Of a stretch of DNA of 37,060 nt, positions 1 through 37,060 are shown in pieces. Origin of the DNA: Clostridia bacterium (GTDB taxonomy: Bacteria > Bacillota > Clostridia > UBA1381). The translations under genes and the position numbers were made by a program. The stretch spans positions 1-37,060 of the forward strand of contig JAFSXU010000076.1 in assembly GCA_017443895.1 (NCBI GenBank). The letters run 5' to 3'. The notes beneath the pieces were generated by a model, which saw nothing but the letters and a program-made list of their open reading frames with translations, was not told where the DNA came from and did not search any database. How positions within the stretch are numbered: position 1 is the first letter of the stretch; every line of letters begins with the position of its first letter.

Positions 1-1
1 A

Positions 2-727
2 ACATTTACAATTCCGCACCATGCAACCGGTATTCACCTAACGCAAAAGGGAATGGATGTGCTTGAACAATATGTAAAAGATGTGCGTGATGTTATAGGC
101 TATGAGGTTCCGCTTGCAATTGACCATTTCGGGCATATAGCGATTGAGGACTGCATAATGTTTGCAAGACGGCTTGAAAAATACAATATCGCATGGATAG
201 AGGATATTGCGCCGTGGCATTATACAAAGCATTATGAAAAAATAGCACATTCGTGCAATGTGCCTATCTGTACGGGCGAGGATATATATTTATCCGAAAA
301 CTTCCGTCCGCTTATGGAATGTGGCGGAGTATCGGTTGTGCACCCGGATATATTAACAGTCGGCGGTGCGTTGGAAATGAAAAAGCTTGGCGATATGTGT
401 GAGAAATACGGAGTTGCAATGGCAATACATATGGCTGAAAGCCCCGTTGCGTGTATGGCGGCAATTCATGCGGCGGCAGCGGTGCAAAATATTCTGGCGG
501 TAGAGTTTCACAGTGTTGATATTCCGTGGTGGATGGATATTGTAAAAGGGCTTGATAAACCGTTCTTTAAAGACGGATTTGTGAATGTTCCAAATAAGCC
601 GGGACTCGGTATTGATGAGCTTAACGAAGAGGTAATTGCAGAGCATTTACACGAAAAATACAAAGGTCAATGGGAGCCTACAACGCAGTGGGACAATGAA
701 TGGGCAAATGACAGGGAGTGGAGCTAA
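2..727 (+). CDS. Enolase-superfamily (mandelate racemase/muconate lactonizing type) dehydratase, 5' partial
   Basis: The reading frame is open to the window edge, so the N-terminal capping domain is missing and only the barrel part is seen. Counting from the Met codon at 53, the metal-ligand series of the family is visible: D24 (IDHFG), E50 (WIEDIAP) and E76 (CTGEDI). It is followed by D99 (VHPDI) and H126 (AIHMAES), the expected Asp-His catalytic dyad. Such enzymes abstract a proton alpha to a carboxylate, usually to dehydrate a sugar acid. The stop overlaps the next start as TAATG, so the gene heads or sits within an operon with an MBL-fold hydrolase, an SDR and a RraA-like protein, which suits sugar-acid catabolism. 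The exact substrate cannot be read from the sequence; a racemase or cycloisomerase is also possible. Confidence 0.85.
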   Translation, partial: TFTIPHHATGIHLTQKGMDVLEQYVKDVRDVIGYEVPLAIDHFGHIAIEDCIMFARRLEKYNIAWIEDIAPWHYTKHYEKIAHSCNVPICTGEDIYLSENFRPLMECGGVSVVHPDILTVGGALEMKKLGDMCEKYGVAMAIHMAESPVACMAAIHAAAAVQNILAVEFHSVDIPWWMDIVKGLDKPFFKDGFVNVPNKPGLGIDELNEEVIAEHLHEKYKGQWEPTTQWDNEWANDREWS

Positions 728-1419
728 TGTTAAAAATTAAATGGATAGGACAGAGCGGATATATATTAAATGATAAAAAGACGGAGATTTGCATCGATCC
801 ATATCTGTCAGATGTAGTAAACCGATTACAAAATCGCCCCAGGATGGTAGATGCACCGTTTTCACCTGAGGATTTAAAAAGCGATGTTGTTATTTGTACA
901 CATGACCACATTGACCATGTGGATATTGATGCAATTCCACGGATGAAGAAGGATAATATGCTGTTTTTAGCGCCGTCAGATGCTAAGGCTACACTGTTTG
1001 AGTGTGGTGTTACAAATTACAAGGAATTTAATGAAGGTGATAAATACTCTGTCGGTGATTTTGAACTTGAGGCAGTGTGCGCATTTCACAGTGCGCCTGC
1101 TGTTGGAATTATTGTACGGCATAAGGGCAGGGTGTTGTATTTTTCGGGCGATACAGTATATGATGAAAGACTTAAAGAGCTTAAAAAGTATAACATAGAT
1201 ATAATGTTTATATGCATAAACGGTAAGCTGGGCAATATGAATGTTGACGAGGCGATAGAAATTACAAACGCAATAAACCCTAAAATTGCAGTGCCTACGC
1301 ATTACGGAATGTTTGAGAGTAATACCGAAAATCCTGAAAATTTTACATCAAAAATAAGCTGTGGCTTTGAAATGGAATTTAATAAGGAATATGAGGTAGA
1401 AGGCGTATGTTTGATTTAA
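727..1419 (+). CDS. UlaG-like metallo-beta-lactamase-fold hydrolase
   Basis: A 230-residue cytoplasmic protein. It carries the metal-binding signature H59-D-H-x-D-H64 (THDHIDH), then H121 (AFHS), D142 (SGDT) and H192 (PTHYG), the usual order for the MBL fold. Length and motif spacing resemble the L-ascorbate-6-phosphate lactonase (UlaG)/UPF0173 branch, so lactone hydrolysis is a reasonable guess. An upstream in-frame GTG at 718 exists. I chose ATG 727 because AGGGAG lies about ten bases before it and it overlaps the previous stop by one base. In an operon with a dehydratase and an SDR, it may open a sugar lactone made by the SDR. No phosphotransferase genes typical of ascorbate use are present, so ascorbate phosphate is unlikely as substrate. 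Confidence 0.8.
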   Translation: MLKIKWIGQSGYILNDKKTEICIDPYLSDVVNRLQNRPRMVDAPFSPEDLKSDVVICTHDHIDHVDIDAIPRMKKDNMLFLAPSDAKATLFECGVTNYKEFNEGDKYSVGDFELEAVCAFHSAPAVGIIVRHKGRVLYFSGDTVYDERLKELKKYNIDIMFICINGKLGNMNVDEAIEITNAINPKIAVPTHYGMFESNTENPENFTSKISCGFEMEFNKEYEVEGVCLI

Positions 1420-2135
1420 AAGGGAAAAACGCACTTGTTACAGGTTCAACGCAGGGGATAGGCTTTGAAATAGCAAAAACCTTGTCCGAGTATGGTGCAA
1501 AGGTATTTATAAACGGCGCAAGCAGTATGGAAAAATGTATTGTGGCAAGTGAGAAAATAAAAAATTCAGCTCCGGTACAGGCAAACCTTTTAAAGACTGA
1601 GGATATTGATAATCTGTATTCGGTAACGGGCGATGTTGATATTCTTGTTCTGAACGCTTCAATTCAGTATAAAAGAACATGGGACGGATATTCGGAGGGA
1701 GAATACGACACCCAAATGAACTGTAATTTAAAAAGCACATACAGACTGATTAAAATGTATTCAGACGGTATGAAAAAGAGAGGCTGGGGCAGGATTGTAA
1801 CGATTGGTTCCGTCAATCAGTATAATCATCACCCTGAACTGTCCATCTATGGGGTAACAAAGGCGGCGCAAAAAGCGATGGTTGAAAATATTGCTTTACA
1901 GCTTGCCCCTTTTGGCATAACCGTAAATAATGTTGCACCGGGTGCCATTGACACACCAAGAAACAGCGAGGCACTGGCAGATCCTGAGTTTAAGGAAAGG
2001 CTTGTCGGTAAAATCCCGTGCGGATATGTCGGACTGGCAGAGGATATTGCACCTGCGGTATTGCTTTTATGCTCTGATGAGGGCAGATACATAACGGGTG
2101 CAGAAATAAAAATTGATGGCGGAATGAGCTTGTAA
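1407..2135 (+). CDS. Short-chain dehydrogenase/reductase (SDR)
   Basis: A 242-residue classical SDR. The dinucleotide-binding motif TGSTQGIG is at residues 12-19, the NAS motif at 83-85, and the catalytic S135, Y148 and K152 (YGVTK) are all in place. The C-terminal ITGAEIKIDGG is typical of the family. It starts 13 bases inside the end of the MBL-fold gene, with GAGGTAGAAGG as ribosome site, so translation is probably coupled. The likely role is NAD(P)-dependent oxidation of a sugar or sugar acid, or reduction of a keto acid. Sequence alone does not give the substrate or the direction. Confidence 0.88.
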   Translation: MFDLKGKNALVTGSTQGIGFEIAKTLSEYGAKVFINGASSMEKCIVASEKIKNSAPVQANLLKTEDIDNLYSVTGDVDILVLNASIQYKRTWDGYSEGEYDTQMNCNLKSTYRLIKMYSDGMKKRGWGRIVTIGSVNQYNHHPELSIYGVTKAAQKAMVENIALQLAPFGITVNNVAPGAIDTPRNSEALADPEFKERLVGKIPCGYVGLAEDIAPAVLLLCSDEGRYITGAEIKIDGGMSL

Positions 2136-2151
2136 TAAGGTGGGATAATAG

Positions 2152-3060
2152 ATGAATTTTAATGTCAAAGAAGAAATAATCGCTCTTACACCGAAGTGGC
2201 ACGGTGAGAGATTACCCGACGGCAGACCCAAGGTAGACGAAAGGTATTTAAAGGCGCTAAAAACACTGACTCTTGAAGAGGTGTGGAAGCCGATATTTGT
2301 AAAAGGTTATGAAAGCCAGTTTGAGGGCAGATTGAAATTACTGCATAATGACGGGCGAAAGCTTATAGGAAGAGCCGTTACTGCAACATACTGTCCGTTC
2401 CGTCCCGACCTTGACGCTGTCGTAAAGGATGCGGGCAGGACTGAGCAAAGGACAGGCACATATAACCAGTGGATAATTGATAATCTCACAGAATATGATG
2501 TGCCTGTAATAGATATGTATGATAAGATATACAAGGGAACATTCCTTGGCGGAAACTTAACAACTGCACTTAAAAACAAAACAAAAAATGAGAACGGCGG
2601 CGCAGTTATCTGGGGCGGAATACGGGATACCGAGCAGATGCGAAAAATTGAGAATACACAGGTGTATTACAGGGGTATTGACCCTACGCCTATCCGTGAA
2701 TTTATTATCACAGGCTATAACACGGTAACAAGGATAGGCAACGCTGTGTGCCTGCCGGGTGATGTGGTGTTCGGAACAGACGGCGGAGTGCTGTTTATAC
2801 CGAGCCATTTGGTGGAAGAGGTAGTAGGCGGCGCGGCAAAGACGCAGGTAAAGGATTTGTTTGGCTTTGAAATGATAACTTTAAATAAATTCACAACTGC
2901 GCAGATTGATAAAAACACATGGACAAAGGAAATGCTTGATATGCTCATGGACTTTATCGAAACCGATGACAGAGCCATAGAGTACAGAGGTCTTGACTGG
3001 TCGGAGGAGTACGACCTTGCAATAAACGGCGATCCTAACGATACACAGTCAGCACTGTAA
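2152..3060 (+). CDS. RraA-like family protein (possible aldolase/lyase)
   Basis: A 302-residue protein with the RraA/HMG-aldolase-type signatures: GGN at 133-135, the GGIRD motif at 155-159, and the closing PGDVVFGTDGGV segment near 202-213. The family includes 4-hydroxy-4-methyl-2-oxoglutarate aldolases and the RNase E regulator RraA. It is often mislabelled dimethylmenaquinone methyltransferase. It is longer than minimal RraA (about 160 residues), with roughly 65 extra N-terminal and 60 extra C-terminal residues. The start follows AAGGTGGGAT by a good distance, 16 bases after the SDR stop. Next to a dehydratase, an aldolase-type cleavage of a 2-keto-3-deoxy acid or related compound is plausible but inferred. 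Confidence 0.75.
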   Translation: MNFNVKEEIIALTPKWHGERLPDGRPKVDERYLKALKTLTLEEVWKPIFVKGYESQFEGRLKLLHNDGRKLIGRAVTATYCPFRPDLDAVVKDAGRTEQRTGTYNQWIIDNLTEYDVPVIDMYDKIYKGTFLGGNLTTALKNKTKNENGGAVIWGGIRDTEQMRKIENTQVYYRGIDPTPIREFIITGYNTVTRIGNAVCLPGDVVFGTDGGVLFIPSHLVEEVVGGAAKTQVKDLFGFEMITLNKFTTAQIDKNTWTKEMLDMLMDFIETDDRAIEYRGLDWSEEYDLAINGDPNDTQSAL

Positions 3061-3089
3061 AAACTGAGTGCGAATATTGTTTTCCTCTC

Positions 3090-3139
3090 TTATTTAAGCT
3101 TGCAGAGGTTGGAATTAAAACTGCTGCAAGCTTAAATAA
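3090..3139 (+). terminator. Perfect 16-bp inverted repeat, putative terminator
   Basis: The arms TTATTTAAGCTTGCAG (3090-3105) and CTGCAAGCTTAAATAA (3124-3139) are perfectly complementary, with an 18-base loop. On the plus strand a short A tract and TTTTT follow. It lies between the RraA-like gene and the convergent end of the AraC gene, so it may end transcription from one or both sides. The U tract is not immediately adjacent, which lowers confidence in intrinsic termination. Confidence 0.6.
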
Positions 3140-3172
3140 AAAATTTTTATGTTATAAATCTTTGTTAATGGT

Positions 3173-3979
3173 TTATTGATAGCTGTCAAATATTTTTTTC
3201 ATATATTCTCTCGGTGTCATATTCATGTGCTTTTTAAATACATAGTTAAAATATGCCTGAGAAGAAAATCCACATTCATAGGCAATTTGTGAAAGCTTCA
3301 TATTTGTTGAAACCAAGAGTTTTTTTGCTCTGTTCAATCGGATTTCGTTCAGGAACTGGTGCGGAGTTTTACCTGTTACAGCCTTGAATTTATTATGAAA
3401 GTGGATGGGGCTTAGCGAAATATGTTGCGCTATTGTATCAAGCGTCAGCTCCGAATTAAAATTAGTTTCAATAAACTTTATCGCCTCATCTATAAGCTTT
3501 GTGTTGGCATTTGTTTTTTTCTTTTTTGCCTGTATATGACGGCAATCTGAATGTATGTTGTATATAAGCTCTAAAATACGGCTGTATAAAATTATATCGT
3601 CAGGCAATTTTGAACTGTCGTAGTAGTCAAACATATCATCAAATATCTTCTTGTACATATTCCTGTCTTTTGCTATAAAATAGTTGGGAGTATCCGTTAA
3701 AAGCTCGTAAAGAATACCGTTTTCAATCTCCATATGTAAAAAGTAGCATTTAAAAGGGAGCTTGGTATGTCGTTGTTGTCCGGGTTTTACACAGATAACG
3801 GTTTCGGGGGTGATGCGGAATTTATCCTCATCTATAAAAGATATTCCGCCGTGTTCGGTAGGCAGTTCTATTTCAAATGATGATGTTATCCTGTTGTCGG
3901 TAATGCTTTTGTCTTTTACTGAAATTCTGCTGTCATAGATACCTACAGATATGTTTTTTGGCAAAACAAGCTCATCCAT
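3173..3979 (-). CDS. AraC-family transcriptional regulator
   Basis: A 268-residue protein if it starts at ATG 3979. An in-frame TTG at 3994 and GTG at 3988 are alternatives. I prefer 3979 because GGATG precedes it at about eight bases. The N-terminal 150 residues look like a cupin-type sensing domain without clear ligand residues. The C-terminal ~105 residues hold the two helix-turn-helix motifs of AraC, around LTLDTIAQHISLSPIHF (178-194) and MKLSQIAYECGFSSQAYF (227-244), followed by the MTPREYM tail. It is divergent from the GH16-dehydratase-SDR operon and faces the RraA operon tail to tail. It probably senses a breakdown sugar and switches the neighbouring catabolic genes. Confidence 0.88.
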   Translation of the reverse strand: MDELVLPKNISVGIYDSRISVKDKSITDNRITSSFEIELPTEHGGISFIDEDKFRITPETVICVKPGQQRHTKLPFKCYFLHMEIENGILYELLTDTPNYFIAKDRNMYKKIFDDMFDYYDSSKLPDDIILYSRILELIYNIHSDCRHIQAKKKKTNANTKLIDEAIKFIETNFNSELTLDTIAQHISLSPIHFHNKFKAVTGKTPHQFLNEIRLNRAKKLLVSTNMKLSQIAYECGFSSQAYFNYVFKKHMNMTPREYMKKIFDSYQ

Positions 3980-4029
3980 TGTATTCACATCCAATATATA
4001 ATAAGATTTCTAATAAATATAGCAATAAA

Positions 4030-4057
4030 TTGATATATATTCAATAATATATATGAT
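4030..4057 (+). promoter_or_regulatory. Putative sigma-A promoter for the GH16 operon
   Basis: TTGATA (4030-4035) and TATGAT (4052-4057) are separated by 16 bases in an almost pure AT divergent gap. The first coding ATG is at 4110 with AAGGAG at 4094-4099. A transcript starting near 4064 would have a leader of about 45 bases. The gap probably also holds the AraC operator, but no clear repeat pair could be assigned by eye. Confidence 0.45.
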
Positions 4058-4109
4058 ACAATATAACAAAAAATAAGTCAAGTGCTGTTTTAAAAGGAGA
4101 GCAACGGAT

Positions 4110-4976
4110 ATGAAGGAGTATACAGTAGATAATCATGCATCTTCTTTTTTGCCTGAGGGCAAGGAATGGAAGCTTGCATGGAGTGATGAATTTGACGGAG
4201 AATGTCTTGATGAGAGCAAGTGGAATTACAGGCTGTATTTCTGGGGCAGAAAGTCGCCTACATTTACAAAAGAGGGCGTGGAGGTTGACGGAAAGAGTAA
4301 CCTGCATATAAAGCTTGTAAAAAAAGGCGACGATTATTTTTCGGGACATTTGCAAACAGCCTCTCTTACATATGATATTCCAAAGGACAGTGATGGATTT
4401 TGGCCGTTTGGTGAGTATGAGCCTGCAAAATTTATGCATAAATACGGATATTATGAAATACGATGCCGATTACCTAAAAATCCGGGTTGGCATGCTGCAT
4501 TTTGGTTACAGGCACCGGGCATAGGCTCAACACCTAATCCGGAGGAATGCGGAGTTGAAACCGATATAATGGAGAATTACAAACAGCATACCGACGGAGT
4601 GATACTTTGCGGAAACGGATACAACGGCTACGGTAAAAATTCGGTATGGCCGGGACATTTCAAGCACCCATATAAAGAAACAGCGGACGGATGGCATTAT
4701 TACGGTGTTGACTGGAACGAAGACGGATATACCTTCTATGCCGACGGTGAAAGGGTGGGTTTTCAAGGTAAGCCTGACAGTGCGGTATCACATACGGAGG
4801 AGTTTATAGTTGTAAGCACGGAATGTCATGGGTATCACAGGGTATTTGGCGAGGAATACGGTTTTGACGGACATGGCAAATTGTGGGCGTGCAGACCTGT
4901 TGAGGCATTAAAAAGGGCAATTCTCCCGGATGAATTTGTAGTTGACCATGTAAGAGTTTTTGATGAGGTAAAGTAA
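4110..4976 (+). CDS. Intracellular GH16-family glycoside hydrolase
   Basis: A 288-residue protein with the GH16 catalytic signature E-x-D-x-x-E: E150, D152 and E155 in GVETDIMENY. E150 is the expected nucleophile and E155 the acid/base. The flanking segments WSDEFDG (24-30), KYGYYEIRCRLP and GWHAAFWL (127-133) are also typical of GH16 jelly rolls. There is no signal peptide, unlike most GH16 endo-enzymes, so it should act in the cytoplasm on imported oligosaccharides. The family covers beta-1,3- or beta-1,4-glucan and galactan cleavage; the specificity cannot be told here. It is the first gene of the operon divergent from the AraC regulator, one base before the next start. Confidence 0.85.
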   Translation: MKEYTVDNHASSFLPEGKEWKLAWSDEFDGECLDESKWNYRLYFWGRKSPTFTKEGVEVDGKSNLHIKLVKKGDDYFSGHLQTASLTYDIPKDSDGFWPFGEYEPAKFMHKYGYYEIRCRLPKNPGWHAAFWLQAPGIGSTPNPEECGVETDIMENYKQHTDGVILCGNGYNGYGKNSVWPGHFKHPYKETADGWHYYGVDWNEDGYTFYADGERVGFQGKPDSAVSHTEEFIVVSTECHGYHRVFGEEYGFDGHGKLWACRPVEALKRAILPDEFVVDHVRVFDEVK

Positions 4977-4977
4977 A

Positions 4978-6138
4978 ATGAAAGTAACTGATGTAAAAAC
5001 ATTTGTTGTGGACTGTTTCCGTACAAACTGGGTGTTTGTAAAGGTTTATACAGACGAAGGAATTGACGGCGTAGGTGAGGCAACGCTTGAATATAAGGAA
5101 AATGCGCTTTTGGGTGCAGTTTCACACATAAAGGAATATCTTGTCGGTGAGGATCCAAGGGATATTGAACGGCATTGGCACAGCATTTACCGTGATGCAT
5201 ACTGGCGTGGCGGTGCGGTTTTGATGTCTGCGCTCTCAGCGGTTGAAATGGCATTGTGGGATATTCTTGGGAAAAGCCTTAATGTGCCTGTTTACAGGCT
5301 TTTGGGCGGTAAGGTACACGATAAGGTGAGAATATATGTAAACGGCTGGTTTGCAGGCGCAAAAGAGCCTGAAGAATTTGCCGAAAAGGCAAAAATTGCG
5401 GTTGAGCGTGGCGTTACCGCAATGAAATGGGACCCGTTTGGCAAAAACTACTTAAATATTTCAAATGCCGAGCTTGACAAATCACTAAGATGTGTCGGAG
5501 CTGTAAGAGATGCGGTAGGCGACAAGGTAGACCTTTTGATTGAGGGGCATGGCAGATTTAATGTGCCGACAGGTATAAAGATTGCAAAGGAGCTTGAACA
5601 GTTTAAGCCGATGTTCTTTGAAGAGCCTGTACCGCCCGACAATATAGAAGCATTAAAAGAGGTACGGGATAAATCACCTGTTGCAATATCGGCAGGCGAG
5701 AGGTTATACACACGCTGGGATTACAGACGGATTTTTGACACTAAGGCGGCGGATTATATCCAGCCCGATATTTCTCACGCAGGTGGAATAATGGAGCTTA
5801 AAAAAATTGCGGCTGAGGCGGAGAGCAGATATATACCGTTTGCACCGCATAATCCGTCGGGACCTGTTGCAAATGCGGCAACTCTACAGCTTGCGGCAAC
5901 TGTGCCGAATTTTGAAATTTTAGAGATTATGTATTCAGATGTTTCATGGCGTAAGGATATTACAAATGAAAGCCTTGAATATGAGGACGGATATATAAAA
6001 ATTCCCGAAAAAGCAGGACTGGGAATTGAGATAAACGAGGAAGAATGTGCAAAATATCCGTATAAACCGCATACTTTAAGACACTATACCGGAGCTTTAA
6101 CAGATATAAGACCGCAAAAAACGGAGTTTTACTTTTAA
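4978..6138 (+). CDS. Enolase-superfamily dehydratase, galactonate-dehydratase-like
   Basis: A complete 386-residue enolase-superfamily protein. The N-terminal cap is present (TDEGIDGVGEATLE at 25-38). The barrel residues are E189 with H191 (IEGHGR), E215 (FFEEPVPP), E241 (SAGERL), D264 (QPDISHAGG) and H291 (PHNPSGP). This pattern, especially the acid-x-His pair and FAPHNPSGP, matches D-galactonate/gluconate dehydratase relatives, which convert an aldonate to a 2-keto-3-deoxy acid. One base separates it from the GH16 stop, with GAGGTAAAG as ribosome site. With the dehydratase at position 2 it gives two such enzymes in one locus, suggesting two acid substrates or two steps. Confidence 0.85.
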   Translation: MKVTDVKTFVVDCFRTNWVFVKVYTDEGIDGVGEATLEYKENALLGAVSHIKEYLVGEDPRDIERHWHSIYRDAYWRGGAVLMSALSAVEMALWDILGKSLNVPVYRLLGGKVHDKVRIYVNGWFAGAKEPEEFAEKAKIAVERGVTAMKWDPFGKNYLNISNAELDKSLRCVGAVRDAVGDKVDLLIEGHGRFNVPTGIKIAKELEQFKPMFFEEPVPPDNIEALKEVRDKSPVAISAGERLYTRWDYRRIFDTKAADYIQPDISHAGGIMELKKIAAEAESRYIPFAPHNPSGPVANAATLQLAATVPNFEILEIMYSDVSWRKDITNESLEYEDGYIKIPEKAGLGIEINEEECAKYPYKPHTLRHYTGALTDIRPQKTEFYF

Positions 6139-6153
6139 TAAGAAGGTGATTAC

Positions 6154-6933
6154 ATGAAAGCTACACTAATAACAGGTGCGTGTATCAATACAGGTGTTTC
6201 AATAGTTGAGCGCTTTTTAGAAGAGGGTAAAAATGTAATTTTTACCGGCAGAAATGAAAAAAGTGTAGAGGAAGCACAAAAAAGATACAGAGAAAAGTTT
6301 CAAAACTCTACTGTATACGGATATAGCATAAATTCTTTAAAGTCTGACGGGAGCGTTGATGAGGAAGGTGTAAAGGAACTGTTTTCAAGGCTTGATGAGC
6401 AAGGTATATTTATAGAAACTCTTGTTTTAAATGCTGCCGATCAGGGCTTGGGAATGGAGATATTTAAAAGTCCGATATCCGATTTTATAAGAGTGATAAA
6501 TACGAATATGGTTTGGAATTTTTGCATGTGCGAGCAGGCGGCATTGAGAATGAAAGAAAACGGTGGCGGAGGTATAGTGTTTATAAATTCAAACACCGCA
6601 TACCGTGTAATTCCAAACCGTATAGCATATTCGGCATCAAAGAGCGGACAGCTTGGAATGATGAGAGCACTCGCATTTGACTTGGGTAAGTATAATATTC
6701 GTGTAAATGCGGTATTGCCCGGTATGATAATAACGGACAGATGGGAGAAAAATCCTGAATTTTACAATAATGTGCCGTCACGGTTTACACCTTTGGGAGA
6801 TGTGGCAACGGGTGAGGACATAGCGGATGCGGTATGGTATTTTGCTGAAAATGCAAGAAATACAACAGGTGCAGAGCTTGTTGTTGACGGAGGTAATACA
6901 ATACAGCTTTATCCTGACACTACCAAATCGTAA
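6154..6933 (+). CDS. Short-chain dehydrogenase/reductase (SDR)
   Basis: A 259-residue SDR. The nucleotide motif is TGACINTG (7-14), where the middle Gly of the usual TGxxxGxG is Asn. NAA is at 93-95, and Y159 and K163 (YSASK) are present with a serine near 146. The C-terminal TTGAELVVDGG is typical. It follows the dehydratase by 16 bases with AAGGTGATT as ribosome site. A role in oxidising a released sugar, or reducing a keto intermediate, is inferred from the operon. The altered glycine motif may shift cofactor preference but does not suggest an inactive protein. Confidence 0.85.
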   Translation: MKATLITGACINTGVSIVERFLEEGKNVIFTGRNEKSVEEAQKRYREKFQNSTVYGYSINSLKSDGSVDEEGVKELFSRLDEQGIFIETLVLNAADQGLGMEIFKSPISDFIRVINTNMVWNFCMCEQAALRMKENGGGGIVFINSNTAYRVIPNRIAYSASKSGQLGMMRALAFDLGKYNIRVNAVLPGMIITDRWEKNPEFYNNVPSRFTPLGDVATGEDIADAVWYFAENARNTTGAELVVDGGNTIQLYPDTTKS

Positions 6934-7014
6934 AAATGTTTCATATAGTGTTTTTGTTTCGGAAAGTAAACCTTTTTTTTCAAAATAATGGTGTAACGGC
7001 GAAATTTGTTGTGT

Positions 7015-7023
7015 TATTATAAC
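7015..7023 (+). promoter_or_regulatory. Possible -10 element upstream of the GH10 gene
   Basis: TATTATAAC lies about 30 bases before the GH10 start, and the same nine bases form the -10 region upstream of the regulator gene at 8428-8436. No convincing -35 box is seen at the right distance. The 118-base gap suggests the GH10 gene may be separately transcribed or activated, but this is weak evidence. No clear terminator hairpin is seen after the SDR. Confidence 0.3.
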
Positions 7024-7051
7024 CATATACCATAAAAAGGAGTGTTTAACT

Positions 7052-8377
7052 ATGAGCGATAGAAGAAAGGTTTTGGAATTATTTGAAAAGAACAAGGACT
7101 ATATGAATGAGCGTATCGATAGCGGTATAGAGCAAAACCGAAAGGGATATGCCCAAATTACCGTTAAGGATAAAAATAAAAATCCTGTATCGGGTGTAAA
7201 AATGGCAATAAAGCAGAAAACGCATGAGTTTAAATACGGGGCAAATCTGTTTATGCTTGATGAGTTTGATACACAGGAGAAAAACGAGCTGTACAGAAAA
7301 TATTTCAGGGAAGCCTTTAATATGGCAACACTGCCGTTTTATTGGGATGCAACGGAGCCTGAATGTGGCAAAACGAGGTATGCAAAAGACAGCGAAAAAA
7401 TGTACAGGCGTCCTGCTATTGATTTATGCATGGAGTTTTGCCAAGAAAACGGTATCGAACCCCGCGAACATGGCCTTGCGTATGAGAAATTTTTCCCAAA
7501 ATGGCTTCATAATGCGAGTGTGAGGGAGATAAAGCTTGCTCTTGAAAAACGGTTTAGCCAAATATCAACTCTGTATAAGGACAAAATCCCGACCATTGAG
7601 GTAACAAACGAAATGGAATGGCGTGACGGCGGAGTTACGGCATTTTATACCGAGCCTGATTATATAGAGTGGTGCTTTAAGCTGGCGGAAAAGTATTTTC
7701 CTGCAAATGAGCTTGTTATAAACGAGTATTCGTATCTGCCGTGGACTGACAGATGTATGACAACGGATAAATACTATTCATATATTGAGGCGAATATGCT
7801 AAAGGGTGCAAGGATTGATGCGATAGGTATGCAGTACCATATGTTTATGCGTTCAGAAAACGAGTACGAGGGTACAAGGAATTATTACGATCCGATAAAA
7901 TTGTATAATCATATGGATTTGTATTCAAGATTTGGTAAGCCACTGCAGGTAACGGAGGTAACTATTCCTGCATATTCAAATTCACAAGAGGACGAAGAAC
8001 TTCAGGCAGAAATTATAGAAAAGCTGTATTCTATATGGTTTTCACACCCCAATATGGAGCAAATTATATATTGGAATTTGCCTGACGGTTATGCGGCATT
8101 TGCACCTCAGGGCGATATGACGGCAGGTGAAAATTATTTCCATGGCGGATTGCTAAGGTATGATTTAACGCCAAAGCCTGCGTATTATACAATCAAGGAA
8201 TTGTTTGGTAAAAAATGGCATACAGAGCTTGAAACTGCTACAAATGGGGAAGGCAAGGCAAGCTTTAAAGGCTTTTACGGTAAGTATGAAATCAAGATAA
8301 CCGCAGGGGACAAAACAATAGAGAAGGAACTTGATTTTAGAAAAAAGGGCTGCAAAAGTTTTGAAGTTATCCTCTAA
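7052..8377 (+). CDS. Intracellular GH10-family glycoside hydrolase (xylanase-like)
   Basis: A 441-residue protein. Residues ~30-60 form a short beta-rich lead domain (GYAQITVKDKNKNPVSGVK). The GH10 barrel follows: W99 (FYWDATEP), H140 (REHGLAY), N186-E187 (VTNEMEW) as acid/base, H263 (GMQYH), and E302 (QVTEVTIPAY) as nucleophile. The last ~60 residues are a beta-type tail (GKASFKGFYGKYEIKI). No signal peptide is present, so it should trim imported oligosaccharides inside the cell. The ribosome site AAAAAGGAG is nine bases before ATG 7052. GH10 usually cuts beta-1,4-xylan or related beta-glucosides; with GH74 nearby, activity on a different beta-linked backbone is possible. Confidence 0.87.
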   Translation: MSDRRKVLELFEKNKDYMNERIDSGIEQNRKGYAQITVKDKNKNPVSGVKMAIKQKTHEFKYGANLFMLDEFDTQEKNELYRKYFREAFNMATLPFYWDATEPECGKTRYAKDSEKMYRRPAIDLCMEFCQENGIEPREHGLAYEKFFPKWLHNASVREIKLALEKRFSQISTLYKDKIPTIEVTNEMEWRDGGVTAFYTEPDYIEWCFKLAEKYFPANELVINEYSYLPWTDRCMTTDKYYSYIEANMLKGARIDAIGMQYHMFMRSENEYEGTRNYYDPIKLYNHMDLYSRFGKPLQVTEVTIPAYSNSQEDEELQAEIIEKLYSIWFSHPNMEQIIYWNLPDGYAAFAPQGDMTAGENYFHGGLLRYDLTPKPAYYTIKELFGKKWHTELETATNGEGKASFKGFYGKYEIKITAGDKTIEKELDFRKKGCKSFEVIL

Positions 8378-8404
8378 TCGTCCGTGGCTGAAAGTATTTG
8401 CAAC

Positions 8405-8433
8405 TTGATTTATGGAATGAAATATGATATTAT
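8405..8433 (+). promoter_or_regulatory. Putative sigma-A promoter for the membrane regulator gene
   Basis: TTGATT (8405-8410) and TATTAT (8428-8433) are spaced by 17 bases, the ideal sigma-A spacing. Transcription would begin near 8440, giving a leader of about 75 bases before GTG 8514. No terminator is evident between the GH10 stop and this promoter. Confidence 0.55.
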
Positions 8434-8513
8434 AACATTAAAGACGGGCAATTGTAATTTTCATTGAACTTTGCAGTTGTTCGTTTTTGGTGCAGAGGAG
8501 AGGGGCGATTTGC

Positions 8514-10802
8514 GTGAAGCATTTAGTTCACATTTCAAGGAAGAAAATATTAAGTCAGATTATTATCGGAAATATTGCAATAGCAATAAGTACCATTGCG
8601 GCTATCGGAGTTATAGCTACATATACTTCAGCACAGCATATCAACAAGGAATTTATAAATGGGAACAAAGCACAAATGGAATACAATGTCGCACAGACAG
8701 AAAACGAGTTAGAGCGGATTGTAAAAATACCTTTTGCTCTGAACAGTCAGAATCAGAATGTACAGCAGTTGTTCAGACTTTCGTATAACGGCGATCTTCT
8801 TGAGCTGTCAACAAAGTTTTCCGAGTTTGTGGGCTTGTACGCCGATTACGGCAATGTTGACAGCATATGGATATATGACGGAAAGCATACGGTTATAGAT
8901 ACAAAATCGGGTATAAAAAGCATAAGCGCCTTTGATGAGTGGAAAAAGATGACAGCTCTTTGCGATGAGGCGGCGGCTAATTATATGTATATGAAGCCGT
9001 ACATAACCGAAATGAATAAGGACAGCAACTATAATAATGTTATTTCTATTGTGTCACCTCTGAATATGAGCGACTCTACATATCAGAGCGGATGTGTGAT
9101 AGTAAATATGAATATGTCAAAGGTAGTCAATTCCGTATCGGGGATAGGAGTAGGGAAAGGTGATTTCTTTATAATTAACTCCAAAAACGGTGCAACTATA
9201 AATATAAGAGGACAAAATTTGTTTTCAAATGAAGATATTCAGAGAATTATAAGTATAAAAGATAACCAGGATGTTAATTTAAACGGCGAAAAATTCCACG
9301 CAGGTGTAAGGACATCAAGGATAATACCGGATTATGTGTATATACTAACAGTTCCGTACAGCACAATGTCAAGTGAAATGCATGGAATGTATCTGCAATT
9401 TTTATTTGCAATTCTGTGCCTGATTTTGATTGAAATGGTAATTATCATTATTATTTCAACATATATATATCAGCCGTTTAAGACTATGTTTTCAAATGTA
9501 AACCTGTTTTTCTCAAAGGAGATGGAGGAAAAGTCAAAGGGTACATTGGACGAGCTTGCGGTTATAAATGACTATATGTCAGACCTGCAGGAAAAATTAA
9601 ACAGCAAGAACGAAAAATTAGTTGAGTATTCGTCTGTTATACGGCAGAATGTGGGTCAGAAGATAATTGACGGAGACTGGGAAAATGAGAACGATATAAG
9701 GAAAAACCTTGAAGAATGCGGTGTGTTTTTCAGTTCGGGAAATTATACCGTGTGTATGTTTATGATTGATAACTGGCAGAGCCTTTTAAAGAAAGACAAG
9801 GACGAGGTTGTGGCTGTTAAAAATGCCTTTTTTACGGCGCTTGAGTCAACATTTTTCTCCGAGCTTAACTGTATTTGCAATATTCCGCAAAATGACAGGG
9901 TTACATTCATTGTAGAAGCAGGAAGCGGTGATGTTGATAATATTATAGACCGTGCATTTAATATGGTAAATGATATACTTCGTTTGCAGATTAACCTGAC
10001 TGTATCAATGGCAAGAATATCAAATGTTACACCGATCACTGCAATAAGCGAAAGATATGCAAATCTTTTGGAGCTTTCAAAAGAGCGGTTTAACTATGGC
10101 AGAAGGGCAAATATAAGGACGGCAACGGAAAAGTTTGACAGAAAAGAATCACAAAAACGCTATCAGGCATTTACAAGCCGTATCAGGCGCTCCATTTCTG
10201 ACAGGGATTATGAGGGTGCAACTGCGGCGATTAACACATTTACGGAAAATATCAAGCAAATGTCCGTAGAGTATGTAAAAGCAATCCTTCTTAACTTTGC
10301 ATACAGCATAAAAACCGAATATCGGGCAACAGAGGCATCGGATTACATTCAGAATAATATAGATGATATTGTAAAATACTCTACAGCGGAGGATCTGGGC
10401 ACAGAGCTTACTCTCATAGCAAACAATATCATTTCGTCAATGGGTGAGAATACGGGTGATAATATTTCATCAAAAATAAAAGAGTATATTGATGATAATT
10501 TGAAGGAGGACTTGTCTTTGGTGGCATTGGGTGAACAGTTTAAGCTGGCACCGTCGTATCTGTCAACTCTGTTTAAAAGTGCGCATGGTATAGGTGTGCT
10601 TGATTATATCAATAAGAGCAGGATTGAAAAGGCAAAATATCTTCTGAAAAATACTAATATGAGTATAAAGGATATATCCGACGAGGTTGGCTTTATGAAT
10701 TACAATTCATTTGCAAGAGTTTTCAAAAAATACGCAGGAGTTTCGGCAAAGGACTATAAGCATGAGGCAAATAATCAGACGAGCAGTGATGATTTAAAAT
10801 AA
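8514..10802 (+). CDS. Membrane-bound AraC-type sensor-regulator (YesN/Cache-AraC type)
   Basis: I start this 762-residue protein at GTG 8514, eight bases after a strong AGAGGAGAGGGG site; an upstream TTG at 8487 would place that site inside the gene. One membrane helix is at about residues 14-37 and a second at about 293-319 (LFAILCLILIEMVIIIIIS). The ~255 residues between them form an outside sensor with a Cache-like feel. A cytoplasmic linker follows, then a C-terminal AraC double helix-turn-helix from about 655 (DLSLVALGEQFKLAPSYLS and MSIKDISDEVGFMNYNSF). This one-piece receptor type commonly sits beside LplA/B-type sugar importers, as here. It probably senses extracellular oligosaccharide, alone or via the binding protein, and activates the importer operon. 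Confidence 0.9.
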   Translation: MKHLVHISRKKILSQIIIGNIAIAISTIAAIGVIATYTSAQHINKEFINGNKAQMEYNVAQTENELERIVKIPFALNSQNQNVQQLFRLSYNGDLLELSTKFSEFVGLYADYGNVDSIWIYDGKHTVIDTKSGIKSISAFDEWKKMTALCDEAAANYMYMKPYITEMNKDSNYNNVISIVSPLNMSDSTYQSGCVIVNMNMSKVVNSVSGIGVGKGDFFIINSKNGATINIRGQNLFSNEDIQRIISIKDNQDVNLNGEKFHAGVRTSRIIPDYVYILTVPYSTMSSEMHGMYLQFLFAILCLILIEMVIIIIISTYIYQPFKTMFSNVNLFFSKEMEEKSKGTLDELAVINDYMSDLQEKLNSKNEKLVEYSSVIRQNVGQKIIDGDWENENDIRKNLEECGVFFSSGNYTVCMFMIDNWQSLLKKDKDEVVAVKNAFFTALESTFFSELNCICNIPQNDRVTFIVEAGSGDVDNIIDRAFNMVNDILRLQINLTVSMARISNVTPITAISERYANLLELSKERFNYGRRANIRTATEKFDRKESQKRYQAFTSRIRRSISDRDYEGATAAINTFTENIKQMSVEYVKAILLNFAYSIKTEYRATEASDYIQNNIDDIVKYSTAEDLGTELTLIANNIISSMGENTGDNISSKIKEYIDDNLKEDLSLVALGEQFKLAPSYLSTLFKSAHGIGVLDYINKSRIEKAKYLLKNTNMSIKDISDEVGFMNYNSFARVFKKYAGVSAKDYKHEANNQTSSDDLK

Positions 10803-10814
10803 TGCGGTATAATC

Positions 10815-10853
10815 AAAAAAATGGCGGTTTTGCATAGCAACTGCCATTTTTTT
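10815..10853 (+). terminator. Rho-independent terminator after the regulator
   Basis: ATGGCGGTT pairs with AACTGCCAT (nine pairs, one G-U) around a short loop. The stem is flanked by seven A residues before it and seven T residues after it. It lies a few bases after the regulator stop, so it should isolate that gene from the importer operon. The A and T flanks would also allow function in the other direction. Confidence 0.85.
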
Positions 10854-10923
10854 GTTGCAATTTTTTAGAATATTGCAATTTTTCAGAAAAGTTAAAAGTG
10901 CAATCATTCTGTGAATATAAATA

Positions 10924-10953
10924 TTGTATTTTGCTTGTTTGCTGTGCTAATAT
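10924..10953 (+). promoter_or_regulatory. Putative promoter of the importer operon
   Basis: TTGTAT (10924-10929) and TAATAT (10948-10953) have an 18-base spacer, with the first ATG of the operon at 11007. Just upstream, TGCAAT occurs at 10856, 10874 and 10899; the first two copies sit in a repeated TTGCAATTTTT 18 bases apart. Direct repeats upstream of a weak -35 box fit an AraC-type activator site, but the assignment is tentative. Confidence 0.4.
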
Positions 10954-11006
10954 CAAAGCATAAGGTAGTAGTATTGTAAACAAAACTTCAGGAAAGGCGC
11001 AGTAAT

Positions 11007-11951
11007 ATGAAAAAGACCAGAGAAGAAAAACTAAAAACTGAAAAGAAGAAGACATCGGCGCTGTATTGGAAAAATATGAGACCGTATTATCTTATGCTTC
11101 TTCCCGGACTTATTCTGATTATCATATTCAGGTTTTGTCCGTTGTATGGAATGCTGGTTGCATTCAAGGATTACGATATGTTTAGGGGGTTTTCGGAAAG
11201 TCCGTGGGTTGGGCTTAAATGGTTCAGAATTTTATTTGAATCAAGAGATTTCTATAACATATTAAGAAACACACTTGTTATAAGCTTTCTTGACCTGATA
11301 TTTACATTTTTCGGATCAATCGTATTTGCAATACTGATAAATGAAATACAGGGCAGGAGGTACAAAAAATTGGTTCAAACAGTTTCGTATCTTCCGCATT
11401 TCCTTTCATGGGTAGTTGTAGGCGGTTTGGTTATACAGCTTCTTTCCTCCGACAGCTTCCTTGTAAGAAGTGTAGCGGATATGCTAAATATTGCGCCAAA
11501 GAATATCCTTCTTGAGCAACAATACTTTTTCCCGGTAATAGTGGTCGCTGAAATGTGGAAGAGCATAGGCTGGGGAACGATACTGTTCCTTGCGGCAATG
11601 TCGGGAATTTCACCTGAGCTTTATGAAGCGGCAAGAGTTGACGGAGCAGGAAAATTCAAGCAGATTTGGTATATAACCCTGCCCGGTATAAAATTCATTA
11701 TGGTTATTCAGCTTCTTATGAGGATAGGCGGAATAATGAATGTTGGCTTTGAAAAGGTGTTCGTTCTGCAAAACAGTATGATTTTAGATGTTGCAGAGGT
11801 TTTCAGTACATATAACTACAAGGTCGGAATAGGGCAGTGGAATATGAGCTTCTCATCGGCGCTTTCGTTCTTTGAATCACTTACAAACTTCATATTGGTG
11901 TTTGTTTTTGACAGGATTGCAAAGCTTCTCGGTGAGGAAGGACTGCTATAA
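11007..11951 (+). CDS. ABC sugar importer permease, LplB/YteP-type
   Basis: A 314-residue integral membrane protein with about six helices; the first spans roughly residues 28-48 (MLLPGLILIIIFRF) after a lysine-rich N-terminus. The EAA loop that contacts the ATPase is seen at about 207-228 (EAARVDGAGKFKQIWYITLPG). It is the first gene of the importer operon and is paired with the second permease 21 bases downstream. The family takes up complex oligosaccharides (CUT1 class). No ATPase gene is in the window, as is usual for these systems, which share a genome-wide MsmX-type ATPase. Confidence 0.92.
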   Translation: MKKTREEKLKTEKKKTSALYWKNMRPYYLMLLPGLILIIIFRFCPLYGMLVAFKDYDMFRGFSESPWVGLKWFRILFESRDFYNILRNTLVISFLDLIFTFFGSIVFAILINEIQGRRYKKLVQTVSYLPHFLSWVVVGGLVIQLLSSDSFLVRSVADMLNIAPKNILLEQQYFFPVIVVAEMWKSIGWGTILFLAAMSGISPELYEAARVDGAGKFKQIWYITLPGIKFIMVIQLLMRIGGIMNVGFEKVFVLQNSMILDVAEVFSTYNYKVGIGQWNMSFSSALSFFESLTNFILVFVFDRIAKLLGEEGLL

Positions 11952-11972
11952 GGAAGGCGGTGATGTTGGATT

Positions 11973-12866
11973 ATGAAAAGAATGACAAAATCAGAACAGG
12001 CGTTTAATATTGTAAATAACATTTTTATGGCTTTTATAGTTATCATAATGTTATACCCGATAGTGAACCAGATAGCAATATCGCTAAGCAGTGATTCAGC
12101 GATACTGTCGGGAAAGGTAAATCTTATTCCCAAGGGCATCACGCTTATATCATACAAGAATGTAATTATGGACAAGAGCTTTGCAAACGCTTTTAAGAAT
12201 ACGGTATTATACACTATAGTATGTACCTTTATCCAAATTGCATTTACCATGACTTTTGCATATCCTTTATCAAAAAAGAATCTAAAAGGCAGAAGATTGA
12301 TAATGACATTGCTTGTGTTTTCCATGATGTTCGGAACGGGAGGACTTATCCCGAACTACTTGCTTATTAAAAATATGCATATGGTTGATACATATTGGGC
12401 ACTCATTCTTCCCGGGGCAATAAATATCTGGAATGTAATAGTATTTAAAAGCTTTTTCCAGCAAATTCCCGAAAGCCTTGAAGAGGCAGGAAAAATTGAC
12501 GGTGCAGGCGTATGGACAATATTTATAAAGATTGTGCTTCCGCTTTCAAAGCCTGTAATTGCGGCGCTTACATTGTTTACGGCAATTGCTGCATGGAGTA
12601 CATTCTTTCAGGCGCTTATCTATGTACCGTCGCCCGATAAAAAACTTTTACAGGTATATTTAAATGATATTTTACAGGCAAATATCATTCCGTCGGCACA
12701 GCAGGGCGATGTATTATCAAACGCCATGGATAATGCCGAGCGAGCAAACGGTGATGCGCTAAAGGCAGCATGTCTGCTTTGTACCATGCTACCGGTAATG
12801 GCAATATATCCGTTTGTACAGAAGTATTTTATGGCAGGACTTATGATAGGTTCTGTTAAAGGATAA
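11973..12866 (+). CDS. ABC sugar importer permease, YtcP/LplC-type
   Basis: A 297-residue membrane protein, again with about six helices, the first near residues 13-35 (IFMAFIVIIMLYPIV). The EAA loop is at about 170-191 (EEAGKIDGAGVWTIFIKIVLP). It ends FMAGLMIGSVKG, the typical C-terminus of YtcP-type permeases. The ribosome site is the AAGGAAGGCGGTGATG stretch before ATG 11973. It forms a heterodimer with the upstream permease, and the binding-protein gene follows 42 bases later. Confidence 0.92.
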   Translation: MKRMTKSEQAFNIVNNIFMAFIVIIMLYPIVNQIAISLSSDSAILSGKVNLIPKGITLISYKNVIMDKSFANAFKNTVLYTIVCTFIQIAFTMTFAYPLSKKNLKGRRLIMTLLVFSMMFGTGGLIPNYLLIKNMHMVDTYWALILPGAINIWNVIVFKSFFQQIPESLEEAGKIDGAGVWTIFIKIVLPLSKPVIAALTLFTAIAAWSTFFQALIYVPSPDKKLLQVYLNDILQANIIPSAQQGDVLSNAMDNAERANGDALKAACLLCTMLPVMAIYPFVQKYFMAGLMIGSVKG

Positions 12867-12908
12867 ATAAAAAATAAAAAATAAAAAAGAGAGGAAAGGA
12901 AAAAGATT

Positions 12909-14507
12909 ATGAAAAAGAGAATAATATCAGTTATGCTTGCAGCTGCAATGATTTTACCTGTTGCAGGCTGCGGAGGGAAAAAGAATAATGTAGGTTCGGG
13001 TGATTTTGAAAATGCACCTGTTGTAAGGTTTGCGGTTATGAATTCCTATGAAAAAGCATTGGGAGCATCGGGCGACAATGCACTCGACAATCCGTATATC
13101 AGATACATATACGAGCAGACAGGCGTAAGAGTTGAGCCGGTGTTTTTGTCAACAAATGAAAGTGAGGCAAGCCAACAGCTTGCAGTAAAGCGTGCCGGCG
13201 GAGAGCAGATAGACTTAATTCTTGACTGGGATATCCGCCAGGCATATATGCAGGCAGGCCTGACAATAAAACTAAACGATTTGCTTGATGAGTATAAGGA
13301 CAAAATACCGAACATTTTAAACAATATCCCTGATGAGGCATGGAACGGACTTAGTAAGCGTGGTGAGATTTGGGGTATTCCGGGACGGTATACTTTGCCA
13401 AATCCGGATATAAAATATGTGTTCTTCAGAAAAGACTGGATGGATAAGTTAAACCTCAAGATGCCTGAGAATACCGACGAGTTAGGCGAGGTAATGCGCG
13501 CATTTACAGAGGACGATCCTGACGGAAACGGAGTAAAGGATACATATGCCTTTGTTCATAACGGAGATAATACAGTAAACTCACTTATGCTGCTCTTTGG
13601 CTGTAACTCATGGAATGAAACCTATGAAAACGGCAGATTTGAGAACGGCGTAATGACCGACAGGGCAAGAAAAGCGTTTGCGGTGCTTAGAAAATGGGAT
13701 AAGGCAGGATATATAAACCACGACGGAATTGCCGACTCAAAGGCGCATGACGCTCTTATTTCATCAAACAGGGCAGGTATGGTAATAGGAAGCCCTGCAA
13801 AGCTTTTACAGTATCAGAATGCTTTACATGACAATGGATTTGTAGATGCAGAATGGGTATTATGCGATAAACAGATAAAGAGCTCCGTTGACGGCATATT
13901 CTGGGGCTATGCAATGGCCGGAAAAAATCATGCGAGCGCAACATCAATTACATCAATGGCAAAGGATTACGACAGCATTTTCAAGCTTTTGAACTGGGCG
14001 TATTCAAAGGAGGGAACCTTCTTCCTTTCATACGGTCTTGAGGGCAAAGAATACAATATGGTTGACGGAAAGCCTGTAAGAGATGCCAATTATGTAAAGG
14101 ACAAGAGCTACTTAAGGATGTTTAACTTCGGTAAATCGTATAACGACTATTATGAGGAATTGGCATACGAAACATACGGCGATGGCGAATTTGCACACAA
14201 GTATGTTGATGAGGTAGTAAATAACTACGATTTCTATATAGGAAAGCCATCGTCGGTAGCAATAAAGTTTGATTATCCCGATCTTAAAGAGTTTACGGAT
14301 TATCCTGACTGGAGAAAGGGTGTTTCAACAAATATGATGAAATTTGTTGTAGGCGACCTTGACCCTGCCGATGATGCTACATGGAACAAGTATATAGAGG
14401 ATTGTAATTCTTATGGCGTAAGAAAGCTCCTTGATGCGGCACTTAAGGCATACAACGAGGATACCGAAAGACCTGACAAGATTGATCTTGAGGAATATTT
14501 TAAATAA
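12909..14507 (+). CDS. Extracellular solute-binding lipoprotein, LplA/YtcQ-type
   Basis: A 532-residue lipoprotein. The signal peptide ends in a lipobox LPVAGC, with C21 as the lipidated residue. The mature protein contains DPDGNGVKDTYAF (about 196-208), the Asp-rich loop common to LplA-type oligosaccharide-binding proteins, where it may hold calcium. Its size fits binding of larger oligosaccharides. It is the third gene of the importer operon, behind a good GAGGAAAGGA site. It captures the products of the secreted enzymes encoded downstream and may signal to the membrane regulator upstream. Confidence 0.92.
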   Translation: MKKRIISVMLAAAMILPVAGCGGKKNNVGSGDFENAPVVRFAVMNSYEKALGASGDNALDNPYIRYIYEQTGVRVEPVFLSTNESEASQQLAVKRAGGEQIDLILDWDIRQAYMQAGLTIKLNDLLDEYKDKIPNILNNIPDEAWNGLSKRGEIWGIPGRYTLPNPDIKYVFFRKDWMDKLNLKMPENTDELGEVMRAFTEDDPDGNGVKDTYAFVHNGDNTVNSLMLLFGCNSWNETYENGRFENGVMTDRARKAFAVLRKWDKAGYINHDGIADSKAHDALISSNRAGMVIGSPAKLLQYQNALHDNGFVDAEWVLCDKQIKSSVDGIFWGYAMAGKNHASATSITSMAKDYDSIFKLLNWAYSKEGTFFLSYGLEGKEYNMVDGKPVRDANYVKDKSYLRMFNFGKSYNDYYEELAYETYGDGEFAHKYVDEVVNNYDFYIGKPSSVAIKFDYPDLKEFTDYPDWRKGVSTNMMKFVVGDLDPADDATWNKYIEDCNSYGVRKLLDAALKAYNEDTERPDKIDLEEYFK

Positions 14508-14513
14508 TTAACA

Positions 14514-14540
14514 GCGTGGGTGCCCTGAAAGCACCCACGC
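14514..14540 (+). other. Intercistronic perfect stem-loop
   Basis: GCGTGGGTGC (14514-14523) and GCACCCACGC (14531-14540) form a perfect GC-rich 10-bp stem with a 7-base loop, right after the binding-protein stop. No U tract follows, so it is more likely an mRNA-stabilising or processing element, or a partial terminator, that keeps importer transcript levels above those of the secreted genes downstream. Confidence 0.65.
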
Positions 14541-14570
14541 CAAAAACACAAGAGGGAAGGACAATACATT

Positions 14571-17132
14571 ATGAAAAAGATACTTCATATTTTGATAATA
14601 TGTTCACTTCTGTTTTCGCTTGTACAAGTTCCGAATGCATATGCAACGCAGGGTCAAGGCGAGGAGTATGCTCTTTTAAAGGACCTGAAAATTGTAAGAG
14701 ATAATGCGGATTTTAACGAACAGCTCTCTGCTGAGGATTTGGCAAGAATGGTTGTTATGCTTCAAAGCTATGGTAAGACTGATGAAAAGGCGGATTTTTT
14801 GCAGACTGCGAAGAATTACGGTTTATTAAGCGACAGCATAAAGGCACCGCTGTCTTTGGACACCGTTACTTTAGCTTTGGTAAAAAGCGTGTATGGAAGA
14901 CTTTGTGAGAATAAAACCGATCGGGAGATTATAGATTTTGGCTCAATTAACGGAATTTATAAGTCGGTTAGGATAGTAGACAGTAACGACCTCACGCTTG
15001 GCGAGGCAGCAGGGCTTGCAAGGAACATCCTTGATATGGACAGTGTTGTTTATGACGGAGACTCATACAAGCTTGACAGTAAAACCGTACTTGAAGAAAA
15101 TTTTGAGATTGAGTACAAGGACGGAGTTTTGTATACGGGAAAAATGCGTGGCTTTTCTGACGGTCATGTAAGCATAGATAACGAGGTATACGATACGGAC
15201 AAAGATTATACCGAATACGGCGGATATATGGTTCGAGCTTATGTAAGAGACGATGAAATTATAAGCATAGACACTCAGAAGTTTCAAAACGATGTCTATA
15301 TAATTTCAGCAAATGATATAGACGGCGTTACCTCAGACAGTATTACATTCTATACAACAAGGGACAGTAAACAAAAGCTTTTGATTGATTTACAGTCAAA
15401 GGAGATATATAACGGACGGCTGGTTGATTTTAACTATAACGATATGGATATATCAAACGGCTATATAACGCTGATAAGGCACCCCGGGAAAAATCGCTAT
15501 AATGTAATCGTAATAAATCAATACGATATTATGGTTGCGGGCGGTGCAGGAAATAATATGATTTACGGCTTGGAGGGTGCAGGCATTACCGTAAAGCTTG
15601 ACCCTGATACCATTAAGACAACTATAACTCTTGACGGAGAAGAGGTCCCGGTTACGGAAATAAAAAAATATGATGTTTTGACTTTAAGCTATACTCGGCA
15701 AAAGGACGAGCTTGATATCGAGATTGTTCGTAACACCGTTACAGGTACACTTGATATGTGGGGCAAGGATACGATAAAGCTTGGCAGAAAAACCTATATA
15801 AAAACCGCATATTTTAAGCAGCACGCAAAGCAATCAGAGTTAGGAAGTGAGGTAGAGCTTCTTCTTGATAAATCAGGGCTTGCGGTTGATATAAAGCATG
15901 TAGGAAGCAAGAACAGGTATGGATATTTTATGGGTATGTATTATGACAGTGCATATGAAAGATATAATATCCGAGTTCTTACCGATAATGGAGAACGAGA
16001 GCTTCTTACCTTAAAAGATAAGGTTATCATTAACGGCAGAAGTACGAAAGTCGGCAGTGATGATGACAATGCGATACAAAAGGCGTTTAAAACTCTTATT
16101 GAACTTGATATAAACGGAAATAGAACTCAAAGAACAGTTAATGACTATGTATATCAGATGATAATTTTCAGAACCGATTCAAATGATGAAATTCAGTATA
16201 TAGATACTGCAATTGAAGAGGAGTACGAGGACGATGACGAAGAGCTGAAGCTTGAAAAATATATTGACAAGAATATAAAGTATAAATCAGGTGCGGCACA
16301 GTTTATCGACTCGTTTGGTATAACCGGTGACGGCACGGTAATATTCAGAGTTCCTGCAACTGACAATGTTTTTGACGCAAGCGGAAACCTTGACGAGGCA
16401 AAAAGAGCCCTTGCAAACAGGAACAAGCATTATGAGGTTGTTGCTCCGGGCTTTATAAAGAATGATGCCAAGGTTATGATAAGTGCGTATAACATTTCAA
16501 GAGGCGGACTTGCAGAGGCTACGGTTTTATATAATGAGGATTTAACAACGGAGGCAGAATTTAAGGATACATCTATGCCACTGTTTGTTGTAACGGAGGT
16601 TATGAAGGGTCGTGATCCTGAGGGCGATCCGTGTTATGTACTTGAAGGCCTTGAGAAGAATGCCAAAAAGCGGTATTACATCAAGGAAGAGGAATTTGGC
16701 AGAAAAGAGAATGGCAGTGACGGTAAGGTTTATCCGCAGGAAAATGACATTATGCAGATAAAAGCGGATTCTGACGGAATAGTTTTAAGCTATACAACAC
16801 GCTATAGCAGAAATGATAACATAAGCTATTACGAAAGATCGTATGACGAGGCAGAATTTGGATGCATGAGCGGATATGTAACCGATAAGGACGAAAACGG
16901 CTTTAAGTTTATGAGCACATTCCTGACGGGAACAACAAAAGAGCGTACTGCTATGAATAAGGGCGTAAATGCATATTATATATACGATGTCGGAGCAAAG
17001 ACCATGCGAAGCGGAAGTATTCAGGATATGATAGCAAAGGCTGATTCAAGATACAACCCGTCGCAGATATTCTGTACATCTTCATTCGGTGAGGTACGGC
17101 AGGTTATTATATATGTGGATAAGGAGGAATGA
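14571..17132 (+). CDS. Large secreted protein of unknown function, possible degenerate SLH N-terminus
   Basis: An 853-residue protein with a clear signal peptide, cut probably after AYA at residue 25. I do not recognise the main body: it is beta-rich with many short charged strands, no catalytic motif that I can see, and an acidic stretch at about 545-560. The first ~160 mature residues contain segments such as LSAEDLARMVVMLQSYG, LSLDTVTLALVKSVYG and LTLGEAAGLARNILD, spaced like the helices of three SLH repeats but lacking the usual ITRAE signature. It could be a degraded wall-binding region. It lies between the importer and the GH74 gene, and its last codons carry the AAGGAGG site of the next gene. 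A surface structural or glycan-binding role is only a guess. Confidence 0.6.
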   Translation: MKKILHILIICSLLFSLVQVPNAYATQGQGEEYALLKDLKIVRDNADFNEQLSAEDLARMVVMLQSYGKTDEKADFLQTAKNYGLLSDSIKAPLSLDTVTLALVKSVYGRLCENKTDREIIDFGSINGIYKSVRIVDSNDLTLGEAAGLARNILDMDSVVYDGDSYKLDSKTVLEENFEIEYKDGVLYTGKMRGFSDGHVSIDNEVYDTDKDYTEYGGYMVRAYVRDDEIISIDTQKFQNDVYIISANDIDGVTSDSITFYTTRDSKQKLLIDLQSKEIYNGRLVDFNYNDMDISNGYITLIRHPGKNRYNVIVINQYDIMVAGGAGNNMIYGLEGAGITVKLDPDTIKTTITLDGEEVPVTEIKKYDVLTLSYTRQKDELDIEIVRNTVTGTLDMWGKDTIKLGRKTYIKTAYFKQHAKQSELGSEVELLLDKSGLAVDIKHVGSKNRYGYFMGMYYDSAYERYNIRVLTDNGERELLTLKDKVIINGRSTKVGSDDDNAIQKAFKTLIELDINGNRTQRTVNDYVYQMIIFRTDSNDEIQYIDTAIEEEYEDDDEELKLEKYIDKNIKYKSGAAQFIDSFGITGDGTVIFRVPATDNVFDASGNLDEAKRALANRNKHYEVVAPGFIKNDAKVMISAYNISRGGLAEATVLYNEDLTTEAEFKDTSMPLFVVTEVMKGRDPEGDPCYVLEGLEKNAKKRYYIKEEEFGRKENGSDGKVYPQENDIMQIKADSDGIVLSYTTRYSRNDNISYYERSYDEAEFGCMSGYVTDKDENGFKFMSTFLTGTTKERTAMNKGVNAYYIYDVGAKTMRSGSIQDMIAKADSRYNPSQIFCTSSFGEVRQVIIYVDKEE

Positions 17133-17135
17133 TGA

Positions 17136-20100
17136 ATGATTAAAAAATTAACAGCATTTGTTGCATTCATTTCGATGCTTGTATCTTTTGTACCGGCATT
17201 TGCCGCAAGCGAGGGTATAAGCGGTCCGGATATTATAATAACCGATGTCCGCATAAACAACCCATATTTTACAAAGGGCAGCGATATACGCTTTGAGGTA
17301 GATATTCAAAATATCGGAAATGTAGTTTGTCCAAGCGGTTGGATGTGGGTAGAGGTAAAATCAGGCGCACAAAAGCGTACAGGCGGAACGGGACTCGGTA
17401 AATGGTCTAAAAAATCTCTCTATCCGGGCGAAAAAATAACATGGGCGCTTACCGATTATGTCGCAGAGGCAGAGGAAATAACGGCAGCTTTTAGATGTGA
17501 CTCGGCAGGCTCTGTGGCGGAAACAGATGAGAATAATAATACGCTTACAAAGGTGTTTAAAAAGCAAAAAAGTAATCCCGACCTTGTAATAACGGATTTT
17601 TCACTCAATGTTTCGGAATTTAAGGCAGGGGATCTGGTAGCTGCCAATGTCAAGCTTAAAAACAACGGAAATGTTGATATTCCGTATTCTGAGATTGAAG
17701 GCGAATTGAATATCGGCAAGTATTTTAAGGAATTTAAAACCGTACAGGAGATAAGTGCGGGCGAGGAGGTAAAATTCACTATACCCGATATTAGTGTTCC
17801 TCAAAATCCAATGCCGGTTGAAATACTCATAAACCCCGAAAAGAAAATCACAGAGGTGGATTATTCAAACAACACACTTAAAAAGGATATATATTCAATA
17901 GAAGAAACAGAGTATGCATGGGATCATGTGAGAATAGGCGGCGGAGGCTATGTCCCGTATATGGCGGTACAAAGCTATGACCCCGACGCTGTATACATCG
18001 CCACAGATGTCGGCGGTGCGCTAAGATACGATTCATCGTTGGACGAATGGATCCCCATTACCGACGGGCTTATGTATCAGTGCAATAACTACCGTGGCTG
18101 TGCAGGTATTGTAACGGACCCTGATGACTCGAATATTGTATATCTTATGACGGGTATGGGCAAATCAGGCTCGGAGGGCCTTGCAAAGTACAGCGGAGTT
18201 TTCAGAAGTATGGATAAGGGTAAAACCTTTACCGATATGCATATTCCGCCGGGAGATATAAATGCTTCGGCACTCAAAGGCTATAAAGCGTTAATGGCGG
18301 TTGACCCAAACAACACAAATGTACTCTATGCTGTATGCCCTTATGACGGACTTTACAGAACAGAGAATGCAAAGGATAAGGTTCCCAAATGGGAAAAATT
18401 AAATGTTCCCGATTTTGTACCGTCAGCGGACAATAACGGACTTATGATAAGTGTTACAGTAGACCCGACAAGGGTTTCGGGCGGGAAAAGCTCCACAGTA
18501 TATGTGTCCACGATGACAGGCGGAATTTATAAATCCGAGAACGCAGGCGCAAGCTTCACACTTTTAGAGGGTAGCTCACTAAAGTGCAAGCAGATGAAGG
18601 TTTTATCAAACGGCGAGCTTTACGCACTTGTACCAATGGCAGACGGCGGTTTGGTCAAGTTTGACGGAAACGAATGGACATCAATTGCTCCATATAAGGA
18701 CAGGGAATACACCTGCTTTGATGTAAGCCCGTTTGATGAGAATACCCTTGTGATATCGTCATCATACGATATACATTATTCGGATAACGGCGGACTTACA
18801 TGGCGTTCAACGGCACTGAGGTCAGTTTCAGACCATGAGTTTGAAGCCCCGTGGCATGTTGATTCAAAATACGCAAATAACATAGGCTTTGTATACTTTG
18901 ACCGTGTAAACAACCACAAGGTATGGTTTGGCGACTGGTTCGGAGTATGGATAACCGATGATATTTCGTCCGACAGAGTAAAGTGGAGAAGTAAGGTAAA
19001 GGGACTTGAGGAATTTTGTGCAAGGAATATAATGCCGACAACGGGCGAGGCAAGGCTTTTTGTAGGAGCAATGGATAACTGCGGAGTAACCTCAACCGAT
19101 GTTTTCGAGTTCCCCAACGAGGGCTTTACAAATCCGAAATATCAGGATACAAACTGTATTGACTTTGCCGAGAAAAATCCCAATATAGTTGCAAGAATAG
19201 GCGGAAACGGCTGGGGCGCAAAGGACGGAAACGGCGGATATTCATTAGACGGCGGTTTTACATGGGAGCCGTTTGAAACTTATCCGCTAAAGCTGAACAA
19301 TTCCGGAGATAAGGCAAATAACGGCTACCTTGCTGTTGCCGCAGAGCCAAGCGATAACGGAAATGCAACCATACTTGCAACACCGATAAAGCATTTTGTG
19401 TATAGAACTACCGATTATGGCAAGACATGGACAAAAGTGGAGGATCTGCCACAGAATTTGTATGCCGACTTTAACGATTATAATGATCCTATCGAGGCTG
19501 ACAGTGTAAATAAAGATGTATTTTACGCATATGAGGCGGCTACAGGTAACTTTTATGTAAGCCGTGATAACGGAGTAACATTTGCCAACATATCTAAATT
19601 GCCAAAAGCTGACAGACGGCACTATATCCTATCGGTACCCGGAAAAGAGGGCGCAGTATTTGCGGCAATCGGCAGGACAGGACTGTGGTATAGCTCAAAT
19701 TACGGCAAAACCTTTGACAGGATACCTACCGTAAACGGTCTTGAAGTATTTTCAATAGGAAAAGAGTCGCCAAAATCGCAGTATCCGACACTTTATATCT
19801 ACGGAGATGTAAACGGAGTTGAGGGATATTACAGAAGTACGGATTTTGGAAAGACTTGGGAGAAGATAAGCGAGATTATCCCCGATGCGGTTGAGGCACC
19901 GTGGCAGTTAAAGGCAGACAGAAAGGATTTTGGCATATTCTATACGGTTACGGGCGGTAACGGCGTAAATATTGCAATACCTAAGGGACTTGATATAAAA
20001 GTGCCTGAGGTAGTTATTAACTCAAAGCTTAACGGACAGATTGTCCGTGATAATCCTTATACCATAGAGGGAACTGTTACGGAGAGCGCAACGGTTTATC

Positions 20101-21368
20101 TGAAGGTAAACGGTAAGAGCTATGAGGCAAAAACAGATGCAAATAATAAGTTTAAAATACCTGTAGAGCTTTCAGAGGGTGAGAACACTATGGTTGTGTC
20201 GGCGGTTGATGATGCGTCATTGCCGTCAGGCGAGCAAGCATTTTCATTTACATACGATCCGTCATATATAGGACTTAGCTTAGACCAGTCAAGCGGATTG
20301 TGTATGGAAAAGGAATTTACTCTTACAGGCTCAGTAAGTGTATTGAACGAGAATAACAAGGTTTTAATAAACAACAATGCAGTAAGCGTAAATCCAAAGA
20401 CAAAGAAGTTTGCATACACATCACCTATCCACGAGGGTATAAACAAATTCGATGTAACAGCATACGATGATGCAGGAAACAAGGTAACAAAGTCGGTTGA
20501 GATGAATTATGATGTAACACCACCGTCTGTAAGCTTTAAGAATGCAGGAATTGTAACAGACAGTCCTCTTTATCTTCTTGAGGCAAAATTATCAGAGGCA
20601 TGTACGATAACGGTTGAGGATTACAGTATATCCGTACAGCCGGGTGAGGCACTTGATGTATCCTTGCCGATTGAGCTAAATGCAGGAGTTAATAACTTAA
20701 AGGTATCGTTAAAAGACCCTGCAGGCAACACCTCACAAACTCAGGTAAGTGCGGAATACAAGCCAAAAGAGTTATTGCCAAGCAGTAAAGACGAGGTTAT
20801 GGTTTATAATACATCCGCATCAACACCTGTTATTGACGGTGAGATAACTGACGGAGAATGGTATTTAAACAGGGTTGCAAACAGACTGCTTAGCGGTAAC
20901 ACAAAATCGTATGCATTGTTTGGTTTAAAGGGCGACAGTAAATATCTCTACTTTGCGGCGAAGGTTTGGGACGATAAGGTAACCTTCGGAACAGGCAAAG
21001 ACCATGATGCCGACAGTGTGGAGCTGTTCTTTGACCCTGAATTAAACCGTGCCACAAAGTTTGACCCGACAGACCATCAGGTTCGTTTCGGACTTTCGGA
21101 CAATACGGTATTCGGTGTGGTAACGGGTACGGAGGAAGATGTCAAAATGGCATATTCACTTACAGATTACGGGTATATTGTTGAGGCGGCACTGCCGTGG
21201 AAAGCAGTTGATGTAAAGTACTTCCAAGGAGCAAAGATAGGCTTTGATGTTTCTATAAACGATAACTCGCAAGGTGAGGGACAGAGCCGTGACGGCGCTT
21301 ACGGCTGGCGAGGCACAGCGTATAACTATAACAACACCGCAGATTACGGAACGGCGATAATGCAGTAA
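17136..21368 (+). CDS. Secreted multidomain GH74-type hydrolase: CARDB2-GH74-Ig3-CBM9
   Basis: 1410 residues. There is a signal peptide (1-24, AFA-AS), two CARDB-type beta domains (about 30-140 and 148-250), and a GH74 double propeller (about 261-955) opening with IGGGGYV. It has eight Asp-box turns such as DYGKTWTKV and DNGGLTWRS. Three Ig/glucodextranase-B-like domains (957-1208) and a CBM9-like C-terminus (about 1222-1410, IDGEITDGEW to TAIMQ) follow. D291 (ATDVGGA) and D647 (AMDNCG) fall where the two catalytic aspartates of GH74 are expected. Known GH74 enzymes are mostly xyloglucan endo-hydrolases. A perfect AAGGAGG lies eight bases before the start, within the preceding gene. The specificity could differ, since no alpha-xylosidase is nearby. 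Confidence 0.85.
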   Translation: MIKKLTAFVAFISMLVSFVPAFAASEGISGPDIIITDVRINNPYFTKGSDIRFEVDIQNIGNVVCPSGWMWVEVKSGAQKRTGGTGLGKWSKKSLYPGEKITWALTDYVAEAEEITAAFRCDSAGSVAETDENNNTLTKVFKKQKSNPDLVITDFSLNVSEFKAGDLVAANVKLKNNGNVDIPYSEIEGELNIGKYFKEFKTVQEISAGEEVKFTIPDISVPQNPMPVEILINPEKKITEVDYSNNTLKKDIYSIEETEYAWDHVRIGGGGYVPYMAVQSYDPDAVYIATDVGGALRYDSSLDEWIPITDGLMYQCNNYRGCAGIVTDPDDSNIVYLMTGMGKSGSEGLAKYSGVFRSMDKGKTFTDMHIPPGDINASALKGYKALMAVDPNNTNVLYAVCPYDGLYRTENAKDKVPKWEKLNVPDFVPSADNNGLMISVTVDPTRVSGGKSSTVYVSTMTGGIYKSENAGASFTLLEGSSLKCKQMKVLSNGELYALVPMADGGLVKFDGNEWTSIAPYKDREYTCFDVSPFDENTLVISSSYDIHYSDNGGLTWRSTALRSVSDHEFEAPWHVDSKYANNIGFVYFDRVNNHKVWFGDWFGVWITDDISSDRVKWRSKVKGLEEFCARNIMPTTGEARLFVGAMDNCGVTSTDVFEFPNEGFTNPKYQDTNCIDFAEKNPNIVARIGGNGWGAKDGNGGYSLDGGFTWEPFETYPLKLNNSGDKANNGYLAVAAEPSDNGNATILATPIKHFVYRTTDYGKTWTKVEDLPQNLYADFNDYNDPIEADSVNKDVFYAYEAATGNFYVSRDNGVTFANISKLPKADRRHYILSVPGKEGAVFAAIGRTGLWYSSNYGKTFDRIPTVNGLEVFSIGKESPKSQYPTLYIYGDVNGVEGYYRSTDFGKTWEKISEIIPDAVEAPWQLKADRKDFGIFYTVTGGNGVNIAIPKGLDIKVPEVVINSKLNGQIVRDNPYTIEGTVTESATVYLKVNGKSYEAKTDANNKFKIPVELSEGENTMVVSAVDDASLPSGEQAFSFTYDPSYIGLSLDQSSGLCMEKEFTLTGSVSVLNENNKVLINNNAVSVNPKTKKFAYTSPIHEGINKFDVTAYDDAGNKVTKSVEMNYDVTPPSVSFKNAGIVTDSPLYLLEAKLSEACTITVEDYSISVQPGEALDVSLPIELNAGVNNLKVSLKDPAGNTSQTQVSAEYKPKELLPSSKDEVMVYNTSASTPVIDGEITDGEWYLNRVANRLLSGNTKSYALFGLKGDSKYLYFAAKVWDDKVTFGTGKDHDADSVELFFDPELNRATKFDPTDHQVRFGLSDNTVFGVVTGTEEDVKMAYSLTDYGYIVEAALPWKAVDVKYFQGAKIGFDVSINDNSQGEGQSRDGAYGWRGTAYNYNNTADYGTAIMQ

Positions 21369-21384
21369 AAAGGAGTGTTTGGCT

Positions 21385-23868
21385 ATGAACAAAAAAATAA
21401 TATCAAATTTTCTGGCATTGGCACTGCTCTTAACATCTGCAGGCACTGCTTTGGGAGCAAAAAGCGATATAGATACGCATTGGGCAAAGGACTCGTTTTT
21501 GCATCTTGCGGATATGAACATCATAAACGGATATGATGACGGAACATTCAGACCTGATGCAAAAATAACCCGTGCCGAGTTCTTTAAAATTATAAATACG
21601 ACCGCCAATGTTTCAAGAAACGAAGGCTCTGCATTTTCAGATGTGGCGGTAAAGGCGTGGTATAAAAATGTTATAGACAAGGCATTTACCGCAAAGTATG
21701 CCTCAGGCTATGACGACGGCACCTTTAAGCCCGAGGCAAACATAACAAGGTGCGAGGCGGCAGTTGCAATATGTAAGGCATTTGGCGGAGATATTGACGG
21801 CGAAATGTCATTTACCGATAACGATAAAATTCCTGCATGGGCAAAGGATTATATAAATATCCTCACATCTGCGGGAATAATAACCGGATATAAGGACGGT
21901 AGCTTCGGACCGAGTGCCTATATAACAAGAGCCGAAACCGCAACCATATTTGACAGGTTCGCAGGCGAGCTTTATACAAAGGCGGTTGATGCAACGGACA
22001 CTGCATTTGAAAAGCCGTTGGTTATAGGTGTCAGTGATGTTACATTTAAAAATGCTACCTTTGAAAAGGATATATACATTGGCCCGGGTGTGGCAGGCGG
22101 TGAGATTAGATTTATAGACTGTAATATTAAAGGTAATGTCTATATCGCACCGAGAAATAACGCAGGTGTAGTATTTGAGGACACTGATGCAGGCAAGATA
22201 TGTGTAAACTCTGTCGAGCCGGTAAAATTAGTGCTTACAGGCTCAAGCGTTATAGACAATGTGGTTTTAAGATCACAGTGTAATCTTATGGAAATGAACA
22301 CCGATAAGGGTGCAAAGACTGTTACGGTTTACACAAATTCCGAGCTTTCGGGAACCTTTGACGAGGTAATCGTTGCAGGCGGAAGCGGAGTAAACCTTAC
22401 ATCGGGCGAGATAGAAAAGCTTACCATAAATTCAGACACTTCACCGCAGATAGAGTCTATGGGAAAGATAAACAGCGTTGATGCAAAAACGGGCGGTACG
22501 GTAAACGGCAAAAAGCTTGCCGCAGGCACCGAAACCGATGAGGTAGGCACAAAGAGCGACAATGTAAAATACAGCTACACGCTTGCATTGTTAAACGGCG
22601 ATATTTCAGACTCCGACCCGTCGGTTGGCGGAGCAAGAACCGATATCCGTGAGGAAAAGGACAGCACTCTTACTGACCTTACAATAAGCGCAGGAACGAT
22701 GACACCACCGTTTTCACCAAGCGTTAAGGAGTATACGGTATCTGTTCCGAGCAATGCAGGAAAGGTTGTAATAAATCCCGTTACAAGCGGAGCGTTAGAG
22801 GTTAAGGTACGGGATAAGACGATAGGTGAGGACGGATATACTGTAGGTGATTTTTCAAACGCAACTCAGAGCATTGATTTTGAAGTTTATAGTGAGCTTA
22901 TGTTAAAGAACACCTACACAGTAACTGTAAACAGCTACGGAACAGACGATACGGCAATCAGTACCGTAACGGCAAATCTGCCTTATGAAACAACAAAGTC
23001 AGATGACGGTAAATACAGCGTAAAGCTCACGGGTAATATTGATTACTCATCGGGTAAGATACCTGTAACTATAACCGTTGTGCCGATTAACCCCAACTCC
23101 AAAATTGAAATTGACTCGGTGGCAGGAAGTTCAAAGGAATTTGACCTTTATGAGAACCGACAGCTTAGCGCAAATGTAACCGTCATATCAGAGGATGGTT
23201 CAAACACGGAGACCTATGAGGTTAGTATCGAGAGAGATAAAATTCCTGCAATCGACAGTGCCGACAGCCAAAGTGTGGATGGAATGTTAAGCAATCCCGA
23301 TACAATGACTATGGAAAAACTTGACAAGGCAAAGATAACGGGTGCGAAATCCGAAAAGCTTGATAAGTATAAGATTTATCTTGCAAAAATAGCATATCAC
23401 GCAGAAGGACTGGAGCTTGACGATAAACAGCAGATTATCCAAAAGGCAATAGACGCTGTTAATGAATATGACGGCAAGATTATCCGTATTGAAATTGAAA
23501 ATATCTTCAAGGGTGCGGCAAATCAGATAAAAACATTCCTTGACGAGAACGGAAAGGTAGTAAATCTGGTTGAGAATATCAGTACAGACCTCGATTTACC
23601 TGAAGGTGATTTTGAAATCCGTGTACGCTCTGCAGGCTCATTCTGGCAGAAGAGACAGTGTAATATACAGCTAAACGGAACAACGGTATATTCACAGCTT
23701 AGCGGAGGCTCTTTCGGACAGGTTGCAAACGATCTCTATGCAAGTAAGTTTGGAGTTGTTGCACAGACTGTATCTGTAAACGAGGGCAAGAACACGCTTA
23801 CAATTCTACAGCAATCCAACCTCTATTGCGATTATGTAGAGCTTGAAATGGAGTTCAAGACAGAATAA
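21385..23868 (+). CDS. S-layer homology surface protein with adhesin-like and beta-sandwich domains
   Basis: An 827-residue protein from ATG 21385, chosen over the in-frame TTG 21379 because AGGAG ends nine bases before it. After a signal peptide (about 1-25), three SLH repeats (27-72, 82-133, 141-193) carry GYDDGTFRP, GYDDGTFKP and GYKDGSFGP with three ITRxE motifs. Such repeats bind pyruvylated wall polymer and fix the protein to the cell. Then come a repetitive beta region (about 205-380), a cadherin-like beta-sandwich (about 430-510) and a C-terminal segment (about 715-827) resembling a carbohydrate-binding beta fold. No catalytic motif was found. It is probably a wall-bound glycan-binding or scaffold protein that works with the GH74 enzymes. 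Confidence 0.85.
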   Translation: MNKKIISNFLALALLLTSAGTALGAKSDIDTHWAKDSFLHLADMNIINGYDDGTFRPDAKITRAEFFKIINTTANVSRNEGSAFSDVAVKAWYKNVIDKAFTAKYASGYDDGTFKPEANITRCEAAVAICKAFGGDIDGEMSFTDNDKIPAWAKDYINILTSAGIITGYKDGSFGPSAYITRAETATIFDRFAGELYTKAVDATDTAFEKPLVIGVSDVTFKNATFEKDIYIGPGVAGGEIRFIDCNIKGNVYIAPRNNAGVVFEDTDAGKICVNSVEPVKLVLTGSSVIDNVVLRSQCNLMEMNTDKGAKTVTVYTNSELSGTFDEVIVAGGSGVNLTSGEIEKLTINSDTSPQIESMGKINSVDAKTGGTVNGKKLAAGTETDEVGTKSDNVKYSYTLALLNGDISDSDPSVGGARTDIREEKDSTLTDLTISAGTMTPPFSPSVKEYTVSVPSNAGKVVINPVTSGALEVKVRDKTIGEDGYTVGDFSNATQSIDFEVYSELMLKNTYTVTVNSYGTDDTAISTVTANLPYETTKSDDGKYSVKLTGNIDYSSGKIPVTITVVPINPNSKIEIDSVAGSSKEFDLYENRQLSANVTVISEDGSNTETYEVSIERDKIPAIDSADSQSVDGMLSNPDTMTMEKLDKAKITGAKSEKLDKYKIYLAKIAYHAEGLELDDKQQIIQKAIDAVNEYDGKIIRIEIENIFKGAANQIKTFLDENGKVVNLVENISTDLDLPEGDFEIRVRSAGSFWQKRQCNIQLNGTTVYSQLSGGSFGQVANDLYASKFGVVAQTVSVNEGKNTLTILQQSNLYCDYVELEMEFKTE

Positions 23869-23903
23869 GAACTGCATAACGGTCAACAGTTTAGTAATTA
23901 TTT

Positions 23904-23943
23904 CGGTTGCCGGGTATTTATAGCCCGAATATCCGGCGGACCG
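23904..23943 (+). other. Strong stem-loop in the leader of the multi-CBM gene
   Basis: GCCGGGTATT (23909-23918) pairs with AATATCCGGC (23928-23937), ten pairs with one G-U. It is extended across a T/GG internal loop by CGGT (23904-23907) with ACCG (23940-23943). No U tract follows, so termination is unlikely. It may stabilise mRNA or form part of a regulatory leader within the 115-base gap. Confidence 0.6.
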
Positions 23944-23983
23944 TAAATGATAAATAAGAATTTTAAAGAAAGGAAAAATAACT

Positions 23984-26518
23984 ATGAAAAGAAAGATTTT
24001 AAGCATGATTGTTTCAGCCATTATGTGTATATCACTTCTTCCTGCATTTGCATCTGCTGACGATGTTGTTGTAGGAAACGAGACTGTACGGTTTGAAGCG
24101 GAAAACTATGTTCCGGGCGGAAACCGTGTAGATGACGGTGATGCAAGCAAATGGTCAGGCGGAAAGGCAGCCGGTTCCATTGCCGTAAATGCGAGCATCG
24201 AGGTTGAAAATGCAGGCATATACGACATATCCGTTAAGTGGGGAAACAGATTTGGCGATAACAGAAATGTTGAGCTAAAGGTTAATGATACGGTGCTGTT
24301 TTCGGGACAGACAGGCATAACATATTCAACTGCTGTAAGAACATACACAGCAGAGCTTAATGCAGGTGTAAATACCATATCGGTAAGCTCACCCGATAAT
24401 GTTATGAGTAATTTCAGAATTGACTATTTTGAAATTTCCGTATCGGATGTTACGGTAATTAACGGCGAAACAGTAAGACTTGAAGCAGAAGACTATTGTG
24501 ACGGCACTGCCACAACAGAGGAGGATGCCAAATGGTCGGGCGGAGCGGTATTAAGATCAAAGCCTGTTAAGGCAACTGTTTATGTTGCTAAGCCGGGTGT
24601 ATACACGGTAAATGTAAGATGGGGAAGCAAATATTCCGATGCAAGAACGGTAGAATTAAAAATAGGCGATAATGTAGTGTTCTCGGGCGATACGGGAATA
24701 AGATATACTGCTTCTGTACAGTCCTTTGCGGTAGAGCTGAGTGCAGGGCTTAACGATATAACAATTACATCTCCTGCAAATAATCTCGGCAATTTCTATA
24801 TTGATTATATTGAGTTTTCAGCGGTGGAAAATCTTGTACAGTTACCAAAGGATTCAACAATAAAGATTGAAGCTGAGGATTATGCAGATGTAACACCTGA
24901 AACTATTTCCACATCGCATCAGCTTTCGGGAGGCTACAGAGTTACAAACGGTAACATTGAGGTAAATGTTTATGCCGAGGAGTCAGGTGTTTATCAAATC
25001 GTAGCCGCATGGGGGTCAAAGGACGGTAACTCTGCTCCTGCTGTACTGTTAGACGGTGTTGCTACAGATGTTAAATCAAGCTTGGCATATTGGAAATCAG
25101 CTGTTGCACACGGTAATGTTACACTAAAAAAAGGAATAAACAGTATAAAAATTGCAAAAGGCACAAAGCTTTGGGTTGACTATATAAAGATTTCGCCTGC
25201 ACCGATATTAACAGCAGGCAAAACCCTCCGTCTTGAGGCAGAGGACTATGCTACTGCAAATGCTTTAAGTACAAGATACTTCAGCGACACTACTGCATAT
25301 GCTTATAACAACAATGTAATAACGGCAGATTTTGCGGTTGAAGATCCGGGCGAGTATATCATGACTCTTGCATCAGGTGGCATGAGCGGAGACCGCCCTG
25401 CAATCTCAATAAGCATTGACGGAAACGAAGTTTTCAACGGCTCAAGCGGTGCATACACAAAGCTTGATGCGGCAGGTTTAACCGCAGATACAGAATGTAT
25501 CGGTTTAAATCAAACAAAGGTTACATTAAGCAGCGGTACGCATACAATGGTTATTACACCGGGACTTCATGCATTGGTTGACTATATTGAGTTTTCACAG
25601 CCTGCAAATTACAGTGAGGAATTATATCCTTACTATCTTTCAGCTGAAAATGTGGACAATGCCGAGTTTACAGGTGCTTTAACATCAACATACCTTGGTG
25701 CATATTCGGGTGATTATGACGAAACAATGTTAAATTCAGCGGTTAAGGCATTAGATGAGGATATGTCGTTTGTATACTGGCCGTTTACAACAACAGTTGC
25801 AGCAGACTACTTCTTAAAGGTTACATATGCATCAGAGGATAATTCAAAGGCTGCTTGTATGGTAGACCCACAGGTGTTACCTACGGTAACAGCCAAGGAT
25901 TATGCCACAGTTTCAGAGGGTGCGACAAAGGTTGTAAATGCAACATGGCAGCGGTCATACTCAAATGAAGAAGGCAAATTCAGCGCACCGTACTTTACAG
26001 AAAAGTATTTTAATGTAGGAACACTGTTGCCGGGCGACCATAATTTCCTGTTTATGTATAATCCTGCAGACGGCGAGAACAGGGGCGTTTCAATAAGAAA
26101 GGTTGAGCTTATAAGCAGGGATTTATTAGAGGAAGGCTTGGTTTCTACAGAGGCGCAGTTTGCAGCAGAGGCTATAGGCAATGACGCATCAACAGCAGAG
26201 CTTGCAGCCACTGTATCACAGGCAAATACATATTCGTCAGAGTCTGTAAATGAGGATGATAAGAATAAGACAACAGTTATAAAGCATGTATATAACAATT
26301 CTGATGAAACTGTAGCTTTTACATTTATTGCGGCCGCATATGATGTAAGCGGAGTGCCTGTAGGCTTTGGTATGAGCGAAAATTATACTCTTGGCAAGGG
26401 CGCAGAGGCAGATATCAAGGTCAGAGTAAACACAGACGGAGCAAGCTATGTAAAGACATACGGCTTTAATATGGAAAATCTGAAGCCAATCCTTGAGTGT
26501 GAGCTTTTCGGTAAATGA
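23984..26518 (+). CDS. Secreted protein with four CBM6/35-like modules
   Basis: An 844-residue protein with a signal peptide (1-26, ASA-DD). Four tandem beta-sandwich modules start with xRxEAExY and end with xDYxExS: about 32-152, 159-280, 293-405 and 415-539. This is the CBM6/CBM35 pattern of calcium-bound glycan-binding domains. The rest (540-844) is unassigned beta structure ending in a domain with YGFNMENLKPILE. No catalytic module is visible in the protein as read. It stops at TGA 26516-26518, but the frame stays open into the GH74 gene that follows, so it may be the N-terminal part of a once larger enzyme. Confidence 0.8.
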   Translation: MKRKILSMIVSAIMCISLLPAFASADDVVVGNETVRFEAENYVPGGNRVDDGDASKWSGGKAAGSIAVNASIEVENAGIYDISVKWGNRFGDNRNVELKVNDTVLFSGQTGITYSTAVRTYTAELNAGVNTISVSSPDNVMSNFRIDYFEISVSDVTVINGETVRLEAEDYCDGTATTEEDAKWSGGAVLRSKPVKATVYVAKPGVYTVNVRWGSKYSDARTVELKIGDNVVFSGDTGIRYTASVQSFAVELSAGLNDITITSPANNLGNFYIDYIEFSAVENLVQLPKDSTIKIEAEDYADVTPETISTSHQLSGGYRVTNGNIEVNVYAEESGVYQIVAAWGSKDGNSAPAVLLDGVATDVKSSLAYWKSAVAHGNVTLKKGINSIKIAKGTKLWVDYIKISPAPILTAGKTLRLEAEDYATANALSTRYFSDTTAYAYNNNVITADFAVEDPGEYIMTLASGGMSGDRPAISISIDGNEVFNGSSGAYTKLDAAGLTADTECIGLNQTKVTLSSGTHTMVITPGLHALVDYIEFSQPANYSEELYPYYLSAENVDNAEFTGALTSTYLGAYSGDYDETMLNSAVKALDEDMSFVYWPFTTTVAADYFLKVTYASEDNSKAACMVDPQVLPTVTAKDYATVSEGATKVVNATWQRSYSNEEGKFSAPYFTEKYFNVGTLLPGDHNFLFMYNPADGENRGVSIRKVELISRDLLEEGLVSTEAQFAAEAIGNDASTAELAATVSQANTYSSESVNEDDKNKTTVIKHVYNNSDETVAFTFIAAAYDVSGVPVGFGMSENYTLGKGAEADIKVRVNTDGASYVKTYGFNMENLKPILECELFGK

Positions 26519-26545
26519 AGGGCACAATCCGCTAAGGTGAGCAAT

Positions 26546-28591
26546 ATGAGGCTTGACGGCGGCGGATATGTAACAGCAATTATACCGCATAATGACGGTA
26601 CAATGTACGCCCGTACCGATATAAGCGGAATGTTTAAGAGGAATGCAGACGGGTCATGGACGCAAATGTTTGATTTTCTGAAAAATTCAGAAATGAATTT
26701 AATGGGCGTCATCGGTATGGCTATAGCACCGCAGGACTCAAACACAGTTTATGCCGCGGCAGGTCAGGTATCGTCAAAGAACGGCAATACTGTAAATGGC
26801 GAGGTATTTAAAACTACCGACGGCGGTAAGACTTGGAAAAAGGCAGGACTGTCAAAACCGTTCGGAGCAAACGAGGCAGGTAAAATATGCGGTGAGGTGG
26901 TTGCAATATCACCGTATGATATAAACACCGTATATGTACTTACAAAAACGGACGGTCTATGGAAAACCTCTGACGGAGCAAAAACATGGCAGAGCGTTGA
27001 GAGCTTCCCCTCATCAAGTGTAAACGGTGGCTTTGTAGAGTTCTCCAAAACCTCTGCTGACACTGTTTATGTAAATATAACAGGCGAGGGAATGTATAAA
27101 TCTGACGATAGTGGTAAAACATGGGCTTTAACGGCATCAACTCCTAAAAATTTAAGACGGGTTGCACAGAAAGCTGACGGAGAGCTTTTGTGTTCTGCAG
27201 ATGACGGAATTTACCGTTATAAAAATAATGTATGGAGCTGTATTTATCAGCGTGATGTGTCAACTTCGGGTGTGCGTGCGGGAATAAGCGGTATTGATAT
27301 AGACCCGTATAATGAAAAGCATATTGTTGCCATAACCTCATTAGGCAGCGATGGAAGTACAGGACTTGGCAATAACCATATTCTTGAATCCTATGACGGC
27401 GGAAATACATTTACCGACAGATACGATGACCATAACAATAGCACAAACTACAATTTTATAAATTCATCTGTATTTGTAAATCAGTTTACAAGCGCATCGT
27501 CAATTGTATTTGACAGGCAAAGATCGGGAGTTGTATATATTTCCGATTGGTACGGAGTGTTTGAAACAGGGAATATACAGAATAAGCCGATTTCTGTTAT
27601 CAGATCGTCAAAGGGTATTGAAAACACTCTTTCATATGCGGTAAAGGCAATACCCGGCGAATATTCGCTTATGGCAGGCTTTGCAGATGTTGGCGCTATG
27701 GGCTGGAGTAATACCGGTGCAATGGCGCAGAAAATGAAGTCGTCAAATACCGATATTCAGGACGCAACCGAGTTTGACTACTGCGAAAAGCACCCTGAAA
27801 TGATAGTTCGTGTCGGCGCATATCATAAGGACAGTAACGGAAATAAAAATGCAGGTCTTGCAGCAACTGCCGACGGCGGAAAGAATTGGGTATCGGCAAC
27901 CTTGCCCGAAGCATGGACACAGGGCCTGGGTGCAACAATACACATCGGACCGCATGTTGCATTGTCTGCGGATATTAACACGCAGGGTTTCCCGACAGTT
28001 GTTATGACAGGCAATGACGGAGTATATTACAGTGACGACTGTGCCGATACATGGTCAAAGTCAAGCGGTGTAACATACAAAGCTCATGGCTTGTGGGTAT
28101 ACAATACACCGTTGGTATCTGACAGGGTGGAGAATGGTACATTCTATTTGTGTCAGGATAACAACTTCTATGTAAGCCGTGACGGTGGAAAGTCTTTTGA
28201 AGTGTACAATTCAAATGTACCCGATGCACAAAGGTATATACAGCTTGTTGCATCACCGAATGAAGCAGGTACGCTTGTTTTAACAACGGGCAAGGGCGTG
28301 TACATAACAAAGGATTACGGTAAAACCTTTACAAAGACGGGTAACTTTGTTGCTCCTAAAAAATCGGCATTCGGAAAAGGCGAATTAAATCCGATACTCT
28401 ATGTATTTGATATAGACGATGCACATTCGGGACTTTATATGTCCCCGAATATGGGCGAGGATTGGTTAAAGGTAAAGACACAGAATAATAATTTCTGCGG
28501 AATTACCGATATGGACGCTGATAAGGTTACAGAAGGACTTGTATACATTTCAACAAGCAACAGAGGTGTGTTCAGCCTTAGTATTAAGTAA
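26546..28591 (+). CDS. GH74-type hydrolase without signal peptide
   Basis: 681 residues from ATG 26546; a GTG at 26537 is in frame. AAGGTGA (26534-26540) sits just before ATG 26546 as a ribosome site. The protein opens directly in the first propeller blade (MRLDGGGYVTAI) and has about nine Asp-box turns such as TDGGKTWKK and RDGGKSFEV. D25 (ARTDISG) and D381 (GFADVGAM) match the two GH74 catalytic positions. No signal peptide is present, though GH74 enzymes act on polymers outside the cell. The frame is shared with the preceding secreted CBM protein across one TGA. The gene is therefore either a cytoplasmic oligosaccharide-active form or the catalytic half of a split secreted enzyme. Confidence 0.82.
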   Translation: MRLDGGGYVTAIIPHNDGTMYARTDISGMFKRNADGSWTQMFDFLKNSEMNLMGVIGMAIAPQDSNTVYAAAGQVSSKNGNTVNGEVFKTTDGGKTWKKAGLSKPFGANEAGKICGEVVAISPYDINTVYVLTKTDGLWKTSDGAKTWQSVESFPSSSVNGGFVEFSKTSADTVYVNITGEGMYKSDDSGKTWALTASTPKNLRRVAQKADGELLCSADDGIYRYKNNVWSCIYQRDVSTSGVRAGISGIDIDPYNEKHIVAITSLGSDGSTGLGNNHILESYDGGNTFTDRYDDHNNSTNYNFINSSVFVNQFTSASSIVFDRQRSGVVYISDWYGVFETGNIQNKPISVIRSSKGIENTLSYAVKAIPGEYSLMAGFADVGAMGWSNTGAMAQKMKSSNTDIQDATEFDYCEKHPEMIVRVGAYHKDSNGNKNAGLAATADGGKNWVSATLPEAWTQGLGATIHIGPHVALSADINTQGFPTVVMTGNDGVYYSDDCADTWSKSSGVTYKAHGLWVYNTPLVSDRVENGTFYLCQDNNFYVSRDGGKSFEVYNSNVPDAQRYIQLVASPNEAGTLVLTTGKGVYITKDYGKTFTKTGNFVAPKKSAFGKGELNPILYVFDIDDAHSGLYMSPNMGEDWLKVKTQNNNFCGITDMDADKVTEGLVYISTSNRGVFSLSIK

Positions 28592-28602
28592 AAAATTAAA
28601 AT

Positions 28603-28642
28603 AAAGAGCTCCTGCCACACTATTGTGGCAGGAACACTCTTT
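28603..28642 (+). terminator. Stem-loop after the second GH74 gene
   Basis: CCTGCCACA (28611-28619) and TGTGGCAGG (28624-28632) form a perfect nine-base stem with a CTAT loop. The outer AAAGAG (28603-28608) can pair with CTCTTT (28637-28642). The T run after it is short, so termination may be partial. It shares bases with the next hairpin. Confidence 0.6.
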
Positions 28643-28665
28643 ACAGTGTGTAAAGCATATTTTTT
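28639..28665 (+). terminator. Weak terminator-like hairpin with U tract
   Basis: CTTTACA (28639-28645) and TGTAAAG (28649-28655) pair around GTG and are followed by CATATTTTTT. The stem is AT-rich and short. Its left arm can instead pair with CTGTAAAGAG at 28671-28680, which would remove the terminator shape. Confidence 0.45.
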
Positions 28666-28686
28666 AGATACTGTAAAGAGTAGAGA

Positions 28687-28713
28687 ATGATATATAAAAG
28701 GGATACAAGATGA
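28687..28713 (+). other. Possible eight-codon upstream ORF, duplicated start
   Basis: ATG 28687 opens a reading frame coding for MIYKRDTR, whose TGA overlaps the ATG of the esterase gene. The 13 bases ATGATATATAAAA occur at both 28687-28699 and 28710-28722, so the start region seems duplicated. The ribosome site for the mini-ORF is weak. It may be a decoy start or a translational-coupling leader. Confidence 0.35.
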
Positions 28714-29738
28714 TATATAAAAACGCATATATACATAATGCTACAGAGCTTTGTGTTGACGATGATGGTTCTATGACATGGTACAGAATGCCCAAAAATC
28801 TCATGGACAAGTTTGATATTGAAAGCGCAAAAAAAATGAATGTCTGCTCCACGGGTGTTGAAGTAAGGTTTGTACTAAACGGAGACAGCGCAACTGTCCG
28901 TATGCGTGCGGTGGATAACGGTGGAAGTACAGATAACAGCTTTCATATATTCCGTGGCGGAGTTCAGGGCGGATATACGGATATGGTTAATGTTAATGTT
29001 GGGTCAGATGAGCGCTCATATGTAATTGAAAAGGCAAAAAACATAGAGATTTTAAAGGCAATGTCAAGGGAGGCAAATGACGGATTTTCGCCTGAGGTGA
29101 TACGGATAATATTTGACAGAGGGACATATAAAATTCTTGACATTTCGGGAGATATAAGACCGCCAAAGACAGAAGAAATGCCGTCAAAAACGCTTATGTG
29201 CTACGGCTCTTCAATTACACACGGCTCAAACTCCTTGGATATGTCACATTCTTGGGCATCAATGGTTTCAAGAAAATTGCATATGGATCTTAGAAATCTT
29301 GGTATGGCAGGAAGCTGTGCAATGGAGCATGATGTAATTGACTATATTGCATCGGAGGGCGAAAAAGGCAATTGGGATATGGCAATTTTGGAGCTTGGTG
29401 CAAATGTTCTTTCGTGGAAACCTGATAAAATTCGGGAAAGGACGAGCTATGCAATAACCAATGTTGCAAAAAGAAATCCCGATAAAAGGATTTTTATAAT
29501 ATCCCCGATTTACGGCGGTTATGACTTTAAAGGTATGGATATAGCGGTTATCTGGCGAAAAACCTTAGAAGAAGTGGTATCAAGCTTGGCATTTGATAAT
29601 GTAACATACATAAACGGACTTGATTTATTGGGTAAAATATCGCTTTTGTCAGCTGATGAGGTACACCCCAATATCTACGGAGTTGAAGAAATGGAAAAAA
29701 AACTTATAAAGATAATAAAGGAGAGTAGCAAGTTATGA
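28710..29738 (+). CDS. SGNH/GDSL-type esterase with N-terminal beta domain
   Basis: 342 residues, no signal peptide. Residues 1-150 form a beta-sandwich-like lead domain. The SGNH part starts at about 160 with GSSITHG (166-172; S168 as nucleophile), then LGMAGSC (197-203), LGAN (229-232; N232) and DEVHPN (316-321; D316 and H319). The arrangement recalls carbohydrate acetylesterases of the CE2 kind, so removal of acetyl or other acyl groups from imported oligosaccharides is likely. AAAAGGG lies about eight bases before ATG 28710. It is the first of six genes that overlap or almost touch, implying co-translation. The stop overlaps the next start as ATGA. Confidence 0.82.
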   Translation: MIYKNAYIHNATELCVDDDGSMTWYRMPKNLMDKFDIESAKKMNVCSTGVEVRFVLNGDSATVRMRAVDNGGSTDNSFHIFRGGVQGGYTDMVNVNVGSDERSYVIEKAKNIEILKAMSREANDGFSPEVIRIIFDRGTYKILDISGDIRPPKTEEMPSKTLMCYGSSITHGSNSLDMSHSWASMVSRKLHMDLRNLGMAGSCAMEHDVIDYIASEGEKGNWDMAILELGANVLSWKPDKIRERTSYAITNVAKRNPDKRIFIISPIYGGYDFKGMDIAVIWRKTLEEVVSSLAFDNVTYINGLDLLGKISLLSADEVHPNIYGVEEMEKKLIKIIKESSKL

Positions 29739-30784
29739 AATACACTGATTATAAAACCACAAGAGCGGTGGTAATTGAAAGGCCGTACTATGCAAATGTA
29801 AGAGAAATAGAGCTTACAGAGCCGATGAGTGATGCATATGTGTGTCAGACATTGTTTTCATCAATTTCAAGCGGTACGGATATGAAAACATATAAGGGTA
29901 TGCAACACCCCGAGCAGTGTTATTTTCCGCTTGTGCCGGGCTATGAAACAGCAGGTATAGTTGTTGCAAAAGGTCCTGATGCAAGGCGCGATTTGAATAT
30001 TGGCGACAGAGTAATGATAAACGAGTGCAGAAAATACGGTAATGTCTGCTCGGCATGGGGCGGAGGCAGTGAGTTTACCATAAAGGACAGTAATACAACA
30101 AACGACCAGTTTGATTACAGTGTTAAAATCCCCGATAATGTTACATATGAACAGGCAGTTTTGGCGTATCTTGCCTGCGTACCTCTGAAGGGTATACGCC
30201 GTCTTACATTAAGACCACACGAAACGGTTGTTGTCATAGGTGCAGGTATGGTCGGTATTTCAGCGGTGCAGGAACTAAAAATTATAGAGCCTACATTGCA
30301 GGTAATATCTGTAGATAGAAATGCATTCAGAAGAAGTATAGCATCACATTATGCCGATATTGTATGCTCACCTGAAGATGCCGAGAGTGTAATCAGGGAA
30401 GCAACCAACGGCAAAATGGCAGATCAGTTAATGGAATGCAGCGGAAATCCGGAGGTAGTAGGAACTCTGCACCGTTTTATAAAGGACGGAGGCTGGGAAA
30501 AAGACGATATTCCGGCACATATTCACTTAAACGGTGACTATCCGGACAGGATAATTTTTGACCACTACCATAGGTGGTTTGTTAAAAATGCCACTATTAC
30601 AATGACCTGTGCGCTTGCGGCAGGCTGTAAGGAGCAGGTACTATCATGGATATCCGAGGGCAGGTTTGATACAGAAAAGCTCCCGTATGAGGTATGGGGA
30701 GTATCAAAGGCGAAGGAAGCGTTTGAGTATAAGGACAAAGCAGGCGAGGAATGTTTTAAGATACTGTTTGATTGGAGCAAGTAA
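29735..30784 (+). CDS. Medium-chain dehydrogenase (MDR), apparently lacking catalytic zinc ligands
   Basis: A 349-residue protein with the GroES-like domain (about 1-150) and a Rossmann domain with VIGAGMVG (167-174) and a following acidic residue in ISVDRN. In zinc alcohol dehydrogenases the sequences CGTD and GHE supply metal ligands; here they read SGTD (46-49) and GYE (69-71). The catalytic zinc site is therefore probably absent, as in some BchC-like or reductase members. It likely oxidises or reduces a sugar or cyclitol by another mechanism. AAGGAG precedes the start, which overlaps the esterase stop by four bases; its own stop overlaps the next start (TAATG). Confidence 0.8.
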   Translation: MKYTDYKTTRAVVIERPYYANVREIELTEPMSDAYVCQTLFSSISSGTDMKTYKGMQHPEQCYFPLVPGYETAGIVVAKGPDARRDLNIGDRVMINECRKYGNVCSAWGGGSEFTIKDSNTTNDQFDYSVKIPDNVTYEQAVLAYLACVPLKGIRRLTLRPHETVVVIGAGMVGISAVQELKIIEPTLQVISVDRNAFRRSIASHYADIVCSPEDAESVIREATNGKMADQLMECSGNPEVVGTLHRFIKDGGWEKDDIPAHIHLNGDYPDRIIFDHYHRWFVKNATITMTCALAAGCKEQVLSWISEGRFDTEKLPYEVWGVSKAKEAFEYKDKAGEECFKILFDWSK

Positions 30785-32898
30785 TGAAATACACTTATAG
30801 GGATTATCTGTTTGGCAAAACATTGTTGCGGTATGTAATTTCGGACGAAACAGGCAGAGTGTTTTTAAATGTCTTGCCACAGGACGCAAAAAAAGCACCG
30901 AATGAAACTTTTGAAACTGTAAGGATAAGCGGTGATTTTGACGATAATTATGACTGGTACGAGGGCGCGCTTTTCCATTTACAGCTTTCGCATCATGCAA
31001 GGTCGCCGTATGCAAACAGTCAAAAGCTCGGCGCATCATATACCGATATGCGCTTTAGAAATCAGACCGTAACAAGGACAGAGGATAAGACGGTAATAGA
31101 AACGCTTGTCGCATCTGATGAGGGTTATGAGGTTTGCCATACTCTTACAAATTATAAGGGTGATGACGGGTTTTTAGTGTATTGTACATTCAAAAATAAT
31201 ACAGGCAAGGCGCTTACTCTTGAAATGTTTGAGGGTGCAAGCCTTGACAATTTAAGTCCGTATATGGACGATGACGGCTCAAAGGATTTGTCCGTTCATG
31301 TATTTAAATCAGGCTGGGGAACGGAGGGTGTACATTTTGAGTATACCTTGCCAGAACTCAATATCGGCAAAGGCTGGGGCGGTAACTATAAAAACCATAA
31401 AATAGGAACGCAGGGCTCACGCCCTACAGCGGACTATTTCCCGATTATGGCTGTTGAGGATAAAAAAGCCGGGGTAATATGGGGCATGGAACTTTATTGT
31501 GAGGGCACATGGCAGATTGAGTTATCACGCATTGGCTGGAAACTGTCAATGTCGGGCGGTTTGGGTGATTGTGATTACGGTAACTGGACAAAAACCGTTC
31601 AAGACGGCGATAGCTTTAAAACTCCCAAAACGCTTATTGCATCGGTGAGTGGCGGAATATCTGACTTGTGCGATATATTTCTTAAAATGCGCGATAAGGA
31701 TATTGTATCGTATGGCAAGAGTTCAATGCCTGTAATATTTAATGAATGGTGTACCAGCTGGGGTAAACCGTCGCACGAAAAAAATCTTGAGCTTGCAAAA
31801 AAACTGAATAAGTCAAAACTTCGCTACTTTGTTATGGACGCAGGCTGGTATAGTGGCGCTATAGGCGATTGGGAGGTCAAAAAAGAGATTTTCCCAAACG
31901 GCTTGCGTGCATATACAGACGATATAAAAAAACTCGGTTTTGTGCCGGGAATATGGATGGAGCTTGAATGTACAAATGAAGGCTCAAAGTATTTCAGCCC
32001 CCAATACGATAATATGCATCTTACTCATAACGGAGATGTAATAGTGGGCAGTGTCGGTCTTGCAAGGCGTGAGAGCTTTTGGAATTTTACAAACCCCGAA
32101 ACTGTAGGACTGCTTGAAAAAAAGATTATAAACTTTCTCAAGGAAAACGGCTTTGGTTATTTAAAGATAGATTACAATGCAAATATCGGCACCTCCTGTG
32201 ACGGATATGAGAGTGGCGGCGAGGGGCTAAGACAGCAAATGCTGGCGGTGCATAGCTTCATAAAAAAGATTAGAACCGAAATCCCCGATATTGTAATAGA
32301 AAACTGTTCGTCGGGCGGTATGAGGCTTGAGCCTAATATGATGTCGTTAACTGATATGAGCTCGTTTTCAGATGCACATGTGTCGGTTGATATTCCTATA
32401 ATTGCCGCTAATTTGCAATATATTATTCCGCCGTGTCAGAGTCAGATTTGGTGTACATTACGGTCGGGCTTTGGTAAAGACAGGTTTTCCTACACAGTTG
32501 CATCGGGATTTTTGGGCAGGATTTGCTGGTCTGGCGATATTATGAGCCTGAATGATGAGCAGATGGAAGCTGTCTATAAAGCAGAGGATTTTTATGAGCA
32601 GGTATCCCATATTATACGGCACGGCAAGAGCATTGTTTTTAGGACACAAAAGCTTATAAATTTCCGTTACCCCGAAGGTACACAGGCGGTTATAAGATAC
32701 TCCGATACAGGGGATATGGCACTTGTGGTATATCATAGCTTTAAAAATCCGCAAAAACTTAAAATCCCGTTAAGCGGTAAATGGGAGGCGGAAAAAACGC
32801 TTTATGATGCCGATATAAAAATAACGGATGAAATATTGATTGATGAGAAGAAAGAATTTTTCGGTAATGTCGTGCTTTTAAGAAAGACGGGTGATTAA
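30784..32898 (+). CDS. GH36-family alpha-galactosidase-like hydrolase
   Basis: 704 residues from ATG 30784 (TAATG overlap with the MDR gene), in preference to the in-frame TTG 30772. The N-terminal ~310 residues are a beta super-sandwich, followed by the barrel with NEWCTSWG (321-328), MDAGWYSG, and D463 in YLKIDYNANIG as nucleophile. The conserved ENCSSGGMRLE comes next, and D530 in FSDAHVSVD is the acid/base. The usual KWD and SDNTD motifs are altered to KID and SDAHVS, so it may lie in a divergent GH36 branch. No signal peptide is present, so it acts on imported oligosaccharides. Alpha-galactosidase is the best guess; other alpha-linked sugars cannot be excluded. Confidence 0.83.
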   Translation: MKYTYRDYLFGKTLLRYVISDETGRVFLNVLPQDAKKAPNETFETVRISGDFDDNYDWYEGALFHLQLSHHARSPYANSQKLGASYTDMRFRNQTVTRTEDKTVIETLVASDEGYEVCHTLTNYKGDDGFLVYCTFKNNTGKALTLEMFEGASLDNLSPYMDDDGSKDLSVHVFKSGWGTEGVHFEYTLPELNIGKGWGGNYKNHKIGTQGSRPTADYFPIMAVEDKKAGVIWGMELYCEGTWQIELSRIGWKLSMSGGLGDCDYGNWTKTVQDGDSFKTPKTLIASVSGGISDLCDIFLKMRDKDIVSYGKSSMPVIFNEWCTSWGKPSHEKNLELAKKLNKSKLRYFVMDAGWYSGAIGDWEVKKEIFPNGLRAYTDDIKKLGFVPGIWMELECTNEGSKYFSPQYDNMHLTHNGDVIVGSVGLARRESFWNFTNPETVGLLEKKIINFLKENGFGYLKIDYNANIGTSCDGYESGGEGLRQQMLAVHSFIKKIRTEIPDIVIENCSSGGMRLEPNMMSLTDMSSFSDAHVSVDIPIIAANLQYIIPPCQSQIWCTLRSGFGKDRFSYTVASGFLGRICWSGDIMSLNDEQMEAVYKAEDFYEQVSHIIRHGKSIVFRTQKLINFRYPEGTQAVIRYSDTGDMALVVYHSFKNPQKLKIPLSGKWEAEKTLYDADIKITDEILIDEKKEFFGNVVLLRKTGD

Positions 32899-32899
32899 A

Positions 32900-33721
32900 A
32901 TGATTTTTGGAAATGCTGCGTGGGGGTTTCGTGAAACTCCAATAGAAGAGCAGTTTAGAATTACATCGGATATGGGTATTTCTGAGCTTGAGATAGGCAT
33001 TGCAAATGCACCTTGTGATATTCCGCTTACGGTAGATAATTCAGGTATTGAGAAAATAAAAAAACTCTCCCTAAACTATGGTGTCGGAATAAGCTGTGCG
33101 GCAACCGGTAACGATTTTACTGTCCCCAATAACGACTGTGAAAAGATAAAGCGTGTTATAGATATATGCAATGGGCTTGGAGTTAAGTATTTGCGCATAT
33201 TTGCAGGCTTTAGTGCTGTAGACGAGGTCAGAGGCGATAGATTTGATAAAATGGTTAAATCGCTTTGTGAGGTATGTAATTATGCAAAGACAAGGTCGGT
33301 AGTACCTGTAATAGAAACGCATGGCGGTGTAACAGGCTATGAAGACGGAGTTGAGCATTTTATGAGTACCACTACAGACCTTGACACATTAAAGAAAATT
33401 TTGTCGGCTATTCCCGATAATGCAAGAGTTTGTTTTGACCCTGCAAACCTTTATGCTGTGGGTGTAACAAAACCGCATGAATTTTATAAGCGCATAAGGG
33501 ATAAGGTAGCATATGCACACTTTAAGGATTTTAAAAGGCTCCCGTCAGGGCATTTGAAGCCGTCATTTTGCGGAGACAGTGAAATGGACTGGAACGCTAT
33601 TTTAAGGGAAATGCAGGATTTTGGCGGAATTTGTATGTTTGAGTATGAGAATACCGAGGACATAGAAACGGGACTTAAAAAATCTTATGAATATATACAA
33701 GGGAGGATACAGAACCAATGA
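32900..33721 (+). CDS. Sugar phosphate isomerase/epimerase-like TIM-barrel protein
   Basis: 273 residues from ATG 32900. GTG 32891 is in frame, but GGTGAT fits better as the ribosome site for the ATG. The AP-endonuclease-2/xylose-isomerase-like fold is shown by a conserved metal set: Glu in PVIETHGG, Asp in VCFDPANLY, His in AYAHFKDFK and Glu in MFEYENTE. Such proteins isomerise or epimerise ketoses, or act on inosose-type compounds. The gene overlaps the following one by four bases and sits one base after the GH36 stop. It may convert the sugar released by GH36 or the product of the MDR enzyme. Confidence 0.82.
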   Translation: MIFGNAAWGFRETPIEEQFRITSDMGISELEIGIANAPCDIPLTVDNSGIEKIKKLSLNYGVGISCAATGNDFTVPNNDCEKIKRVIDICNGLGVKYLRIFAGFSAVDEVRGDRFDKMVKSLCEVCNYAKTRSVVPVIETHGGVTGYEDGVEHFMSTTTDLDTLKKILSAIPDNARVCFDPANLYAVGVTKPHEFYKRIRDKVAYAHFKDFKRLPSGHLKPSFCGDSEMDWNAILREMQDFGGICMFEYENTEDIETGLKKSYEYIQGRIQNQ

Positions 33722-35103
33722 ACAAACCTAAAATAATTTTTTTACCCCATGCAAATATTCAATATTCGCAGTTAAAACCTGAAAAGCGTGAATGGGTAAT
33801 CAGAAACTGCTATGATAAGCTGTTTGATATTATAGACGGCGGTGATTATAAGATAGGCTTTGAAGCAAGCGGAATAACGATTGATGAAATGGCAAGGCTC
33901 GCACCTGATGTGCTAAAAAAACTCAAAAAGCTTATCGCCGAGGGCAAGATTGAGCCTGTATGCTCACCGTATATTCATTTTATGCTTTCAAATATCCCAA
34001 AAGAGGTGTGTGTTCATTCGCTAAAGCACTCGATCAAGGTCTGGGAAAAGCATACGGGTAAACGGCCTGAGGTGGGTTGGAATCCCGAGTGTGGCTGGGC
34101 AGGATATATCCCTGATGTGTATAAAGAGGCAGGCTTAAAGGCACTTATAATGGACGCTGATTCTTTAATGCTTTCGTTTGACGAGATACGGACGGCTACC
34201 GGTCTTGAATTTGATGTTCAAGGCCATTCAAATAAAAACCACCTGTTTAAGATTGAGGAATATATAAAGGATAAGCCTGAATTTTTGAAATTTATAACAA
34301 ACGCATCTGTTGCACCGAACGGATTAAAAATGATATTCCGTTCCGATTGTATGGCAAACCTGCTATTGTGGTATCTTATGGGTGCTACAGAGGGCATGAG
34401 AGACGAGCCTATCAATATGCAGGAAATAAAGACAATGTTAGCTAATTGGAAAGAGCGTATTGAGGCTACGGGAAGCTTTATAATGCCGTATGCCGAAGAT
34501 GCCGAATACATTGGCTCCAGTGCATATTTCTATGTAAAGCAGTTTAACCAGGCACGCTTTTTTGAGCCTGAGCCAAAGAGCGTGGATAGGTTTAAGGAAA
34601 TTTTAGATACTGCAAAGAATGCAGGCTATGAGTTTGCCCTGCCTTCAGAGGTGCTTGATAAAACAATCGAAAATGAATATGTTGATAACATTGAAAACGG
34701 AGTTGCATGGCATGGCGGAACCGCCAAAGCATGGGCAAATACAGAGTATTCAAGGATTATGGACCCTGTTTGTCTGTCGATTTTAAACGGAATAAAGGCA
34801 GTAGCCCAAAAGCTTGACGAGGATATGGACAGCCTTAGCATTGAGCTTGATAATGCCATGAGGGCACTGGCATCTGCATGGGTGTCAGACAGCCGTTGGC
34901 CGCCTGCGCCCACAAGCCCGGGACGGTTTAATGTGGAGGAGTCCATAAAGGATTTGTATAAGGCAAATGACTATATTGCATTGGCTATGGAAAAGGGCGG
35001 TATTTCAAAAAAGCGTGGTATTTATTCACCACAGCTTATGGAAACGCAGATAAAGGCGATTGATGACTTGCTTATGTCGAAAAAATATTTTGGTGAAGAA
35101 TGA
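33718..35103 (+). CDS. GH57-like glycoside hydrolase
   Basis: 461 residues, cytoplasmic. The start FLPHANIQYSQ recalls the first GH57 motif (a His near the N-terminus). GWNPECGWAGY (120-130) supplies E124 as candidate nucleophile, and EDAEYIG (260-266) supplies D261 in the place of the family DAELFG acid/base. The C-terminal ~150 residues are helical. GH57 includes alpha-amylases, branching enzymes and alpha-galactosidases. GGGAGGA lies before the start, which overlaps the isomerase stop by four bases. Its link to GH36 and a radical SAM gene is unusual. Identity is based on motifs only and the substrate is unknown. Confidence 0.68.
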   Translation: MNKPKIIFLPHANIQYSQLKPEKREWVIRNCYDKLFDIIDGGDYKIGFEASGITIDEMARLAPDVLKKLKKLIAEGKIEPVCSPYIHFMLSNIPKEVCVHSLKHSIKVWEKHTGKRPEVGWNPECGWAGYIPDVYKEAGLKALIMDADSLMLSFDEIRTATGLEFDVQGHSNKNHLFKIEEYIKDKPEFLKFITNASVAPNGLKMIFRSDCMANLLLWYLMGATEGMRDEPINMQEIKTMLANWKERIEATGSFIMPYAEDAEYIGSSAYFYVKQFNQARFFEPEPKSVDRFKEILDTAKNAGYEFALPSEVLDKTIENEYVDNIENGVAWHGGTAKAWANTEYSRIMDPVCLSILNGIKAVAQKLDEDMDSLSIELDNAMRALASAWVSDSRWPPAPTSPGRFNVEESIKDLYKANDYIALAMEKGGISKKRGIYSPQLMETQIKAIDDLLMSKKYFGEE

Positions 35104-36035
35104 ATAAACTTATAGAACACTTACATTTTCAAATAACAAGAAACTGTAATTTAAGGTGTGAGTTTTGCGGACAGTGGGGCAAAAAGGGCTTTTTTAAAGA
35201 CGCTATGGGCACAGATATGACCTTTTCCGACTGGGAAAAGATTATATCCGAAATTGTAAATACTTGTAATCCACTCCCCAAAATTACGGTATGGGGCGGA
35301 GAACCGCTTGTATCGCCCGTGTTTGATGAGCTTATGCCGACGCTTAAAGACATTGGTTTTTATACTGAGGTTATAACAAACGGTGTGCTTTTGGATAAGT
35401 ATATGGACATTGTAAAAACCTGTGTTGACAAGCTCTATGTTTCCATAGACGGAACACGCAAAGTGCATGATGCGGTGCGAGGTAGGGGCGTGTATGATAA
35501 GGTCGGGGAAAATCTGTGTAAGCTATCACATAATAATGTTACGGTTATGAGCGTTATTACAGATAAATTGATAAAGGTACTGCCCGAATTTTTAAAGGAG
35601 CTTGAAAGCCTTGGTATTTCTGAGCTGTTATTGCAGGATATGATAGGTCTTAGTAGCAGTGAGGTATCGGAGTATAAGGCATGGCTTTTTAACGATTTTG
35701 GAATTTGCGCACATGATATAGACTCATGGGAAAACAATCAAATTGAGGATTTTTCAAAGGCGATTGAAAATTTTGATTTTTCGGGACTTGGATATAGGGT
35801 TATCCATAAAAAGCACGGTACGGACGGTGTGTGTAAATCACCTTTTCTTCATCCACATATAGCATGGAACGGCAATGTACATTACTGTACCGATTTTTAC
35901 GATTTTTGGGCAGGCAATGTTAAGAATGAAACGCTTTTTGAGATATTTAATAACGGAAAGAGCGAAAAATTCAGACAGGCGGTTTTAAATAATAAATGCC
36001 CTGCCTGTAATGCCTGCTCATGGCGAAATACATAA
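35100..36035 (+). CDS. Radical SAM protein with SPASM-type C-terminus
   Basis: A 311-residue protein. C16, C20 and C23 (CNLRCEFC) hold the 4Fe-4S cluster that binds S-adenosylmethionine. WGGEPL, the ITNG strand and YVSIDG follow as in the radical SAM barrel. The C-terminal part has C245, C263 (VHYCTDFY), C300, C303 and C306 (CPACNAC), a SPASM-type pattern for one or more extra clusters. SPASM enzymes modify peptides or proteins (RiPP maturation, sulfatase maturation) or small molecules. No sulfatase is in the window. It overlaps the GH57-like stop by four bases, so its product is made with carbohydrate enzymes. A possible 21-codon peptide gene lies 41 bases after its stop. Confidence 0.88.
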   Translation: MNKLIEHLHFQITRNCNLRCEFCGQWGKKGFFKDAMGTDMTFSDWEKIISEIVNTCNPLPKITVWGGEPLVSPVFDELMPTLKDIGFYTEVITNGVLLDKYMDIVKTCVDKLYVSIDGTRKVHDAVRGRGVYDKVGENLCKLSHNNVTVMSVITDKLIKVLPEFLKELESLGISELLLQDMIGLSSSEVSEYKAWLFNDFGICAHDIDSWENNQIEDFSKAIENFDFSGLGYRVIHKKHGTDGVCKSPFLHPHIAWNGNVHYCTDFYDFWAGNVKNETLFEIFNNGKSEKFRQAVLNNKCPACNACSWRNT

Positions 36036-36076
36036 AAAATCTATATAAAAAACACAAGAGAGAGGGGGTGTCCACA

Positions 36077-36142
36077 ATGTTTTTGTACATAACAGCTTTA
36101 TCGGCATTGGGGGAAGTACCGTATAAATGCCGTGATGGCTGA
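36077..36142 (+). CDS. Possible 21-residue peptide gene (small ORF)
   Basis: ATG 36077 is preceded by AGGGGGTG at 36063-36070, six bases away, an excellent ribosome site. The frame codes for 21 residues, starting MFLYITAL and ending PYKCRDG, with one Cys, one Lys and two Tyr. It starts 41 bases downstream of the radical SAM/SPASM gene. It could be a modified-peptide precursor, a regulatory leader peptide, or chance. The same bases form an RNA hairpin (36093-36141), so translation and folding would compete. Confidence 0.35.
   Translation: MFLYITALSALGEVPYKCRDG
36093..36141 (+). other. Structured RNA in the leader of the last gene
   Basis: CGGCATT (36102-36108) pairs with AATGCCG (36126-36132) around a 17-base loop holding GGGGGAAGTACC. 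CAGC (36093-36096) pairs with GCTG (36138-36141) across an internal loop. I do not recognise a known riboswitch class. It lies in the 197-base gap before the last secreted protein. Confidence 0.45.
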
Positions 36143-36163
36143 TAACAGTTAGTGTATATCATA

Positions 36164-36204
36164 ATAACGGCTTTAATATTTTAAATTAGCTAAAAAGCCA
36201 TTAT
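36164..36204 (+). other. Second stem-loop in the same leader
   Basis: ATAACGGCTTT (36164-36174) and AAAGCCATTAT (36194-36204) pair over 11 positions with one C-A mismatch and a 19-base AT-rich loop. There is no clear U tract, so this is more likely a regulatory or stabilising element than a terminator. The ribosome site AAAGGAAG lies about 15 bases further on. Confidence 0.4.
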
Positions 36205-36232
36205 GCAAAAATTTAAAGAAAGGAAGATAAAC

Positions 36233-37060
36233 ATGAAGAAAAAACTTATAAGTGCATTTGTTTCTGCGGCACTATTTGTAGCAACCCTACCTGCCATTGC
36301 ATTGGCAGATGAACCTGTTACCGTGCTTGATGGTAGAACCGTACGAATAGAGGCAGAGGATTATGTTGCAGCTGGTAATAAAGTGAATGACAGTGTGACC
36401 GGCAGGTATTCTAATGATAAGGCGGCAGGGAGCTGTGCGGTAAACATAAGCGTTAATGTTCCGGTTGCGGGAACATACACGATGGCAGTTGCTTGGGGAA
36501 ATCAGTATACAGATAATACCGGTTTTTCTCTTACTGTTAATGAGAATTTGATTTACTCCGGTAAGACCGGAAAAACATACGGTGCAGTTGCACAATGTTT
36601 TACGGTAGATCTTGATGCGGGTGTAAACACCATTGCAATAGCTCAGCCAAGTCAGGGAAGAGTGGATTATCTTGAATTTACTGTTTTAAATTCGGTTAAT
36701 ACTGTCAGACTTGAAGCGGAAGATTATGCAATTTCGAGAAGCGCATCGGATAAGGCCTCAAATGGCAAATTTGTAGGAAATAGCACATTTAGCACAAGCT
36801 TCAATGTTCCTGAAGCAGGTAAGTATATTATAAATCCGGCGCTGGGCACAAGCAGCGGCACTGGCGGATCTGTAACTATGCAGTTAGATAGTGGTGAGCC
36901 GATCGTGCAAACGGTGGACGCAACATGGGGAAGTTTTCGGAAAACCTATGAATATGAGGTTGAGTTACATAAGGGTATAAACACTTTTGCAGTAACGCAA
37001 AGTACAGCAAGAGTTGACTATATTGATTTTGTGCCTGTAGCAACACCAACACCAACACCA
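36233..37060 (+). CDS. Secreted protein with two CBM6/35-like modules and TP linker, 3' partial
   Basis: The frame starts at ATG 36233 after AAAGAAAGGAAG and runs open for 276 codons to the window end. A signal peptide (1-25, ALA-DE) is followed by two modules of the same type as in the four-module protein at 23984: residues about 37-150 (VRIEAEDY to VDYLEFT) and 158-269 (VRLEAEDY to VDYIDFV). A linker of repeated Thr-Pro starts at about 272. Such a linker normally leads to a further domain, probably catalytic, beyond the window. The shared upstream TTTAAAGAAAGGAA with the 23984 gene supports a duplicated expression unit. Confidence 0.85.
   Translation, partial: MKKKLISAFVSAALFVATLPAIALADEPVTVLDGRTVRIEAEDYVAAGNKVNDSVTGRYSNDKAAGSCAVNISVNVPVAGTYTMAVAWGNQYTDNTGFSLTVNENLIYSGKTGKTYGAVAQCFTVDLDAGVNTIAIAQPSQGRVDYLEFTVLNSVNTVRLEAEDYAISRSASDKASNGKFVGNSTFSTSFNVPEAGKYIINPALGTSSGTGGSVTMQLDSGEPIVQTVDATWGSFRKTYEYEVELHKGINTFAVTQSTARVDYIDFVPVATPTPTP

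Follow-up and report, generated by a model that had tools for sequence, protein, structure and literature searches.

The characterised GH74 enzymes act extracellularly (PMC4780118, PMC12710961), and in the xyloglucan system of Ruminiclostridium cellulolyticum a GH74 enzyme operates together with an ABC oligosaccharide importer and cytoplasmic hydrolases (PMC4780118). The locus described here lies in a window of 37,060 nt (the whole stretch of DNA that was analysed) from a Clostridia bacterium, and it resembles that system in combining these three components. However, the GH74 enzyme of R. cellulolyticum is extracellular and bound to the cellulosome (PMC4780118), whereas the window encodes one secreted GH74 protein (17136-21368) and one that has no leader. 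Comparison with the GH74 xyloglucanases of known structure (6P2M of Caldicellulosiruptor lactoaceticus, 1SQJ, which is OXG-RCBH, and 2CN2 of Clostridium thermocellum) reveals a full-length fold match of the leaderless protein (TM 0.85 to 6P2M), the GGGY motif and both catalytic Asp residues, but, unlike these enzymes, the protein is devoid of a signal peptide, and it is about 26% identical, in the structural alignment, to the closest of the solved enzymes. Xyloglucan-type loci of the same family (in genomes G011, G026 and G010) cluster ABC permeases, an SLH protein, GH74 and proteins with a particular C-terminal module, as is the case here, but in these loci every GH74 carries its own signal peptide. 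The features to which the text refers are the following.

17136-21368, + strand: GH74 paralogue with signal peptide, CARDB repeats, GH74, Ig-like and CBM9 modules; an example, within this locus, of the secreted form that is usual
23984-26518, + strand: secreted multi-CBM35 protein of 844 aa with signal peptide, four CBM35-like modules, a further segment and a C-terminal module (translation, Pfam, internal similarity)
26120-26515, + strand: C-terminal module of the upstream protein; 18 of 26 further copies in the family close their protein at the same point
26516-26518, + strand: TGA, interpreted as an ordinary stop codon
26519-26545, + strand: nine in-frame codons, RAQSAKVSN, probably a remnant of a mature N-terminus (alignment with relatives and structure model)
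26534-26540, + strand: Shine-Dalgarno-like AAGGTGA, 5 nt before ATG 26546
26546-28591, + strand: GH74 gene without signal peptide, with Asp 34 and Asp 390; most likely start ATG 26546, alternative start GTG 26537
28608-28635, no strand assigned: 12-pair hairpin directly 3' of the GH74 stop, called a terminator only on the - strand; the T run on the + strand is weak

One frame and one stop

Translation of positions 23984-28591 gives 844 residues up to TGA 26516-26518 and a further 690 residues up to the stop that ends at 28591, with no other in-frame stop, and thus bears out an earlier note on this DNA that had described one frame in which a single TGA, nine sense codons and a GH74 gene follow a multi-CBM protein. 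The nine codons between the TGA and ATG 26546 are AGG GCA CAA TCC GCT AAG GTG AGC AAT. Such an open frame speaks for two readings in which both parts belong together: a single ancestral CBM35-GH74 gene that was split at TGA 26516 by a nonsense mutation or a single-base error, and programmed or leaky readthrough of the TGA, by which mostly free CBM protein and a little secreted CBM-GH74 fusion would be produced. A sample of 325 kb from the genome that contains the window showed the layout with one frame and one stop in 9 of 80 close pairs (11%; neighbouring same-strand long ORFs with a gap of at most 60 nt), the CBM35-GH74 pair included. Frame continuity alone is therefore ordinary, and the frame shared by the two genes is not above chance but an ordinary coincidence.

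TGA terminates 47 of 210 long ORFs in the same sample, and its use as an ordinary stop argues against readthrough, as does the naturally C-terminal character of the last module of the upstream protein, which is detailed below. The best tRNA-Sec match in the genome (43.6 bits) fell below the gathering score of 47, with similarly weak matches in control genomes; no Rfam family matched in the window; and the RNA following the TGA folded only slightly, and not significantly, better than shuffled sequences (z -1.8). Readthrough, including selenocysteine insertion, was rejected on these grounds. No relative was found in which a CBM35 part continues across a stop into a GH74 part, and a literature search for readthrough that joins a CBM and a hydrolase yielded no case. 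Readthrough would offer an export route to a GH74 that otherwise has none, but we consider it exceedingly improbable, and would say the same of a more elaborate scheme with three products from one frame, in which a regulated leaky TGA would yield the CBM scaffold in free form and small amounts of a secreted CBM35-GH74 fusion, in addition to a cytoplasmic GH74 initiated at ATG 26546.

The upstream CBM35 protein

The signal peptide and four binding modules that had been read from the upstream sequence were recovered: CBM_35 exceeded the Pfam cut-off in two stretches (PF16990, 54.4 bits versus 28), and CBM35-like repeats 3 and 4 were recognised through internal similarity. Twenty-six further copies of the last 132 residues exist in the family. 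In 18 of these 26 the protein ends no more than 7 residues from the point that matches TGA 26516, and in the remaining 8 the module is internal. That so many copies end their proteins at the matching point marks the TGA as the natural C-terminus, and the CBM35 protein is, judging from this comparison of sequences, complete as it stands.

The position of the TGA exactly at the usual end of this module also weighs against the split of a single gene, and a random stop within about 1535 residues would rarely hit the short gap between two complete domains. Modules of other kinds do precede GH74 in a few proteins of the family, for example in the paralogue at 17136-21368 and in G010, and a relative with a long N-terminal part before GH74 that was scanned has Ig-like modules there. 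GH74 joined to CBM35 modules was found in none of the relatives in the family and the phylum, either among the GH74 matches or among the matches of the C-terminal module, and in several GH74 relatives the same kind of module is placed after the GH74 domain, not before it. The earlier note had stated that a relative whose GH74 has its own signal peptide would argue against a split single gene, and at the family level this was observed: the relatives encode GH74 in a gene apart, complete with signal peptide. Taken together with the open frame and with a GH74 that has no leader of its own, these observations leave the split of an ancestral gene improbable.

The C-terminal module itself (26120-26515 and about 26 family loci) is recurrent and apparently un-named; it closes many large secreted proteins of the family, and its copies end in motifs such as FVWDSLNGMKPL.

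The GH74 domain

Matches of GH74 domains to the beta-propeller families Sortilin-Vps10 and PSII_BNR are common markers of this family, and both Pfam families were found in the downstream part. The solved structures nearest in sequence are the GH74 enzymes 1SQJ and 6P2M. An AlphaFold model of the downstream protein (pLDDT 85, 12 relatives in the input alignment) exhibits the tandem beta-propeller fold expected of GH74, and the 25 best matches in the PDB all belong to GH74. With residues counted from AGG 26519, the counterparts of the catalytic Asp 35 and Asp 465 of 1SQJ are Asp 34 (YARTD) and Asp 390 (GFADVG), and both are conserved throughout the relatives. The downstream protein is thus predicted to be catalytically intact and to hydrolyse the xyloglucan backbone, in agreement with the catalytic GH74 without signal peptide that had been proposed from the letters alone.

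Inspected by eye, the alignment suggests that the protein encoded by 26519-28591 has neither the exo-loop insertion nor the Trp pair associated with processivity that PMC4780118 describes; this would suit a non-processive enzyme acting on short substrates. A Trp at residue 7, conserved in 12 of 12 relatives, is lost, and relaxed constraint before the ATG was considered as an explanation. It was dropped, because departures from conserved columns are much alike in this GH74 (26 of 92) and in its paralogue at 17136-21368 (31 of 106).

Start codon and ribosome site

As the earlier note had suggested, AAGGTGA provides ATG 26546 with a ribosome site of its own. Pairing of the anti-Shine-Dalgarno sequence with the 20 nt 5' of this start codon has a duplex energy of -8.5 kcal/mol, a value that 46% of 122 presumed starts attain, compared with 3.9% of 665 internal ATGs, so that the site surpasses 96% of the latter. 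The site of GTG 26537 is much weaker (-4.9). The strength of the site at ATG 26546 speaks for a putative GH74 gene that is real and has real initiation, and so good a site 3' of the TGA is a further point against the splitting of a single gene. The gap of 27 nt between the stop of the CBM35 gene and the ATG is typical operon spacing, and the hairpin at 28608-28635 possibly represents the end of the transcription unit.

The missing leader

An export signal is usual in bacterial members of GH74, although not strictly defining. Before the GH74 domain at 26546-28591 the translation contains no in-frame leader, and no alternative leader was found in the other two frames around 26300-26700. Signal peptides were called by eye in the relatives, where they either immediately precede the GH74 domain or open the protein: each of the 13 GH74 relatives whose N-terminus is readable has one of its own, the leader-bearing proteins being those of G011, G026, G010, G244, G021, G791 and G830 and the window's own paralogue, and no second leaderless GH74 was found among the relatives examined. 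A literature search for GH74 without a leader gave nothing direct. A genus-level orthologue search returned no match in the other four genomes of the genus, a close copy being present only in the window's own genome; the best matches in the family, class and phylum have 29-39% identity, and a scan of genome contigs detected one distant Bacteroidetes match only.

The similarity to GH74 begins at residue 7, three codons 5' of ATG 26546, and hence upstream of the ATG, as had been noticed before. VSN of RAQSAKVSN aligns with WSN or WKN of GH74 relatives, AQS resembles the start of the mature protein in two relatives (AQSEYAW and AQSYQW), and in the AlphaFold model residues 2-9 form the beta strand with which the propeller begins, a placement that is favoured by the input alignment. 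RAQSAKVSN would thus probably be the mature N-terminus that was left after removal of a spacer, a ribosome site and a signal peptide, and the similarity before the ATG resembles such an N-terminus after leader loss rather than the linker of a former fusion. It looks as if the signal peptide was lost, either in a real event that would have left a cytoplasmic GH74, or in the assembly or by a strain-specific deletion.

The latter two sources belong to a rival reading, which also assumes two cistrons and in which the leader is missing through a deletion in the assembly, from a mixture of strains or recently in the cell, while the true GH74 gene, or its ancestor, would be like those of all relatives, with a normal spacer and ribosome site and a signal peptide. 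The 13 of 13 signal peptides, the likeness of RAQS to the two mature N-termini and the state of the genome, a draft of 77 contigs, are in line with this. On the other hand, a random deletion would not be expected to place a strong Shine-Dalgarno site and ATG at the junction, given the 3.9% of internal ATGs mentioned above, and no second version of the junction was found elsewhere in the assembly. We regard a deletion of this kind as unlikely, but less so than the split of a single gene.

Two probable cistrons on one message

Taking all versions of the reading together, it is very likely that the two cistrons are translated separately; of the options raised in the earlier note, separation is supported by the Shine-Dalgarno site, the position of the TGA and the relatives, whereas nothing was found in favour of readthrough or of a gene that was once single. 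The specific version in which GH74 is initiated separately, is leaderless and is probably cytoplasmic is the one we favour, with fair confidence. The first cistron would encode a CBM35 protein that is secreted, has no catalytic function and terminates in the normal way at TGA 26516-26518. Translation of the second would begin 27 nt further on, at ATG 26546, with a Shine-Dalgarno site of its own and possibly with the assistance of ribosomes that finish the CBM35 gene. Because it has no signal peptide, the catalytically intact GH74 product should remain in the cytoplasm, where it may cut imported xyloglucan oligosaccharides; it would descend from a secreted GH74 by loss of the leader. Several findings count against separate initiation of a leaderless enzyme: every other GH74 found carries a signal peptide, the characterised enzymes are extracellular, a start at ATG 26546 omits residues 2-9 and thereby the modelled first strand of the propeller, the in-frame codons before this ATG are GH74-like, and no close orthologue was found that would show the layout to be stable.

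An attractive case for readthrough or a split gene is thus set aside for lack of support, and the remaining oddity is a GH74 without an export signal beside a secreted GH74 paralogue. If real, the leaderless GH74 would represent intracellular cleavage of the backbone of xyloglucan oligosaccharides, of which no description was found in the GH74 literature searched.

The GH16 (4110-4976) and GH10 (7052-8377) proteins of the window also start without a signal peptide; cytoplasmic hydrolases would therefore be normal in this locus, which suggests cytoplasmic processing. The 853-residue protein encoded at 14571-17132, next to the GH74 paralogue, has an apparent signal peptide and no Pfam or NCBIfam match, and a weak relative (22% identity) adjoins GH74 genes in G026. 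A second protein with a signal peptide and tandem CBM35 modules is encoded at 36233-37060, where it is truncated by the end of the contig, and has 37% identity to the first 288 residues of the protein that starts at 23984.
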